Shown one piece after another: positions 1 through 64,000 of a stretch of 64,000 nucleotides of DNA. Under the pieces are notes generated by a model that worked only from the letters and a program-made list of their open reading frames with translations, did not search any database and was not told the DNA's origin. The stretch is taken from positions 3,047,001 through 3,111,000 of the forward strand of contig NC_010571.1 of assembly GCF_000019965.1 (NCBI RefSeq), given 5' to 3'. Made by a program: the position numbers and the translations under genes. Each line of letters starts with the position of its first letter. The first letter of the stretch is position 1. Origin of the DNA: Opitutus terrae PB90-1. Lineage in GTDB: Bacteria > Verrucomicrobiota > Verrucomicrobiia > Opitutales > Opitutaceae.

Positions 1-1
1 G

Positions 2-187
2 CTGGTGAACGATTGTCTTTTGATCGAAGCGAAGTCGGTTGAAAAAATTCTCCCGATTCACAAGGCGCAACTTCTGAGCTACATGAAGCTGCTCAACGTC
101 CCTGTCGGTCTGCTTATCAATTTCCACGAAGCGGTTCTGAGAAACGGAATCAGCCGCCTCATCCTGCCGGGCTCCAATCTATCATAG
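2..187 (+). CDS. GxxExxY-family protein, C-terminal fragment
   Basis: The frame enters from the left edge and runs to a TAG at 185-187; the N-terminal half, including the family's GxxExxY motif, lies outside the window. The visible part has the LLIEAKS strand, an HKAQLLSYMKL helix and a GLLINFH strand typical of the end of GxxExxY proteins (PF13366 type), which belong to the PD-(D/E)XK nuclease-like fold. The biological role of the family is unknown. It stands directly upstream of pheT, where pheS is often found, so it may be inserted between pheS and pheT; this cannot be seen here. Confidence 0.75.
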   Translation: MVNDCLLIEAKSVEKILPIHKAQLLSYMKLLNVPVGLLINFHEAVLRNGISRLILPGSNLS

Positions 188-217
188 CTCTTCGTTTCCT
201 TCGTTCCCTTTTGTTCA
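184..217. repeat. Dispersed repeat arm, AACGAAGGAAACGAAG family
   Basis: The reverse complement of this stretch matches bases 3083-3112 over about 28 bases with three or four differences. It fills most of the spacer between the GxxExxY gene and pheT. It is one of many word-like repeats at gene junctions in this window. Confidence 0.6.
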
Positions 218-226
218 AGCTTCCCC

Positions 227-2683
227 GTGAAAATCTCCCTCAACTGGCTTAAGGATTACGTTCAGCTCGACGCGTCCGTCGACGAGATCTGCCGGGCGAT
301 CACGTTTCTCGGCTTCGAGGTCGAGCAGGTGCTCCATACCGGTGCGCCGCAGCTGAGCAACGTCGTCGTCGGCGAAATTCTCACGCGCGCGAAGCACCCG
401 AACGCGGACAAGCTTTCCGTGTGCACGGTCGACGTCGGGCCAGCGGGTGGGGTGAAGACCATCGTCTGCGGCGCCCCGAATTGCGACGCCGGCCGACGTG
501 TGCCGGTCGCGCTGCCGGGTGCCGTGCTGCCGGGCAATTTCACGATCAAGCAATCAAAGATTCGTGGACAGTCGTCCGACGGCATGATGTGCGCGCCCGA
601 CGAACTCGGGCTCGGCAGCGAGCACGCGGGTTTGCTGATTCTCGACGGTCAGCCGGCGCTCGGCACGCCGATCAACGACGTGCTGCCGCCCGGCGACGTG
701 GTGTTCGATGTCGAGATCACGCCGAACCGGCCCGACTGCCAGTCGCACCTCGGCATCGCGCGCGAGCTGTCCGCCTGGTTCAAGCTGCCGCTGATCTACC
801 CGCAGGAAAAATTCCGCGGCGATCTCACCGACGCCGGTTCGCGTCCCGAACTGCTGCGCAACGTCTCGGTGACTGCGCCGCAGGCGTGCCCGCTTTACAC
901 CGCGCACGTCATCACCGGGATCAAGATCGGCCCAAGCCCCGAATGGATGCAGCGCCGGCTCACCGCGGTCGGACTGCGGCCGATCAACAACGTGGTTGAT
1001 GTGGGCAATTACGTGATGCTCGAGACGGGCCAGCCGCTGCACGCTTTCGATGCGCGCAAGCTCGGTGGCAACGAGATCATCGTGCGACCGGCGGCGGATG
1101 GCGAAAAGATCGTCACGCTCGACGGCAAGGAGCGCACCCTCAACCACCGGATGCTCGTGATCGCGGACGCACACAAACCGGTCGTCATTGCCGGCATCAT
1201 GGGCGGCGAAAATTCGGGCGTGAGCGACGACACGACGGATCTCGTGCTCGAATGCGCGATCTTCAATCGTCAGTCGATCCGCTGGACCTCGCGGCAGCTC
1301 GGGCTGTCGTCGGATTCCTCCTACCGCTACGAGCGCGGGGTGGACCCGCACTCGTCGCTCGAAGCCGCGTGGCGCGCGATCGACCTGATCATCGAGACCG
1401 CCGGCGGCAAAGTGGTCGGACCGGCCTTCAAGGTCGGCGGCGAAGCGCCGTGGCAGCGCGAGATTGTGGTGACGCACGATTTCATCTGCGAGCAGGTGGG
1501 CTTTGACATTCCGGCGGCGGAGATGCGCGCCTCGTTCGAGGCGCTGGAGCTGACGGTCGTCCGCGAGGAGCCGACCGAGCGGCGCGGGCCGGCGTGGACC
1601 GTGAACATTCCGAGCTGGCGCGACGATCTCGACCGGCCGATCGATCTGGTGGAGGAAGTCCTGCGCCTCTACGGCACGGAGAAGATTCCCGCGAGCCGGG
1701 TCGTAGCGCCCTCGCTCGTCGGCGACGACGCGCCGGTGGTGCGGTTCAATCGCCGCGTGACCGACTACCTCGTCGGACACGACTTCCACGAATGCGTGAA
1801 CTACACGCTCCGGCCGGCGAAGGAGTTGAAGACGTGGGTTTCGGAGACCGCCGCCGCCGAGCTGGCGCTGGCGAATCCGTTCGTCGAAGACCAGTCGCAC
1901 CTGCGCCCCACACTGATCATGGGCCTGCTCGACACGCTGAAGCTCAACCAGGCGCGCGGCGTGCCGGTCTCGCGGCTGTGCGAGACAGGCCGGGTATTCA
2001 TCGAGCGCAACGGCCAGAACTTCGAGTGTGCCGCGGTGGGATTTGTCATCGCCGAAGACGCCGAGCGGCGCTGGCTGAAACGCGAGCCGGCGGATTTCTA
2101 TACGACGAAGCATCACGTGGCGGCAGTTGCCGCGGCGGCGGGAATCGATCTCGCGCGGCATCAGCCGGTGCCGGTCACCGGTTCGTTCTGCGGCTGGCAG
2201 GAAGGTCACTCCGCCTGCGCCGGTCAGATGGAGCACGGTTGGACCGCACGATTCGGGCTATTGAATCTCGCGATGGTCCACGCGTTGGGGATCGAGGGGA
2301 AAGTCTACGCGGGCATCTTCGCGATTTTGCCGGAGCGGATCTCCGCGGCGTCGAGCCGCCGCCGCTACGCCGATTTCAGCTTGCTGCCGGCCGCGCTGCG
2401 CGATCTCGCGGTCGTGGTGGACGAGTCGACGCCGGCCGAGGAGGTTCGCCAGCAACTCGTGCAACTCGGCCGGAAGGCGACGGGCAGCGCGTTTGGCGTG
2501 GAGCAGATCGAGATCTTCGACGTTTATCGCGGGGCTGGTCTGCCGGAGGGCAAGAAGAGCATCGCGTTCTCGCTGGTGTTCCGCGCCGCCGAACGGACGC
2601 TCACGGACGACGAGGTGAACGGCGCGTTCCAGAAAATCCAGGACGAGCTGCTGAAGAACGCGTCCTGGCAAATCAGAAAATGA
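227..2683 (+). CDS. pheT: Phenylalanyl-tRNA synthetase beta subunit
   Basis: Beta chain of the class II alpha2beta2 enzyme that charges tRNA-Phe. The 818-residue protein has the usual length and domain order: an N-terminal tRNA-binding (EMAP-like) domain with the VVGEILTRAKHPNADKLSVC stretch near residues 47-66, the B3/B4 editing domain starting about residue 220 with GLRPINNVVDVGNYVM, the B5 domain near 405-475, the inactive synthetase-like core, and a C-terminal anticodon-binding FDX-ACB domain from about residue 705 (RYADFSLLPAALRDLAVVVD). The ATG at 227 fits the family N-terminus (MKISLNWLKDYV). The partner gene pheS is not in the window. The downstream gatCAB genes share strand and translation theme. 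Confidence 0.98.
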   Translation: MKISLNWLKDYVQLDASVDEICRAITFLGFEVEQVLHTGAPQLSNVVVGEILTRAKHPNADKLSVCTVDVGPAGGVKTIVCGAPNCDAGRRVPVALPGAVLPGNFTIKQSKIRGQSSDGMMCAPDELGLGSEHAGLLILDGQPALGTPINDVLPPGDVVFDVEITPNRPDCQSHLGIARELSAWFKLPLIYPQEKFRGDLTDAGSRPELLRNVSVTAPQACPLYTAHVITGIKIGPSPEWMQRRLTAVGLRPINNVVDVGNYVMLETGQPLHAFDARKLGGNEIIVRPAADGEKIVTLDGKERTLNHRMLVIADAHKPVVIAGIMGGENSGVSDDTTDLVLECAIFNRQSIRWTSRQLGLSSDSSYRYERGVDPHSSLEAAWRAIDLIIETAGGKVVGPAFKVGGEAPWQREIVVTHDFICEQVGFDIPAAEMRASFEALELTVVREEPTERRGPAWTVNIPSWRDDLDRPIDLVEEVLRLYGTEKIPASRVVAPSLVGDDAPVVRFNRRVTDYLVGHDFHECVNYTLRPAKELKTWVSETAAAELALANPFVEDQSHLRPTLIMGLLDTLKLNQARGVPVSRLCETGRVFIERNGQNFECAAVGFVIAEDAERRWLKREPADFYTTKHHVAAVAAAAGIDLARHQPVPVTGSFCGWQEGHSACAGQMEHGWTARFGLLNLAMVHALGIEGKVYAGIFAILPERISAASSRRRYADFSLLPAALRDLAVVVDESTPAEEVRQQLVQLGRKATGSAFGVEQIEIFDVYRGAGLPEGKKSIAFSLVFRAAERTLTDDEVNGAFQKIQDELLKNASWQIRK

Positions 2684-2715
2684 ACGATGCGTTGGCAGCG
2701 AAGCTGAACTGGGGA

Positions 2716-2765
2716 CGCGACGCCCTCGTCGCGTTTTCCCGAATCGCCGCGACGAGGGCGTCGCG
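2716..2765. repeat. 18-bp perfect inverted repeat between pheT and gatC
   Basis: CGCGACGCCCTCGTCGCG at 2716-2733 is the exact reverse complement of 2748-2765. The same word occurs again at 61106-61123 near the pnp terminator. It has no U-tract, so it is more likely a dispersed repeat than a terminator. Confidence 0.75.
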
Positions 2766-2791
2766 GCTCCATATCTGACACTGACCGAGCC

Positions 2792-3076
2792 ATGGCCACC
2801 GACCTCAACATCGATCACGTCGCGAATCTTGCGCGGCTCGCGCTCACGCCGGAGGAGAAGGCGACCTTCGCCCAACAACTCGGCGACGTGCTGCACCACA
2901 TCGAGCAACTCGCGAAAGTCGACGTCGCCGGCGTCGAGCCGACGGCGCATGCGTTTGCGGTGACGAATGTCTGGGCCGACGACGCGCCGCAACCAGGGTT
3001 ATCCGTCGAAGCCGCGCTCAAGAACGCCCCGGCGCAGCGCGAGCACATGGTCGTCGTGCCCAAGGTGGTGGAGTGA
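2792..3076 (+). CDS. gatC: Asp/Glu-tRNA(Asn/Gln) amidotransferase subunit C
   Basis: Small clamp subunit of the GatCAB amidotransferase, which converts misacylated Asp-tRNA-Asn and Glu-tRNA-Gln to the amide forms. At 94 residues it has the family length. The N-terminal helix pair (VANLARLALTPEE) and the C-terminal segment (APQREHMVVVPKVVE) match the family, including the extended tail that threads between GatA and GatB. It is first in a gatC-gatA-gatB run on the plus strand; the spacers are filled by inverted repeats rather than overlaps. Confidence 0.96.
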   Translation: MATDLNIDHVANLARLALTPEEKATFAQQLGDVLHHIEQLAKVDVAGVEPTAHAFAVTNVWADDAPQPGLSVEAALKNAPAQREHMVVVPKVVE

Positions 3077-3082
3077 TCTGGA

Positions 3083-3168
3083 ATTGAACAGAAGAGAACG
3101 AAGAAAACGAAGCAGCCACCGGCATTCGAACGCTCAGGAGATTCTTGGTTACCTCCGTTTTCTTCTGT
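3083..3168. repeat. Inverted repeat between gatC and gatA
   Basis: The arms ACAGAAGAGAACGAAG (about 3088-3103) and CTCCGTTTTCTTCTGT (3153-3168) are imperfect reverse complements. The left arm belongs to the same family as 184-217. Confidence 0.6.
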
Positions 3169-3183
3169 AAAACGTATTTCTGA

Positions 3184-4647
3184 ATGTCGCCGGAACTCTG
3201 GTATCAGCCTATCACCGAACTCGCGGCCGCTCTCGAGGCGAAGGAACTCTCGTCGAGGGAGCTCATCCAGGCCGTGATCGCACGGACCAAAGCGGTGGAG
3301 CCGCGGGTGCATGCGTTCAATTCGTTCGATGAGTCGGACGCGCTGGCTCAGGCCGCGGCGTCGGATGCGCGGCGCGCCGCAGGGCAGGCGAGGGGAACGC
3401 TCGATGGCATTCCGATCGGTTTGAAGGACGTGATTGCGGTCGAGGGCCAGCCCCTGACCGCGTCGAGCAAGATGCTCGCGAATTTTGTGTCGCCCTATGA
3501 TGCGACGGTGACCACGCGGTTGAAAGCCGCCGGCGCGGTGTGCTGGGGCCGGCTGAACATGGACGAGTTCGCGATGGGCTCGTCGACAGAGAACTCCGGT
3601 TTCGGCTCGAGCCACAATCCGTGGGATCTCACGCGCGTCCCGGGCGGTTCGTCCGGCGGCAGCGCAGCGGCGCTGGCGGCAGGCGAGGCGATCGCGACGC
3701 TCGGTTCCGACACCGGCGGGTCCATCCGTCAACCGGCCGCGCTTTGCGGCGTCGTGGGGATGAAGCCGAGCTATGGGCTCGTCTCGCGCTACGGATTGAT
3801 CGCGTTTGCGTCCTCGCTCGATCAGATCGGGCCGTTTGGCCGGACGGTCGAAGACGTGGCCACGGTGTTGCAGACGATCTCGGGTCACGACCTCCGCGAC
3901 TCCACTTCGGTGAAGATCGAAGTTCCCGACTATCGCGCGGAGCTGGCGAAGCGTCGCGGGCCATGGAAGCTCGGAATTCCGAAGGAGTATTTCGGCGAGG
4001 GGCTCGATCCGGAAATCGGCGCGGCGGTGGAGCAGGCGATCGCGTTTTACCGGCGGCAAGGCTGCGAGGTGAAAGAGGTCTCGCTGCCGCACACGCGCTA
4101 CTGCCTCGACACGTATTACATCATCGCGACGGCGGAGGCGTCGTCGAACCTGGCGCGTTACGATGGCATCCGCTACGGGCATCGCTCCAGCAAGGCGAAA
4201 GACATTGTTGATCTCTACTTCCAGTCACGCGCCGAAGGATTTGGGCCGGAGGTCAAGCGGCGGATCATCCTCGGCACTTACGTGCTCTCGAGCGGCTACT
4301 ACGACGCCTACTACTTGCGCGCGCAGAAGGTCCGGACACTGATCCGGCAGGATTTTCTGAAAGCGTACGAGCAGGTCGACGCGTTGATCACGCCGACGTC
4401 GCCGGTGCCGGCGTTCAAGATCGGCGAAAAGTCTGATCCACTCGCGATGTATCTGCTCGATGTCTATACGATCGGCGTGAATCTCGCCGGCCTGCCCGGG
4501 ATCAGCGTGCCGTGTGGTTTCACGAAGAGCGGTCTGCCGATCGGCGTGCAGCTGATCGGGCAGCCGTTCAAGGAAGCTGATCTGCTCGCGATCGCCCACG
4601 CCTACGATCGCGCGCACGACTGGAACCGGAAGACCCCCAACCTGTAG
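3184..4647 (+). CDS. gatA: Asp/Glu-tRNA(Asn/Gln) amidotransferase subunit A
   Basis: Amidase-signature subunit that releases ammonia from glutamine for tRNA-dependent transamidation. The Ser-cisSer-Lys triad is visible: Lys81 in GIPIGLKDV, Ser156 in the [15 protein letters not shown] loop and Ser180 in [10 protein letters not shown], each two residues later than in the Staphylococcus enzyme. The length of 487 aa is normal. The ATG at 3184 gives the usual N-terminus. It lies between gatC and gatB on the same strand. Confidence 0.98.
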
Positions 4648-4650
4648 GCC

Positions 4651-4720
4651 CGCCAATCACGCCAATGTGCACGAATACGATGGAAACCATTCGCGTCTTT
4701 TCGCGTGATTCGCGGGAGGT
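4651..4720. repeat. Inverted repeat between gatA and gatB (CCCGCGAATCACGCGAA family)
   Basis: The left arm starts CCCGCCAATCACGCCAATG and the right arm ends TTTTCGCGTGATTCGCGGG; they pair imperfectly. The same word family forms the pair at 28820-28889 beside gluQ. The right arm also contributes the GGAGG that probably serves gatB as ribosome binding site (4715-4719). Confidence 0.65.
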
Positions 4721-4729
4721 CTGTTTCTC

Positions 4730-6190
4730 GTGATGAACTACGAAGCCGTCATCGGACTGGAAGTCCACGTGCAGGTGAAGACCGCGTCGAAGATGTTCAC
4801 GCGCGTGGCCGCCGGTTACGGACATGCCCCGAACACGCTCACCGATCCGGTCGTACTCGCGCTCCCCGGCACGCTGCCGGTGATGAACAAGGCCGCGCTC
4901 GATGCGATCATCAAGGCGGGCCTGCTGCTCGGCTGCGAGATCGCGCCGGTCTGCAAGTGGGACCGGAAAAACTATTTTTATCCCGACTCGCCCAAAAACT
5001 ACCAGATCTCGCAGTACGATCAGCCGATCTGCCTCGGCGGCGCAGTTGAGATTGAACTGCCCGGGTCGGCGCGGAACGTCATGGGCGAGCACAAAAAGAT
5101 CCCGCTCACGCGCATTCACCTCGAGGAGGACGTCGGCAAGCTGAACCACGAGAGCGTCGACTCGCTCGTCGACTACAACCGGGCGGGCACACCGCTGATG
5201 GAAATCGTGTCCGAGCCGGCAATCCACTCGGCCGAGGAAGCGTTCGCGTATCTCACCTCGCTGCGGGCGACGATGATTTACGGCGGAATCTCCGACTGCG
5301 ACATGGAGAAGGGCCAGCTGCGCTGCGACGCGAACATTTCCGTGCGGCCCGTGGGGGAGACGAAGCTCGGCACAAAGGTTGAGTTGAAGAACCTCAACTC
5401 GATCTCCTTCGTGCGCGACGGCATCGCCCACGAGATCAAGCGGCAGCTCGCTGTCATCGAGCGCGGCGGCACCATCGTGCAGGAGACGCGCGACTACGAT
5501 GGTCAGACAGGAACTTCACAGTCGCTGCGCTCGAAAGAAATGGCGCATGACTATCGCTATTTCCCGGATCCGGATCTGATGCCGGTCGTGGTGGACCAGG
5601 CGTGGAAAGCGCGAATCCAGACGACGTGTCCGGAACTGCCGTTCGACAAGCAGCGCCGGTTCTTCGAGCAATATCGGCTGCCGTATACATTGACGTCCGT
5701 GCTCGTCTGGGATCGGGAGCTGAGCGACTATTTCGAGGAGACGGTGAAGATCGCTGGGGCCGATAAGGCGCAGACGGTCGGGAACTGGATTGTGAACGAC
5801 CTCTTGCGCGAGATCGGCACCGCGCGGGTGCCGCTGGCCGACGCCAAGGTTCGCCCCGCGCACATCGCCGAACTGGTGAAGCTGATCGACGCCGGCACGA
5901 TCCTCACGAACGCCGCGAAGGAAATCTTTGTGGAGATGTTCGCGACCGGCGACACGCCGGCGATCATCGCCGACCGCCGCGGGCTCAAGGCTGCGCCGAC
6001 AGACAGCAATGAGCTCGAGCAATGGTGTCGCGACGCGATCGCCGCGAATGCCAAGGCGGTGGCAGAGTTCAAGGCCGGCAAGGACAGCGCGATCAACGCG
6101 TTCAAGGGGCCGGTCATGAAGGCGGCGAAGGGCAAAGCGAATCCGAAGCTCGTCGACGAGACGCTGCGGCGGTTGCTCGCCGCGCTCTAG
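4730..6190 (+). CDS. gatB: Asp/Glu-tRNA(Asn/Gln) amidotransferase subunit B
   Basis: tRNA-binding and kinase-like subunit of GatCAB, which phosphorylates the misacylated Asp or Glu and receives ammonia through a tunnel from GatA. The protein opens with the family signature YEAVIGLEVHVQ, carries the conserved FYPDSPKNYQISQ and RCDANISVRP stretches, and ends in the helical YqeY-like tail domain (about residues 340-485). It may start at GTG 4730 or ATG 4733; GGAGG at 4715-4719 suits both. The 485-486 aa length is normal. No terminator is obvious after it. Confidence 0.97.
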   Translation: MMNYEAVIGLEVHVQVKTASKMFTRVAAGYGHAPNTLTDPVVLALPGTLPVMNKAALDAIIKAGLLLGCEIAPVCKWDRKNYFYPDSPKNYQISQYDQPICLGGAVEIELPGSARNVMGEHKKIPLTRIHLEEDVGKLNHESVDSLVDYNRAGTPLMEIVSEPAIHSAEEAFAYLTSLRATMIYGGISDCDMEKGQLRCDANISVRPVGETKLGTKVELKNLNSISFVRDGIAHEIKRQLAVIERGGTIVQETRDYDGQTGTSQSLRSKEMAHDYRYFPDPDLMPVVVDQAWKARIQTTCPELPFDKQRRFFEQYRLPYTLTSVLVWDRELSDYFEETVKIAGADKAQTVGNWIVNDLLREIGTARVPLADAKVRPAHIAELVKLIDAGTILTNAAKEIFVEMFATGDTPAIIADRRGLKAAPTDSNELEQWCRDAIAANAKAVAEFKAGKDSAINAFKGPVMKAAKGKANPKLVDETLRRLLAAL

Positions 6191-6518
6191 GGCGGCGAGA
6201 TCGTTTTGAGCGGGTTCCGTCGCGGCTGCCGCGGGTCGCGAGTTTTACGAGATTTTGCGGTGAAACGGTTGCGCGTTTGCCGCGCGTGCGCACGGGCTCC
6301 CAGCATCGTGAACACTGTCCGTGCAAACTCGCGCGCCCGAGCCAATTCCGCGGGCGCCCGGTGCACGTGCGACCGCGTTCGCGCCCGGCGGCTGCTGCGT
6401 AAGTCCTGCGCGCACCTGAGCGCAGGCCACGCGTCGCGGGTTTCGACTGCGCCGCATGGGGAAGAGTGCCGTAACGAGGATCAGGTTTTCTCCGGCTTCG
6501 CTTGCATGCACTCCACAA
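6191..6518. other. Long GC-rich leader before the TonB receptor
   Basis: About 260-330 bases without a recognisable gene, depending on which receptor start is right. The stretch is rich in short GC palindromes. The segment around 6449-6495 has a faint likeness to the 3' part of a cobalamin riboswitch (GGGAAG followed by CCGTAACGA), but no convincing B12 box was found. Confidence 0.3.
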
Positions 6519-9461
6519 GTGAAATCCTCCTCTTCCGCTTCGTTCGACAACACCTCCCGTCGCGCTTTGCGCCTCCTCGCCCTGCTCGGAGGCGCCGCCT
6601 CGCTGGTCGCGACCGCGTTCGCCAGCTCTTCCCCTCCGGCCGCAGCTGCCGTCGGTGCCGCGCGCCCGATGGCGTTGGCGCCGGCACCGGATGATCCCGG
6701 GGCCGAGCTGAAGCCGATTCAGCTCGATCCTTACATCGTCGAAGCCAAGGCGGAGCGATCCTGGCGCGCGCGGGAGTCGGACGGCTACGCGCGTCAGGAG
6801 GCGGTGGGCAACCTTGACCTGATGCGAACCGCCGACGATGCGCTGCCGTTCACCATTCTCGAGCGCGAACAAGTTTTCCGGAGCGGCGCGGTGACGCTCG
6901 ATGAATTCCTGCGCCGCGAACTCCTCGACGCGGTCGCGGGCAGCTCGTCGGGACAGAAGGTGAGCGCCAGCAGCTTCAGCAGCCTCACTGCGGACAGTAC
7001 CACGCTGCAGCTCCGCGGCTTCGGGGCGGATGAAACGGTGATTCTCATCAACGGCCGCCGGTTGCCGGAGAGCGTCACGAGCGGCGCGAATTCGCAGCCG
7101 CAAGCGGCGAACGTGAACTTCATTCCGTTGAGTTTGGTGGAGCGCGTCGAGATCCTGCCGGTGTCCGCGTCCGCGCTCTACAGCGGCAATCCCGTGGGCG
7201 GCGTGGTCAACATTGTGCTGCGCCGTGACGTCGAGTTGACGGAGGTCACGGCGAGCACCACGAACGCGCTAAGCGGCTTCGACGCGCCGCAGTCGATGGC
7301 GTCCTTTCTCCACGCCAAGACTCTGCTCGGCGGCGCGCTGCGGCTGCGGTTGAGTGCCACGTTCACGGACGTGATGCCGCCGAGCGAATCCGAGTTGGGC
7401 TACATTCAGGCCCAGCTCCGTGCGCAACCGGACACCGCGCGGATGTATCGCGCCACGCCGAACGTTCGCAGCGCCAATGGCGCGCCGCTCTCTGGCCCGG
7501 GCAGCAGTTCCCGGACTTCGGTGGCGCCGGGAGCAGACGGCACCGGCGGCCGCGGCGCGTTCGCGAACCGCGCGGGACAGGCCAGTCGCGAGTTGTTCGA
7601 TGCTCCCGGAGGCGCAGCGTTTTCACCCAACAGCGTCGATTTCCCCTACGGCCAGCGGCAACACTCGACCAGTTACTACGCCTCGGCGGCCTATGATGTG
7701 AATTCGTGGCTGCAGGTGGGGGTGGACGCGATGTTGTCGCGGACCGAGATCAACCGCGGGTTGGATGTTTTCCCGGCGGATTTGAAGATGGCGCGCAACC
7801 TGCCCGCGAATCCGTTCGGCGAGCCGCTGATTGTTTCCCTCAACGAAATCGCGCCGCTGCTCGGTGATCAGTACAGCCGCGCGCAGCGCGAACTCTCGTC
7901 GGTCGTGCTGGGCGTTCTGGTCCGGCTGCCGGCCGAGTGGAGCGTGTCGCTCGATTCGCAGCGGGCGCGCAACCGCACGCGCTATCGCGGGCTCACCGGT
8001 GTGGATCCGAACCGCTGGCAAAGTCTCGTGGACCAGTCGCTCTACAATCCGCTGCGTGACACCCAGCGCTATGGCCCGCCCGGCGAGTTCTATGATCAGG
8101 CGTTGATCTACGCCGGCGGTCGGGGCCGGACGGTGGCGGTCGGCGACTACGGCACCTGGGACAGCGCGTTGCGCGTGACGAACCGCTCGCTCTGGTTTCC
8201 CACCGGAAGCGCGGCGATCAATTTGGGCGGCGATTTCCGGCTGACGGAGCTCGATCCCTACACCGACGAGCAGCGGTTTGGCGACGGCGTCTATGCTGCG
8301 GTGCCGGTGCGCTGGCGGGGGCGCACGCTGCAGCGACTGAGCGGTTTTGGGGAATTGCAGGCTCCGCTGCTGCCCGCGCGCTGGTTGCCGCGGGCGGTGC
8401 GCGGCCTCGATTTCGACCTGGCCGCGCGGTATACGATCGCGGATACGACGCAGGAAACGAATCTCGCCCCGACCGGCGGGTTGAAGATCGGGTTTCGCGG
8501 CGGCTGGGCGTTGCGCGGCTCGATCGCGACGACGAACCGACTGCCGACGCCGTTCATGAGCCAGAAGGCGCGCGACGCCGGCTTGCGGACGAGCAGCGTG
8601 GGCGCTGCGCAATACGTGCCGATCTATGACCCGCTGCGCGGAGAGCGTTACGGGATTCGCGCCAGCGACGCGGTGAACCCCAACCTGCGGCCGGAGTCGG
8701 CGATGACGCGCACGGTCGGCGTGATCTACGAGCGGGGCGGCGTGCATCGCGTGCGCGCGGCGACGGATTTCGTGGACACCCAGAAATCGGGCGAGCTGAT
8801 CTATCTCGACGCCCAAAACGTGCTGAATCTCGAGCCCCTGTTTCCGGAGCGGGTGGTCCGCGCTCCGCTCGAAGCGGACGACACGCACACCGCGGGCTAC
8901 GTGACCCAGGTGCTGCGCGGCAATTTCAACCTGGCGTGGCGGCATTCGCAGAATGTGAATGCGTCGTTCGACTACGCCTGGACGGCGTGTCGCGGCGGCA
9001 CACTGGACCTCTACTGGCGCTGGGTGGCCCTGCGACGCTACGACCGGCAGTTGCTGCCGCATTCGCGCACGATCGATGCGCTGCACGAGCCGGACAGTGC
9101 CTCGCCGGAGCTGTTGCCGAACCGGATGAACTTCGGCGGCGGCTGGCCCAATCGCAGCTATGGCTTTCGGCTGGACGGTCGGTTTTTCGACGCCCGAACG
9201 CTGCCGTCGACGGAGTGGCGCAGTCAGGGCGCGTCGGAGATCGAGCCATATTATCAGTTCGACGCGAGCGTGCAAAAGGAGCTCGCCGGGTGGTGGCCGT
9301 GGAGGAGCCTGCGCACGAGCCTGCAAGCGCAGCTTCGGGTGAACAACGTCTTCGGAGCGGAGCCGCCGCGTTACGCCAATGATCCGTCAGGCGCCGGTGT
9401 GCAGTCTTACAGCGACTGGCGCGGGCCGACCTATTCCCTCTCGCTGCGCGCGAGCTTTTAG
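6519..9461 (+). CDS. TonB-dependent outer-membrane receptor
   Basis: Outer-membrane active transporter powered by TonB; the substrate is unknown. The GTG at 6519 is preferred because it gives a compact signal peptide (basic TSRRALR, then LLALLGGAASLVATAFA). An in-frame ATG at 6456 would add 21 residues ahead of it, and neither start has a good ribosome binding site. A plug domain follows, with the LQLRGFGADETVILINGRRL stretch and ALYSGNPVGGVVNIVLRRDV, then a long beta-barrel ending in the aromatic-terminated strand YSLSLRASF. DPYIVEA near the mature N-terminus could be the TonB box. At about 980 residues the size is typical. No neighbouring transport gene hints at the ligand. Confidence 0.9.
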   Translation: MKSSSSASFDNTSRRALRLLALLGGAASLVATAFASSSPPAAAAVGAARPMALAPAPDDPGAELKPIQLDPYIVEAKAERSWRARESDGYARQEAVGNLDLMRTADDALPFTILEREQVFRSGAVTLDEFLRRELLDAVAGSSSGQKVSASSFSSLTADSTTLQLRGFGADETVILINGRRLPESVTSGANSQPQAANVNFIPLSLVERVEILPVSASALYSGNPVGGVVNIVLRRDVELTEVTASTTNALSGFDAPQSMASFLHAKTLLGGALRLRLSATFTDVMPPSESELGYIQAQLRAQPDTARMYRATPNVRSANGAPLSGPGSSSRTSVAPGADGTGGRGAFANRAGQASRELFDAPGGAAFSPNSVDFPYGQRQHSTSYYASAAYDVNSWLQVGVDAMLSRTEINRGLDVFPADLKMARNLPANPFGEPLIVSLNEIAPLLGDQYSRAQRELSSVVLGVLVRLPAEWSVSLDSQRARNRTRYRGLTGVDPNRWQSLVDQSLYNPLRDTQRYGPPGEFYDQALIYAGGRGRTVAVGDYGTWDSALRVTNRSLWFPTGSAAINLGGDFRLTELDPYTDEQRFGDGVYAAVPVRWRGRTLQRLSGFGELQAPLLPARWLPRAVRGLDFDLAARYTIADTTQETNLAPTGGLKIGFRGGWALRGSIATTNRLPTPFMSQKARDAGLRTSSVGAAQYVPIYDPLRGERYGIRASDAVNPNLRPESAMTRTVGVIYERGGVHRVRAATDFVDTQKSGELIYLDAQNVLNLEPLFPERVVRAPLEADDTHTAGYVTQVLRGNFNLAWRHSQNVNASFDYAWTACRGGTLDLYWRWVALRRYDRQLLPHSRTIDALHEPDSASPELLPNRMNFGGGWPNRSYGFRLDGRFFDARTLPSTEWRSQGASEIEPYYQFDASVQKELAGWWPWRSLRTSLQAQLRVNNVFGAEPPRYANDPSGAGVQSYSDWRGPTYSLSLRASF

Positions 9462-9481
9462 GCGACGGCGCGATCGCCCGA

Positions 9482-10084
9482 CTACATGTCGGCGATCCGC
9501 GGCGCGCGTCGTCCCGTGAGCACCGCGCCGCGCACAGAGGTGTAGGGCAGCTCGGTGCCGGCGCGCGCAGCTCGCAGCAACAAGCCGCCACGGCTCATGT
9601 CACCGCGGCCGACAAAGTCCTGCGGAAATACCAGCCGATCGCCAAACACGTCGAGCAGCACATCCCGGTATTTCGCCGTCGCGATGCTGCCGAGCAGGAT
9701 CGCGACGCCATCGCGCGGCAGTTGGCGTGCGAGGGCGGCAGCGTCACGGCGCAAGGGCCGGCGGTAGCGCGCATCGGACGCGTCGATGTCGACTTCGCCG
9801 AATGCCCGCAGGTCAGCGGGCATGACAATCAGATCGGGGTCGAGCAGACCCCGGTTCGCGGTGATGACGCGGATCAACTCACCGCGCGCGGTGTCGGCGA
9901 AGCGGCGCGCATAAGCGATCTTGCCGCGGAAGTAGAGCGCACTGGCGAAGGCGAAAATCTCGGCGAGCGGGAGACCGCGGGCGTGAAAGGTGCGGGCCCG
10001 CGGGAAGGGTGCCTTCGGGTTGAGCAGCAGTTGCGCTCGAATTCCGCTGACTTTGGCCGGCGATAGCAGAAACACGCGCTGCAT
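9482..10084 (-). CDS. Conserved-looking hypothetical protein
   Basis: A 200-residue protein with no family that I recognise. It has no signal peptide or membrane segment. It is rich in Arg and Ala, and looks like an alpha/beta fold with strands such as DLIVMP and GVAILLG. It ends 20 bases past the convergent receptor gene and lies 66 bases downstream of the isomerase-like gene on the same strand, so the two may be co-transcribed. The coding frame is supported by uninterrupted length and by the lack of any better overlapping gene. Confidence 0.6.
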
Positions 10085-10150
10085 CCAGACTGTGACCCAG
10101 CGTCGCGCGGCAGGTTCACTTGCGGCTGTTGCCGCTGGGCCCTCGCGGAA

Positions 10151-11035
10151 TTACACGGAGCAGCGTTGCACGGCGTCGCGCAGCGAGGTGAGCGGATCGC
10201 GCTTCGGAATGAACTCCTGCGCCACGAACCCCGTAAAGCCGGTCGCCTTGATCGCGCGCATGATCGCCGGGTAGTAGAGCTCCTGCGTCTCGTCGATTTC
10301 GTTGCGCCCCGGATTGCCGCCGGTGTGGTAGTGACCGATGAACGCGTGGTTCTCCTGAATCGTGCGGATCACGTCGCCCTCCATGATCTGCATGTGGTAG
10401 ATGTCATAGAGCAGCTTGAACCGCTCGGAGCTCACGCGCCGCACGAGTTCCGCCCCCCAGGCGGTGTGATCGCACATGTAGTCCTTGTGGTTCACCTTCG
10501 AGTTGAGCAGCTCCATGCAGATCGTGACGCGCTGTTTTTCCGCTTCACCGACGAGCTGCTTGAGCGCGATGGCGCAGTTCTCCAAGCCCTGTTCGTCCGG
10601 CATGCCGTCGCGATTGCCGGAAAACACGATTACGTTCGGCAGGCCCGCCGCGGCGACGGCGCGGATCCGTTCGATCATCGAGGGGACGTAGTCGGCGTGG
10701 TGCTCGAGCCGGTTGAGGCCGCGCGGAATCGTGGTGGTGCCGTTCGCCATCGCGCAGGTAAGCCCGTGCCGCTGCACGACGGGCCACTCGTCGGGGCCGA
10801 GCAGCTCGACGGAATGCAGCCCGATCTCCTTCGCGGCGCGCGCGAGTTCTTCCAGCGGGATTTTGTTGTAGCACCAGCGGCAGACGGAATGGCGAAAGCC
10901 GGGACCCGCACTCGTAGCCGGCGCGGTTTCCGGCGTGGTCGCGGTCGCGGCGCGGCCGAGTGCAGGGAGGGAACTGGCGGCGGCGAGACTGGCGAGGGAC
11001 AGGACGGCTTGGCGCCGGGTGAGGCCGGGGGGCAT
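10151..11035 (-). CDS. Hydroxypyruvate isomerase-like TIM-barrel protein, probably exported
   Basis: Xylose-isomerase-like TIM-barrel protein of the hydroxypyruvate isomerase (Hyi) type, which interconverts small hydroxy-aldehydes and ketones. The first 30 residues form a Tat-type signal ([20 protein letters not shown], then an Ala-rich end), so it probably acts in the periplasm. Family landmarks are [14 protein letters not shown], the metal-binding Glu in [35 protein letters not shown] and the second Glu in VAQEFIP. The real substrate cannot be told. It is divergent from the superoxide dismutase gene, with only 75 bases between them. Confidence 0.88.
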
Positions 11036-11110
11036 GTGTCAAAGGTCGGCGGCCGAGCTCCTGTTGGCAAGGGTCACTTGCGTCTCAGGCGGAGCTCGTT
11101 AGCGTCGCGC

Positions 11111-11896
11111 ATGAACTCGTTGAATGCGGATGGATGGTCGCGGCGCGATGCACTCAAGGCGATCGGAACGGGAGCGGCGCTGGTCGGATTGAGTGGTCTG
11201 TCGTTGCGGGGCTTCGCGGCGGAACCGGCGGCCGTCGGCGGCGGCGCCAGCGGAGCAGCGACTGCGGCGGGCGCGGCGTTGCCGCAGCCGTTCACGCTGC
11301 CGCAGCTGGGCTACGGCTATGACGCATTGGAGCCGCACATCGACGCCCGCACGATGGAGATTCACCATACCAAGCACCATCAGGCCTACATCAACAACGC
11401 GAACAAGGCCCTGGCTGAGTATCCGCATCTGCGGACGCGCACGGCGGCGGAGTTGCTGCGGGATCTGCCGGCGCTGCCGGAGAAAGTTCGCACGACTCTG
11501 CGCAACAACGTCGGAGGGCATGCGAACCACACGTTCTTCTGGGAGGTCCTCTCGCCCCAAGGCGGCGGCGAACCGGGCTCGGAGCTGGCGACGGCGCTGA
11601 ACAAGGCGTTCGGCTCATTGGACGCGTTCAGGACCCAGTTCACCGAGGCGGCGATGAAACGATTTGGCAGTGGCTGGGCGTGGTTGAGCGTGAAGGACGG
11701 CACGTTGCAGGTGCACTCCACCGCAAACCAGGATTCGCCGTTGATCGAAGGCGCGCGGCCGGTGCTGGGGATCGACGTGTGGGAGCACGCTTACTATCTG
11801 CACTACCAGAACCGCCGGGCCGACTATGTGAAGGCATTCTGGAACGTGGTGAATTGGAACCAAGTCGCGACCAACTATCGCGCCGCGCTGGGCTGA
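11111..11896 (+). CDS. Superoxide dismutase, Mn/Fe type, Tat-exported
   Basis: Converts superoxide to oxygen and hydrogen peroxide. The 261-residue protein starts with a twin-arginine signal ([10 protein letters not shown], hydrophobic [12 protein letters not shown]) and an Ala/Gly-rich linker to about residue 58, so it should be periplasmic. The catalytic part follows with the metal ligands visible: His85 in MEIHHTKHH, the His of [10 protein letters not shown], and Asp and His in [15 protein letters not shown]. The sequence around the second ligand favours the manganese type. The start at ATG 11111 is set by the Tat signal. A longer open frame reaches back over the divergent isomerase gene and is not credible. 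Confidence 0.96.
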
Positions 11897-11980
11897 GCGC
11901 GGGCGGCCGGTCGGCGTGGTCGGGATGGAGAACGCCGCGCCGCGCGGGCCGCGCTTGCGTCGACCAACCCGGCGTGGTGC

Positions 11981-12010
11981 AAAAAAAACGCGGGCTGTGA
12001 TGCCCGCGTT
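11981..12010 (-). terminator. Rho-independent terminator of the Fur-family gene
   Basis: A nine-pair stem AACGCGGGC/GCCCGCGTT (11987-11995 with 12002-12010), loop of six, followed in minus-strand sense by at least six T. It lies 24 bases past the stop of the Fur-family gene. Confidence 0.85.
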
Positions 12011-12033
12011 TCGGATGAAAGCTGGTGAGCGAA

Positions 12034-12600
12034 TTACTTGGTCGCGGTGCCGGCTTGCGGCGCCAGACCGAAGAACTCGACGACATGCGTGACGTTGTTA
12101 TAGCCGCGCGCCTTCAGGAGCTCTTCGATCGCCTGCACGTTTTTCCGCAGCTCGGCGGTCGTCTCGAGATCGATCGCCTGCACTTGGTTGGTTTCCTTGC
12201 AGATAACGTGATACGGATGGGTTTCGCCGAGGTTGATCGCGTAGAGGCTCGTTCCATTGTGGTAGAACGAACGCCGCACGAGACCGATGTCCTCGAAGGC
12301 GCTCAGGCAGCGGTAAACCGTCACCAAGTCGCATGAGCCGCTTTCAAGGTCGGCATGAATCTGTTCGATGGTCGTGGGCTGGCCACGCTTGATCAGAGCG
12401 GCCAGGATGGCGATGCGGGGTTGCGTGATGCGCAATCCTGCGGCTTTGAGCCGCGCGCAGGCCACGTTGAGAGGAGACTGGCCCTTCGCCGCGTTGGACT
12501 TGGCGTCGGACGGTGAGTTGGACTGGTTCGTTGCAATCATTTCGCCCCCGAGATTGCCGCTCGCTGGCAAGCGTTCGAGGCTATAATCATCTGTTTGCAT
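12034..12600 (-). CDS. Fur-family transcriptional regulator without the CxxC zinc motif
   Basis: Winged-helix repressor of the Fur/Zur/PerR family. The DNA-binding part is clear (LKAAGLRITQPRIAILAAL, then DLVTVYRCLSAFEDIGLV), and the dimerisation domain has THPYHVICKET. In most Fur proteins that last segment is HxHxxCxxC; here the second Cys is replaced by Thr and no C-terminal CxxC pair follows, so the structural zinc site appears lost. The start is uncertain: ATG 12600 (188 aa, AGGGAAAG upstream) or ATG 12540 (168 aa, nearer family length). It has its own terminator. The neighbouring superoxide dismutase suggests, but does not prove, an oxidative or metal stress role. Confidence 0.9.
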   Translation of the reverse strand: MQTDDYSLERLPASGNLGGEMIATNQSNSPSDAKSNAAKGQSPLNVACARLKAAGLRITQPRIAILAALIKRGQPTTIEQIHADLESGSCDLVTVYRCLSAFEDIGLVRRSFYHNGTSLYAINLGETHPYHVICKETNQVQAIDLETTAELRKNVQAIEELLKARGYNNVTHVVEFFGLAPQAGTATK

Positions 12601-12694
12601 CGGGTCTTTCCCTGAGCCTAATCGGGTTGAAAAAACAGCGCTCCGGCTTGCGGGTTGCAGGGGTCAATCGGGTGTGCTACTTCGAGGCGAAATC

Positions 12695-13132
12695 ATGCAA
12701 GACCCGGACTTCGCCGAGATCGTCGGCCTCATCTGCAAAGAGGATCCGCGATACGATCGCAAAGCCTACGAATTTGTGCGCCTCGGCCTGGACCACACCG
12801 TCAAGGAGTTGAGGAAGAAGGAAAGCTCGCGGGGTGGCCGCTCGCGCCACGTGTCCGGACCGGAGCTACTCGAGGGCCTGCGCGTCTACGCGCTCGATCA
12901 GTTCGGTCCACTCGCCAAAACAGTGCTTAACTCCTGGGGTGTTCGCCGGTGCCAGGATTTCGGCGAGATCGTCTTCAATTTGATCGAGTATAATGTCTTC
13001 AGCAAAACCGACAGCGACCGGCGCGAAGACTTCGCAGACATCTACACCTTTGAAGACGCGTTCGTGAAACCTTTTCGCCCGGCGCGTTCGCCCCACGGAC
13101 CCTCCAGCACCGAGGCCGTGGAATCCACCTGA
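12695..13132 (+). CDS. Minf_1886 family protein
   Basis: Member of a family named after a Methylacidiphilum gene and found in Verrucomicrobia and related bacteria; its function is unknown. The hallmark stretches DPDFAEIVGLICKEDPRYD, AYEFVRLGLDHTVK and VLNSWGVRRCQDFGEIVFNL are present. The ATG at 12695 is preferred over an upstream in-frame start because GAGG at 12684-12687 sits seven bases before it. The 145-residue length fits. The last 20 residues are Pro/Ser-rich and less conserved. It is divergent from the Fur-family gene, so the spacer may hold promoters for both. Confidence 0.9.
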   Translation: MQDPDFAEIVGLICKEDPRYDRKAYEFVRLGLDHTVKELRKKESSRGGRSRHVSGPELLEGLRVYALDQFGPLAKTVLNSWGVRRCQDFGEIVFNLIEYNVFSKTDSDRREDFADIYTFEDAFVKPFRPARSPHGPSSTEAVEST

Positions 13133-13209
13133 TCACCGTCCGTATTTCGCGACGGGCCGCCGCGCGGCGTCAATCGCTTGGATGCCGCGCGCGATCCGCT
13201 CCACCTTCC

Positions 13210-15771
<2,562 letters not shown>

Positions 15772-15896
15772 TCGCGCCGCCCTGCGATTGCGGCGCCTAG
15801 GCGGACGGACGAAAACAGGCGATTCCCTGCCACTGCCAGATTTATGCAAAAACAGCTCGTCTCGGCGGCTGGACTACCGCAGGATCCGCGACCGTC

Positions 15897-16181
15897 ATGA
15901 AGTCGAAACTCCTCGTTACGATCGTCGTGCTCGCCTTGGCGGGCGCGATTGCGGTGCCGGCACTCTGGGCCGGTGATGACGGCAAAGGCAAAGAAGCCAC
16001 GGAAAAACCGGTGAGCAGCCGGGACATGAAGAAATACGACACGAACAAGGACGGCACGCTCAGCGCGGAAGAGAAGGCCGTCCGCGACGCCGACAAGGAA
16101 AAGGCCAAGGCCGAACGGAAGGCGAAGAAGGAAGAAAAGAAGGCCACGAAGGAAGCGCCCAAGGAAGACAAGCAGATGTGA
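15897..16181 (+). CDS. Small secreted lysine-rich EF-hand protein
   Basis: A 94-residue protein with a signal peptide (MKSKLLVTIVVLALAGAIAV, cleavage near ALWA-GDD), one canonical EF-hand calcium loop DTNKDGTLSAEE (about residues 48-59), and then a Lys/Glu/Ala-rich tail that should be a charged helix. EF-hands normally work in pairs, so a single loop suggests dimerisation or weak binding. AGGA about 13 bases upstream may serve as ribosome binding site. A strong terminator follows 21 bases after the stop, so it is a single-gene transcript. Its function is unknown. Confidence 0.85.
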   Translation: MKSKLLVTIVVLALAGAIAVPALWAGDDGKGKEATEKPVSSRDMKKYDTNKDGTLSAEEKAVRDADKEKAKAERKAKKEEKKATKEAPKEDKQM

Positions 16182-16202
16182 TTCCGCTGAGCGGATTTCG
16201 CG

Positions 16203-16227
16203 CCCCGGCCCCCCGCCGGGGCTTTTT
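16203..16227 (+). terminator. Rho-independent terminator after the EF-hand gene
   Basis: A perfect seven-pair stem CCCCGGC/GCCGGGG with a five-base loop, followed by CTTTTTG. Confidence 0.9.
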
Positions 16228-16322
16228 GTTTGTGCGCGAGTTAACGACCGCGTGGAGGAGGCAGGGTGATCGGTAGGCCGGCTTGGTGGCCGGGCTCATA
16301 GCACCTTGCCCTTTGCGCAACC

Positions 16323-17174
16323 TTAGCTTCGGTGCCGAAGTTCTTCGCCAAGAGCGCCGCTCCACGAGAGTTTCGTGCGCACGACGGAGAAGTGCGAGTA
16401 GTCGACGCGCTGCGCGAGCGGGAGCTTGAGCTTCGAGATCGTGATCTCGATGGGCGAGCCGACGCCGACCTTGAGATCGCGCTGGCCGTCCATCGCGACG
16501 AGCAGCCGCGACAAGTGCGAGCGGTTGAAGACCCGCAGGCACACGGTTTCGCGGAAAATGATGGAGCGGTTGCTCAACGTGTGCGGGCAGATCGGCGTCA
16601 TCGCAATCACGGCCGCATCCGGGTGAATCAACGGCCCGCCCGCGGAAAGATTGTAGGCCGTCGAGCCGGTCGGCGTGGAAAAGATCAGGCCATCGCAAGT
16701 GTAGTTGGTGACGAGTTCGCCGTCGGCGCGCACCTCGAGCTGCACCAGCCGCGAGTTGACCTCGTTTTTGATCAGCACGTCGTTGAGCGCGAGGTCGTGC
16801 GAATCCGGGCCGGTGGAGCACTGCAGCAACGAACGGTGCTGCACGCGGTAGCCGCCGCGCAGGACGTCACAGAAGTGTGCGCGGGCCTCGTCCGCCGAGA
16901 ACGTGGTGAGAAAGCCGAGGCTGCCGCGGTTGACTCCGATGATCGGCACCTGCTGGTGGGCCGATTCGCGCGCCACGCCGAGCAGCGTGCCGTCCCCGCC
17001 GATGACGCAGCACGCGTCGAAGCCGCGCAGGTAATTTTTCGGTAGCGGAAATCTCGTGGTCTGCTTGACGCGGATGTCCATCCGGCGCGCGGCCTCGATC
17101 AACTCACGCGTAAGTTCGGGCGCACCTTGTTTGTCGTTGTTGGTCACGAACGCGAGCTTGCGGATGGGCTTCAT
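16323..17174 (-). CDS. nadK: NAD kinase
   Basis: ATP-dependent phosphorylation of NAD to NADP. The protein shows the NAD-kinase signature GGDGTLLG, the LNDVLIKNEV segment, and the long motif DGLIFSTPTGSTAYNLSAGG. ATG 17174 (MKPIRKLAFV) is chosen because it matches the family N-terminus; a GTG at 17201 would add nine residues. It is last in a minus-strand run of M24 peptidase, mutM, tlyA and nadK, 53 bases after tlyA. Confidence 0.95.
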   Translation of the reverse strand: MKPIRKLAFVTNNDKQGAPELTRELIEAARRMDIRVKQTTRFPLPKNYLRGFDACCVIGGDGTLLGVARESAHQQVPIIGVNRGSLGFLTTFSADEARAHFCDVLRGGYRVQHRSLLQCSTGPDSHDLALNDVLIKNEVNSRLVQLEVRADGELVTNYTCDGLIFSTPTGSTAYNLSAGGPLIHPDAAVIAMTPICPHTLSNRSIIFRETVCLRVFNRSHLSRLLVAMDGQRDLKVGVGSPIEITISKLKLPLAQRVDYSHFSVVRTKLSWSGALGEELRHRS

Positions 17175-17227
17175 GGGAAAGGGAAACGCGGTGGGAGCCA
17201 CAGACTACAGCGACAATCCGCCATAAG

Positions 17228-18004
17228 TCAGGTGCGATCCGTGTCTGAGCCCGGGCGCTTGCGCAGGCCGAGCAGAAACTCGCGATTGCCGTCGGCGCCG
17301 GTAATGGGCGAGTCGACGGTGCCGATGAGCTGCGCGGCGGGCAGGTTTGTCAGGGCAAATTCGCGAACGCGGGCGAGGGTGGCCTCCTGTACGACGGGAT
17401 CGCGGATCACCCCGCGGCCCTTGTCGACTTCGGACTTGCCCGCCTCAAACTGCGGCTTCACCAGCGCGATCAGTGTGCCGTCGCCGCGCAACAGCGGCCA
17501 TACGGCCGGCAGCACCGCAGTGAGCGAGATGAAGGAGAGGTCCATCACGATCGCGTCGAACTCGCTCCGGGGCAGATCGGCGGCGGTGAGGAACCGCGCA
17601 TTGATTTTTTCCAGATTGGTCACGCGCGGATCGGCGCGGAGCCGCGCGTGCAACTGCGCGCGGCCGACGTCGACGCACACCACGTCCGCAGCGCCGGCCT
17701 GCAGCGCGCAGTCGGTGAAGCCGCCGGTCGACGCACCGACGTCGAGCACATGGGCGCCGTGCAGATCCAACGCGAAATGTGCGAGCGCGGCCGACAGCTT
17801 TTCGCCGCCACGCGAGACGAAGCGCGGCGGCTGTTCGACGATCAGCTCGATCTCAGTGGAATATTCCTTGCCGGGCTTTTCGAGTCGCTCGGTGCCATGC
17901 AACACCCGGCCGCTCATGATCAACGCCTTTGCTTGGGCGCGCGATTCGGCGAGCTCGCGGAGCACGAGCAGTTCGTCCAGCCGAATTTTTTTCGGTGCGC
18001 TCAT
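17228..18004 (-). CDS. tlyA: TlyA-family rRNA methyltransferase (hemolysin A-like)
   Basis: Predicted 2'-O-methyltransferase acting on ribosomal RNA. An N-terminal S4 RNA-binding domain ([20 protein letters not shown]) is followed by an FtsJ-like Rossmann domain with the SAM motif [20 protein letters not shown] and the stretch [15 protein letters not shown] 18004 is chosen because it overlaps the mutM stop by four bases (ATGA), a sign of coupled translation, and matches the family start; the open frame reaches further upstream. The 258-residue length is usual. It resembles characterised TlyA proteins only by family; target sites are not deducible. Confidence 0.92.
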
Positions 18005-18864
18005 GACCTGGCGGCGGGGCGCGGACGGGGTGCGCGGGGCGGCGCGGGCTGGCGTGCCGGCGACCAGCATGTGGTCCGCCCGCCGATCTCGGCGCGCTCC
18101 AGCAGCACGCCGGTACGCGGGCAGCGACCGCCGGGCTGCCAGCGGTGGTGAAACAACCAGGTGTCAGGAATATTCACGTTGAGGTCGCGGGGCAGGCTGC
18201 GGCCACGGCCGGCGATCGTGTCGAGTGCCATCCGGCAGACGTGCCGCGCCTCGCGCCACAGCGTTTTGCTTTGGGCTTCGGTGAGCGAACCCGCCGCCGT
18301 GCGCGGATGGATTCCGGCGCGCCAGAGAATCTCGTCGGCCATCCAGTTGCCGATTCCCGGAAAACGTTCCTGCATCAACAGCACGGCCTTGATCGGCGCA
18401 CGACCACGGCGATGCAGAAACTCCCGCACGGCTGCAGGCGTGAAAGCCGCCGACAAAATCGGCGGCGCGATCTTCGTCCACCAAACCGGCGGTTCTGCAC
18501 CGCGGTGTAGCAGCACGCGGCCGAACATCCGCGGATCGTTGAACACCAGCGCATGCTTGGCCGTGTCGAGCACGAGGTGATCGTGCCTGCCCGCCGGGCA
18601 ACCGGCCGGCTCGACGCGCAGCTCTCCGCTCATGCCGAGATGAACGCCGAGCCAGATCTCGTCCGAAAACCGAAAGAGCATTTGCTTCGCTGCCGCGTCG
18701 GACGACTCCAGCACGGCGCCGGTCAGCGCATGACGCAGGGTGGAGGGACTCGTGCCGCGGAAGATTTTGGCGTGCGGATGCAGCCGCACGGCCGTAACGC
18801 GACGGCCGCGCGCAGCGTGGTCCCAGCGCTTCCGGAAAAACTCGACTTCGGCGAGCTCGGGCAT
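18001..18864 (-). CDS. mutM: Formamidopyrimidine-DNA glycosylase (Fpg/MutM family) with degenerate zinc finger
   Basis: Base-excision repair glycosylase/AP lyase for oxidised purines. The protein begins PELAEVEFF after the initiator Met; the Pro supplies the catalytic N-terminal amine and Glu2 assists, as in PELPEVE of Fpg. The helix-two-turn-helix region has [21 protein letters not shown]. The C-terminal zinc finger is degraded: the expected CPRC pair reads CPRT, and the final CPxC reads SPAR, so at most one or two of four Cys remain. It may use a zincless finger or be an Nei-like variant. It lies 20 bases after the M24 peptidase gene and overlaps tlyA by four bases. Confidence 0.9.
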
Positions 18865-18884
18865 CGCGGCGATTGCGCGGCTGG

Positions 18885-20027
18885 TTAGCGGAACTCCCAG
18901 TCGTAGGGGTGCGACGACAGCATCCGCGGCGCGCGCTCGGTGACCTGCACGACGTCTTCGATCCGGCAGCCGCCGAGTCCCGGATAATAGAGCCCGGGTT
19001 CGACCGTCACCACCGCGCCTTTCTTGAGCGGCATCGAAACCAAGCCGCCCATCCGGGGCGGCTCGTGCACGGCGAGACCGAGGCCGTGCCCGGTTCCGTG
19101 GAAAAATCCGACGGAGCCGTGCGGTGTGCGCCGCGTCTCGAACCCGGCTGAGGTGAAACTGTCCACGACGGTCTGGTGCACGGCGCGTCCGTCGACGCCG
19201 GCACGGACGACTTTGAGCGCGGCCAGCTGCGCATCGCGCACGGCGGCCACGAGCCGGCGTTGGGCTTCGCTGGGGCGACCGCGCAGATAGGTGCGCGTCA
19301 TGTCGCCAAAGTAGCCGGTGCGTGTGACGCGAGGGAAGATGTCGACGATGATGAGCTCGTGCGGCCGGAGCGGGCCGGTGCCGCGCTCGTGCGGATCGCA
19401 GGCCTGATCGCCGCCCGCGACGATGGTGGTGCCGTTGGCCTGTCCGCCCTCGGCCATCATGGCGGATTCGATCTCGAACCGGAGCTGCTCTGAGGTCAGC
19501 GGCTGGCCAGCGTAAAAAAGCTGCCGGCCGCGCGGTTTGGCGGCGCGCAGAATTTTCTCGGTCACCGTGAAGCCGACGGCGCACAGCCGGTTGCCTTCGC
19601 GGATCGCTGCGGCTTCGCGGGGGGACTTGATCTCGCGTTCGGGAAACAGCGGTCCGTTCGCTAACTCGAGCCGCACGCCGAGCGCGCGCAGCTTTAGGAA
19701 AAGCGCCGCGGGAAAATCGTCGGCGACGCGGAAAGCGCGGATGCGATAGGCGCGGGCGAGTTCGGTGATAATTTCCGCCACGCCGATTTGGCGGCGCGGC
19801 CAGCGCTGTTCTGCGCGGGCGCGCCAGGTTTCCAGCGACAGCACCTCGTCGAACGTGCGCGCCTTTTTGATCCGGCCGAACTCGAGCGCGTTCTGCACGC
19901 TGATCCGGCGCGGCCCGACGCCGAAGGCGATGAACGGATCATGCACGTCGACCTGGCTGAAATAGCGCTGGTCGGGATTGCTGAGCGTGTCGGCGTAGAG
20001 GAGGGGAGGCAATGGGTTGGAGCGCAC
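18885..20027 (-). CDS. M24-family aminopeptidase (Xaa-Pro peptidase-like)
   Basis: Metallopeptidase of the creatinase/aminopeptidase P fold, probably cleaving X-Pro peptides. The five metal ligands are visible: Asp in IVDIFPR, Asp in FGDMTRTY, His in GTGHGLGLAVHEPP, Glu in VTVEPGLYYP and Glu in CRIEDVV. The start is uncertain. GTG 20027 gives 380 residues starting just before LPPLLYADT, where the family begins; the open frame continues to 20249 but would overlap the divergent DUF192 gene. It is first in a four-gene minus-strand run with mutM, tlyA and nadK. Confidence 0.9.
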   Translation of the reverse strand: MRSNPLPPLLYADTLSNPDQRYFSQVDVHDPFIAFGVGPRRISVQNALEFGRIKKARTFDEVLSLETWRARAEQRWPRRQIGVAEIITELARAYRIRAFRVADDFPAALFLKLRALGVRLELANGPLFPEREIKSPREAAAIREGNRLCAVGFTVTEKILRAAKPRGRQLFYAGQPLTSEQLRFEIESAMMAEGGQANGTTIVAGGDQACDPHERGTGPLRPHELIIVDIFPRVTRTGYFGDMTRTYLRGRPSEAQRRLVAAVRDAQLAALKVVRAGVDGRAVHQTVVDSFTSAGFETRRTPHGSVGFFHGTGHGLGLAVHEPPRMGGLVSMPLKKGAVVTVEPGLYYPGLGGCRIEDVVQVTERAPRMLSSHPYDWEFR

Positions 20028-20073
20028 AGTGAAAGATTGAGTCGAACGCAGGCGGGCATTAGCCACGCGGGTA

Positions 20074-20646
20074 GTGAAAAACGCAAATCTGGTTTGTCGG
20101 GGCGGCGCACAAGCGCAGCACGGTGCTGGCCGGCCTTGGTGGTTAGGACTGATCGTGCTCGGGCTGGTGCTCGGCATGGCCGGATGCAGCGGCGAGAAAG
20201 CTGCCAGCAAACCGGCGACCAAGACACTGGCCGATCGGTTTGAGATCAAGGTCGGCAGTCAACCAGTGCGGATGCAGCTCGCCGTGCTCGAGGCGGAGAT
20301 GATGCGCGGATTGATGGAGCGGCGCGATCTGGCGCCGGACGAAGGCATGCTGTTCGTCTACCGCCGGCCGCAACGGTTGAGCTTCTGGATGCGGAACACG
20401 CCGCTGCCGCTCGACATTGGATTCTTCAACCGGCACGGAATGCTCGAGGAAATCTATCCAATGCATCCGTTCGACGAAACCAGCGTGCAGTCGCGCAGCA
20501 CGATGCTGTCGTTGGCGCTCGAGATGAACCAAGGCTGGTTTCGCGAGCACGGGGTGAAGCCGGGAGCCGCGCTCGACATGGCGGCTCTGCGGGCGGCATT
20601 GACGGCGCGGGGGTTCGATCCGCGGCGGTTCGGGTTCGAGGAATAG
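20074..20646 (+). CDS. DUF192 lipoprotein
   Basis: A 190-residue protein with a hydrophobic segment LGLIVLGLVLGMAGC ending in a lipobox-type Cys (about residue 38), so it is probably lipid-anchored. The DUF192 domain follows: EMMRGLMERRDLAPDEGMLF, the RLSFWMRNTPLPLDIGF core and a terminal acidic stretch. The function of DUF192 is not established. The start at GTG 20074 leaves a long n-region; a shorter form is possible but no closer ATG is in frame. It is divergent from the M24 peptidase gene. Confidence 0.88.
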   Translation: MKNANLVCRGGAQAQHGAGRPWWLGLIVLGLVLGMAGCSGEKAASKPATKTLADRFEIKVGSQPVRMQLAVLEAEMMRGLMERRDLAPDEGMLFVYRRPQRLSFWMRNTPLPLDIGFFNRHGMLEEIYPMHPFDETSVQSRSTMLSLALEMNQGWFREHGVKPGAALDMAALRAALTARGFDPRRFGFEE

Positions 20647-20670
20647 CGGCCGCGGCGCGTGCTGCGAAGC

Positions 20671-20817
20671 GCGTTGAGCGCAACGCGTTCCACTGGAAAG
20701 CCGGATCGGCAGGTGGAGTGGCTTGCCGTGAGTCGATAAGGGATCGCGGTAGCGGCAGGCCTCCGTGCCTGCCGGCCGAGCGGGAGACCCGGCAGACAGG
20801 GACAGCTGCCGCTACCG
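20671..20817. repeat. Cluster of dispersed inverted repeats
   Basis: It holds GCAACGCGTTCCAC (20680-20693, also at 42419 and 44613) and a 25-bp word at 20749-20773 whose exact reverse complement is at 61037-61061 (GGCAGGC palindrome). A partner arm ending CTGCCGCTACC lies near 20804-20817. No gene is seen in 20647-20839. Confidence 0.7.
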
Positions 20818-20839
20818 AAGAAGAAATGATGAGACCGTC

Positions 20840-21304
20840 CTAGTCGCGCCGGCTGCTGCGCTTGTTCGCCTCGTCCTTCGGGATCTCGTTGTCGGTCTTG
20901 AGAACCAGCACCGGCGTCTTCGTCTTCACCCAAAGATCGGCTTCCTTGAAATGCTTGGCCGGAATGTTTTCCAGGGCTTCGCCGACGGTCTTCGCGGGAT
21001 AAAGCCGGCCCTTGCGCGACGCGTTGTAGTCGTACGCGCCGCGGAAAATTCGCTCCTGCGTGGTGGCCGGGCTCTCATTTTCCGGGATTTGCAGCACCCA
21101 GCCGGCAAACTCGCTCTTCGGGAACCGGTCTTCGGGATCCGATACCAAGATGACGAACTGTTTTTTGAGTGGCGGCGGCTTGTCCTCGTCGTTCTCCGGC
21201 TGCACGACCGTGTTCATTTCCTCGATGACGCGGCGGAGCACCGCGGGATCGATCTGGTTTTTCTTCAAGATCTCGGCGACCTTGCTGACGTCGATTTTCG
21301 GCAT
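20840..21304 (-). CDS. Hypothetical protein
   Basis: A 154-residue soluble protein; I do not recognise a family. The N-terminal part looks helical (VAEILKKNQIDPAVLRRVIEEMN), the middle has a strand-rich core (KKQFVILVSDPED, FAGWVLQIPE, RIFRGAYDYN), and the end is charged (KRSSRRD). The ATG at 21304 is chosen because the frame upstream overlaps the start of the divergent NUDIX gene. The mixture of conserved-looking aromatic residues and normal codon use suggests a real gene. Confidence 0.75.
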   Translation of the reverse strand: MPKIDVSKVAEILKKNQIDPAVLRRVIEEMNTVVQPENDEDKPPPLKKQFVILVSDPEDRFPKSEFAGWVLQIPENESPATTQERIFRGAYDYNASRKGRLYPAKTVGEALENIPAKHFKEADLWVKTKTPVLVLKTDNEIPKDEANKRSSRRD

Positions 21305-21355
21305 GATGGTGAGCGGTGACGGTGAACGAACGACCCCCAATGTAAAGGCAGCGCA

Positions 21356-21949
21356 ATGGCTGACGAATTCTTCGATGTGGTAAACGAGCGCGACGAGCCC
21401 GTCGGACGGGCCCGGCGCAGTGAGGTGCACGCGAAGGGCTGGCGCCACCGCGCGGTGCACGTGCTTGTGTTCGACCAGCACGGGCGGGTGTTCGTCCAAA
21501 AGCGTTCGATGAAAAAGGATTGCTCGCCGGGGTTGTGGGACTCGTCCTGCTCGGGACATTTGGACGCGGGAGAGGACTATGACGCGGCGGCCGTTCGCGA
21601 GCTGGAAGAAGAGCTCGGAATGAAGGTGTCAGCGCCCCCCAAACGCTGGTTTCGGATCGAGGCCTGTGAGGAAACGGGGCAGGAGTTCTGCTGGATTTAC
21701 TGGCTGCGGGCGAACGGCCCGTTCGTGCTCCATCCGGAAGAGATCGATGGTGGAGACTGGCTCACGCCGGACGAACTTACGGCCCGGGTCGCGGCCCGTC
21801 CGGGCGACTACTGCACGTCTTTTCGTTTGATTTGGGAACGCGCCCGCCGCGAAGGCATGCCCGCGCAACCGCAACCCGCGCCCACTGCGGTGTCGCACCA
21901 CCCGTTGGCCGCGCTACGCCGCGTCACCGCATCTCGCGGAGTTGCCTGA
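21356..21949 (+). CDS. NUDIX hydrolase
   Basis: Mg-dependent hydrolase of nucleoside-diphosphate-linked substrates. The NUDIX box is complete: G-H-L-D-A-G-E, seven residues, then R-E-L-E-E-E-L-G (about residues 62-83). The N-terminus (FDVVNERDEPVGRARRSEVH) and SPGLWDSSCSGH resemble the IPP-isomerase-like/YfcD subgroup, whose substrates are mostly unknown. The last 26 bases overlap the convergent small gene at 21924-22169; the C-terminal 25 residues (Pro/Ala/Arg-rich) are probably not part of the fold. Confidence 0.92.
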   Translation: MADEFFDVVNERDEPVGRARRSEVHAKGWRHRAVHVLVFDQHGRVFVQKRSMKKDCSPGLWDSSCSGHLDAGEDYDAAAVRELEEELGMKVSAPPKRWFRIEACEETGQEFCWIYWLRANGPFVLHPEEIDGGDWLTPDELTARVAARPGDYCTSFRLIWERARREGMPAQPQPAPTAVSHHPLAALRRVTASRGVA

Positions 21950-22169
21950 TGGCATCGAACTGCTTCGGCGAGATCAGTCGCCGGGGAACGCGGCGCTCGG
22001 CTTCCTCGATCAATCTATCCCAGTCGGCCTCGCTGGGAACATGAGATTCCCACGGGGTGTGATGACCCTGCTTGCGAGTCCACTCGATGTTCCCGCCATG
22101 GATCGAGGCGCTGACTTGGTATTTGCCCTGCTCGGGGTCTTTGTTCCACCAGCCAAACTCGATGCTCAT
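21924..22169 (-). CDS. Small hypothetical protein
   Basis: An 81-residue protein with an aromatic N-terminal half (MSIEFGWWNKDPEQGKYQVS, IHGGNIEWTRKQGHHTPWE) and a helical acidic/basic second half (EADWDRLIEEAERRVPRRL). It is not recognised. It lies 21 bases before the phosphoesterase gene reading the same way in minus-strand order (phosphoesterase first), so it may be its second cistron. Its tail overlaps the NUDIX gene end to end. Confidence 0.65.
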   Translation of the reverse strand: MSIEFGWWNKDPEQGKYQVSASIHGGNIEWTRKQGHHTPWESHVPSEADWDRLIEEAERRVPRRLISPKQFDAIRQLREMR

Positions 22170-22189
22170 GGCAGCAGTCTCGCGGTCGG

Positions 22190-23014
22190 CTACGACTGGG
22201 CGAGCGGAAACTCCGCCAGCGTGCGGCCCAGGTGGTAGTCAGATCTGTGGCGCTCGACGCGACGCAGGACCAGCCGATCGGAGGTGAGCTCAATCACGCC
22301 AGGATGACAGGGTGGGCAGAAAGATCCGGTGTTGAGCACGGTCAACCCGCGGGCGGTCCGGCGAACGCCCAACCGATGGGTGTGGCCCATCGCCAGGAAC
22401 CGCGCTTTCGGCCGGTGGTGCGCCACAAACGTTTCCGCGAGCTGCGGTGTCACGTGCCAGGCACGAAGCACTCGCAGCACCCGCGTCGGCGGCCAGACGG
22501 TGTCCTGCAGAAATCCGATGAGATATTTCAGGCCGTGCGGTTCGGACTGGTGCCGCTGGGGAATCGCGGCGGCCGCGCGCCGAAACGCGCCCAGGCGCGC
22601 GTGCAGTTGCTCGCGTTCGCCCGGCGGCAGCGCCGCCAGTTCCTCCGCCACCAAGCGACGGGCGAGCGGCGCGTCCTGGCTCCACGGCACCAGATCATCA
22701 AAAAGCGCGTCACCGTGCGTGATGAGCACGGCCGGGCCAAAGTCGATGTGATGCTGGGCGGAGATGTCGGGATCGTGATTGCCGGTGAGCAGCGTTACGG
22801 GCGAAGCCGCGCGAGAGAAAAATTCCGACACTGCGGCCCACAGCCCGAGCGTGGCGCGCGGGTCGGCGCCGGGGCGCGTGTCGAGCGTGTCGCCGTTCAG
22901 TACTATCCGCGTCGCGCCCTCGAAAAGGGGATGCAGTTGCTCGAGTCGGGTCAGACTGCTGGCGCGATCGCCGTAGTGCAAATCGGAGAGGATGCGAATG
23001 GGTTCGGCTGGCAC
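22190..23014 (-). CDS. Calcineurin-like metallophosphoesterase
   Basis: Dinuclear-metal phosphoesterase; the substrate is unknown. The five motifs are in order: SDLHYGD, NGDTLD, GNHDPD, ITHGDALF and MGHTHRLG. At 274 residues it is similar in architecture to UDP-2,3-diacylglucosamine hydrolase and other stand-alone phosphoesterases, but not close enough to assign. It starts at GTG 23014. The small hypothetical gene follows on the same strand. Confidence 0.92.
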   Translation of the reverse strand: MPAEPIRILSDLHYGDRASSLTRLEQLHPLFEGATRIVLNGDTLDTRPGADPRATLGLWAAVSEFFSRAASPVTLLTGNHDPDISAQHHIDFGPAVLITHGDALFDDLVPWSQDAPLARRLVAEELAALPPGEREQLHARLGAFRRAAAAIPQRHQSEPHGLKYLIGFLQDTVWPPTRVLRVLRAWHVTPQLAETFVAHHRPKARFLAMGHTHRLGVRRTARGLTVLNTGSFCPPCHPGVIELTSDRLVLRRVERHRSDYHLGRTLAEFPLAQS

Positions 23015-23128
23015 GCGAGCCGTCAGGACTATTCAGCCACGGACGCAGCGCAACCACGGGCTGATGCGGAAGCGCGTCCCGCTGCCCGCCGCGCTTGATC
23101 GACGCGGAGTTTTTGTGACGATCGCGGT

Positions 23129-23878
23129 ATGGTCCGGCTTACTCTGCTCTGCTCGCTGATCCTGTCCTGCTTCGCCGCGCATGCGCTGCGCGCCGAAGAC
23201 GTCGAGGAACTGGCGCGTATTCACGTCGAGGCCATCGGCGGACGCGAGCGGCTGGCGCGAATCGAGGCCCTGCGGGCGCGCGGACATGTGGTCGCACCTG
23301 ATCAGATGCTGTTGTTCGAAATGATGGCGCAACGTCCGAACCGCGTGCGGATCACCATGCGCGGTGGCGGACGTACGCTGATCCAGGGGACTGACGGCGT
23401 GGCCGCGCCATGGCGGCAGGAACCGGAAAGATCGCCGCGCGCGGTGCCGATGAGCGAAGCCGAGGGACGCGAGTTCGCCGCGGATGCCGAGTTCGACGAT
23501 CCGCTCGCGAGTGCGGCGGAACGAGGCTACCAGCTGGATCTGGCCGGCGAAACCGATTGGGAAAACCGCCGCGTGTTCCGCGTGCTGGTCACGCGGCGTG
23601 ACACCACGCCGTCTTATCTGCTGGTCGACTCCGAAACCTATTTCATCCTCGCGCGGCTCACCACGCAGCGGATGCCCTCGGGCCGGACCGTGCAGGTGGA
23701 GATGCGCTACGACGATTTCCGGCCGGTGGGCGGCGTCATCTATCCCCACCGAGTGGAAACGCTGATCGACGACCAGCGGGTCCGGCAGACGGTGCTGACC
23801 AGCATCCAGGCGATACCGGCGCCGCCTCCGGAGATCTTTGTGATGCCGGGCGCTGCAGGCGCCGGCGCGAATCTGTAG
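23129..23878 (+). CDS. Periplasmic LolA/LolB-like protein
   Basis: A 249-residue exported protein with signal peptide (LLCSLILSCFAAHALRA-ED). The rest is strand-rich with an initial helix LARIHVEAIGGRERLARIE, as in outer-membrane lipoprotein-sorting-like proteins (LolA fold). The segment VEMRYDDFRPVGGVIYPHRVE is typical of the uncharacterised members. The role in lipoprotein sorting is not shown, and homologues often have unknown functions. It is alone on its strand, between two minus-strand genes. Confidence 0.8.
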   Translation: MVRLTLLCSLILSCFAAHALRAEDVEELARIHVEAIGGRERLARIEALRARGHVVAPDQMLLFEMMAQRPNRVRITMRGGGRTLIQGTDGVAAPWRQEPERSPRAVPMSEAEGREFAADAEFDDPLASAAERGYQLDLAGETDWENRRVFRVLVTRRDTTPSYLLVDSETYFILARLTTQRMPSGRTVQVEMRYDDFRPVGGVIYPHRVETLIDDQRVRQTVLTSIQAIPAPPPEIFVMPGAAGAGANL

Positions 23879-23903
23879 CAGGGCGGCCGCAGGGAGTGCC
23901 GGC

Positions 23904-24596
23904 TCAGCGTTTCCCGCCGGGAAGCATTCCGCGCATCATTCCGCCCATGTCGAATTTCTGGTATCCCGCCGGCGGAGCGAAGAGCTCGGCGGGCTGCGGG
24001 CCCTTGTCGACCGCGACGACCTCCATCCTGAACTGCTCCGCGCCCTTCTGGTTTTTCACCACGACGCGCAGCGGGAAAAGGTCCTTGCCCATCAGCGCCT
24101 TTTCCCAGCCGGAAGTCTGGGCTTTGCCTTTGCCGCCCTTGCCGCCACCCGCCATGCCGCCAAGCCCGGCGAACGAGCCCAGCTGTTCCGTGACCCAGAC
24201 ATCGCTGATGCCGTCCTTAGACTTGGAAATGTACTTCGTGCAGTCGTAGCCGAGGATCTTTTCCGTATCGCCGGTCTTTTCAAAGGTCACATCCGACGCC
24301 TGCTTTTCGACCGCGGCGCCGGCCGCGGCGAGTGAGTGTACCATGTACATCTGCTGTTCCGGCATGAGGACGATCATCTCCTTCTTACCGAGATCCATGA
24401 TGGTCGCCATCGAGCCATTGCCAGTCTGCATCTCGGTGCGCATCAGCCCCCCCTTCATGCGATAGGTCATCTCGAACGCTTCGCCTTTGGGCTGGCTCAT
24501 CTTCATTCGGACGGAGCCTTCAAACGAAGCGGCGTGGACCGCGGCGGGTGCTACGAAGACGGCGAGGGCAACGGCAAGAATGGGGTGGAGTTTCAT
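23904..24596 (-). CDS. DUF4412-type exported protein
   Basis: A 230-residue protein with signal peptide (MKLHPILAVALAVFVAPAAVHA). The body is beta-rich with the DUF4412 hallmarks: MTYRMKGGLMRTEM, MIVLMPEQQMYMVHS, ILGYDCTKYISKSKDGISDVWVTEQL and a final KFDMGGMMRGM. A Gly/Lys-rich insertion (GGMAGGGKGGKGKAQ) interrupts it. The function is unknown. ATG 24596 is chosen for the signal peptide; the frame extends further upstream. Confidence 0.85.
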   Translation of the reverse strand: MKLHPILAVALAVFVAPAAVHAASFEGSVRMKMSQPKGEAFEMTYRMKGGLMRTEMQTGNGSMATIMDLGKKEMIVLMPEQQMYMVHSLAAAGAAVEKQASDVTFEKTGDTEKILGYDCTKYISKSKDGISDVWVTEQLGSFAGLGGMAGGGKGGKGKAQTSGWEKALMGKDLFPLRVVVKNQKGAEQFRMEVVAVDKGPQPAELFAPPAGYQKFDMGGMMRGMLPGGKR

Positions 24597-24736
24597 GCGC
24601 CAGCAGCAAATCGGATCCATCCAAACCTGCAACTCTGCTCTCCATACTGACAAACACCAGCAACCGCATCAGTGGGGCGCCGAGGGCCGGGCGGTTTCCG
24701 CGTTGCCAGCGCGCGCGCGCGCCGGAGGATGGCCGC

Positions 24737-25246
24737 ATGGCAATCTTTGGCACCTTGGCCACGGTCCTCGCGCAGTTGGGCGGTGATCCGACGTTCGCGT
24801 CGGTCCGAACCTATCTGGAAGAAGTTCGTCGAGGGGACTCGGCGATCGCGCAGCGGATCCGCGAGGTGCCGGTGGGTGAAACGCGGCGGATCGAACTGGC
24901 GGGCGGCGCGTTTGCGCTCGAGCAGGCGTATCGCGCCAAGCCGCGGCATGAGGGATTCTTCGAGTCGCACGCGAAATTCATCGACGTCCAAGTGATCGTC
25001 GACGGCGAGGAAGCGATGGAAGTGGCGGATGCGGCGCAGATGACCATCGAGAAGTCGCTCGATCCGCAGCGGGACCTGATCGTTTACCGGGATACGGCGG
25101 GCGCCTCGATTTTGAAGTTCGGCCGGGGAACCGCTGCGGTTTTTTTCCCCGCCGACGTGCACATGCCCGGACTCTACAACGGCGCCGCGTCGGTGGCGGT
25201 CCACAAGACGGTATTGAAGGTGCCCGTGCTACCGCAGTCCGCGTAG
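24737..25246 (+). CDS. YhcH/YjgK/YiaL family protein
   Basis: Cupin-fold protein of the DUF386 family, some members of which take part in sugar catabolism (YhcH with sialic acid, as beta-anomerase-type activity). Seen here are GFFESHAKFIDVQVIVDGEE and AVFFPADVHMPGLY, which hold the usual His and acidic metal ligands. The ATG at 24737 has a good ribosome binding site (GGAGG at 24724-24728), which outweighs the longer upstream frame. The length of 169 aa is slightly over the family norm. No sugar genes lie nearby. Confidence 0.9.
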   Translation: MAIFGTLATVLAQLGGDPTFASVRTYLEEVRRGDSAIAQRIREVPVGETRRIELAGGAFALEQAYRAKPRHEGFFESHAKFIDVQVIVDGEEAMEVADAAQMTIEKSLDPQRDLIVYRDTAGASILKFGRGTAAVFFPADVHMPGLYNGAASVAVHKTVLKVPVLPQSA

Positions 25247-25267
25247 CTGCAGGGCGCGCGTTCTGCG

Positions 25268-26161
25268 ATGAATTATCGTCATCTATTTCACGCGGGCAAT
25301 TTCGCCGACGTGATGAAGCACGCGCTGCTGATCGAGCTGATCGGCGCGCTGCAGAAAAAGGAGAAGGGGATCTTCTACCTCGACACACACGCGGGCCGCG
25401 GAAGTTACGATCTCGGATTGGCGGCGCGCGGAGACACGCTCGAGCGGCAGCCGGAATGGCCCGACGGCATCGGCCGAATCCTCGCGGCGCGGAGCACCGC
25501 CGCCGCGGATGCGAACGCGACAGGGGATCCCTTACGTGCGTATGCGGACCTGGTGCGTCGGTTCGATGCCGAACGTGGGAACACGAACGGTTCTCCGCGC
25601 TTCTATCCGGGGTCGCCGGCAATCGCCCAGGTACTGGTCCGGCGACAGGATCGGCTGGCGCTGTGCGAACAAGTGCCGGAAGAGCACGCGTTGCTGGCCG
25701 CGGAGTTTGCCCGCGCGCCGCGCACGAGCGTTCACGCGATCGACGGATACGTGGCGGTGCGGGCGATGTTGCCGCCGCCGGAGCGGCGCGCACTCGTGCT
25801 GATCGATGCACCGTTCGAGGCGCAGGACGAGTTCGCGCGGATCGAGACGGCGCTGGCGGAAGGGCTCGCGCGGCTGCCAGCGGGGGTGTTTGCCGTCTGG
25901 TATCCATTGACGGAACGGGCGCGGGTGGACGCGTTCTTTGCCGGACTGGCGGAGCGACGACTGCCGCCGACGCTGGTACTCGAACTCGCGGTCGCCGGGG
26001 AAAACTCGGCGTTGAAAATGCGCGGCTGCGGGCTGGTCGTGGTGAATCCGCCGTGGCACTTCGAGCGGACGGCGGCGCCGATCCTCGAGGCGTTGGCGCG
26101 CGAACTGGCGCAGGCGCCGGGCGCGGCGGGCCGGCAGCAATGGCTGGTGCCGGAAAAGTAG
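25268..26161 (+). CDS. rlmJ: 23S rRNA (adenine(2030)-N6)-methyltransferase
   Basis: SAM-dependent methyltransferase of A2030 in 23S rRNA. The N-terminus MNYRHLFHAGNFADVMKHAL is diagnostic and is followed by FYLDTHAGRGSYDL. The catalytic motif, DPPY/F-E in characterised enzymes, reads D180-A-P-F-E here, so one Pro is changed to Ala while the Asp is kept. KMRGCGLVVVNPPW near the end is family-typical. At 297 residues it is slightly longer than the E. coli protein. It follows the YhcH-type gene by 21 bases and may be co-transcribed. Confidence 0.94.
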   Translation: MNYRHLFHAGNFADVMKHALLIELIGALQKKEKGIFYLDTHAGRGSYDLGLAARGDTLERQPEWPDGIGRILAARSTAAADANATGDPLRAYADLVRRFDAERGNTNGSPRFYPGSPAIAQVLVRRQDRLALCEQVPEEHALLAAEFARAPRTSVHAIDGYVAVRAMLPPPERRALVLIDAPFEAQDEFARIETALAEGLARLPAGVFAVWYPLTERARVDAFFAGLAERRLPPTLVLELAVAGENSALKMRGCGLVVVNPPWHFERTAAPILEALARELAQAPGAAGRQQWLVPEK

Positions 26162-26242
26162 AAGCTGTCGTCGAGCGCCGGTTCTAGACCGGCACTACCG
26201 TAGCGCCCGTCTCCGAGCGGCGCGCCGGTCGCTGTGCGTTGG

Positions 26243-26276
26243 CCAAAAAAAACGGCGGTCAGTGACGACCGCCGTT
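26243..26276 (-). terminator. Rho-independent terminator, minus strand
   Basis: A ten-pair perfect stem AACGGCGGTC/GACCGCCGTT (26251-26260 with 26267-26276), six-base loop, followed in minus sense by an uninterrupted run of T. It lies 29 bases past the stop of the small gene at 26305-26496 and so supports that gene. Just beyond, 26177-26193 is a small palindrome GCCGGT-TCTAG-ACCGGC. Confidence 0.88.
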
Positions 26277-26304
26277 GAAGAAGATGGAAGAGGGACGCTC
26301 CCGG

Positions 26305-26496
26305 TCAGGTGCCCAGCGCATCGGGCTTTCGAATATCCAGGACGAGCTTGGAAATATCGGCGAACGGCGGAATGACGTTCAGCGGCGGGGCCTTGAAGAC
26401 CGGTCGGTTCCAAGTCACATCCTCGCGCGCCAGGTGGCGCACGATCGCGGGCGTATTCGCCGGCGGCTGATGGTCCATGGGAACGGTGAAAGGCAT
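26305..26496 (-). CDS. Small hypothetical protein with own terminator
   Basis: A 63-residue protein rich in Pro (PANTPAIVRHLARED, VFKAPPLNVIPPFADISKL, LDIRKPDALG). No signal peptide, membrane segment or known family is seen. A very good terminator follows immediately on the same strand, which is the main reason to believe in the gene. No Shine-Dalgarno precedes the ATG at 26496. Confidence 0.6.
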   Translation of the reverse strand: MPFTVPMDHQPPANTPAIVRHLAREDVTWNRPVFKAPPLNVIPPFADISKLVLDIRKPDALGT

Positions 26497-26639
26497 GACG
26501 GGGTGATGCGACCTACTGTTCGGAACAAAGTGCCATATCCCTGAGAGATTTTCTTTGACGAAATGACGTAGAAGTTTTTCTCACGTTTTTTTTGCGGGAC
26601 CGAGGGCGCGGAGGGGAAAACCCGGCCGCGCCCGGGAAG

Positions 26640-27041
26640 TTACGCGAGCGGTCGACTTAACCGGCCGCCGGATGCCGCGGGCAGCTTGGGCAAGGTGACG
26701 GTGAGCACGCCGTCATCGATCTCGGCCTGGAGCGCCGGGTAATCGAAGTCATGCCCGAGCCGCAACCGCAGCTGATAGTCGCGCTGCGCAGACTCGAGGT
26801 GGAGCGCCGTCCAGTTCACGCGGACGAAATGCGGTTTGCGCGCGGTGACGAGCAGGTCGGGGCCGCGGGCCTCGATCTCGACGCCCGAAGCATCGACGCC
26901 GGGGACGTAGACCGCGAGTTTCACGGCATCCGCGAGTTCGCGGCACTCGTAGCTCGGCTGACGGAACGGCGACGAGGACGTCGTTCGTTCCGCGCGCCGG
27001 CTGCGAGTGGGAGGACTACTGGGATGGATGATCGTGTGCAT
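26640..27041 (-). CDS. Hsp20/alpha-crystallin small heat-shock protein
   Basis: ATP-independent holdase chaperone. A disordered Ser/Arg/Thr-rich N-terminus (about residues 1-30) leads to the alpha-crystallin domain: KLAVYVPGVDASGVEIEARG, LLVTARKP and the closing strand DDGVLTVTLPKLP. The 133-residue length fits the class. The consensus A-x-x-x-n-G-v-L motif is recognisable as AEIDDGVLTV. The C-terminal I-x-I anchor is not evident. No CIRCE or other heat-shock operator was found upstream. Confidence 0.88.
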   Translation of the reverse strand: MHTIIHPSSPPTRSRRAERTTSSSPFRQPSYECRELADAVKLAVYVPGVDASGVEIEARGPDLLVTARKPHFVRVNWTALHLESAQRDYQLRLRLGHDFDYPALQAEIDDGVLTVTLPKLPAASGGRLSRPLA

Positions 27042-27397
27042 GGGAAAAAGTGGAAGGGAAGAGGAGGGAGCGGGAGAACGCGCAAAGCGCCGCGGAGGCT
27101 CGGGGCCGCCGGGCTTCAGGGAGAGTTCTAAACTGGGTCCGTTAAACGGAAGGTTTAGGCCTGAGAGCCCGAGCCGGCATGCTGTTTAGACCAGCGATGC
27201 GTGACCGGACGCATCTGAACGCGGCAAAGAGACGTGACGGCCTTCGTGAACGAAGTGCCGGCAGAGCCGCGAAGATGTTTTTGTTGTCCGATCATGGAAA
27301 CGTGATGCACGCTGCATACTGCAGCCGGCGTGCCAAGCAGAATTTTATTGTGGTCGTGAAGATTGCGTGACGCTGTGCCGGTCGACACGCTGCCGCC
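27042..27397. other. Gene-free stretch upstream of hsp20 and the MazG-like gene
   Basis: About 355 bases between divergent genes. No credible gene was seen. It contains the 13-bp odd palindrome TCCGTTAAACGGA (27138-27150), which could be an operator. Promoters for both neighbours must lie here, but no clear -35/-10 pair was found. Confidence 0.4.
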
Positions 27398-27763
27398 ATG
27401 GAAGATGCCCAGACCACATTTGCCGAGGTGAAGGAGAAGGTGATGGCGTTCGCGCGCGAGCGGGAATGGGAGCAGTTCCACGCGCCGAAGAACCTGAGCA
27501 TGGCGCTGGCGGCCGAGGCCGCGGAGTTGATGGAGCACTTCCTCTGGGTGAGTTCCGAGGAGTCGCGCAATGTATCGGCGGATCCGGCCAAACGTGCCAA
27601 GATCGCCGAGGAACTTGCCGACGTGATCATCTACGCGCTGGAATTCGCGAACGCGACCGGACTCGACGCGGCGCGATCAATCGAGGCCAAGATGGCGGCG
27701 AACGCCCAAAAGTATCCGGTGGAGAAAGCCCGCGGCCGTGCGGTGAAGTATACGGAGCTGTAG
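27398..27763 (+). CDS. MazG-like nucleotide pyrophosphohydrolase
   Basis: All-alpha NTP pyrophosphatase of the MazG/dCTPase (RS21-C6) type, which hydrolyses non-canonical or excess nucleoside triphosphates to monophosphates. The metal-binding acidic helices are visible: LAAEAAELMEHFLWVS and EELADVIIYALEFANATGLD, giving the ExxE and ExxD pattern. NLSMALAAE matches the dCTP pyrophosphatase subgroup. It has 121 residues and one domain. House-cleaning of the nucleotide pool is the likely role. Confidence 0.92.
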   Translation: MEDAQTTFAEVKEKVMAFAREREWEQFHAPKNLSMALAAEAAELMEHFLWVSSEESRNVSADPAKRAKIAEELADVIIYALEFANATGLDAARSIEAKMAANAQKYPVEKARGRAVKYTEL

Positions 27764-27994
27764 CAGGGCACCGAGTCGCAGCGGCAGGCACTAAAGAGTC
27801 ATACTGGTAGAAGTAGCCCCCGGCTTGGGCAGGGCGGGACCGCTGGGCCCGCCGCTTGTGATTCGCGGCGCGCCGGGCGGTCGCGCTATCGAGGCCTACC
27901 TCATCACTGCTTATGGCACTGCGCTGTGTGCCTGCCGATGCTTCGCGGTGTTGTACCTGGCCCGCAGGCGCGGCGGCCTGCCGCTACCCCCCGG

Positions 27995-28234
27995 TCAATT
28001 GCTGCAGCCGCAGCCACAGCGACCGCAGCCGCAACCGCCGGAGGCGCCGGAGCTGGTTCCCGGGCCGGACTTCTGCGCGACGAACCCAAACCCGCCGCTG
28101 ATGACGCGACGCACCGGCTCGCCGGTGGCGGGGTCCGCCTTGAGTGGGGCATCTTTCATGGATTGGCGCACCTCGAACCGCCGCGGCTCGACGCCGGGAA
28201 TCGCGGGAATGGTTTCGTAGACGTAGGTGGTCAT
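27995..28234 (-). CDS. FmdB-like small protein with C-terminal Cys cluster
   Basis: A 79-residue protein resembling FmdB-type zinc-ribbon proteins in layout (MTTYVYETI at the start, PVRRVISGGFGFV in the middle), but the usual N-terminal CxxC pair (YxYxCxxCG) is missing and is replaced by ETIPAIPG. Instead the tail is GCGCGRCGCGCSN, six Cys in 12 residues, which could bind a metal. This is either a rearranged metal site or a fold of its own. It lies 44 bases downstream of mog on the same strand. Confidence 0.7.
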   Translation of the reverse strand: MTTYVYETIPAIPGVEPRRFEVRQSMKDAPLKADPATGEPVRRVISGGFGFVAQKSGPGTSSGASGGCGCGRCGCGCSN

Positions 28235-28278
28235 CGCGGAGCAGTGAAGGCGGCTGGCGCCGGTTTGGCAAATGGGGG

Positions 28279-28806
28279 CTACGACGCTTTCGGCCGAAAG
28301 ACGCTGACCGTGTCCGGCCGCGCCTCCAGCCGGGCGCCCCCGGCGAGTTCGATGCAATACGGGATCGCGGGAAACACCGCCTCCAGGTTTTCGCGAATCG
28401 CCTTGGGCCGGCCGGGCAGATTCACGATTAGCGTGCGGCCGCGAATCCCGGCCGTCTGCCGCGAAAGAATCGCCGTCGGCACGTAGCGCAGCGAGGTGGC
28501 GCGCATCAGTTCGCCGAACCCGGGCAGCTCTTTCTCCAACACCGCACGAGTGGCTTCGGGAGTCACATCGCGCGGCGCCGGCCCGGTGCCACCGGTCGTC
28601 ACGACCAGGCAACAGCCGGCGACGTCTGCCATGCGGCGCAGCTCGGACTCGATCACTGGCCGCTCGTCGGGAATGATTCTGTAGTCGAGTTCGAAAGGCG
28701 TGGCCAACCACTGGCGTAGCAGTGCCACACAAGCTTGTCCGGGCTCGTCGGCATAGACGCCAGCGCTGGCGCGGTCGGAGATGTTGAGGACGCCGATGCG
28801 AATCAT
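28279..28806 (-). CDS. mog: Molybdopterin adenylyltransferase (MogA/MoaB family)
   Basis: Activates molybdopterin by adenylation before molybdenum insertion. Clear family motifs are ISDRASAG near the N-terminus, TTGGTGPAPRDVTPEAT at about residues 69-85, and IVNLPGRPKAIRENLEAVFP. The 175-residue length suits MogA. No other molybdenum cofactor genes lie close, although a MOSC-domain gene is present at 43163-44032. Confidence 0.92.
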   Translation of the reverse strand: MIRIGVLNISDRASAGVYADEPGQACVALLRQWLATPFELDYRIIPDERPVIESELRRMADVAGCCLVVTTGGTGPAPRDVTPEATRAVLEKELPGFGELMRATSLRYVPTAILSRQTAGIRGRTLIVNLPGRPKAIRENLEAVFPAIPYCIELAGGARLEARPDTVSVFRPKAS

Positions 28807-28819
28807 GGGAACGGGACTG

Positions 28820-28889
28820 CCCGCGAATTACGCGAATCGGGCGCGAATAGACGAGATCACATTCGCGTGGACTCGCGTCATTCGCGGGA
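28820..28889. repeat. Inverted repeat at the gluQ/mog junction
   Basis: CCCGCGAATTACGCGAAT near 28820-28837 pairs imperfectly with ATTCGCGTGGACTCGCGTCATTCGCGGG ending at 28888. It is the same family as 4651-4720. The right arm encodes the last residues of gluQ. Confidence 0.65.
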
Positions 28890-29762
28890 GAACTGCTCGC
28901 AGATTTCCCGCGGCGAAGCGCCACGTTCGCGGAGTGCGCGCAGGCTGAGCGCGTCGTGGCGTTTCGCGAGCCGCTCACCGCGATCATCGGTCATCAGCGG
29001 GCAATGAAAGTAGCGCGGCGCGGCGTGTCCGAGCGCGCGCAGCAGCAGCAGCTGGCGAAATGTGCTCTTGATCAGGTCGGCGCCGCGGACGACCTCGGTA
29101 ATCTGCATCGTCGCGTCGTCGACCGCACAGGAAAGCTGATAGCTGGGGACGTCGTCCTTCCGCCAGACGAGGAAATCTCCAAAGTCACGGCCTGCGATCG
29201 CTCGCTGCTCGCCGAACCGGCCGTCGTGAAACACGAGTTCTTCGTCGGGCACGCGAAAACGCCAATTGACCGTGATCGGATCGCCGAGTGGCGGCAGCGG
29301 CGTGTCGGCAGGCGGGCGGAAGGTTTTGGGGTAAACCGGCTCGTCGTCGGCGTGCGGCGCGCCTACCGCTTCGATGACGTCGCGACGCGAGTGCGTGCAG
29401 GGGAAGATCAGCCCGGCGGCGTGGAGTTGCTCGAGCGCGGCGCGATAATGCGCGCGACGTTCGCTCTGGTTGTAAGGCGCATGCGGTCCGTCCACATCGG
29501 GCCCTTCGCTCCAGTCGAATCCCAGCCAATGCAGGTCTTCGATCATCGCGGCGACGAAATCCATGCGATAGCGGGTGGAGTCGAGATCGTCATTGCGGAG
29601 CACGAGCGTGCCACCGGCGGCCCGCGCTCGTTCGGCGGCGAACCAGAACGTGCGCGCGTGACCGAGGTGGAGCAGGCCGGTGGGCGAGGGCGCGAGCCGG
29701 CCGCGATACGGCGCCGAAGGCCCCGAGTTGAGAGCTGAGAGTTGAGAGTTGAGTGAAGCCAC
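28878..29762 (-). CDS. gluQ: Glutamyl-Q tRNA(Asp) synthetase
   Basis: Attaches glutamate to queuosine at position 34 of tRNA-Asp; it resembles the catalytic half of GluRS without the anticodon-binding domain. The HIGH-like motif reads PSPTGLLHLGHA and the KMSKS-like motif LAKRHDALSL. The Cys-containing loop CTHSRRDV retains only one Cys of the zinc site of longer homologues. The GTG start at 29762 and about 16 leading codons (SLNSQLSALNS) are made of the TTGAGAG repeat. The conserved protein begins only at YRGRLAPSPTG, so the repeat seems to supply the start. Confidence 0.92.
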   Translation of the reverse strand: MASLNSQLSALNSGPSAPYRGRLAPSPTGLLHLGHARTFWFAAERARAAGGTLVLRNDDLDSTRYRMDFVAAMIEDLHWLGFDWSEGPDVDGPHAPYNQSERRAHYRAALEQLHAAGLIFPCTHSRRDVIEAVGAPHADDEPVYPKTFRPPADTPLPPLGDPITVNWRFRVPDEELVFHDGRFGEQRAIAGRDFGDFLVWRKDDVPSYQLSCAVDDATMQITEVVRGADLIKSTFRQLLLLRALGHAAPRYFHCPLMTDDRGERLAKRHDALSLRALRERGASPREICEQFSRE

Positions 29763-29842
29763 GCTCCGCTGAAGCAGCTGCAGCTTTGGGTTGAACCCTC
29801 AACTCTCAACCCTCAACTCTCAACCTTCGCTTCCTCTCAACT
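29724..29842. repeat. Inverted array of TTGAGAG/CTCTCAA heptads
   Basis: GTTGAGAGCTGAGAGTTGAG (29727-29746, continuing to about 29754) and CTCAACTCTCAACCCTCAAC (29798-29817, continuing to about 29824) are opposed arms of the same heptad word. The left arm lies in the gluQ coding start and the right arm before the LOG gene. Related words occur inside coding sequence at 40072-40105 and 45789-45811. Confidence 0.8.
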
Positions 29843-29849
29843 TTCTGAC

Positions 29850-30431
29850 ATGCCCAAGCTTCTCTGTGTCTACTGTTCCTCCAGCGACCGGCTGGACCCG
29901 AAATACTATGCGGCGGCCGAACAGCTCGGGCGCGAGATGGCGGCGCGCGGCTGGGGCCTCGTCTATGGCGGCGGGAAAACGGGCCTGATGGGCGCGGTGG
30001 CGCGCAGCGTGAAGACCGGCGGCGGGCACGTCGTCGGGGTGATTCCCGAGTTCATGAAAGCGCGCGAGCTCGCCTATGACGAAGCCGACGAACTGGTGAC
30101 GGTGGTCACGATGCGCGAGCGAAAGCTGCTCATGGAGACGCGGGCCGACGCGTTCGTCGCACTGCCGGGTGGGTTTGGCACGCTGGAGGAGATGATGGAG
30201 ATCCTCACGCTCCGGCAGCTCACGCTCGTGAAGAAGCCGTGCGTGTTCTTCAACCAAGATGGGTTCTACGACGATCTGCTTCGACTCTTTCAACGGATGC
30301 TGGCCGACCGCTTCATGAAGCCGTCGAACCTGGAGCTGTTCCGGGTCGCGGCCACCATCGCCGACATCTTTCTGCAGATCGAAGACGTCCCGCTCGCCAC
30401 CGCCGAGTCGAAGTGGTTCGAGACGCGCTAA
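29850..30431 (+). CDS. LOG-family / TIGR00730 Rossmann-fold protein
   Basis: Lysine-decarboxylase-like fold now known in several members to be cytokinin riboside 5'-monophosphate phosphoribohydrolase. Motifs: VYCSSSDRLDPKY, GWGLVYGGGKTGLMGAVA, and the active-site signature PGGFGTLEEMMEILT at about residues 107-121, with the preceding MRERK. The length of 193 aa is normal. In bacteria without plant contact its physiological substrate is uncertain (possibly nucleotide salvage). Confidence 0.92.
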   Translation: MPKLLCVYCSSSDRLDPKYYAAAEQLGREMAARGWGLVYGGGKTGLMGAVARSVKTGGGHVVGVIPEFMKARELAYDEADELVTVVTMRERKLLMETRADAFVALPGGFGTLEEMMEILTLRQLTLVKKPCVFFNQDGFYDDLLRLFQRMLADRFMKPSNLELFRVAATIADIFLQIEDVPLATAESKWFETR

Positions 30432-30555
30432 CGGGATGTCCGCAGACGAGCTGAACAGCCCCATCGCGATTTGCGACTTCCGCGGGTAGGCGCGCCCTGG
30501 GATCCTGCGCTGCGGGTGACAAAGGGAATTTGGCGAGGTTCTTTCCGGGCCCATG

Positions 30556-31470
30556 CTAGGCCACGCGCGCGGTGAGGATCGGGCGCTGCGGCATGGCGTT
30601 GAGTGCGTTGACAAACGCCTTGACGGGCGCGGCGGCCCGACCGCGCTGCCAAAGCACCAGCAAGTCCCAGTGAGCGCCGGCGTCGACCACCGGCACCGTG
30701 GCGATCGAGGGGGCGGCGGGTTCGGCGGCAAATTCCGGCAGCAACGCGACGGCATTTTCGCTGACCGCGAGCGACAGCACTTCGGAAATGCTGCCGGCGT
30801 GCTGCACGAAACGCGGGCGGAAACCGGCGCGTCGACACATCTGCGCGATCCATTCGTTGTGACCCGGCGATTCGCCGTCGTCCTTGCCGATGAAAAGCTC
30901 CCGCCGCAGGTCCGCGAGGCGCAACGTGGCGCGGGCCGCAAGCGGATGTCCGACCGGCAGGGCGGCGATGACGGGCACGCACTGGACGCGGCGGGCATAA
31001 AATTCCCGCGAGAGCAGGCGCCCCTCATGTCCGATCAGGGCGACATCGATCTCGTTCGCGCGGAGCGCGCGCATCTGGCCCGCGGCGCAGAGATTGATCA
31101 GCCGGACCTTCACGCCCGGATGGACCTGGCGCAGCGCGGCGAGCGCCGGGTTCAGATACGAGCGAGCCAGCGACTGCAGGTAGCCGATGCGAAGCTCGGT
31201 GCGATCGCCGCGGCCAAACTGGCGCGCGAGCAGGATCGCGCTCTCGATGCTGCCGAGCGGGCCCGTGATCGCATCTGCCAGGGCCTGTCCCGCCGGCGTG
31301 GGCGCGACACCCCGGGCGTGGCGCTCGAGCAGGGGAGTGCCGATCTCGTGTTCCAGGGCTGCGATCTGCCGCGTGAGCGTCGATTGGCTCAGGTGCAGCC
31401 GCGTCGACGCCGCCGTGACCGAGTGTTCCGCGAGCACCACCAGGAAGGCGCGAAGGGTAGCGAGTTGCAT
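30556..31470 (-). CDS. LysR-type transcriptional regulator
   Basis: A 304-residue LysR regulator. The N-terminal winged helix-turn-helix is clear (LRAFLVVLAEHSVTAASTRL, SQSTLTRQIAALEHEIGTPL). The rest is the periplasmic-binding-like effector domain of CynR/CbbR type. The ATG at 31470 matches the family start; the frame upstream runs over the divergent DUF5069 gene. LysR proteins usually control the divergent gene, and an ideal T-N11-A palindrome lies 12 bases upstream of its start. Confidence 0.94.
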   Translation of the reverse strand: MQLATLRAFLVVLAEHSVTAASTRLHLSQSTLTRQIAALEHEIGTPLLERHARGVAPTPAGQALADAITGPLGSIESAILLARQFGRGDRTELRIGYLQSLARSYLNPALAALRQVHPGVKVRLINLCAAGQMRALRANEIDVALIGHEGRLLSREFYARRVQCVPVIAALPVGHPLAARATLRLADLRRELFIGKDDGESPGHNEWIAQMCRRAGFRPRFVQHAGSISEVLSLAVSENAVALLPEFAAEPAAPSIATVPVVDAGAHWDLLVLWQRGRAAAPVKAFVNALNAMPQRPILTARVA

Positions 31471-31481
31471 CGGCGGTAGGT

Positions 31482-31496
31482 ATGCAAAAGGTGCAT
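31482..31496. promoter_or_regulatory. Predicted LysR operator ATGCAAAAGGTGCAT
   Basis: A perfect ATGCA/TGCAT inverted repeat with a five-base spacer, containing the LysR consensus T-N11-A (TGC-A-AAAGG-T-GCA). It lies in the 81-base divergent spacer between the LysR gene and DUF5069, where autoregulation and activation sites are expected. Confidence 0.7.
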
Positions 31497-31551
31497 CGCT
31501 GCAAGCGAGCCTTGGCATTGGTCGCAGATTCGCCGGCAGATAGAGTGTCGG

Positions 31552-32043
31552 GTGAATACGACAACTCTGTCCGAATCCTCCCCTGCAACGGTGCTCAATG
31601 CGAGCGCCCCCGATCTCACACGGCATCCGCCGCGCAGCCCCCGCGTCCGCCTTGGCGGCTATGCCATCCTGCCTCGCAGCCTCGACAAGGGCCGTGCGAC
31701 ACTGGCCGGCCGGAGCGGCGAATATCATTTCGCCTGCGCCCTCGACCAGCAGTTTCTCCAGTTCGTCGGGATCTCCGCCGAGGACCTGCGCGCGCAGCTC
31801 GCGGCCGGCAAATCGGACGGTGAAATCCTGGAGTGGGTTCGCGTCCATGCCACGCGGCCGCGGTCCGCGGCGGAAATCGATGCTTGGGTGCGAGAGCAGG
31901 AACGCCGGGCGCCGGCGGATGGCGACTCGCGGGCCTATTTCGACGGCTTGCGAGCCCAGATTGCTCCGCGCCGCGACGACATCGCCTCGTGGTTCGATCT
32001 CCTCGACGTCGACGATCACGTGAGCTTCGGCGGCAAATCGTGA
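31552..32043 (+). CDS. DUF5069 domain protein
   Basis: A 163-residue member of a family common in Verrucomicrobia, of unknown function. The hallmark RSPRVRLGGYAILPRSLDKG is present, followed by ATLAGRSGEYHF and LDQQFLQFVGISAEDL, and an acidic C-terminal helix. The start is GTG 31552. It is divergent from the LysR gene and followed by nitronate monooxygenase after three bases, so the two are presumably a LysR-controlled operon. Confidence 0.88.
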   Translation: MNTTTLSESSPATVLNASAPDLTRHPPRSPRVRLGGYAILPRSLDKGRATLAGRSGEYHFACALDQQFLQFVGISAEDLRAQLAAGKSDGEILEWVRVHATRPRSAAEIDAWVREQERRAPADGDSRAYFDGLRAQIAPRRDDIASWFDLLDVDDHVSFGGKS

Positions 32044-32046
32044 GCC

Positions 32047-33138
32047 ATGTGGCGGCGCACGCGTTTCACCCAACGCCTGGGCATCGATTATCCGATTGTC
32101 CAGGGTCCCTTTGGCAGCGGCCTGTCGAGCACGCGACTCGCCGCAGCCGTCTCGAACGCCGGTGGGCTGGGCTCCTATGGCGCGCACATCCTCGGTCCCG
32201 AGGAAATTCGCGCCACGGTGGCAGAGCTTCGCACCCGGACCGGGCGGCCGTTCAACCTCAACCTGTGGGTTCCGCTGCCGGGTGAAGCTGCCCTGACGTT
32301 GACCGAGAGCGAATTTGCCGCGGAATCAGCGCGGTTCGCATCCGCGCGGGCGGAGTTCGGTCTGCCGGCACCGACGGCGCCGGCGACCTATGCGGCCGCC
32401 GATTTCAGCCGGCAACTCGAAGCGGTGATCGAAGCACGGCCGCCGGTGGCGAGCTTCGTGTTCGGGCCGCCGCCGCAGGCGGCGGTGGAGGAGATGAAGC
32501 GCCGCGGCATCGTCACCATGGCGGCGGCGACCACCGTCGACGAGGCGGTCGCACTCGAACGCGCGGGGATCGAACTAGTCGTGGCCTCGGGCTCCGATGC
32601 CGGAGGGCACCGTCCGTCTTTCCTGCGGGCCGCGGGTGAGTCGCTCGTCGGCACGTTCTCGCTGATCCCGCAGATCGTCGATGCGGTGAGCGTGCCGGTG
32701 ATCGCGGCGGGCGGCATTGCCGATGGTCGAGGGGTGGCAGCGGCGCTGATGCTCGGGGCCGACGGCGCGCAGGTCGGCACGGCGTTCCTGGCCTGTGACG
32801 AGTCGAACGCGAGCGAGGGGCACAAAGCCGAATTGGTGAAACCATCGGCGCGCTGGACAAGCCTTACGCGCGCCTACACGGGGCGGCTGGCGCGCGGCAT
32901 TCGCACGCCGATGATGATGGAACTGGAGCGCGACGCCGAGGTGCCGCCGTATCCGATCCGTGCGTGGTTTACCTCGCCCCTGAGGAAAGCCGCGGCCAAA
33001 GCGGCCCGGCCTGAGCGGCAGGCGCTCTGGAGCGGCCAGGCGGCGGGACTGGTCCGGCGCCGCACGGCGGCGCAATGCTTCGCCGCGCTGATCGAGACCA
33101 CGGAACGGGCATGGCGGCGAAGCGCCGCGCCCAGCTGA
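32047..33138 (+). CDS. Nitronate monooxygenase (2-nitropropane dioxygenase family)
   Basis: FMN-dependent oxidation of alkyl nitronates, or another FMN TIM-barrel reaction in this family. The N-terminus TQRLGIDYPIVQGPFGSGLS, the GGLGSYGAH loop, the ASGSDAGGHRPSF loop with the catalytic His, and the phosphate-binding IAAGGIADGRGVAAALMLGADGAQVGT are all present. It has 363 residues. It starts three bases after DUF5069 on the same strand, with LysR divergent, suggesting an inducible detoxification unit. Confidence 0.94.
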   Translation: MWRRTRFTQRLGIDYPIVQGPFGSGLSSTRLAAAVSNAGGLGSYGAHILGPEEIRATVAELRTRTGRPFNLNLWVPLPGEAALTLTESEFAAESARFASARAEFGLPAPTAPATYAAADFSRQLEAVIEARPPVASFVFGPPPQAAVEEMKRRGIVTMAAATTVDEAVALERAGIELVVASGSDAGGHRPSFLRAAGESLVGTFSLIPQIVDAVSVPVIAAGGIADGRGVAAALMLGADGAQVGTAFLACDESNASEGHKAELVKPSARWTSLTRAYTGRLARGIRTPMMMELERDAEVPPYPIRAWFTSPLRKAAAKAARPERQALWSGQAAGLVRRRTAAQCFAALIETTERAWRRSAAPS

Positions 33139-33179
33139 TTTGGTTGGACCCGCGGCCCCCGTCGACGCGAGAAAGAAGG

Positions 33180-33725
33180 ATGCACCGTAGCGACGTTCTG
33201 AAGAAGCTGCGCTTCCATGCGGCGGCACCGCTGGAGACCCACGAAGCCGGCATGCTAGCCGACATGATCCGGTTCGTGGAAGCGCACGACGACTGCCTTC
33301 TCCGCTCGTGTGTGCCGGGCCACCTGACGGGCTCGGCATGGGTGGTGGATGCCGCCCGCCAGCGCACGCTGCTGACCCACCATCATAAACTGGACAAATG
33401 GCTGCAGCTCGGCGGACACGCTGATGGTGACCCGGACCTGCTGGCGGTGGCGCTGCGCGAAGCCGCCGAGGAGAGCGGGCTCACGCGACTGCGACCGGTT
33501 TCTGCGGAGGTGTTCGACGTGGACCGGCACTTGATCCCGGCGCGCGGCAAGGACCCGGAGCACTATCACTACGATCTGCGGTTCATGATCGAAGCGGACC
33601 CCTCCGAGCCGCTGGTCGTGAGCAACGAGTCGAAGGATCTCGCCTGGGTGAACGTCGTAGACGTGACGCGGCTGAATCCCGAAGAGTCGATGGCGCGGAT
33701 GGTGAGAAAGACGCTGCGCGCGTAG
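33180..33725 (+). CDS. NUDIX hydrolase
   Basis: A 181-residue NUDIX protein. The box is G-H-A-D-G-D-P then seven residues then R-E-A-A-E-E-S-G (about residues 78-99). HHKLDKWLQLGGHADG and HYHYDLRFMIEA are typical of the subgroup. The ATG 33180 is chosen over an upstream in-frame start that lies inside the preceding gene. It follows nitronate monooxygenase by 41 bases on the same strand and could belong to the same transcript. The substrate is unknown. Confidence 0.9.
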   Translation: MHRSDVLKKLRFHAAAPLETHEAGMLADMIRFVEAHDDCLLRSCVPGHLTGSAWVVDAARQRTLLTHHHKLDKWLQLGGHADGDPDLLAVALREAAEESGLTRLRPVSAEVFDVDRHLIPARGKDPEHYHYDLRFMIEADPSEPLVVSNESKDLAWVNVVDVTRLNPEESMARMVRKTLRA

Positions 33726-33737
33726 CGGAGCGTCTTG

Positions 33738-36353
33738 TCACTTCCACAACGCGATCAAATCGTCCTGCCGGACCCAGCCGGTTTGGCCGTTGTCGAACGT
33801 GAGCTGAACCCAGCCGAGGAAGGTTTGTCCCGCGAGCCCGACGCTGCCGGCGGGCAGCGGCGTGGTCTTCTGCGTGGTATCCGCCTCGGTCGGAATCGAC
33901 CGGAGCGTGCCGGTGCGCCATGCGATCACGGCGCGGCGATCGGCCGTTGGGCCAAACGCCCGCAGGCTGGCGAGCGCGGCGAGCGCGAGAACCAGCGCGA
34001 GCCCCATTACCATGACGCTGGCCCAAATCCGCCGGCGCGACGAGCGATGATAGGCCCCGATCAGCAGGACGGCGATGGCGGCGGCGAACAACGCGGCGGC
34101 GGCGGCGAGGATCATCTGCCAGGCGCCGGGCGAGGCGAGCCGTGCCAACGCCTGCACGGGGCCCGCCGGGAGAAAACCGGCGAGCGGTGCCGGAATGTAG
34201 CCGGCCTTGCCCGCAGTCAGCGCGAGCTGCCACTGCACGGGCTCGCTGCGCGGGCGCTGCACGAATGCTCCCGCGGCGTGCGCCGCGGCCTCGCCCCAGC
34301 GATCCTGCTGCGCCAGCGCGAGCGAAAGATTATGCCGCGCGATCGCGTCGGTGGGATTACGCGCGAGCAGTTCGGCCCACGCTTTGGCGGCGGCGTCGAA
34401 CTCACCGCGCCGGTAAGCCTGCGCCGCTTCAGCCGCATTCATCGTCGGGGCTGTGGCGGTCTCGGCGACGACGCGAGGAGCGAGCACGCAGCACAACGCC
34501 AGCACGGCGACGAACGGCAGCAGGTTGCGCGGGAGCAGCGCCGTGTAGACGCGGAATCCGGGTACGCGTTTTTCGGCGAGCGCGGCTTCGGCGCGGTCGA
34601 CCCACTCGACGGGCAACTCAGCGTTCGGGCTGTAAAGCGCGCGATCGGCGGCCTCCCACAAGGCGCACCACGTCGCGCCGACGCCATCGTTGCCGGATGT
34701 GCGGGAACCGGATTGGCCGGCAAACACCGCCGCGCTCGGCGCGGCGTGGCGGATCTGCCAGAGGATCGCCGTGTCGTGCTGCCACTGCAGCAGGAGTTGG
34801 GCACGCACCGCGGTGCCGGCCGGCCCGCGTGCGGTGCGGAGCGCGCCGAGCGTGGCCGTCAGCCGCTCCTTGGCGGCGCGACGATGGCGTTCGCGATCGG
34901 TCATCTGCGCCCGGCGCACCGCCAGCCATGCCCAGAAGAACAGCAGCAGCGCGAACGGCAGAATCACCAGACTGATCAGCACGGGCGCGGACAGCGGCAC
35001 CATCGCGGTCGTCTCGCCGGGCAACGGATCGCGAGGAATTCCCAGCGGCGTGGTCGGCGGCGGCGGAATCCGCGGCGTCGCAGCTTCCGCCTTGGGTGCG
35101 GGCTCGGTTTTCGCCGGCGCGGCGCTCTCGGGAGTCGCGGTCGGCGCCGGCGGTGGCGGCGGAGCCGCGATCGCGACCGTCTGCCGAGGTGTGGACACCG
35201 TCTGATATCTGCCAAGCGCCGGGTCGAAGTAGACGAAGCTCACCGGCTCGAGCGTGTAGGAGCCGGCGCGGGTGGGCACGAGGACGACGTCCTCGGTGAG
35301 CGTGCTGTCGAATAGCTTGCCCTCGGCGGGCGTGCGCCGCGCCTGCGGCTGGACCACATTGAAATCTTTCGAGACGCTGCGTTGCGGCAGCCCGGCAATC
35401 TCGGGCCAGTTGCCGGTGCCGGTCAGCTCGATCGTCCACGTAATCGGTTCGCCGACGGTCGCGTTGGTCGGAATGACCTTGGAGGAAAGCTTGAACTGGC
35501 CGACGGCGCCGCTGAAGCCCGGCGGCGGAGAGGGGAGGGCGCGCACCAGCAACGGCGGCTGGTTGGACGTGACGGCGAGTTGTTCGATGCGCGGCGTTTG
35601 AAACAGCCCGAAGCCGATGCTGCCGCTCTGGAGGTTCACCAGTTGGTTCGCGGCGTGCAGCGTGACGGCACCGGGGGCCTTGGCGTAGCCGCGCGTGCGG
35701 CTGCTGATGCGCAGCCGGGTCTCGCCGCCGACCTGGGCTTCGCTGGGCTCGAACTTCGACCAATCTTCCACGACGAGCGGCGCGGCGTCCCATTCAATAT
35801 TGCTCCCGAGTTGGTTGAACGCGCGGCGTGACACGTCGAGGACGTAGGTCAGCGAGAACACCTCGCCGGCCCAAACGCTGGGCGCACTGAGCTCGATCCG
35901 CGAGGTGATGTTCGATTCCGCCACTGCCGCACTGTTGAAGGCCGGCACGCGAATCGTGCCCTTGTTGGTCTGCACCGAAAACGCGGGGATTCGCAACGGG
36001 CCCGAGCGCTGCGCGCGCGCGCGATAAGAGATCACCGTGGTGCGCGTCATCGAAAGATTGACGATGCTGGTCTGTTCCGAACGGCCGAGGAGCGAGAACG
36101 TCACACCCTCGATCGTGGGCAGCTGCGGATCGCCCTCGGGCGCGCAGTTTTCAAAAATCAGCTGGAGCGCGGAGGGGTCGTCCGAATCGGCGGCTTCCCA
36201 GCGGACCGACTGGGCGCGGGCGGTGGTGAGGCACGCGATGGCCACGAGCAGACACGCGAGCCAGCGTCGCGGGCCGGCAGCGCGCGATGCCGTCTCCCGG
36301 CGACGGAGCGAGCGGACGAAGTGCGAGCGAACTTGCGGCAGGATGACGGACAT
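33738..36353 (-). CDS. BatD-BatE fusion protein
   Basis: An 871-residue protein that joins two proteins of the Bacteroides aerotolerance (Bat) set. Residues 1-475: signal peptide (WLACLLVAIACLTTARA-QS), immunoglobulin-like beta domains of BatD (EGVTFSLLGRSEQTSIVNL, TVGEPITWTIELTGTGNWP), a Pro/Ala-rich linker and a membrane segment (PVLISLVILPFALLLFFWAW). From about residue 605 the BatE part: a hydrophobic stretch LLPFVAVLALCCVLAPRVVA that looks like a former signal peptide, TPR repeats (AAQAYRRGEFDAAAKAWAEL), two membrane segments, and a C-terminal SH3-like domain (LGWVQLTFDNGQTGWVRQDD). ATG 36353 has AAGGA upstream and starts five bases after the BatBC stop. Last gene of the moxR-bat operon; probably an envelope stress or protein-maturation role. 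Confidence 0.88.
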   Translation of the reverse strand: MSVILPQVRSHFVRSLRRRETASRAAGPRRWLACLLVAIACLTTARAQSVRWEAADSDDPSALQLIFENCAPEGDPQLPTIEGVTFSLLGRSEQTSIVNLSMTRTTVISYRARAQRSGPLRIPAFSVQTNKGTIRVPAFNSAAVAESNITSRIELSAPSVWAGEVFSLTYVLDVSRRAFNQLGSNIEWDAAPLVVEDWSKFEPSEAQVGGETRLRISSRTRGYAKAPGAVTLHAANQLVNLQSGSIGFGLFQTPRIEQLAVTSNQPPLLVRALPSPPPGFSGAVGQFKLSSKVIPTNATVGEPITWTIELTGTGNWPEIAGLPQRSVSKDFNVVQPQARRTPAEGKLFDSTLTEDVVLVPTRAGSYTLEPVSFVYFDPALGRYQTVSTPRQTVAIAAPPPPPAPTATPESAAPAKTEPAPKAEAATPRIPPPPTTPLGIPRDPLPGETTAMVPLSAPVLISLVILPFALLLFFWAWLAVRRAQMTDRERHRRAAKERLTATLGALRTARGPAGTAVRAQLLLQWQHDTAILWQIRHAAPSAAVFAGQSGSRTSGNDGVGATWCALWEAADRALYSPNAELPVEWVDRAEAALAEKRVPGFRVYTALLPRNLLPFVAVLALCCVLAPRVVAETATAPTMNAAEAAQAYRRGEFDAAAKAWAELLARNPTDAIARHNLSLALAQQDRWGEAAAHAAGAFVQRPRSEPVQWQLALTAGKAGYIPAPLAGFLPAGPVQALARLASPGAWQMILAAAAALFAAAIAVLLIGAYHRSSRRRIWASVMVMGLALVLALAALASLRAFGPTADRRAVIAWRTGTLRSIPTEADTTQKTTPLPAGSVGLAGQTFLGWVQLTFDNGQTGWVRQDDLIALWK

Positions 36354-36358
36354 GAGTG

Positions 36359-38194
36359 TTACCAATCCTTCGTTTTCTTGCGGGGCGTGGTCTGCTTCTG
36401 GTCTTCCATCAATTGGAAAAGCTCAGCCGGTGAATCCTTGTCGCGGAGTTGGTCGAGCTTTTGCAGCGGCAAGGCGAGCGCGGGATCCGTCGGCGGCTTC
36501 TGCTCGCCGGGCTTGCGCTCCGGGACGCCGCCGACCTTCTGGGTTTGTTCGGGCGGAGGCTGCTGCTCCTCCATTTTGCCGAACGCCGATTGCTTTTGGT
36601 CATCCTGCGGCTGCTTGGGCGGTGACTTTTCCTGCTCCGGCGAAGATTGCTGCTGGTCCTGCTGCTCCGGTTTCTCCTGCGGCTGCGACGATCCGTCCTT
36701 CTGCTGCTGTTGCTGCTGTTGCTGTTGATCCTGGTTCTGCTCGTCCTGCTTCTGTTGATCCTGATTTTGCTGCTGCTGCTGTTGTTGCTGCTGCTGGTCC
36801 TCAGGTTTCTGCAGCAAGGCCTCGAGCTCCGCGCGGAGCTTCGGCCAGTCGGTCGTGCCGGCGTCTAGAGCGGAGCCAAGCTCCACGGCAGCGAGCGCAT
36901 CGCGCACCGGTCCCTCTGGCACGGGCTGCTGTGCGGACTGCAGGCGCTTGCCCCAGGTGACCGTTTCGCGGCCGAACTCGGCCCAGTCGCGTGCGGTGCG
37001 CTGGCTCGAGTTTGCCAGCCGGGTGACAATCTTGGAGAGCAACGGCGGTTCCGGCGCGGCGGCGGGCTCGGCGGCTCGGACGTCCGGTGAGAGCAGCGAG
37101 AACGGCGCCAAGAGCAGGACTAGAAGCGTGGCGATTTTTTCGGCGGACCGACGCGGCGGCGTAGCAGGGACGTCGGCGCGCAGCGTGATGGCGCGGGATT
37201 TCGGCCGGACGGGAAATTCGTAGTAAAGGCTCACGAGCAGAAACCAGAGTGCGAGCGCAAGCGGCCACTGGAACCGCTCCACCAGTCGGATCGTGTTCTT
37301 CTCCAAAAACTGACCCTTCTGCCCGGCTTCGACGGTGGCGGCGAGCACCGCGGCGAGATCCACCCACGTGCTGGCGTCCTCATACACGCCGCTGGTCGCG
37401 GAGGCGAGTTCGCGCAGCGTGTTGCTCTCGAGTTTGGAGAGCACGACGGCGCCGCGTTCGTCTTTCACCAGCCCGCCGGCGCCATCAGGGATCATTGCGC
37501 CTGCGGTCGTGCCGACGCCCAGTGCGATCACCCGAATGCCGCGATTCTTCAACTCCGCCACATGGCTGCGCCAGTCATCCTCGGTGGCCTCGCCGTCGCT
37601 CAGGATGATCAGGAACCGGTCGGCTGCGCCGGTCGCACCGAAAGCGGTGAGCGCGGTGTTGATCAACGCGTCGTAGTTAGTGCCGCCTTCGGGCAGGAAC
37701 GTCGGATCAAGCGCCGGCAGGAATTCGCGCAGGATCTCGTAGTCCGAACTCAACGGACTCTGGAGAAACGCCGTGCCGGAGAAAACGATCAGACCGACGC
37801 GTTCGCCGCTGAGTTTTTCCAGCAGCGATTGCGTGAGCAGCTTGGCGCGATCGAGCCGGGACGGCTTGACGTCAGGCGCGAGCATTGAGCGGGAAAGGTC
37901 GATCGCGATCAGGATCTCTCGCGCCTGGTCGAACACCGGTTCTTCGAGCCGGCCCCACTGCGGACGCGCGACCGCGATCACGCCAAACGCGAGCGCGAGG
38001 GAGAGCCAGGGCCGCGCCCGGCTCGGCGCGGAGGTGCGATGCGTCGCCAGTCGCAACGAATGCGGGCCCGCCTCAGCGCGCAGGATCTTGTCGTGCGCGT
38101 CAGCGTCGCCGGCCCGGCGGCGAACGAGTCCCCACACGAGGAGCGCGAGCGGCACGAGCAGGAGCCAGAGAAGTTGTGGCCAGGCGAAAGTCAC
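36359..38194 (-). CDS. BatB-BatC fusion: VWA protein with poly-Gln tail
   Basis: A 611-residue membrane protein. The BatB part has two N-terminal membrane segments, a von Willebrand A domain with MIDAS DLSRS (Asp99, Ser101, Ser103) and SDGEATEDDW, and a third membrane segment near residue 315. The second part starts with KIATLLVLLLAPFSLLSPDVRA-AEP (about residues 352-375), which resembles a relic signal peptide of BatC, then helices and a Gln-rich stretch (about 465-500) in place of clear TPRs. The start is uncertain. GTG 38194 is chosen because codons upstream (to 38299) are made of the dispersed repeat that reads HGQDARAT. It lies between BatA and BatDE. Confidence 0.85.
   Translation of the reverse strand: MTFAWPQLLWLLLVPLALLVWGLVRRRAGDADAHDKILRAEAGPHSLRLATHRTSAPSRARPWLSLALAFGVIAVARPQWGRLEEPVFDQAREILIAIDLSRSMLAPDVKPSRLDRAKLLTQSLLEKLSGERVGLIVFSGTAFLQSPLSSDYEILREFLPALDPTFLPEGGTNYDALINTALTAFGATGAADRFLIILSDGEATEDDWRSHVAELKNRGIRVIALGVGTTAGAMIPDGAGGLVKDERGAVVLSKLESNTLRELASATSGVYEDASTWVDLAAVLAATVEAGQKGQFLEKNTIRLVERFQWPLALALWFLLVSLYYEFPVRPKSRAITLRADVPATPPRRSAEKIATLLVLLLAPFSLLSPDVRAAEPAAAPEPPLLSKIVTRLANSSQRTARDWAEFGRETVTWGKRLQSAQQPVPEGPVRDALAAVELGSALDAGTTDWPKLRAELEALLQKPEDQQQQQQQQQQNQDQQKQDEQNQDQQQQQQQQQKDGSSQPQEKPEQQDQQQSSPEQEKSPPKQPQDDQKQSAFGKMEEQQPPPEQTQKVGGVPERKPGEQKPPTDPALALPLQKLDQLRDKDSPAELFQLMEDQKQTTPRKKTKDW
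36698..36798. repeat. CTG/TTG trinucleotide-rich tract encoding poly-Gln
   Basis: On the minus strand this reads runs of CAG and CAA in the BatBC gene, interrupted by Asn, Asp, Lys and Glu codons. The longest run is ten consecutive Gln. Such tracts may vary in length between strains. Confidence 0.8.
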
Positions 38195-38212
38195 GATTGA
38201 GCGAAGTATGGT

Positions 38213-38300
38213 GGTGGCACGGGCATCTTGCCCGTGGTCCGGAGCCGTCTCGGTGATGACGGCGCGGAGCGCCGTCCACGGGCGGGAGGCCCGTGCCACG
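38213..38300. repeat. Dispersed inverted repeat GGCACGGGCATCTTGCCCGTG family
   Basis: The left unit has the internal palindrome CACGGGCA-TCT-TGCCCGTG (38218-38236). The right unit CCACGGGCGGGAGGCCCGTG (38276-38295, continuing CCACG) is the opposed arm. It fills the BatA-BatBC spacer and overlaps the open frame upstream of the chosen BatBC start. Confidence 0.8.
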
Positions 38301-38375
38301 TGTCAGACGCGCGCGGCCGGATAGCGCCTTGGGGGCAAGGCACTCCACCTCGAAGAATCGGATCAAGAGTCGGGC

Positions 38376-39509
38376 TCATCGGGTGGCGGGTGCGGCGGTC
38401 AATTTCGAACGCGTGGTCGGCGTGGCGCCGTTACCACGGGCGCGCACCAGGAGCGCGGCGAGCAGCAGCGCGGCGAGCCCGGGTGCGGCGAGCCAGTGGA
38501 AAAGTTCGGTGGTGAGCAGGTAGCTCTTCGCCTGGAACTCGATTTTTTGCGCGCGATCGATGGCGCGGAAGGCGGACTCGACCGTGCCGACGTCGGCAGC
38601 GCGGAAGAAATGGCCGCCGGTCATTTCGGCGATGTCGCGCAGCGCGCCTTCGTCGAGGTCGGACATGATCCGGCGATAGCCGAGCTTGCGGCCCTTGTCG
38701 TCGAAGACGGGGAATGGCACGATGCCGTCCTGTCCGGCGCCGATCGTATAGACGGGGATGCCGCGGGCCTTCGCGAGCTCGGCCGCCTGCTGCGGCGTGA
38801 GCGAGCCGCGATTGTTGGCGCCGTCGGTGAGCAGGACGACGAAGGCGCCCTGGCGCTTGCCGCCGCTTTCACGCTGGGCCTGCTCGAGCCGCGTCAGCCC
38901 GACGCCGAGTCCGTCGCCGATGGCGGTGCCGTCTTCGATCAGCCCCACCTTGATGCGCTCGAGCTGGCTGCCGAGCCAGCGGTGGTCGAACGTCAGCGGC
39001 GCCATCGTATAGGCGCGGCCGGAGAACAGCACGATTCCGATCCGGTCGGACGGACGGCGCTCAATGAACGCCTGGATGACCGGCTTGATCGCCTGCAGCC
39101 GGTTGATGCGATCGCCGCCGCGTTCGTAATCCTCGGAGAGCATCGAACCGGAAAGATCGATGCAGAGCATGAGATCGTAGCCCTGCGAATGGACGTCGCG
39201 CTTGTCCTCGACCTTCTGCGGACGCGCGAGTGCGGCGATGATCAGGATGACCCCGAGCACAGCCAGGCCGATCGGCCAACGCGACACCGACGCGCGCGAC
39301 GGCCGGTGCCACGCGGCGGCGAAAGGTACGAGCAGGACCGGCACGCGGCGCCGACCGCGCAACCAGAGCAGAAGGGGGAGGATCGTTAGCGCCAGGAGCC
39401 ATTCAGGATTGGCCAGCCGCAGATCACCGCCGGGCAACTCCAGCACCGCGAGCGCCGGAGCGGCGTTCGCGAATGACGCAGAGATGAAATCCGGAAAGAG
39501 TGCGGACAT
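38376..39509 (-). CDS. BatA-type VWA domain membrane protein
   Basis: A 377-residue inner-membrane protein. Two N-terminal membrane segments (WLLALTILPLLLWL, PIGLAVLGVILIIAAL) are followed by the characteristic ARPQ, a von Willebrand A domain with a perfect MIDAS DLSGS (Asp118, Ser120, Ser122) and LLTDGANNRGS, and a C-terminal membrane segment (HWLAAPGLAALLLAALLVRA). This is the BatA layout. It stands third in the order moxR, DUF58, batA, batBC, batDE. The VWA domains of BatA and BatB are thought to form a membrane complex acting with the MoxR ATPase. Confidence 0.92.
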   Translation of the reverse strand: MSALFPDFISASFANAAPALAVLELPGGDLRLANPEWLLALTILPLLLWLRGRRRVPVLLVPFAAAWHRPSRASVSRWPIGLAVLGVILIIAALARPQKVEDKRDVHSQGYDLMLCIDLSGSMLSEDYERGGDRINRLQAIKPVIQAFIERRPSDRIGIVLFSGRAYTMAPLTFDHRWLGSQLERIKVGLIEDGTAIGDGLGVGLTRLEQAQRESGGKRQGAFVVLLTDGANNRGSLTPQQAAELAKARGIPVYTIGAGQDGIVPFPVFDDKGRKLGYRRIMSDLDEGALRDIAEMTGGHFFRAADVGTVESAFRAIDRAQKIEFQAKSYLLTTELFHWLAAPGLAALLLAALLVRARGNGATPTTRSKLTAAPATR

Positions 39510-39570
39510 ATCTGGCGTGCTTAAACGGCCGGACTGGCAGCAAAGGGATCAACTTTCGCGATCCGAGCTG

Positions 39571-39662
39571 AACCACAGATGGACACAAATGAACACAGCT
39601 CCCGGGGCTCCCCTTCAGCGACTCTTCCCTGTCTGTGTCCATCTGTGTTCATCGGTGGTTAA
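39571..39662. repeat. Inverted repeat AACCACAGATGGACACA family
   Basis: The arms AACCACAGATGGACACAAAT (39571-39590, continuing to 39599) and GTCTGTGTCCATCTGTGTTC (39631-39650, continuing ATCGGTGGTT to 39660) pair with few mismatches around a 32-base loop. It fills the spacer between BatA and DUF58. Confidence 0.85.
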
Positions 39663-39675
39663 TGGTTTGAGCGCG

Positions 39676-40665
39676 TCAGCGTGCGTTCATCCGCGCGTGG
39701 AAGAAGCGGACGAGCGCGTCGAGGCGGTTTTCGTCGGTGCCGACGACGAGCCGGCTCAGCGGCGCGGGGAAGAGCGCGCGCCAGGCGGTCTCACGTTCCG
39801 CGCGCCAGGCGGCGTGCGCCGCACGTTCGCCGGAGTTGCCTTCGAGCGTGACGAGTCGGCCGGAGGTCGGATCGTAAGCGGCGAACGTGTCCTGGGCCGG
39901 CAGATTACGTTCCCATGGATCCTCGACGCGAAAGCCCATCGTCTGATAACGCCGCTGCAGCACGACCCAACCCTCGGGTTGCGGACGCGGCGGAAAATCG
40001 CCGAGCCAGAGCAGCACGCTGTGCTTGGGGGCGGCGCGCGAGAGAAACCGCCACGGGATGGAGGAGGCGGAAAGTTGAGAGGCGAGAGTTGAGGGTTGAG
40101 AGTCGGAGCGCGGCGATTGGAGATCGGAGTTTTCCGTTTGGCGTTTGACGTCTGGAGTTTGGAGTTTTCCGAGCGGCGGGGGCGGCTGAGACAGGAGCGA
40201 GGCGGCGGCGTGCAGAATCGCGCCGCGACCGCGGACCGGTTCGCGAAAGACATTGCCGGTCGGCGAGGCGTGGACGAACCCGACGCGGTCGCGATTGACC
40301 GCGCCAAGCAGCATGACCAGTCCGGCCAGTTCCATCAGCGCCTCGCGCTTGGACTGCGCGCCGGAGCCGAAGAGCAGCGACGGGGAGTCCTCGAAAACGA
40401 CGAGCAGCGTGACCTCGCGTTCCTCGACGAATTTTTTGCGGTAAGGTTCGCCAAGCCGCGCGGTGACGTTCCAGTCGATATCGCGGATATCGTCGCCGAA
40501 TTCGTAGCGCACGACCTGATCGAACTCCATGCCCCGGCCGCGAAACGTGGAGCGATACTCGCCGCTGAGCATGTTCTCGACCGCGTGCCGAACCCGCCAC
40601 TCGAGCTGACGCAGCAGCGCGAGGGGGTTCTGGGTGGTGGAGGGTGTCGGTAGCGGCGAAGGCAT
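39676..40665 (-). CDS. DUF58 domain protein with repeat-derived insertion
   Basis: A 329-residue protein of the DUF58 family that accompanies MoxR ATPases. The core is clear: EYRSTFRGRGMEFDQVVRYE, DIRDIDWNVTARLGEPYRKKF, TLLVVFEDSPSLLFGS. Between about residues 167 and 203 an insertion (LQTPDVKRQTENSDLQSP, then QPSTLASQLSAS) is encoded by tandem short words (TTGAGAG and GGAGTTT repeats), unlike the rest of the protein. The fold resumes at WRFLSRAAPKHSVLLWLGD. It is the second gene of the moxR-bat operon. Confidence 0.9.
   Translation of the reverse strand: MPSPLPTPSTTQNPLALLRQLEWRVRHAVENMLSGEYRSTFRGRGMEFDQVVRYEFGDDIRDIDWNVTARLGEPYRKKFVEEREVTLLVVFEDSPSLLFGSGAQSKREALMELAGLVMLLGAVNRDRVGFVHASPTGNVFREPVRGRGAILHAAASLLSQPPPPLGKLQTPDVKRQTENSDLQSPRSDSQPSTLASQLSASSIPWRFLSRAAPKHSVLLWLGDFPPRPQPEGWVVLQRRYQTMGFRVEDPWERNLPAQDTFAAYDPTSGRLVTLEGNSGERAAHAAWRAERETAWRALFPAPLSRLVVGTDENRLDALVRFFHARMNAR
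40072..40170. repeat. Short-word repeats inside the DUF58 gene
   Basis: AGTTGAGAGGCGAGAGTTGA (40073-40092) is followed by GGGTTGAGAG, and GGAGTTT-type words recur near 40126-40168. They are kept in frame and read as a Ser/Gln/Thr-rich linker on the minus strand. Confidence 0.7.
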
Positions 40666-40671
40666 CGATCA

Positions 40672-40753
40672 GATCGTTCTCGTTCTCCTAATCTTTCTCG
40701 TTCTCGCATCGGACCCGGGAGAAGGAGAACGATGACGAGAACGAGGAACGATG
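40672..40753. repeat. Inverted repeat GTTCTCGTTCTC/GAGAACGA family
   Basis: The arm GATCGTTCTCGTTCTCCTAA (40672-40691) faces GAGAACGATGACGAGAACGA (40725-40744), with further copies of the word beside each. It fills the 90-base spacer between DUF58 and moxR. Confidence 0.8.
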
Positions 40754-40754
40754 G

Positions 40755-41729
40755 TTAAACGGTCGGCACCGGCGTTTGCTCGAGGACCTGCGCGATGATC
40801 TTGTCGGAGGTGACCTCCTCGGCTTCCGCTTCGTAGGTGAGTCCCACGCGGTGACGCATCACGTCGGGGGCGAGTTCCTGAATCAGTGCCGGCGAAACGT
40901 AGTCCTGGCCGCGCAGCCAGGCGAGCGCGCGACCGGATTGGTAGAGGGCGAGCGACGCGCGCGGCGAGGCGCCGAAGGTGAGCCAGCGCTTGCCGCCGGC
41001 GGGTAGCGCGGCGTTGGCGTCGGCGAGGTTGCGTGTGGCGCGAACGATCGCAAGCACGTAGCCCTGAACGGCGGGCGACATGTGGATCCGATCGACCTCG
41101 GTGCGCAGCTCGAGCAACTCGTCACCGCTCGAGGTGGCGGCGAGCGCAGGCTGTTTCGTCACCTGGCCCCAGCGCTGCATCATGGCGGATTCCTCCTCGG
41201 CGCTGGGATATTCGACCAACAGTTTGAACAGGAACCGGTCCGTCTGCGCTTCCGGCAACGGATAGGTGCCTTCCTGCTCGATCGGGTTCTGCGTCGCCAT
41301 GACGAAGAAGGGCGTCGGCAACGGGTGGGTTTGTCCGCCGATGGTGACCTGGCGTTCCTGCATGGCCTCGAGCAGCGCGCTTTGCACCTTGGCCGGCGCG
41401 CGGTTGATTTCATCGGCGAGCAGCAGATTGGCGAAGATCGGCCCGCGATGGGCGGTAAATTCCCCGGTCTTCGGCTGGAAAATCATTGTGCCGACGACAT
41501 CGCTCGGCAGCAGGTCGGGCGTGAATTGGATCCGCTCGAACTGCACGCCCAGCGCGATGCCGAGCGATTTGACGAGCAGCGTCTTGGCGAGTCCGGGCAT
41601 GCCTTCGAGGAGGACGTGACCGTTGGCGAGCAGCGCGACGAGCAGCCGCTCGATGACAGCGTCCTGGCCGATGACCGCCTTGCCGATTTCTGCGCGAAGT
41701 TTCTCAGACCAAACAGGACCGGTAATCAT
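40755..41729 (-). CDS. MoxR-family AAA+ ATPase
   Basis: Chaperone-like AAA+ ATPase. Walker A reads GMPGLAKTLL, Walker B LLLADEINRAP, sensor region ATQNPIEQEGTYPLPEAQTDRF, and the lid domain has LTFGASPRASLAL. ATG 41729 (MITGPVWSEKL) gives 324 residues as in the family; the frame continues upstream through the repeat region. It heads the operon with DUF58 and Bat proteins; MoxR ATPases of this kind are thought to remodel or metallate client proteins together with VWA partners. Confidence 0.94.
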   Translation of the reverse strand: MITGPVWSEKLRAEIGKAVIGQDAVIERLLVALLANGHVLLEGMPGLAKTLLVKSLGIALGVQFERIQFTPDLLPSDVVGTMIFQPKTGEFTAHRGPIFANLLLADEINRAPAKVQSALLEAMQERQVTIGGQTHPLPTPFFVMATQNPIEQEGTYPLPEAQTDRFLFKLLVEYPSAEEESAMMQRWGQVTKQPALAATSSGDELLELRTEVDRIHMSPAVQGYVLAIVRATRNLADANAALPAGGKRWLTFGASPRASLALYQSGRALAWLRGQDYVSPALIQELAPDVMRHRVGLTYEAEAEEVTSDKIIAQVLEQTPVPTV

Positions 41730-41857
41730 GGAAAAAGGAGTGAAGCGGAACGCGGTGGGACTTGATGGTGACGAAGAAGTTTCAGGCGAACGGTGGTCGC
41801 GGAGGCTGCCCCTGGACAAAACGATCAGGCCACCACGTACCGAGCGAAGCGACATCA

Positions 41858-41963
41858 GACAACACACGAGACACACGAAATGAAGGCTGGATTTCGGGTG
41901 CACCCTGCGCGCGGCCGTCCACCCTGGGCGGATCTTGCGTGTATTTCGTGTGTTTCGTGGTTA
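41858..41963. repeat. Inverted repeat AACACACGAGACACACGAAA family
   Basis: AACACACGAGACACACGAAA (41861-41880) and GTATTTCGTGTGTTTCGTGG (41941-41960) are opposed. It lies in the 268-base divergent spacer upstream of moxR, which must also hold its promoter. Single arms of similar words are at 44475-44498 and 54527-54560. Confidence 0.75.
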
Positions 41964-41997
41964 CTCCAATCCGGAGATTGAAGCGAAACGCGGTCCG

Positions 41998-42393
41998 ATG
42001 GCTTTACCAATCCAAATTGTCGAAAGGCTAAACCGGCTGGGGGTGAGGGTCGAGGAGGTGGACGAGCGGTTTGTGCGCGGCAGCGGCCCCGGCGGCCAGA
42101 AGATCAACAAGACCTCCTCGACGGTGTGGCTGCGGCACGGGCCGACGGGCGTGGAGGTGCGCTGCCAAGCCGAGCGGTCGCAGGCGGCGAATCGCGAGGT
42201 GGCGTGGTGGGAGTTGTGCGAAAAACTGGAGGCTCGGGTCCGCCGCGAACGGGAGGCGTCGCTGCAGGCGCGGGAGGCGGAACGGCGCCGGACGCGGCAA
42301 AAGAGCCGGCGGCAAAAGGCGCGGATGGTGCAGGCCAAACGCCATCGCGCGCAGCACAAGTCCGCGCGCGGACGCGTGCGCGGAGAGGAGTAG
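41998..42393 (+). CDS. Release-factor-like GGQ protein (ArfB/RF-1 domain)
   Basis: A 131-residue protein with one class-I release-factor catalytic domain. GSGPGGQKINKTSSTVWLRH holds the GGQ that hydrolyses peptidyl-tRNA (about residues 29-35), and the C-terminus is a strongly basic helix (RRRTRQKSRRQKARMVQAKR), as in ArfB, which inserts into the mRNA channel of stalled ribosomes. No codon-recognition domain is present. Ribosome rescue is the likely role, though it differs enough from ArfB that the symbol is left out. ATG 41998 is chosen as the first ATG after the repeat. Confidence 0.9.
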   Translation: MALPIQIVERLNRLGVRVEEVDERFVRGSGPGGQKINKTSSTVWLRHGPTGVEVRCQAERSQAANREVAWWELCEKLEARVRREREASLQAREAERRRTRQKSRRQKARMVQAKRHRAQHKSARGRVRGEE

Positions 42394-42418
42394 TGGCGGC
42401 GAGAAGAACACGATGAGG

Positions 42419-42432
42419 GCAACGCGTTCCAC
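42419..42432. repeat. GCAACGCGTTCCAC dispersed word
   Basis: Identical 14-mers occur at 20680-20693, 42419-42432 and 44613-44626. Confidence 0.7.
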
Positions 42433-42496
42433 CTCGGCTGGCCCGAGCTTGCGAAAAGTGTTTTGCCTCCCGGCGAACGCGAGGGAAGATGTTCGC

Positions 42497-42694
42497 GTGG
42501 AGAATCCCGAAAAAGCTCTGGAAGAGGCGCGACAGGCGGGGATCGATCTGGATCTGCTGGATAGCAACCTCGCGCTGCCGGTGAAAGAGCGGTGGCGCCA
42601 GCATGATGGGGCGTTGGCATTCATCCTCAAGCTGGAGGAAGCAAAAAGAAAACATGACGCCGGACTTCAGTCGGTTACTCGCGAAGCTCGCTGA
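42497..42694 (+). CDS. Small acidic-basic helical protein, partner of a nucleotidyltransferase
   Basis: A 65-residue protein from GTG 42497, with GGGAAG about ten bases upstream. It should be mostly helical (NPEKALEEARQAGIDLDLLD, KERWRQHDGALAFILKLEEA). It overlaps the start of the following nucleotidyltransferase gene by 41 bases in another frame, a layout typical of two-gene toxin-antitoxin or nucleotidyltransferase/partner modules. I do not recognise the family. The toxin-antitoxin role is an inference from the layout only. Confidence 0.65.
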   Translation: MENPEKALEEARQAGIDLDLLDSNLALPVKERWRQHDGALAFILKLEEAKRKHDAGLQSVTREAR

Positions 42695-43141
42695 CTCCGG
42701 ATTCGAGTTCGTGATCATTGGCGGCTATGCTGCCGTGACGCACGGCTCCGCGCAGGTGACCCGGGACATCGACATGTGTGCAACCCTGACCACCGAAGCG
42801 GTGGCGACCCTCCGTCGTGCACTGGCGGAATGGAATCCCCGGCATCGAATCACGCCGCAACGACTGTCTTTTCTCGATGTGTCCCCAGCGGGAACGCCGG
42901 TGCAGAATCCATACCTTCAGACGGATGTCGGGACCGTGGATATTCTGTCGTCAGTGCTGGGGGTCGGCGATTCGAACGGCTGAAAAGCCGGGCTGAAAGA
43001 CTTGAGGTCGAGGGGCGCCCCTACTGGATCATCAGTCTTGAAGATTTGATTGCGGCCAAGGAAACGCTGGGACGCGAGAAAGACCTGCTCGTGGCGGAGG
43101 AGCTGCGGGCGATCGCGGCCAAGCGAGCGCAGCGCGCGTAG
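42654..43141 (+). pseudogene. Nucleotidyltransferase gene with a frameshift
   Basis: The first part (from ATG 42654) has the nucleotidyltransferase-fold motif: IIGGYAAVTHGSAQVTRDID, with the GGY/GS loop and DxD. It then reads to TVDILSSVLGVGD and runs into a stop at 42981-42983. The expected continuation, FERLKSRAERLEVEGRPYW and IISLEDLIAAKETLGREKDL, continues in another frame to 43141. Inserting one T in GATTCGAACGG (around 42970) restores a single protein of about 162 residues. Either a recent mutation, a sequencing error or a programmed shift. Intact relatives occur with a small partner gene, as here. Confidence 0.82.
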
Positions 43142-43162
43142 CGTGCGAGGTGGAGCGGTTTG

Positions 43163-44032
43163 CTACGAAAGCACTTCGACGGGATCCCCGACGCGCAGGG
43201 TGCCGGATTTGGTTTCGTGCACGAGGTTCTGGCCGAAGTTGATTCGCGTGCTGTCGTCGGGATCGCGGCGGAACGTCGCGAGCGTGCGGAGCGGTTCCGC
43301 CCCCATCCGCTCGCCGCTGAGCTGATCGGTGGTCGTCACGATGCACCGCGCCGACGGTCCGCCGTTGCGGAACGAAAGCTCGCCGACGCGCAGTCGACTC
43401 CAGCCGTCCTCGGCGAAGGGCGCACTGCCGGAGATCACGAAACTGGGACGAAACCGATCCATCGGCACGGGCGCGGCGCCGCTTTCGGCCAAGCGGTCGT
43501 TGAGCAGAGCGAGCGACGACTGGGTCGTCGCCATGAACGGAAATCCGTCGGCGAAATGAAACACGTCGGAGGCGGACGCGAGCCGTCCCTCGATGAGCGA
43601 ACCGCTCGCGCCGCCCGGCGCGAACGCCGGACGATCGAGCACCGGTCGTCGAAACGCGCTGCCGATTCGGACGAGATGAGCCTTCAAACCGAGTTGGCTG
43701 GAAAGCCAGTCGGAAGCTTCAGGCCCGCAGTCCTCGGCGAGCAGTCCGTGGCTGCGCCAGACAGCAACGGTGCGGAGCGGCGCGTCCGTGGCGGCGAGCG
43801 GCACGGCGAGGGGCGCACCGGCTTGCGCGCGGAGCAGTAGATCGGTCGCGGTGAGCTCGGTCGTGATTCGCGCCATCTGCGGAGCCACGCGCTGGGTCAG
43901 CATGGTTCCCTCGCCGTCGATCACCAGAAACCGTCGATCGCCGACCATCCCGAGCGCGTCGACGCGCGCGGCGCTCACCGCAAAACCGCGAAGCGATTTC
44001 ACCGGATAAAGAAACAGCGCGGAGACGTGCAT
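43163..44032 (-). CDS. MOSC domain protein
   Basis: A 289-residue protein with the MOSC N-terminal beta-barrel (MHVSALFLYPVKSLRGFAVS, GDRRFLVIDGEGTMLTQR) and the C-terminal MOSC domain (DRFRPSFVISGSAPFAED, then the conserved Cys in SARCIVTTTD and LRTLATFRRDPDD). It is similar to YcbX and mARC proteins, which reduce N-hydroxylated compounds using molybdenum cofactor. The Cys is the expected molybdenum ligand. The electron partner is not identifiable; YcbX has a fused ferredoxin that is absent here. Confidence 0.92.
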   Translation of the reverse strand: MHVSALFLYPVKSLRGFAVSAARVDALGMVGDRRFLVIDGEGTMLTQRVAPQMARITTELTATDLLLRAQAGAPLAVPLAATDAPLRTVAVWRSHGLLAEDCGPEASDWLSSQLGLKAHLVRIGSAFRRPVLDRPAFAPGGASGSLIEGRLASASDVFHFADGFPFMATTQSSLALLNDRLAESGAAPVPMDRFRPSFVISGSAPFAEDGWSRLRVGELSFRNGGPSARCIVTTTDQLSGERMGAEPLRTLATFRRDPDDSTRINFGQNLVHETKSGTLRVGDPVEVLS

Positions 44033-44073
44033 GGAGAGTGGTGGTGAGCGAGCGATTTCAACCGCCGACCTGC

Positions 44074-44469
44074 TCAGACGGAAGAGTCGACTGTGTCACG
44101 CTCCTCCGTGCAGCGGCGATAGGTGGCGAGATAGTGCGGCTCGTCTGCTTGGGTCGTGAACTGCGTTGGCGTCCGGCCGTCGAGCCCGTAGCAGATCCGC
44201 AGGCGGTCGCCGACGAGCTGATAAATGCAGCAAACCACGCGGCCGGTGTGCGGACCCTTGTCCGCCTGCAGTGTCAGCATGCGAGTCGCGGCATCGCCCT
44301 CGGCAACATAGCTGCCGGCATCCGCTTCGACGCCGTTGAAGACCATGCTGTAGCGATCCGCCGTGAAATGCAGCACGGTGCACGCGACGACCAACTCCGG
44401 CGCCGCCGCACCCGCGAATTCGGCGCGGATCATCTGCCAACGACCGGGAAGAGTGGAGGGAGCGGACAT
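44074..44469 (-). CDS. TIGR03067-like lipocalin-type protein
   Basis: A 131-residue protein with LPGRWQMIRAEFAGAAAPEL near the start and strands VLHFTADRYSMVF, MLTLQADKG, DRLRICYGLDGRTPTQF, which fit the small beta-barrel TIGR03067 family of unknown function common in Planctomycetes and Verrucomicrobia. ATG 44469 is chosen over 44490. No signal peptide. It reads in the same direction as, and 41 bases after, no obvious partner; the MOSC gene follows it. Confidence 0.72.
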   Translation of the reverse strand: MSAPSTLPGRWQMIRAEFAGAAAPELVVACTVLHFTADRYSMVFNGVEADAGSYVAEGDAATRMLTLQADKGPHTGRVVCCIYQLVGDRLRICYGLDGRTPTQFTTQADEPHYLATYRRCTEERDTVDSSV

Positions 44470-44597
44470 CGGAACGAAGCCACCAAACACACGAAGCAGC
44501 CGAAAGGAAAGCCGGAGTGCCTTTAGTCACGCAGGGCTAAAGCCTGACGGCTGCTGCTACGAGACGGATCCAACCGTAGCGAAGGGTGGGAGCAATT

Positions 44598-44628
44598 GGC
44601 AACGCGTTGAGGGCAACGCGTTCCACCT
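44598..44628. repeat. Tandem GGCAACGCGTT words
   Basis: GGCAACGCGTTGAGGGCAAC (44598-44617) is followed by GCGTTCCACCT, containing two copies of GCAACGCGTT. No gene is seen in 44470-44670. Confidence 0.7.
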
Positions 44629-44670
44629 GAGCAGCAGAACACGGGCGCGCCGCCCGGGCCACGGCCGAAT

Positions 44671-46059
44671 TCAACCGCGCTTCACGATTTCGCGGGCGTT
44701 GGCTTCGACCACCGCCGGCGTGGAGAGTTCTTTCGCCCCGCGGGCACCGAGTTCCGCGAACCGGCGCGCACCGGGCATCACCGACGACTCGAAAGAGCCC
44801 ACCGCGGAGTTGTAGCCCTTGAGCGCGTTGTCGAGTCCGCGGCCGATCTTGTCCAAATGCTCGGCGAACGTGACCATCCGATCGTAGAGCTGCCGGCCGA
44901 GCAGGCTGATCTCCTCGGCGTTTTGGGAAATCGATTCCTGCCGCCAGCCGTAAGCGGCGGCCTTGAGCAGCGCGATGAGCGTCGACGGGGTGGCGAGCAA
45001 CACGCGCTTGGCGATCGCGCGATCCATCAGCGAACTGTCGGCGTGAAGCGCTGCGCCAAGGAACTGGTCGCCGGGCAGGAAGAGCACCACGAATTCGGGC
45101 GCAGGTTGAAACTGCTCCCAGTAGTTTTTCGCGCCGAGCGCATCGATGTGGTTGCGCACCTTCTGCGCGTGCTCGGCGAGACGCGCGGCGCGGACGTTCT
45201 CGTCGGTGGCCTCGCTCGCCGCCCGAAACGACTCCAGCGGCGTCTTCGCGTCGACGACGATCCGCTGGCCGCCGGGCAGCCGTACGACCAGGTCGGCGCG
45301 CAAGCTGCCGGAGGTCTCCTGTTCGCAGAAATCGCAGTAGCCGAGCATGTCCGCCATCTCGACCACGCGGCGCAGCTGCAACTCGCCCCAGCTGCCGGCG
45401 TAGGTGGTGGAGCGGAGCGCGGTGGACAGCCGCGACGCTTCGGACTGGAGCTGGAGTTGCGCGGTGTTGAGCGAGCGCAGCTGTTCGGTGAGCGAGCCGT
45501 AGGCCTCCTTGCGGGCGTTCTCAATCGCACCGATCTTCGCATCCACCTGCTGCAGCGATTCCTTCAACGGCTGCACGAGCGCGGTGATCGCCTGCTGACG
45601 CTGCGCGAGTTCACCGACCGATTGCTGCTGCAGCTTGGCAAACGTCTCACGGGCGAGTTCGAGGAACGAGGTGTTGTTGCGGCTGAGCGCGTCGGCGGAG
45701 AGCGCCTTGAACTCGTTGGTGAGCCGCGTGTGGGCGTCGATGAGCGTGGCGAGTTTTTCCGTGGCGGAGGCGCGTTCGGCCGCCAGCTGAGTTGAGAGTT
45801 GAGTGTTGAGCGATGACAGTTGGGCGAGCTCGGCGCGGACGGCGGCGAGTTCGGTGGCGAGTCGTTGGTTTTCCTCGCTGGCGGCGCGTAGCCGCTCGCG
45901 CACAGGCGCGTGCCGCGCAACGAGAAGCAACCAGACCAGCAGGCCGCTCACGGTGGCGGCGGCGAGGGCGACGAGGGCGATCACGCGGGCAGTGTCATCA
46001 CCGCGGCGCGCGAGGCAATCCCGGAGCGAGCGCGGCGCGGCTGCCGCGCGGATTTTCAT
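44671..46059 (-). CDS. rmuC: DNA recombination protein RmuC
   Basis: A 462-residue protein of the RmuC family, which limits inversion at short repeats and has a PD-(D/E)XK-like nuclease core. A membrane segment (VIALVALAAATVSGLLVWLLL) near residues 25-47 precedes a long coiled coil (about 50-200), then the core SWGELQLRRVVEMADMLGYC, LRADLVVRLPGGQRIVVDAK and FVVLFLPGDQFLGAAL. Within the coiled coil SSLNTQLSTQLAAE is encoded by TTGAGAG-type repeats (45789-45811) that also occur in DUF58 and gluQ. Confidence 0.93.
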   Translation of the reverse strand: MKIRAAAAPRSLRDCLARRGDDTARVIALVALAAATVSGLLVWLLLVARHAPVRERLRAASEENQRLATELAAVRAELAQLSSLNTQLSTQLAAERASATEKLATLIDAHTRLTNEFKALSADALSRNNTSFLELARETFAKLQQQSVGELAQRQQAITALVQPLKESLQQVDAKIGAIENARKEAYGSLTEQLRSLNTAQLQLQSEASRLSTALRSTTYAGSWGELQLRRVVEMADMLGYCDFCEQETSGSLRADLVVRLPGGQRIVVDAKTPLESFRAASEATDENVRAARLAEHAQKVRNHIDALGAKNYWEQFQPAPEFVVLFLPGDQFLGAALHADSSLMDRAIAKRVLLATPSTLIALLKAAAYGWRQESISQNAEEISLLGRQLYDRMVTFAEHLDKIGRGLDNALKGYNSAVGSFESSVMPGARRFAELGARGAKELSTPAVVEANAREIVKRG

Positions 46060-46325
46060 TCGGCGCAGCGCGGTGCTTCAGCCCGCCCGGAAGCAGGTGG
46101 AGCACGGTTGCGGAAGCATCGCGCTATACCCGGATGGATGGCGCGGCGGCTCATCTCGCTGCGCGAAAAGCTGATCGGCGGACGCGAAAAAACGCGGATG
46201 ACACGATTGGGCAGCACGCCATACCGCGCGACGGCTGGTCCCCTTGACAGCGCCAAACACGGCCGCCAAAACGCAATGAATTGAAGTAGCATTTGGCCGA
46301 TCTTCCTTGGGCAAAGCGATTCTTC
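46060..46325. other. Spacer before the signalling operon
   Basis: A 266-base divergent spacer between rmuC and the receiver-kinase gene. It contains TTGACA at 46244-46249, a good -35 for the plus strand, but no matching -10 was found 16-18 bases on. It also contains a dispersed-repeat-like word CGCGAAAAAACGCGGATGAC (46183-46202). Confidence 0.35.
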
Positions 46326-47477
46326 ATGTGCCCGCCAATGCTCACCGAATCTCCTGCTGCCTCTGTTTCAAAAACCGCCAAGCCACTCGTGCTGGTGGTG
46401 GACGATGAGTACGGGCCGCGCGAGTCGATCGCGTTCTCGCTTTCGTCCGAATTTACGGTGGAAACGGCGGATCGCGCGGCGGAAGCGCTGGCGAAACTCC
46501 GCGCGCAGCCGTTCGCGGTCGTCGTGCTCGACATCCGCATGCCCGAAATGGACGGCATCCGCGCGCTGGAGGAGATGCGCAAGATCGACCCCTTCGTTTC
46601 CGTGGTGATGCTCACCGGTTACGGCACGCTGTTGACTGCGCAACAGGCGATGCTCGCGGGCGCGAACCAGTATCTGCGCAAGCCGCCCGATATCGCCGAG
46701 CTGCTGGACGCGGTCCGCAAACAGGCGGGCGCCGCCCGGCTGCGGCGGCAGCAGGCGATGATCGCGGACGACCTGCAGGAGATGAACGCCGCGCTCAAGC
46801 GCGAGATGGCACAGACCGCGCCGCAGCTCTGGCAGGGCAAGGCATCGGTCGACCTGGTGCACGATTTGAACAATCCGCTGACGGTCGTCGTGGGGTATTC
46901 GGCGCTGCTGCTCGAGGAGGTGCGGGCGCTCGCGGCGGCCGATCCGGAGCGGAGCGACCGGCTGCAGCGTTACGCCGAGGTGGTGGAGAAGGCCGCGGAG
47001 TATTGTTATCACCTCGCGGAGAACTGGCGGATGGCCTCGCACCAGACCGTCGAGTTCACGCGGCTCGATCTGGTGCAAATCATCCAGGAAGTGCGGCACG
47101 TGGTGTTCTTTGGGGAGATCGCGGTGCAGTTCAGCGGGTTGACGGCGGCGTTCGTGCGCGGCTCGAGATTCGAATTGATGCGGGTTTTCCAAAACGTTTT
47201 CCGCAACGCGCTCGAAGCGGGGGCGAAGCAACTCGTCGTCGGACTGAATCGCGCGGGTGATCGGATCGAAGTCAGCATCAGCGACAATGGCGAGGGCATG
47301 GCGCCGGAGCTGCAACAGCGCGCGTTGAAGGGCGGCTTCAGCAACCGCGAGTATGGACTCGGCCTTGGGCTCGGCATCTGCCGGCACCTGCTCGGCACGC
47401 ACGGCGCGACACTCGACCTGCAGTCCGCGCCCGGGCAGGGAACGACGGTGAAAATGGTGTTCCCCGCGGCGGAGTGA
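46326..47477 (+). CDS. Hybrid protein: response-regulator receiver plus histidine kinase
   Basis: A 383-residue cytoplasmic protein. Residues about 20-135 are a receiver domain: acidic pair in VLVVDDEYGPRE, phospho-acceptor Asp in VVVLDIRMPEMDG, Thr in MLTGYG and Lys in YLRKPPD. A helix then leads to an unusual H-box SVDLVHDLNNPLTVVVGY and a HATPase domain with N-box VFQNVFRNALEAGAK, SDNGEGMAPEL and GLGLGICRHLLGTHGA. The receiver-first order means the kinase may be switched by another kinase, such as one of the two downstream. ATG 46326 or 46338. First gene of a tight run. Confidence 0.92.
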   Translation: MCPPMLTESPAASVSKTAKPLVLVVDDEYGPRESIAFSLSSEFTVETADRAAEALAKLRAQPFAVVVLDIRMPEMDGIRALEEMRKIDPFVSVVMLTGYGTLLTAQQAMLAGANQYLRKPPDIAELLDAVRKQAGAARLRRQQAMIADDLQEMNAALKREMAQTAPQLWQGKASVDLVHDLNNPLTVVVGYSALLLEEVRALAAADPERSDRLQRYAEVVEKAAEYCYHLAENWRMASHQTVEFTRLDLVQIIQEVRHVVFFGEIAVQFSGLTAAFVRGSRFELMRVFQNVFRNALEAGAKQLVVGLNRAGDRIEVSISDNGEGMAPELQQRALKGGFSNREYGLGLGLGICRHLLGTHGATLDLQSAPGQGTTVKMVFPAAE

Positions 47478-47485
47478 GGCGACCG

Positions 47486-47605
47486 ATGAACACGAGCACC
47501 TTTCCGCTGCGAGTTGTGCCCCGCGGCCGCAGCGATCGTCGCGCGGTCGAGCCGGCGGCGCTGCTGACGCTCGGCGAATGGATCGGAAGGTGGGCGTCGC
47601 CATGA
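47486..47605 (+). CDS. 39-residue ORF coupled to the ketosynthase-like gene
   Basis: It starts at ATG 47486, eight bases after the previous stop, with GAGTGAGG upstream, and its TGA overlaps the ATG of the next gene (ATGA at 47602-47605). The protein is MNTSTFPLRVVPRGR at the start, a basic SDRRAV middle and AALLTLGEWIGRWASP at the end, perhaps one short amphipathic helix. No family is known. It may be a real mini-protein or a leader that couples translation. Confidence 0.5.
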   Translation: MNTSTFPLRVVPRGRSDRRAVEPAALLTLGEWIGRWASP

Positions 47606-48810
47606 GGCGTCGCCGCGTCAAGATCACGGGCATCGGTCCGGTGACACCGGCGGGGGTGGGATGCGAGTCCTTTTGGCAGGGGATCACGCAGCCCGTCAGT
47701 CGCGTGCGCCCATTCACCGCGCTGGGGGCGGAACACGGCCCGATCGCGGCGGCGTTTCTGGAACGGTTTAACGTGGCGGAATACGTGAAGCCGACGCCGG
47801 CCCTGCGCGGTGCGGCGCGACACACGCTCTTCGCGGTGGCGGGCACGGCGCTGGCGCTGACGGATGCGGGGCTCGCGCTGGACGAACTGCGCACTGCCAA
47901 CAGCGCGATCGTCACCGGCACGTCGGTGATGGACTTCGGCGGGATTTGCCGCACGGCGGATTCGGTCCACAAGTTCGGCGCGAAAGGCGCGGATGGGCGC
48001 GTGGTGTTCACGACGAACGTGGCGGCGGTCGCGGGAACGATCAACCGGGTGTTCGGACTGGCGGCGCGCACGATGGCGCTGCAGAGCTCCTGTTGCTCCG
48101 GGTTGGACGCGATCGGCCATGCGGCGGGACTGATCGCGCGCGGCGAGGTGGACATCGCGCTGTGTGGCGGCGCCGAGGCGCCGCTGCACCGGATGCCGAT
48201 GCTGGAGTTGCGCGCCGCGGGGCTCGCCCCGCAGAGCGACGAAGGCGCGGCGCGGATCGGCCGGCCGTTCGATTTGTGGCGCACGACGGGCGTGGTGAGC
48301 GAAGGCGCGTGCCTGTTTGTGCTGGAGCCGGAGGAGAGTCCGCGGGCGGGCTACAGCTTCGTGGCGGGCTATGCGCACGCCAGCGACGCGGCGACGGAGC
48401 TCTGCGGCGGAATGGTGCCGGCGATGCGGCGGGCGCTGGCGGATGCGCGGCTGCGACCTGCGGCGATCGATGCGATCAGTGCATGGGGGCCGGGCCATCG
48501 CGAGATCGACGCCGCGGAAACGCGCGCGTTGCAGCAGGTCTTCAACGGCGCGCTGCAGGACATCCCGGTCGTCTCGATCAAGGGTGCAATCGGCACGCCG
48601 CTCGGCGCGTCGGGGGCGATTCAAGTCGCGGCGGCGGCGCTGGGCCAGCGCGCAGCCGTGGTGCCGCCGACGGCGAACTGGGAGTATCCAGATCCCGCTT
48701 GCGAGCTGAACCTGAGCGCGCGCGCGCGGGCCCTGCCTCAGGCGCGGGTGCTGGTCAACGCGCACGGGCTTGCTGGCGTGAATACCGCGGTAATTCTCGA
48801 GCGATGCTAG
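47602..48810 (+). CDS. Beta-ketoacyl synthase-like protein lacking both catalytic His
   Basis: A 402-residue thiolase-fold protein aligned along its length with FabF-type synthases. The nucleophile Cys164 is kept (LQSSCCSGLDAIGHA), and Lys327 too (SIKGAIG). The first catalytic His (FabF AHGTST) is Trp295 in SAWGPGH, and the second (FabF TGHLLGAAG) is Thr332 in IGTPLGASG. The GFGGTN loop reads GLAGVN. Decarboxylative condensation should thus fail; acyl transfer or binding through Cys remains possible. No acyl carrier or other fatty-acid genes are nearby. ATG 47602 overlaps the mini-ORF; ATG 47578 is an alternative. Its end overlaps the kinase gene by seven bases. Confidence 0.88.
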   Translation: MRRRRVKITGIGPVTPAGVGCESFWQGITQPVSRVRPFTALGAEHGPIAAAFLERFNVAEYVKPTPALRGAARHTLFAVAGTALALTDAGLALDELRTANSAIVTGTSVMDFGGICRTADSVHKFGAKGADGRVVFTTNVAAVAGTINRVFGLAARTMALQSSCCSGLDAIGHAAGLIARGEVDIALCGGAEAPLHRMPMLELRAAGLAPQSDEGAARIGRPFDLWRTTGVVSEGACLFVLEPEESPRAGYSFVAGYAHASDAATELCGGMVPAMRRALADARLRPAAIDAISAWGPGHREIDAAETRALQQVFNGALQDIPVVSIKGAIGTPLGASGAIQVAAAALGQRAAVVPPTANWEYPDPACELNLSARARALPQARVLVNAHGLAGVNTAVILERC

Positions 48811-50792
48811 TCACGTCCGCGCTGCTGGCCGCGGCGATCAGCGTCATCGCCGCCCTCCTGATCCTGTGGTCGAACCCGGCCCGGAACGTCAATCGCGCCA
48901 TTTTCAGCTGCACGCTGCATCTGGCCGCGTGGCTGTTCTGCCTGCACCTGGCCTTTGTCCTCGTTCCGGGCCTGCCGTGGGTGCGCCTCGCCTCCGCGGT
49001 GGGCACGTGGCTGCCGATGCATTTCTGGATCGTGAAGCAGACGATCGTGATTCCGCCGGGCGAGTATGGCCGCGGCTGGCTGCGGCGGCACTGGGCCTGG
49101 ATTGCGCTCTGCTCCCTGCTGGCGGGCGTGTGTTTCACCACCTGGTTCGTGCCGGCGCATTCGACCGGGACGAATCGGATCTACGGCTGGGGCTACTACG
49201 GCTACATTGCAGTCAACCTCGGGCTGTATGCGTTTCTGTTGCGCGACGCCTGGGTGGGCACACGCAAGCTGAGCGGCGTGCGCCGGCTCGAGCTGCAGGT
49301 CTGGTTGCTCGGTGGATGCTCGACGGCAGCGGGCATCCTCGCGCTGATGAGCTTGAGCGCATTGACGCACGACCGCTCCTACGTGCGGTTGCAGCCGCTC
49401 GTGGTGCTCTTGTTCTACGGCGCGACCGCCTACGCGATCACCACGCACCGGATCCTGAATGCCCGCCAGCTGCTCATGGTCGCCGGCAGCCGGCTGATGC
49501 TGGTGATGGTGGCGTCGGCGGTGGCGTTCCTGCTCGATCGGGCGCTGTCCGCCGTGTTCTCGGACGTGGTGGCGCTGCTGATCACGACGGGCGCCGTGCT
49601 GCTGCTCGCGGCGGAACTCAACACGTGGCTGCAGCAAACGCTGCGACTCTATCCGCAGGCGGGCGCGGCGCGGCTGGCGGCGTTCGAGATCGCCCGCCGC
49701 GAAATGGAAATCGCGCGACTCCTGCCGGCGTTTTCCCGGCTGATCAAAGGGTGGGGGCAGACCGAGCGCACCCTGCTGGCTTTCGGGGAAAAAGATCTGC
49801 TCTCCGGCGATGGTGAAGCGATCGCGGACGGCGCCGCCGTGCGTGCGCTGCGCGCATTGCGCTGGGCGACGCCCGAACGGCTGGCGCGCGAACGCAACAG
49901 CCCGGACCGCGCCGAGCTCGCGCGGCTGCTGGAGGAGCGGCGGCTCGGCGTGGCGGTAATCGCCGAAGGGCCGACCCTGACGGCGATCGTTGGCGCCGGC
50001 GTGCCGGTCTCGCGCCGGCCTTTTACGTATCCACAAGTCTCGCATCTGGTGGAACTCGCGGCGATCATGCAGGCGGCCATCGAGCGCGCGCATTTCTCGG
50101 TCAAAGCCCAGCGCGCGGAGCAGCTGGCGACGGTGGGCCTGATGGGTGCGGGGCTGGCCCACGAAATCCGGAATCCGCTGGTCACGATCAAGACCTTCGT
50201 CCAGCTGCTGCCGAAGCACTATGATGATCGCGCCTTCCGCGAAAAGTTCACCGGGCTGATCGGCGATGAGGTGACGCGGATCGATCACCTCACCGAGCAG
50301 CTGCTGGATCTGGCGTCGCCGCGCGCCTACAGCCCGCAAAACATCGAGCTGCATGCGGTCCTCCAATCGGGTCTGGAACTCGTGTCCGGCAAGGCGCGTG
50401 ATCGTCGCGTCGAGCTTCGCCGAGAGCTGGATGCGGCGCCGGACCGCGTGCTGTCGGACGCCGCGGCGGTGAAACAGGTGTTGCTCAATCTGTGCTTGAA
50501 CGCGATTCAGGCGATTCCGTCCGATGCTGCCGAGCGCTGGGTCCGCGTGGCCACCCGGCGCGTGGAGCGCGGCATCGAACTGGTCGTGGAGGACAGCGGA
50601 CCGGGGATTCCCGCGGAAATTCGAGCGCGGTTGTTTCAACCTTTTCAGTCCACGAAATCGTCGGGCTTCGGGCTTGGATTGGCGGTGTGCAGTGACATCG
50701 TTGCTCGCTTGGATGCGACGATCGTGGCGGATCCGGCGCAACCCGGACGCGGCGCGACGTTCCGCGTGGTGTTGCCATGTCCAGCCTCGTGA
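48804..50792 (+). CDS. Multi-pass membrane sensor histidine kinase
   Basis: A 662-residue kinase. The N-terminal half has about seven to eight hydrophobic segments (MLVTSALLAAAISVIAALLI, HLAAWLFCLHLAFVLV, WIALCSLLAGVCFTTWFV and more up to ALLITTGAVLLLAAEL, near residue 270), as in 7TM-type receptors. A linker region, perhaps GAF-like, follows to about 430. The HisKA domain has LMGAGLAHEIRNPLVTIKTF, and the HATPase domain NLCLNAIQAIP, VVEDSGPGIPAEIR and GFGLGLAVCSDIV. All catalytic boxes are intact. It overlaps the ketosynthase-like gene by seven bases and the next gene by 16. Confidence 0.93.
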   Translation: MLVTSALLAAAISVIAALLILWSNPARNVNRAIFSCTLHLAAWLFCLHLAFVLVPGLPWVRLASAVGTWLPMHFWIVKQTIVIPPGEYGRGWLRRHWAWIALCSLLAGVCFTTWFVPAHSTGTNRIYGWGYYGYIAVNLGLYAFLLRDAWVGTRKLSGVRRLELQVWLLGGCSTAAGILALMSLSALTHDRSYVRLQPLVVLLFYGATAYAITTHRILNARQLLMVAGSRLMLVMVASAVAFLLDRALSAVFSDVVALLITTGAVLLLAAELNTWLQQTLRLYPQAGAARLAAFEIARREMEIARLLPAFSRLIKGWGQTERTLLAFGEKDLLSGDGEAIADGAAVRALRALRWATPERLARERNSPDRAELARLLEERRLGVAVIAEGPTLTAIVGAGVPVSRRPFTYPQVSHLVELAAIMQAAIERAHFSVKAQRAEQLATVGLMGAGLAHEIRNPLVTIKTFVQLLPKHYDDRAFREKFTGLIGDEVTRIDHLTEQLLDLASPRAYSPQNIELHAVLQSGLELVSGKARDRRVELRRELDAAPDRVLSDAAAVKQVLLNLCLNAIQAIPSDAAERWVRVATRRVERGIELVVEDSGPGIPAEIRARLFQPFQSTKSSGFGLGLAVCSDIVARLDATIVADPAQPGRGATFRVVLPCPAS

Positions 50793-52555
50793 TTTTCGCC
50801 ACCTTTGACCCGGCTCTCGCCGAGGCGTGGGAACGGCAGCTGCCGCCGGGCCGCCCCGCGCTGCGGTTCGACAGCCGGCGCTGGGGTCCGGGCCCGGCGC
50901 CGGGCTTTTCGGCGGTGGTGGTGCTCGATGCGGCGGCAGAACATTCGTTGCCGGCGGCGCTCGCGAGTTGTCCGACAATCTACGTCGGCGAGCCGCGCAG
51001 CGTGCCGTTCGAGCAGGCGCGGCTGGCGGGCCGCGCACGGATTTATTTGTCGTATGAGGACAGCGCGAGCCGGTTGCGCGAGCTGCTGCCGCTGCTCGAG
51101 GAACTGGCCGAGAAGCAGAGTCTCGTGGAGTTGTTGACGGAGAAGGCGCGGCGGCCCGAGCCGATCCGGCCCGCACCGCGGCCGACCGTGCACGATACGC
51201 TCGAGCTGTGGGATTTTCTCGAGGGGGCGATGGAGAGCCTGCACGACCGGCAGCGGCTGCTGGCGGAGTTTCGGCGCGCCGCGCGCTTCTGGCTGCGAGC
51301 TTCGCACGCGATCTTCTTTTTGCGGGAGGCGGACGAATTTCGCGCGGATCGGGAAGCGCTGGCGTTCGCGCCGGACGACCCGCTCGTGACGTACTTCGAA
51401 ACCCATCCGGCGGTGGTGGACGGCACGAAATGGGTGGGGCCGGTGGACGCCGTCGCCGAGCTGGCGGTGCGCAATCGCATGACGCTGTGGGCGGCGCGGC
51501 TGTTCGTGCCGATTCACGACAACGCGCGGCTGCTGGGCCTGATCGCGTTTGGCGTGCGGGACGACGGACAGCCGTACGACGAGGCGGACCAGGCGCGGGG
51601 AGTTTTTTTCGCGCGGCTGCTGCGGCATTGTCTGGAGCAGGTCGACCAGCTGGCGCGGCTGCACCGGTTGGCGGATCAGGCGCGCGTCGGAGCGAAATAT
51701 CTGCCCGCGACGCTCGTGCTCGGACCGGCGGAGGAGCCGCCGCGGCACGTGCCACTGATCGTCCGTGAGCTCATCGGCCAGGCGCGGCAGACCCGCGAAT
51801 CCTGCCGCCTGCCCGCGAGCGCCGGTCAGCCGTTTCGCGCTGCGGCGGGTCTGATTGCCGAGACCGGCGGCGTCTGGGCCTCGTGGGAGGAGGCGAGCGA
51901 CGAGGTGCGCGAGCGCGTGGAAGCGCAGCGGAGCGCGCGGCGCGAGTTGCTGCGCGAGCTGGCGCTGACGCTCAGCCACGAAATCGGCAACGCCCTCGTG
52001 TCACTGGCGACGCTGCGGCAGCGACCGGCGGAGCCGCCGCCGCCGGCGGGACTGCTCGCGACGGTGAAGGCCGACATCGCGAAACTGGAGGCGTTGAACG
52101 CGGACCTCGAGCGGATGCAGGCCTTGCATGAATCGGATCCGGCGCCGACGGACTTGCGCGAGGTGGCGGACAAGATCGGGCGCGAGCTGGGGCTGGCGGT
52201 CGAGGTCGCGGCTGAGCCGATCGTACTGCCGGTTTTTCCAGCTTTGGTGGAGTTCGCGCTGCGGGCGCTGATCCGGACGGTGGCGGAGAATCGCGGCGAA
52301 CTCGGCGCGCGGGATCTCACGCTGCGCGTGCGCGGCACCGGCGCGGGTACGGCGCTCACGGCGTTGTTTGCCATCAAAGGCCGGCCACTCGAGCTCGAGG
52401 GAATCCTGCCGTCGGCGGCGGACAGCACGGTGCCAAACCAGGGACGGCTGGCGGTATTTCTGGCGAAAGAAGTGCTGCGGCTGCACCATGGCGAGATTCA
52501 CGCGGGGCCGGGGTTGGAAGGAACGGAAATCCTGCTTTCGCTGCGCGGAGTGTGA
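50777..52555 (+). CDS. Soluble histidine-kinase-like protein with degenerate ATPase domain
   Basis: A 592-residue protein. Residues 1-95 look like a receiver-like alpha/beta domain without its Asp (MSSLVIFATFDPALAEAW, FSAVVVLDAAAE). The middle (about 140-300) resembles a GAF domain (LFVPIHDNARLLGLIAFGVR). Near 400 there is a good H-box ELALTLSHEIGNALVSLATL. The ATP-binding part is eroded: the N-box Asn is replaced (LIRTVAENRGE), the G1 DxGxG box is absent, and only a weak end (VFLAKEVLRLHHGEIHAG) is left. It may be phosphorylated by another kinase or act as a scaffold. It overlaps the 662-aa kinase gene by 16 bases. Confidence 0.82.
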   Translation: MSSLVIFATFDPALAEAWERQLPPGRPALRFDSRRWGPGPAPGFSAVVVLDAAAEHSLPAALASCPTIYVGEPRSVPFEQARLAGRARIYLSYEDSASRLRELLPLLEELAEKQSLVELLTEKARRPEPIRPAPRPTVHDTLELWDFLEGAMESLHDRQRLLAEFRRAARFWLRASHAIFFLREADEFRADREALAFAPDDPLVTYFETHPAVVDGTKWVGPVDAVAELAVRNRMTLWAARLFVPIHDNARLLGLIAFGVRDDGQPYDEADQARGVFFARLLRHCLEQVDQLARLHRLADQARVGAKYLPATLVLGPAEEPPRHVPLIVRELIGQARQTRESCRLPASAGQPFRAAAGLIAETGGVWASWEEASDEVRERVEAQRSARRELLRELALTLSHEIGNALVSLATLRQRPAEPPPPAGLLATVKADIAKLEALNADLERMQALHESDPAPTDLREVADKIGRELGLAVEVAAEPIVLPVFPALVEFALRALIRTVAENRGELGARDLTLRVRGTGAGTALTALFAIKGRPLELEGILPSAADSTVPNQGRLAVFLAKEVLRLHHGEIHAGPGLEGTEILLSLRGV

Positions 52556-52575
52556 CGGCGAACTTGCGGAGGAAC

Positions 52576-53412
52576 ATGAATCTGGCGGAGCAAATGACCC
52601 GGTGGGCGGAGCGCCAGCGTTCCGTGAACGCGCTGTGGCTGATCGGTTCGCAGGTGCGGGCGACCCGCGACGTCGTGGAGCGCGCCGATGCGCAGTCGGA
52701 TTGGGACTTCCAGATCGTCACGTCGCTACCGGAGCGATTCGCGACGGCCGCGTGGACGAGTGAGCTCGGACTGCGGGTGGTGAACTACGCGGTACGTCGG
52801 GCGGCGATCAGCGGCCTGCCGAAAGTCGCGGTGCGCTTCGCCACGGCGGAAGCGGATCTGGTGGTGCTGCCGGCGGGCCGGCTGCGATTCGCGCGGTGGG
52901 CCGTGCGGCTTGGGTGGCACCGGCGCTCGGCAGGATTGCGACGGAGCCTGCAGGATCTCGCGGTGGTCATCCGACCTGGCTGGAGAATGCTGAAGGGCGG
53001 GCCGGCCTGGCAGGCGTTTTGTGAGCGGGTCGTGGCCGAGGTGCCCGATCCGCGGCTAAGCGATGCGGCGGCGCGCAATCTCGCCGAGGGGTTCGTGTGC
53101 GATGCGATCTGGGTGGAAAGGAAGATCGACCGCGGTGAGTGGCTGGCCGCGCAACGGATGCTGCACCGGTCGCTGGCCGAGACGAATTTTCAGCTGTTGC
53201 ACGAATTGAAGCTGCGTTGCGGCGAGCGGAGTTTTCCCGAGGCGCGGCGCGCTGAGCGGGTGCTGCCGGCGGCGGAGCGCGCGATGATCGCGGTGGCGGC
53301 GCGGCCCGAGCCTGGCGACTTGCGGGCCGCGCTGGAAATGAGTGCTACGACCTGCCGCGCGTTGATGCAGGCGCTCGTCGGCGCCACGTGGCAGTGGCCG
53401 GAAACACCGTAA
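52576..53412 (+). CDS. Nucleotidyltransferase related to aminoglycoside 6-adenylyltransferase
   Basis: A 278-residue protein with the adenylyltransferase-fold signature LWLIGSQVRATRDVVERADA and SDWDFQIV, so the GS and DxD motifs are intact. The middle and end are helical, as in streptomycin 6-adenylyltransferase (AadE type). A resistance function is not implied. The start may be ATG 52576 (GGAGG three bases before) or GTG 52552, which overlaps the previous stop (GTGA) and adds eight residues. It closes the six-gene signalling run, so it might be the output enzyme that modifies a small molecule or protein. Confidence 0.82.
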   Translation: MNLAEQMTRWAERQRSVNALWLIGSQVRATRDVVERADAQSDWDFQIVTSLPERFATAAWTSELGLRVVNYAVRRAAISGLPKVAVRFATAEADLVVLPAGRLRFARWAVRLGWHRRSAGLRRSLQDLAVVIRPGWRMLKGGPAWQAFCERVVAEVPDPRLSDAAARNLAEGFVCDAIWVERKIDRGEWLAAQRMLHRSLAETNFQLLHELKLRCGERSFPEARRAERVLPAAERAMIAVAARPEPGDLRAALEMSATTCRALMQALVGATWQWPETP

Positions 53413-53481
53413 CACCCCCGCGCGCGGACCTGGCCTGCGCGGCCGATCCACGCCGGGTGAACAAAGCGACCTCCGGCGCCT

Positions 53482-53500
53482 ATGTTCGTATTGCGAACAT
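53482..53500. other. Perfect palindrome ATGTTCG-TATTG-CGAACAT
   Basis: A seven-base perfect inverted repeat in the 98-base convergent spacer between the nucleotidyltransferase and ABC genes. No U-tract follows on either strand, so it is a weak terminator candidate at best. It resembles an operator in shape. Confidence 0.45.
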
Positions 53501-53510
53501 TGGTCGCGCG

Positions 53511-54509
53511 TCAGCGCGACTGGAAAAGTTCGGCGATCACGTCCTCGAGCGGGACGTCCTCGATCGTGATGTCGGCGACGGGGCCGGTGCTGAGCACTTC
53601 CTGGGACACGGCGACGACTTTGTCGCCGGGCACGGTGAGCGTGAACTTGCCGTCGGGCGCGCGCGAGGTGGTGCCATGCTGCGACTGCCACGTGTCGGGA
53701 AAAGCCGCGGAGGCCACCTCGGCGCCTTCGGCGAGCGCGGGCACGAAGGAGATGATCTTCTTGCGGGCGCCGCTGGACGTCTCGAGCCGCGCGAGCGCGC
53801 CGTCGTAAATCTTGGTGCCCTTGTGGATCACGATCACGCGCTCGCAGAGTTCCTTGATGTCAGCCATGTAGTGGCTGGTGAGCAGGATGGTGACGCGGTG
53901 ACGCTGGTTGTACTCGCGGAGAAAATTGCGCACCGCTTTTTGCGACACCACGTCAAGGCCGATCGTGGGCTCGTCAAGAAACAGCACGCGCGGCCGGTGC
54001 AGGAGTGCGGCGATCAACTCCATCTTCATCCGCTCGCCGAGCGAGAGCTCGCGCACCATCACGTTGAGTTTGTGGCCGACGTCGAGCAGCGCGACGAGTT
54101 CGTCGAGCGTGGCCTTGAATGAGTCGGCCGGCAGCCCGTAGATCGCGCGAATGAGGTGGAAGGATTCGATCGCTGGCAGGTCCCACCAGAGCTGGTTTTT
54201 CTGGCCGAGGACCAGGGCGAAGATTCGACGGTAGGCGTTCTCGCGCTTGCTGGGATCGAATCCGCCGACGCGTGCGGTGCCGCTGGTCGGATAGATCAGG
54301 CCGGAAAGCATTTTCAGCGTCGTGGTCTTGCCGGCACCGTTCGGGCCGAGGAAGCCGACGAACTCGCCCTCTTTGATGTCGAAGCTCACGTCCCTGGCGG
54401 CGGCGGTGTCCTCGAACTGGCGGTGGAAAAGCCCCTTCACTCCGCCCCAAAACCCGGGCTGCTTTTTGTAAGTGCGGAAAACGCGGGTGAGTTGGCGGAC
54501 TTCGATCAT
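53511..54509 (-). CDS. ABC transporter ATP-binding protein (COG4586 type), no permease nearby
   Basis: A 332-residue ATPase. Walker A is GPNGAGKTTTLK, Q-loop LVLGQKNQLWWDLP, signature LSLGERMKME, Walker B RVLFLDEPTIGLDV and H-loop TSHYM. The N-terminal VFRTYKKQPGFWGGVKGLF insertion and the long C-terminal tail are typical of COG4586 ATPases, which usually sit with two ABC-2 type permeases (COG4587 and COG3694). No such permease is within the window, upstream or downstream. ATG 54509 is chosen by family alignment (MIEVRQLTRVF). Confidence 0.93.
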   Translation of the reverse strand: MIEVRQLTRVFRTYKKQPGFWGGVKGLFHRQFEDTAAARDVSFDIKEGEFVGFLGPNGAGKTTTLKMLSGLIYPTSGTARVGGFDPSKRENAYRRIFALVLGQKNQLWWDLPAIESFHLIRAIYGLPADSFKATLDELVALLDVGHKLNVMVRELSLGERMKMELIAALLHRPRVLFLDEPTIGLDVVSQKAVRNFLREYNQRHRVTILLTSHYMADIKELCERVIVIHKGTKIYDGALARLETSSGARKKIISFVPALAEGAEVASAAFPDTWQSQHGTTSRAPDGKFTLTVPGDKVVAVSQEVLSTGPVADITIEDVPLEDVIAELFQSR

Positions 54510-54625
54510 CGGTGCGGGCGGGGAGTGAACCACGAAAGGCATGAAACGCACGAAAACAAATCGCTGCCACGACGGCGGATTGGCGCCCCCGTGGCACCGG
54601 CGTCAGCGCCTCCGGCGCCATTTCG

Positions 54626-55342
54626 CTACACCAACGATCGAATCCGCGAACCGGGAGGCACGGCTTGTTCCAGCGCGTGGATGAAGCCGTCGATGGGCTG
54701 GTAGTTCGCGATCACGGGTGAAACCCCGAGAGCGCGGAGCTGCGCGGCAGGTGCGCCGGTGCCGACACCGATGAGCGGCCAGCCGAGCTCACGACAGGCG
54801 CGCGCGTCCCAGACGCCATCGCCGACGTAGATGATCTGCTCGAACTCAGCACAGCCGTAGTGACGCGTCGCGCGGGCGAGCGCCGTCTGCATGATTTCGA
54901 TGCGCGGGTGGCATAGGTCGCAAAACGCCGCCGGCACCTGTTCGCAGGGGATGGAGGCGCGCGAAAGCTTGTGGCGGGCGGTGAGCTCCCAATCGCCCGA
55001 CGCAATGGCGATCGCGTAGCCGTGCTCGCGCAGCCAGCGCAGGCAGGCGGCGGCGCCCGGGATCTCACGCGTGCAGCGACCGGTTCGCGCGGTGACTTCA
55101 TCCATCACGGCGATGAGCCGCAGTTGGACGGAGCGGGCTTCCTCGGCGGTCGGCGCTGTGCCGCGGGCCCGACGGGTGATTTCCTGCAGCCAGAAGGCAG
55201 AGCTCGCGTGGGTGATCGATTCCCAATCGAGGTCGACCGGCGGCAAGCCCAGTGCCTGTTCGATTGCGAGCAGGTAGCAGTTCTCGTCGAGCGAGAAGCT
55301 GTCGGTGAGCGTCCCGTCCATGTCGAACATCACGAGTTTCAT
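54626..55342 (-). CDS. HAD-superfamily phosphatase
   Basis: A 238-residue phosphatase of the phosphoglycolate-phosphatase-like HAD group. Motif I is FDMDGTLTDS, motif II Ser in AIASGDWE, motif III Lys in RHKLSR, motif IV VGDGVWDARAC. The substrate cannot be predicted. ATG 55342 is chosen because the family starts just before motif I; the frame is open further upstream. It precedes the ABC ATPase by 116 bases on the same strand. Confidence 0.92.
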   Translation of the reverse strand: MKLVMFDMDGTLTDSFSLDENCYLLAIEQALGLPPVDLDWESITHASSAFWLQEITRRARGTAPTAEEARSVQLRLIAVMDEVTARTGRCTREIPGAAACLRWLREHGYAIAIASGDWELTARHKLSRASIPCEQVPAAFCDLCHPRIEIMQTALARATRHYGCAEFEQIIYVGDGVWDARACRELGWPLIGVGTGAPAAQLRALGVSPVIANYQPIDGFIHALEQAVPPGSRIRSLV

Positions 55343-55476
55343 CTGGAGGCGGTGAGCGGAACCGAGCGCATCGGTGCTGGCAATGCCGGAGCGCGTGAGA
55401 GGGATGTGAATTGCCTGCGCCACGCCCGACGCCGGGCTGTCTCGCCCGCGCGCTTGTGCCGTCCCGCGGTGCCCGA

Positions 55477-55516
55477 TGACCGATTCGGTGTTACAGGTGT
55501 AACACGGAATCGGTCA
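55477..55516. repeat. 40-bp palindrome around GTGTTACAGGTGTAACAC
   Basis: TGACCGATTCGGTGTTACAG joined without loop to GTGTAACACGGAATCGGTCA. The arms match at 18 of 20 positions. The core TGTTACA-N2-TGTAACA has the look of a repressor operator. Confidence 0.8.
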
Positions 55517-55577
55517 CTCCCGTCGACCGGGTCGGGAGGGGGAGAGCGGGTCCGATGAGCGCTTTCGACACAAAAGT

Positions 55578-55605
55578 GTGTTGCAGGTGTAACACTGAAT
55601 CGGTC
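55578..55605. repeat. Second, partial copy of the palindrome
   Basis: GTGTTGCAGGTGTAACACTG followed by AATCGGTC matches 55488-55515 with two mismatches. The left outer arm is missing. Confidence 0.75.
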
Positions 55606-55777
55606 GTGCGGCAGGCGGGCTCGAAAGGGGTTAGGAGAGCGCCAATCTCCTTAGCGGCGTACGCCGCACGGTCGGCGCGTCACGCCCATTGCGGATCCGG
55701 CGCGGGCGTCAGAACCCGTCATCGAGAGGAGCGGCAGCCAACTCAGGTGCGGGCAAGGGCAACTCCCCCCGTTGGCT

Positions 55778-56599
55778 TCAGGCGCTCCCGAGTTTCCGAT
55801 AGTCGAGCGTCGTGTGGCTGATGTAGCCGGCAGCGACGGCGGCGCGGTCGGTCAGCGCGTCCTCGACGGACATCTCTTCGCCGTGGCTGAAAACGAACGT
55901 GTGCGTGCCATCATCCGCCGCGGGACTGAACAGTCCGGGCACGATCACGCGGGCCGGCACGGTGCGACGGACCTCCGAGTCGGGCCGGATCGCGACGGGG
56001 AAATTGATATTGTGGACGGTGAAGCTGCGCAGCGGCGTGGCGTTGAGCAGCTGCGGCGTCAGCGCGGCGGCGTGACGGGCGGAGATCTTGAGAATCGCGT
56101 AGAGCGCGGGATCGGGCCGAAAGCCGTTGGCTTTGAGCCGATCGTAGAGCGCCGTGGACATATCCTGCGAAAACGCCACCGCCGGGAGGCCGTGCAACGC
56201 GCCTTCCCACGCGCCGGCGATCGTGCCGCTGGCGAGGATGAAACCGAGGCTGGCGTTGAGTCCGACATTGATCCCGCTCACGACGCCGTCGATCAAGTCG
56301 GGACTGGCGTCCTGGGAGGAGAACTCCGGGCGATCCGCCAAGGTCGGCAGCAGGTGCGCGAGCGCGATGTTGACGCAATCGCTCGGCGTGCCGTCGACGA
56401 TCCAGGTCGGACAATCGAACCCGCGGTCCACCAGCTCGCAGTGCACCGCGCGGTGCCGCGACTTGCCGGCGCCGACCCAGCTCTGCTCGCGCTTGGGCGC
56501 GGCGATGGCTAGAACGTGGCCGGCAGCCTGCAGCGCATGGACCAGTTCGTGCAAGAAGACGCTGTTGATTCCGTCGTCATTCGTGACCAGCAGGCGCAT
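55778..56599 (-). CDS. surE: 5'/3'-nucleotidase SurE
   Basis: Metal-dependent nucleotidase acting on nucleoside monophosphates and polyphosphate. The signature RLLVTNDDGINS at residues 2-13 holds the metal-binding Asp pair, with the Ser loop in KREQSWVGAGKS, VDGTPSDCVNIAL, and the third binding site in VSGINVGLN. The 273-residue length is usual. ATG 56599 is set by the family N-terminus. It is divergent from the DUF5916 gene, with about 350 bases between them. Confidence 0.94.
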   Translation of the reverse strand: MRLLVTNDDGINSVFLHELVHALQAAGHVLAIAAPKREQSWVGAGKSRHRAVHCELVDRGFDCPTWIVDGTPSDCVNIALAHLLPTLADRPEFSSQDASPDLIDGVVSGINVGLNASLGFILASGTIAGAWEGALHGLPAVAFSQDMSTALYDRLKANGFRPDPALYAILKISARHAAALTPQLLNATPLRSFTVHNINFPVAIRPDSEVRRTVPARVIVPGLFSPAADDGTHTFVFSHGEEMSVEDALTDRAAVAAGYISHTTLDYRKLGSA

Positions 56600-56946
56600 G
56601 GGGAAGGATAGAAGAATCGCAACCTGCGGGGGAGGACGAGGAAAATTCACCGGCCGGATGGGCAGGACGGGAGTTGGGGCGGATGGCGCTTGCGTGGAGC
56701 GCGGGCGTCCCCGGCCGCTTTCCTAAGCCAATTCCGCCACAGATCGCGGTTGGCCTATGAACGGCGAACGTCGACTCGAGAGACTCCGAGCGTCGATCGG
56801 TGCGGGCCAGTTGCCCGCGCTTCGAGGAGGGCTGCGATGAGTTCGGCGAGCGAGCGCCGGGCGGTCGGCTAATAGTTGCAGGGACGAGGATCGAATTCGG
56901 TTGGAGGCTCGTCAGGCGCGAGTGCGGCTTGCTTGTTTTCTCCGAC
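56600..56946. other. Divergent spacer between surE and the DUF5916 gene
   Basis: About 350 bases. It contains a dispersed-repeat word GGCGCTTGCGTGGAGCGCGG (56685-56704) that recurs as GACGCTTGCGTGGGAGCGCG near 59613-59632. It also holds the in-frame open stretch before the chosen DUF5916 start. No clear promoter is seen. Confidence 0.4.
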
Positions 56947-59592
56947 GTGGTCCTCGCTCTCCCAACTTCCCTTTCTGGTAGGATACGCCTGGCGGCGACG
57001 CGTGGTGCGCTCGCGGCCGGGATTCTGGCCGGCTTCGCGCCGCCTACAGGTTTGCACGCCGCCGAGCCGCTGCCAAAGCGGGTGTATCATGCCGTCGCAC
57101 TCAGCGGTGCGGCGCCGGCGATCGACGGGAAGCTCGATGATGCATGTTGGCAGCAAGGCGAATGGGCGGGAGAGTATCGGCAACGCGAACCGTTCGAGGG
57201 GGCGACGCCGAGCCTGCCGACTGAATTGAAGATCCTCTACGATCACCGGAATGTCTACGTGGCGATCCGGGCGCACGATCCCGAGATCACGCAACAACCG
57301 CGGCTGCTGGGGCAGCGCGACGAGTTTTCCGGCGACATGGTGGGCGTGGCGTTCGACAGCTACCTGACGCGCCGCACTTCGTTCGAGTTCGATGTCACCT
57401 CGGGCGGATCGAAGATCGACCTGGTGTTGCGCAACGACGGTTCGGTCGACACGAGCTGGGATGCGATCTGGGACGTGAAGGTGGCGGTCACGCCGGAGGG
57501 GTGGAGCGCCGAGTATCGGATCCCGCTGAGCCAGCTGCGCTATTCGAAAGCAGGCGAGCAGGTGTGGGGATTGCACAGCTGGCGCTGGATCCGGCGGAAG
57601 CAGGAGGAGAGCAACTGGCAGCTGATCCCGATGGACAACGGCGGCGTCGTGCACGCGTTCGGCGAGCTGCGCGGAATCCGGAACCTGCCGCCCTCGCGAC
57701 GAATCGAATTGCTGCCGTATCTGGTGGCGAAGTCGGAGTCGTTGGCGAAGGAGGTGGGCAATCCCTATCGCGCGAAAGACGAAACCTCGCTCGAGGCGGG
57801 GCTCGACGCTAAGCTAGGACTCGGCAGCGATTTCACGCTCGATCTCACGTTGAATCCGGACTTCGGCCAGGTGGAAGCGGATCCGTCGGAAATCAACTTG
57901 AGCACGGTCGAGACGTTCTTTCCGGAGAAGCGGCCGTTCTTCATCGAGGGGAAGGCGATGTTCGACTACGGGATCGATTCGGACCTGCCGTTCTACTCGC
58001 GGCGGATCGGCGACGGGCCGTCGCTCGCGACCGATGATCTGCCCGGCTACGTGAAGATGCCGGCGAGGAATCCGATCCTGAGCGCGGAGAAGATCACCGG
58101 GCGGACGGCGGGTGGGTTCTCGCTGGGGCTGCTCCATGCGCTCACCGGTCGAACCGAAGCGAGGATCACGGAGCTAGGCAGCGGCGAACGGCGGGTGGTG
58201 GCGGAGCCGCGGGCGAACTACGTGGTGGTGCGAGGGCAAAACGATTTCGCCGGCGGCGACACGATCGTCGGCGGGATTTTTACCGCGACGATTCGCGATG
58301 GCAGCGACGAGGAACTCGCGCTGCTGGCGCGGCAGGCGGTGACCGCGGGCGCGGACGTGACGCACTATTGGAACCAGCGGACGTATTTCGTGGAAGCGCG
58401 CGCGCTGGCGACGCAGCTCGAAGGATCGCCGGCGGCCTTGGCGGAGTTGCAGCAGAATCTGGTGCACAACTACCAGCGGCCGGACGCGGCGCACATCGAG
58501 TTCGATCCGGAGGCGCAGGAGCTGACCGGACATGCCGGTCGGGTGCGAGCGGGGAAGAGCAGCAACGGCCACTGGCGCTACAACGGTGGCGTGAGCTGGC
58601 GTTCGCCGGGTGTGGATTTCAACGACCTGGGCTATCTCGCGACGGCGGACTTCGCCGAGTATGCGGCGCAGCTGCAGTATTATTCCGCGGAGCCGGGCCG
58701 CTGGTTGCGGCGGCGCGACGTGCGGCTCCGCCCATCCATCACGAAAAACTTCGACGGTGAAACGCTGGAGCATGAGCTGACCCTGACGACGGAATGGGCG
58801 GGCATGCGCGGCTGGTATGTCTGGGCGGAGACGGAAGTGGAGGCGGCGCGACTGGACACGCGGGTGCTGCGCGGTGGGCCGGCGCTGCGGCGGCCGAATC
58901 GGTTTCCGTTTTGGATCTATGCGGAGAGCGATGGCGCGCGGAAAACCCAATTCAAGATGAGCGCCGGCGGCGCGAAGCTCGCAGGGGAGGGGTCGTCTTA
59001 CTACGAGTTTGAACCCGGGATCGTGCGGCGGTTTGGCGATCGCGTACGCGCAGATGTGAAGATCGGTTTCTCGGAAAGCCGCCAGGAGCGACAGTACGCC
59101 GGGCAGACAGATACGCCGGCGGGCACGCGCTATGTGATGGGGCGGATGGATCAGAAATCGCTTTGGGCGCAGCTGCGGCTGCAGGCGAATTTCTCGCCGA
59201 CGCTCTCGCTGACGTATTTTGCGGGGCCGTATGCGTCGACGGGGCGGTTCGACCGATTCAGCGTCGTGGCGCGGCCGCGCGCAGCGGACAACGACGACCG
59301 GTTCGAATGGCTCGACACGACGCGGGCCGATGCGGATGGCTACACGGCGCGCTGGCGGACCGAGACGTTTCGGTTCGATGATCCGGATTTCGACTGGCGC
59401 GAGCTGAACTCGAATCTGGTGCTGAAGTGGGAATTCCGGCCGGGCTCAACGCTGTATGCGGTCTGGTCCCAGCACCGCGGAGACGATCGGGATTTAGGAA
59501 CGTTCACGTATGCCGACGAATATCGCCGGCTGCTCGAGACGCATCCGGACAACACGTTTTTGGTGAAGATGAGCTACTGGTTCTCGATCTGA
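56947..59592 (+). CDS. DUF5916 outer-membrane protein with CBM9-like domain
   Basis: An 881-residue protein. It starts with a hydrophobic export signal (LAATRGALAAGILAGFAPPT, HA-AE), then a carbohydrate-binding family 9-like beta domain (PAIDGKLDDACWQQGEW, LYDHRNVYVAIRAHD, IPLSQLRY), then the DUF5916 region (STVETFFPEKRPFFIEG, LPFYSRRIG), which is a predicted outer-membrane barrel ending in Phe-Ser-Ile. The function is unknown; ligand or glycan binding at the surface is plausible. The start is uncertain: GTG 56947 was chosen for the signal, and an ATG at 56800 would place 49 unrelated residues first. The length is normal. Confidence 0.85.
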   Translation: MVLALPTSLSGRIRLAATRGALAAGILAGFAPPTGLHAAEPLPKRVYHAVALSGAAPAIDGKLDDACWQQGEWAGEYRQREPFEGATPSLPTELKILYDHRNVYVAIRAHDPEITQQPRLLGQRDEFSGDMVGVAFDSYLTRRTSFEFDVTSGGSKIDLVLRNDGSVDTSWDAIWDVKVAVTPEGWSAEYRIPLSQLRYSKAGEQVWGLHSWRWIRRKQEESNWQLIPMDNGGVVHAFGELRGIRNLPPSRRIELLPYLVAKSESLAKEVGNPYRAKDETSLEAGLDAKLGLGSDFTLDLTLNPDFGQVEADPSEINLSTVETFFPEKRPFFIEGKAMFDYGIDSDLPFYSRRIGDGPSLATDDLPGYVKMPARNPILSAEKITGRTAGGFSLGLLHALTGRTEARITELGSGERRVVAEPRANYVVVRGQNDFAGGDTIVGGIFTATIRDGSDEELALLARQAVTAGADVTHYWNQRTYFVEARALATQLEGSPAALAELQQNLVHNYQRPDAAHIEFDPEAQELTGHAGRVRAGKSSNGHWRYNGGVSWRSPGVDFNDLGYLATADFAEYAAQLQYYSAEPGRWLRRRDVRLRPSITKNFDGETLEHELTLTTEWAGMRGWYVWAETEVEAARLDTRVLRGGPALRRPNRFPFWIYAESDGARKTQFKMSAGGAKLAGEGSSYYEFEPGIVRRFGDRVRADVKIGFSESRQERQYAGQTDTPAGTRYVMGRMDQKSLWAQLRLQANFSPTLSLTYFAGPYASTGRFDRFSVVARPRAADNDDRFEWLDTTRADADGYTARWRTETFRFDDPDFDWRELNSNLVLKWEFRPGSTLYAVWSQHRGDDRDLGTFTYADEYRRLLETHPDNTFLVKMSYWFSI

Positions 59593-59645
59593 GAACCAGC
59601 AAGGCGCGCGCAGACGCTTGCGTGGGAGCGCGGGCATCTGGTGGA

Positions 59646-60951
59646 GTGACATAAATCCGCTTACACTTTTTCGCACCAAGCCGGGTTCGTTTGTCTTGAA
59701 GAGGAAGCCATGAGGCTTGGGGAGGGTTGAGGGAGGGGCGCAGCCCCTCCCTCACCTGAACCTACGAACGGGGACGAGGCCGGATCTGGTTAGCCGCGGG
59801 TCGATCGTGCCCAGCAGGAGGGAATCGAAGTGTACGCGGTAAAGCTGCCGGTAAGGGGTGAACGCCACGGTCAGGCCAACGAAGGCCCGACCGATGTGGC
59901 GATGGCTGCCGTCCAGCTTCACGTAGCCGTGAGGCCTGACCCGGCGAGTGACGCAGCCGAGCGGGTACTGTGGCGGCACGAGTCGGGGCAGCAGCCGGGT
60001 GCTCGGGCGGTAGAGGCTGGCCGGAGTGCGTCCGGCCAAACCCTCATGCGGACGGTCGTGGTTGTACCGGCCGCACCAGCGCTGCAGGCGTCGGACTTGC
60101 GCGCCGTAGGAGCGGGACACGGGCGTGGCGGCCTCGGCCTTGAGCATGCGGTGCATCTGCTCGTGAGCGTTGTTGTCGAGGCGGCGTTTGCGGCTGACAA
60201 ACTGCACTTCGATGCCCAGCCGCTGCCACCATAGGCTCAGCGCGGTCAGGCCATACGGCCCGCTGCCGCAAAACGGCGTGCCGCGGTCAACCCGAATCGC
60301 CTGCGGCACGCCGAAGCGGCGGAACAGCCGCGCGAACACGCGGCGGACCACCGGCTCGCTCTGCCGGGGCACGGGATGGGCCGTAAGCATGAAGCGGCTG
60401 TACAGATCGCGCACCGTTAAAGCCAAGATCCACGCTCCGTCTTTGGTGTAAAAGTCTCCCTTGAAGTCCGCGGTCCAGACCGCGTTCACTCGCTCGGCGA
60501 GCACGGTGGCGGGCCGCCCCGGTCCGGCTCTAAGCTTGCGACGTCGCTGGTGCACGCGACCGGCGGCTACCAGCCACCGGTGGAGCGTCCGGCTACACGG
60601 CACTCGCTCGCCGGGATGCGTCCGCTCGAGCCACCACCGCAACTTGGGCGCACCCCAACTGGGCCGCGCCTGACGCGCGAGCAACACGCGCGCGTGCCAC
60701 CGCGCCAACGCCTGGCTCACCTGTTTGGGGCGGCCCGGTTGTCGCGCAACCAGCCCGTTTACCCCCTGAGCCACATACCTCGCCGCCCACTTGTAAGCGG
60801 TCGTGCGGCTCACGCCAAACCGCGCGCACAACGCGGTCACCGACACCGTGCCTCGCGTCATCTCCCGAGCGAGAGCCTGACGCTGCTGCTCCGCCGTTTT
60901 GATCTTCCAGGGCATCGCACCCCAGAAAAAGTGTCAGCGGATTTATGGCAC
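59646..60951. mobile_element. IS481-like insertion sequence
   Basis: About 1.3 kb. The terminal inverted repeats are GTGACATAAATCCGCTTACA (start of 59646-59672) and its counterpart at 60925-60951, matching 25 of 27 bases. A single transposase gene fills the interior on the minus strand. A degenerate second copy of the right terminal repeat lies just outside, at about 60954-60977. No target-site duplication was found at either choice of end. It separates the DUF5916 gene from pnp. Confidence 0.85.
59752..60915 (-). CDS. IS481-family transposase
   Basis: A 387-residue transposase. An N-terminal helix-turn-helix region (ALCARFGVSRTTAYKWAARY) precedes the rve integrase core with the DDE triad: Asp150 in VWTADFKGDF, Asp210 in IRVDRGTPF and Glu252 in DNNAHEQMHRML, followed by WCGRYNHDRPHEGLAGRTPA. 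The C-terminal part binds DNA in the family. The gene appears intact, so the element may be active. It starts ten bases inside the right terminal repeat. Confidence 0.94.
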   Translation of the reverse strand: MPWKIKTAEQQRQALAREMTRGTVSVTALCARFGVSRTTAYKWAARYVAQGVNGLVARQPGRPKQVSQALARWHARVLLARQARPSWGAPKLRWWLERTHPGERVPCSRTLHRWLVAAGRVHQRRRKLRAGPGRPATVLAERVNAVWTADFKGDFYTKDGAWILALTVRDLYSRFMLTAHPVPRQSEPVVRRVFARLFRRFGVPQAIRVDRGTPFCGSGPYGLTALSLWWQRLGIEVQFVSRKRRLDNNAHEQMHRMLKAEAATPVSRSYGAQVRRLQRWCGRYNHDRPHEGLAGRTPASLYRPSTRLLPRLVPPQYPLGCVTRRVRPHGYVKLDGSHRHIGRAFVGLTVAFTPYRQLYRVHFDSLLLGTIDPRLTRSGLVPVRRFR

Positions 60952-61036
60952 TAAGTGTAAACGAATATGTGGCACTGTGCCTCCTGCCCGCAGGATCGAT
61001 CCGGAACGGCCGGGGCGACCGCAGTCGCGCGGAAAC

Positions 61037-61123
61037 GGCAGGCACGGAGGCCTGCCGCTACAAAAAAGCGCCGGTCGGGAGACCGGCGCTGGAGAGACGG
61101 AGGAACGCGACGAGGGCGTCGCG
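61037..61123. repeat. Two dispersed words flanking the pnp terminator
   Basis: 61037-61061 is the exact reverse complement of 20749-20773. 61106-61123 is identical to 2748-2765. They sit either side of the terminator. Confidence 0.8.
61062..61090 (-). terminator. Rho-independent terminator of pnp
   Basis: A perfect ten-pair stem AGCGCCGGTC/GACCGGCGCT (61067-61076 with 61081-61090), four-base loop, followed in minus sense by TTTTT. It lies 50 bases past the pnp stop. Confidence 0.92.
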
Positions 61124-61139
61124 TCCCCATGGCTGGTGA

Positions 61140-63332
61140 TTACTGCGCGGGAGCGGCTTCGCTGCTCTGCTTCTGCGCTTCGAGTTCCTTCATCGCGGCC
61201 TTGCGGCTGAGGCGAACCTTGCCGGAACGCTCGTCGATGCCGATGCACTTCACCGTGATCGAATCGCCCATCTTCACCACGTCCTCAGTGCGACGGACAC
61301 GGAAGTCGGCCAGCTCGCTCACGTGGCACAGGCCCTCGTTGCCGGGGGTGCACTCGACGAAGCAGCCGAACTCCTTCACGCCGGTCACACGGCCGGTGTA
61401 GATCTTGCCGACCTCGATCGCGGGGCCCTTGCTGCCGCCAGGACCGCCGCCGCCACAGAGAGAGTCGATCTCCTGGATGGCGCGGTTCATCGCCTCGGCG
61501 TTGTTCGAGTAAACGAACACCTTGCCCGAGTCGTCCTCGGCGATGTCGATCTGCGCACCGGTCGTCTCGGTGATGCGGCGGATCGTCTTGCCACCGGGCC
61601 CGATGAGCAGGCCGATCTTTTCCGGATCGATCTGGATCGTTTGGATGCGCGGGGCGTACTTGCTGAGATCGGCGCGCGGCGCGGGCAGCGAGCCGAGCAT
61701 GACCTTGAGGATTTCCATCCGGGCGTCGCGTGCCTGCATGATGGCGGTCTTCGCGATCTCGAAAGGCAGGCCGTTGATCTTGAGGTCGAGCTGGAAGCCG
61801 GTGATGCCCTTGCTGGTGCCGGCGAGCTTGAAGTCCATGTCGCCGAAGTGGTCTTCCTCACCGAGAATATCGGTGATCGTGACCCACTTCTCGATCGAGC
61901 CGTCGGAAGCGTTCTGGGTCATCAGACCGCAGGAGATGCCCGCGACAGGCGCGATGATCGGCACGCCGGCGTCCATCAGCGACAGACAGCCGCCGCAGAT
62001 CGAGGCCATCGAGGTCGAGCCGTTGGAGGCCATGATCTCGGACACGACGCGGATCGAGTAGGGGAACACATCCTCGGGCGGTAGCACCGGGACGAGCGAA
62101 CGCTCGGCGAGTGCGCCGTGGCCGATTTCGCGACGGCCCGGACCGGTGAACCGGCCGGTTTCGCCGACGGAGAACGGCGGAAAGTTGTAGTGGAGCAGGA
62201 ACGACTTCGACTTCACGCCGCCGGTGAGGGCGTCGAGATCCTGCGCATCCTTGGTGGGACCGAGCGTGGTGAGCGCGATGTTCTGCGTGTCACCGCGCTG
62301 GAACATGGCGGAGCCGTGCACGCGCGGGAGCACGCCGACCTGCGCCTGCAGCGGACGGATGTCCTTCTGGCCGCGGCCGTCGGCGCGGACGCCGCGTTCG
62401 AGCACCGTCTTGCGGTAGGCCTTGTATTGGAGATCCTCGAACACGACGTTCAAGTCGACGTCGGTGAACTTGCCTTCGCCGAGTTCGGCGGTGAGCGCCG
62501 CTTTGGCCTCTTCCTTGAGCAGCTTCACGGCGTTGGCGCGGACGGCCTTTTCCTTGCCGAAGATCGCTTCGATCAGCCGCTCGGTCGGGACGACGCGCTC
62601 GATGATGGTGCGGGCCTCGGGCGTGGCGCCGACGAGCGGGAACGTGCCCTTCGGCTTGCCGCACTGGGCGACGAGTTCCTTGATGGCTTTGAGGATCGGC
62701 TGGATCGACTCATGGCCGAACGCCAGCGCCTCGATGAAGCGCTCTTCCGGGATCTGGTCCGCGGAGCCTTCGATCATCAGCATGTCCTTTTCGTTGCCGA
62801 CGTAGATCAGGTCGAGCGACGAGGCGAACATCTGGTCGATGGTCGGGTTGGCGACGAACTTGCCTTCGATTTCGGCGACGCGGACGGCCGCGATCGGGCC
62901 GTTCCACGGAATATCGGAGATGGCGAGTGCGGCGCTGGCGCCGTTGACCATCGAGATGTCGGATTCGTTGACCAGATCGGCGGAGAACAGCTGGCCGATG
63001 ATCTGGACCTCATTGAGGAAACCCTCGGGGAAGAGCGGGCGGCACGGACGGTCGCAGAGCCGGGAGGTGAGGATTTCCTTTTCCGACGGACGGCCTTCGC
63101 GCTTGAAGTAACCACCGGGGAAGCGGCCGGCGGCGGCGTATTTTTCACGGTAGTCGACCGTGAGCGGGAACCAATCCTGGCCCGGCTTGGTGGTCTGCGC
63201 GACGCAGGCGGTAACAAACACGTTGGTCTCGCCGACCTGGACATTGACGGCGCCGTTGGCGAGCTGGGCGATGGAGCCGGTGGAGAACGTGATCCCCAAC
63301 TCGGGGACCGTGACGGAGTATTTCTGATTCAT
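61140..63332 (-). CDS. pnp: Polyribonucleotide nucleotidyltransferase (PNPase)
   Basis: Phosphorolytic 3'-5' exoribonuclease and part of RNA-decay complexes. The 730-residue protein has two RNase PH domains (first about 15-145, second about 320-540 with [20 protein letters not shown] containing the catalytic Asp pair), a KH domain ([20 protein letters not shown]) and an S1 domain ([20 protein letters not shown]). ATG 63332 is family-typical. It follows rpsO on the same strand, the common rpsO-pnp order, but here rpsO has its own terminator. Confidence 0.98.
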
Positions 63333-63684
63333 TCTATCGATTCGTTTCGGATCGGATGCTGTGTCTGCGGATAGGAACGAGCCGGGCCAGCAACACACGA
63401 CTGGCGGCAACTCGGGTCCCGCAGGTGCGGGACGGCAGCGGCATGGAGCCACTGCGGTGGGGTTCTGGTCGAACTAGGCGACAACCCGCTTCGTCATCCC
63501 CGCTCCAACGCGAGAGATTTCCGTTTGGTGTCTGGCGGGTAGGGCGGATTATCCTTAATCCGCCGCGGCGCGTTAAGGATAACGCGCCCTACCTGGCAAC
63601 AAACGGAAATGTCCCGGTCGGAATCGAGTGTCGGAAAAAACCACGGGCGACCCGCGGATCGGGTCGCCCGTGTGACTGAAAGGG
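63333..63684. other. rpsO-pnp spacer with a twin palindrome
   Basis: About 350 bases without a gene. It holds the rpsO terminator (63635-63672) and a compound inverted repeat at 63539-63593: GGCGGATTATCCTTAATCCG (63543-63562) followed by GGCGCGTTAAGGATAACGCG (63567-63586), enclosed by GTAGG and CCTAC. The pnp promoter is presumably between the repeat and 63333. Confidence 0.75.
63635..63672 (-). terminator. Rho-independent terminator of rpsO
   Basis: A thirteen-pair perfect stem CACGGGCGACCCG/CGGGTCGCCCGTG (63642-63654 with 63660-63672), followed in minus sense by GG and six T. It lies 13 bases after the rpsO stop. Confidence 0.93.
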
Positions 63685-63951
63685 TTACTTGCGGAGGTTC
63701 AGCTTCTGCAGGAGTTCGGTATACTTCGGCAGGTCGTGCTTCTTGAGGTAATCGAGGAGCTTACGACGACGGCTGGCCATCTGCAGCAGACCGCGGCGCG
63801 AGTGGAAGTCCTTGCGGTGCGTGCGCAGGTGCTCGGTCAAGTGGTTGATCCGGGCGGTGAGCAACGCGACCTGGACCTCGGACGAGCCGGTGTCTTTGTC
63901 GTGAGTCTTATACTGAGCGATGATTTCGGGTTTAACGACGGTCGTGGACAT
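63685..63951 (-). CDS. rpsO: 30S ribosomal protein S15
   Basis: An 88-residue primary 16S rRNA-binding protein of the small subunit. It has the typical [20 protein letters not shown] and [20 protein letters not shown] stretches and ends [15 protein letters not shown]. The length is exactly that of the family. The start is at 63951. The 49 bases up to the window edge hold no visible Shine-Dalgarno, and a GC-rich word (GTAGGGAGCCTCGCGGCTCC, 63978-63997) that looks like another repeat arm. Confidence 0.98.
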
Positions 63952-64000
63952 GGTTTATGGGTTGAATTTCACGATTGTAGGGAGCCTCGCGGCTCCGTGC

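Follow-up and report, generated by a model that had tools for sequence, protein, structure and literature searches.

A histidine kinase operon with a linked ketosynthase in Opitutus terrae and its relation to a conserved, probably acyl-responsive signalling system

A compact run of open reading frames in Opitutus terrae PB90-1 places histidine kinases next to a ketosynthase and a nucleotidyltransferase, which raises the question of whether genes of such different kinds form one functional unit and, if they do, what that unit senses and controls. The locus lies within a window of 64,000 nucleotides (NC_010571.1, positions 3,047,001 to 3,111,000) taken from the complete genome of 5,957,605 bases; coordinates of the locus refer to this window.

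46326..47477, + strand: P1, receiver-controlled histidine kinase, REC-HisKA-HATPase, without a DNA-binding domain (Pfam, motif alignment)
47486..47605, + strand: 39-aa reading frame, probably no gene (tblastn without a significant match in 40 relatives; P1-KS spacing there often -4 to 44 bases)
47602..48810, + strand: P3, FabF-like ketosynthase (KS) with an altered active site (Pfam, alignments, clade distinct from FabF)
48804..50792, + strand: P4, membrane histidine kinase with an N-terminal 7TM-type region and intact HisKA-HATPase (Pfam, N-terminal profile)
50777..52555, + strand: P5, pseudo-kinase and probable histidine phosphotransferase (AlphaFold, Foldseek, motif comparison)
52576..53412, + strand: P6, small-molecule nucleotidyltransferase (NTase) of LinB/ANT(6) fold (alignment, model, Foldseek)

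The first-pass annotation of this DNA had described a six-gene operon, and its coordinates and junctions for all six reading frames proved correct. P1 is separated from the 39-aa frame by 8 bases, and the latter shares an ATGA overlap with the KS gene; KS and P4 overlap by 7 bases and P4 and P5 by 16, and P6 begins either at GTG 52552, in a GTGA overlap with P5, or at ATG 52576, after a 20-base gap. The domains proposed for three of the proteins were likewise recovered by Pfam, namely REC, HisKA and HATPase in P1, the N- and C-terminal ketoacyl-synt domains in KS, and HisKA and HATPase in P4. The number of genes did not stand. No significant tblastn match to the 39-aa frame was found at the loci of 40 relatives, where the P1-KS spacing commonly ranges from a 4-base overlap up to at most 60 bases, save where another gene intervenes. 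Lacking a homologue, and often any room between P1 and KS in relatives, this frame is probably not a gene. Judged from these sequence comparisons, the operon is real and comprises five genes: P1, KS, P4, P5 and the NTase.

Within the family, we sampled 200 Opitutaceae genomes and fetched 40 loci for gene order. Of the 200 genomes, 67 carry the KS subfamily, 73 carry P5 and 71 the NTase; 63 have KS together with P5, 62 have all three and 121 have none, and several of the exceptions to co-occurrence are incomplete MAGs. Across the 200 genomes, and with shared ancestry ignored, co-occurrence with P5 gave a Fisher p of 4e-36 for KS and a p of 5e-46 for the NTase. The order P1-KS-P4-P5-NTase holds in most of the fetched loci. 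Genes at the KS-P4 junction overlap or lie no more than 30 bases apart in 36/36 cases, those at the P4-P5 junction in 36/37, and nearly all relatives show a true overlap at both. In most family genomes the locus is flanked by rmuC on one side and an ABC-ATPase gene on the other, indicating vertical inheritance.

That conserved site between rmuC and the ABC-ATPase gene could be taken to mean that unrelated genes have merely come together by chance in a GC-rich genome, since vertical inheritance alone could hold neighbours together within a family. Against this, genomes of groups g37 and g40 have rearranged surroundings and yet retain KS-P4-P5, overlapping starts are kept, and the core of KS followed by two histidine kinases (KS-HK-HK) turns up again in further families and phyla, where its chromosomal surroundings differ. 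A chance cluster is thus extremely improbable, and the conserved order and co-occurrence in the family and beyond lead us to reject it. The locus varies in its other members: in one genus (g37) the NTase gene is inverted and placed between P1 and KS, and in g38 and g40 a FAD-linked oxidase gene has been inserted. Two Opitutaceae genomes (L089, L090) keep P1-P4-P5 without KS and NTase, which implies that the kinases can work without KS.

Individual genomes depart further from this layout. At L105 (G175, about 7832-10349) an apparent deletion has fused the receiver of P1 with the C-terminal half of P5, removing KS and the membrane kinase but leaving the NTase in place. G003, the only other sampled genome of the genus, lacks the KS subfamily, P5 and the NTase.

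Outside the family, a further family of the same class also encodes KS relatives, at 34-38% identity. When an alignment combining the two KS groups was used as query against about 85,000 GTDB species genomes, 137 KS relatives were found, and the best 80 of these 137 belong to Verrucomicrobiota, Kiritimatiellota, Lentisphaerota or PVC-group bacteria, plus a few uncultured bacteria. A 7TM-kinase frame follows the KS gene in every locus in which the contig continues; at L174 and L210, where no kinase was seen, the contig stops inside the KS gene. A second kinase follows the 7TM kinase wherever the contig is long enough, with the exception of L167, and a REC-kinase lies beside the module, usually divergent, in loci with at least 4 kb upstream, except L167 and L206. 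Direct domain searches of representative loci returned HisKA_7TM, HisKA, HATPase, GAF and PAS, an NtrC-type combination of REC, Sigma54_activat and HTH_8, FadL/TodX (183 bits) and FAD_binding_4. The extra gene of L087, L091-L093 and L100 had been considered an AMP-ligase from its N-terminus; Pfam identified it as FAD_binding_4, and the ligase assignment was dropped.

Scattering of the genes among related genomes had been named at the outset as grounds for doubting the unit. The genes are not scattered: their order holds over genera, and the core over three NCBI phyla. Since this block, with its signatures of co-translation, persists in much of the Verrucomicrobia-related bacteria, it is a real, apparently undescribed signalling system, for which an acyl (fatty-acid-like) compound is the probable stimulus.

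The two intact kinases are of recognizable types. P1 motifs (the REC Asp with DDE, the H-box HDxxNPL, the N-box and GxG) are conserved in 39 sequences, and the protein possibly starts at ATG 46338, Met5 being the better conserved start. Its Pfam domain order of REC, DHp and CA with no DNA-binding output is that of Rec-controlled histidine kinases, for which LvrB of Leptospira and PhcR of Ralstonia provide precedent, and this shared architecture supports the receiver as the input of P1. The likeness extends to the conserved motifs and to a second sensor kinase alongside, whereas P1 differs in its partners, which here are a ketosynthase, a pseudo-kinase and an NTase, joined in relatives by an NtrC regulator and a FadL-like transporter. 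The N-terminal profile of P4 matches those of its relatives, one of which scores above the cut-off of PF16927 (HisKA_7TM). PrsK of the XrtA/PEP-CTERM system and the AtoS/AtoC-type sigma54 systems likewise combine a kinase bearing an N-terminal membrane region with an NtrC-type regulator, as found in relatives of this operon, but P4 scores far below the cut-off of the PrsK model TIGR02916 (88.4 against 300 bits), and we know of no ketosynthase or REC-kinase in those systems. Some loci encode, divergently near P1, another kinase of the 7TM type that shares 24-34% identity with P4 (L072:5193-7232, L096:5711-7789 and L108, in operon-orientation coordinates).

For P5 and P6 the first-pass annotation had proposed an eroded kinase and an adenylyltransferase-fold enzyme; neither protein matched a family in Pfam or NCBIfam, but structure confirmed both identities. 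In the AlphaFold model of P5 (pLDDT 84.7, pTM 0.42), a degenerate receiver-like N-terminus precedes a GAF-like domain, which is followed by the DHp hairpin and then a CA-like domain; the predicted packing of these domains is uncertain, and the model matches sensor kinases in Foldseek. H401-E402, which includes the acceptor His of the DHp-like hairpin, is invariant. None of the sampled Opitutaceae P5 sequences has the N-box, DxGxG or GLGL motif, whereas nearly all of 54 homologues from outside the family have them intact; P5 is therefore a descendant of a working kinase and has kept only its His. ChpT, which also resembles a kinase, cannot autophosphorylate (PMC3433190); P5 shares with ChpT and Spo0B a kinase-like architecture in which the acceptor His is kept and the ATPase motifs are gone, but it differs in carrying receiver-like and GAF-like domains and in that the intact ancestral kinase type survives in relatives. 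The earlier proposal of one signalling unit that includes a pseudo-kinase is borne out to this extent: gene order is conserved, and an acceptor His kept without ATPase motifs is what would be expected of a phosphorelay intermediate.

The model of P6 (pLDDT 95.5) aligns over its whole length in Foldseek with LinB (3jyy; E 1.2e-7, TM 0.67/0.70) and ANT(6)-Ib (8vxb), with TM values of 0.61-0.70 overall. Residues G24, D42, D44 and D94 are invariant and S25 is conserved in >90%, such that the GS, the DxD and the third Asp are kept. The whole-length fold and these GS-DxD-D residues are shared with the LinB/ANT(6) antibiotic nucleotidyltransferases, from which P6 differs in its 12-14% identity, its lack of a family assignment and its place within a signalling operon. 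Among family genomes it occurs almost only alongside this operon, and by its distribution the putative enzyme is a lineage-specific addition of the Opitutaceae. Lone partial NTase copies without P5, possibly operon remnants, occur at G031:C10:21320-21985 and G091:C38:12996-13478.

The ketosynthase is the least expected member of such a unit. P3 keeps Cys164 and Lys327, while the two canonical His residues are replaced by Trp295 and Thr332; further His residues are His299, in a conserved GPGH, and His388. In 110 members aligned to E. coli FabF (FabF numbering), the nucleophile Cys164 is present in 110/110 and Lys336 in 109/110. At the second catalytic His (His341), 99 members have Asn, 10 have Thr, Ser or Ala, and a single one retains His. 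At the first (His304), Opitutaceae sequences have Trp in 35/36 and Cys in 1/36; elsewhere Tyr occupies the position in 8 f18 loci and 36 others, and His is still found in 26/66 of the wider set. The Opitutaceae KS also has the conserved GPGH His, at FabF position 308, and another His at 399. Parsimony on the KS tree places four changes at His304. Loss of the second His is thus common to the KS family, and the Opitutaceae and Chthoniobacterales lines have lost the first His too.

Such replacements separate P3 from the ketosynthases with which it might be grouped. Its sequence is FabF-like, with Cys and Lys kept as in KAS II, but in a quick tree all KS rows group together in a clade separate from the FabF-type proteins (SH-aLRT 99), the second His is Asn in nearly all members, and P3 reaches 207.9 bits against the NCBIfam fabF cut-off of 493.75 bits. 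The Cys-Trp-Thr triad of P3 is neither the Cys-His-His of KAS II nor the Cys-His-Asn of FabH-like enzymes; some Kiritimatiellia-type KSs share the latter set with FabH-like priming KSs, while their sequence family is FabF-like. Non-elongating KS0 domains, which are inactive KSs, have lost the HGT-motif His and kept the Cys. The KS resembles them in this respect but, in P3, is a stand-alone protein of 402 aa with no PKS gene adjacent, encoded in a kinase operon rather than as a domain of a trans-AT PKS. The description of the ketosynthase as dead-looking is thus half right: both canonical His residues are replaced, but with Cys and Lys kept the site is altered, not simply dead. The invariant Cys argues for retained thioester chemistry, and Trp or Tyr in place of the first catalytic His makes condensation doubtful in Opitutaceae and Chthoniobacterales. 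Elsewhere in the same genome, very large open frames that contain six ketosynthase domains (G000:C1:2458000-2504000) mark a modular polyketide synthase cluster.

The Kiritimatiellia-type loci suggest what the circuit may control. An NtrC-type sigma54 regulator gene follows the second kinase in 15 loci, as detected by BLAST with an AAA domain, which replaced a strict GAFTGA motif search that had recovered NtrC in only 7. In 25 loci a FadL-like gene opens the divergent side; the REC-kinase gene comes next and, in some cases, that of a FAD-linked oxidase. Upstream of these FadL genes, a -24/-12-like site with at most two mismatches was found in 20/25 loci and with at most one in 15/25, the 25 loci being related to one another and so not independent draws; the corresponding control rates were 4.4% and 0.7% for shuffled sequence, and 9% and 0.8% for windows taken elsewhere. 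The sites mostly precede the aligned FadL start by 67-143 bases. FadL proteins transport hydrophobic and acyl compounds, and homologues are able to import long-chain acyl signals (PMC5977203). In FadL-bearing loci the circuit probably drives its own hydrophobic-compound importer. The first-pass annotation had considered nucleotidyl transfer or acyl binding as the output; the layout suggests that the ancestral output was an NtrC-type sigma54 regulator that controlled a FadL-type transporter operon, and that acyl chemistry belonged to the input. Other genes adjoin some of these loci: a group II intron reverse transcriptase-like frame lies between REC-kinase and FadL-like gene at L182:4519-5802, and acyltransferase-like and methyltransferase-like genes, suggestive of lipid chemistry, adjoin the REC-kinase/FadL side at L199:3968-6354.

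Opitutaceae loci contain neither FadL nor NtrC, and the ancestral function may therefore have changed there. The operon in the window has no linked NtrC or FadL partner, and the best sigma54 candidate upstream of P1 has four mismatches and is unconvincing. Elsewhere, the host genome encodes 10 NtrC-type homologues and one FadL-family gene, which lacks the GFRNPP start typical of operon-linked FadL, so no partner can be named for this operon.

FadL, the FAD-linked oxidase and sigma54 control together resemble substrate-induced operons, and the kinases and regulator might accordingly govern uptake and use of hydrophobic substrates, such as lipids or hydrocarbons, with KS and oxidase as metabolic enzymes that have no part in signalling. 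We consider this quite unlikely, because KS is retained in Opitutaceae, where FadL, oxidase and NtrC are gone, because it directly overlaps the kinase gene in every such relative with data, and because its catalytic His residues have been lost while its linkage to the kinase has not.

We tentatively favour, at rather less than even confidence, the reading of the operon as the Opitutaceae form of a conserved acyl-linked two-component or phosphorelay module. Under this model, the Cys of KS would take up an acyl group as a thioester that, in Opitutaceae at least, does not go on to condensation; either the loaded enzyme or its product would be the input to the membrane kinase P4. P4 would then phosphorylate the P1 receiver and thereby switch the P1 kinase, and P5 would hand phosphoryl groups via His401 to response regulators encoded elsewhere, given that no output regulator is left in the operon of the window. 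The NTase would transfer a nucleotidyl group to a small molecule, perhaps inactivating or tuning the ligand. A stronger form, in which a non-condensing KS has become the subunit through which a histidine kinase senses, with the acyl thioester on KS reporting fatty-acid-derived metabolites to the co-translated 7TM kinase in a system conserved across Verrucomicrobiota, Kiritimatiellota and Lentisphaerota, is, as a whole, unlikely.

Alternatively, the signal could be self-made: KS, with the FAD-linked oxidase or the NTase depending on lineage, would make or modify a diffusible acyl signal sensed by P4, much as in the Phc system of Ralstonia, with P1 in the place of PhcR. A synthase, a membrane kinase and a REC-kinase in one operon follow the Phc plan; like phcBSRQ, the operon joins an acyl-chemistry enzyme to a membrane kinase and a REC-kinase without a DNA-binding domain. 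The Cys-His-Asn set of some Kiritimatiellia-type KSs and the import of acyl signals by FadL homologues point the same way. Yet the Trp or Tyr at the first catalytic His in Opitutaceae and Chthoniobacterales makes condensation doubtful, the 7TM kinase is of a generic type, no known signal synthase is present, and the PhcB methyltransferase is missing from the operon, among whose reading frames Pfam and NCBIfam detected no methyltransferase. The operon also differs from phcBSRQ in lacking PhcQ and in belonging to other phyla. A self-made signal is a doubtful explanation, though one to be taken seriously.

In the open-access papers searched, none was found that joins a ketosynthase or ketoacyl enzyme and a histidine kinase with Opitutus, Verrucomicrobia, FadL or sigma54. 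Each part is of a known kind, and the combination and the depth of its conservation appear new. We class the system as a two-component system with a linked enzyme and not as a member of Phc, KAS II, KAS III or KS0. If the acyl-linked module is as proposed, poorly understood phyla would gain a conserved signalling system with a ready input class, acyl or hydrophobic compounds, together with a clear evolutionary series in which a ketosynthase and a kinase both remain part of the circuit even as the former loses the residues for decarboxylation and the latter its ATPase. It would also make testable the idea of a fatty-acid enzyme serving as the sensor, or the signal source, of a kinase.
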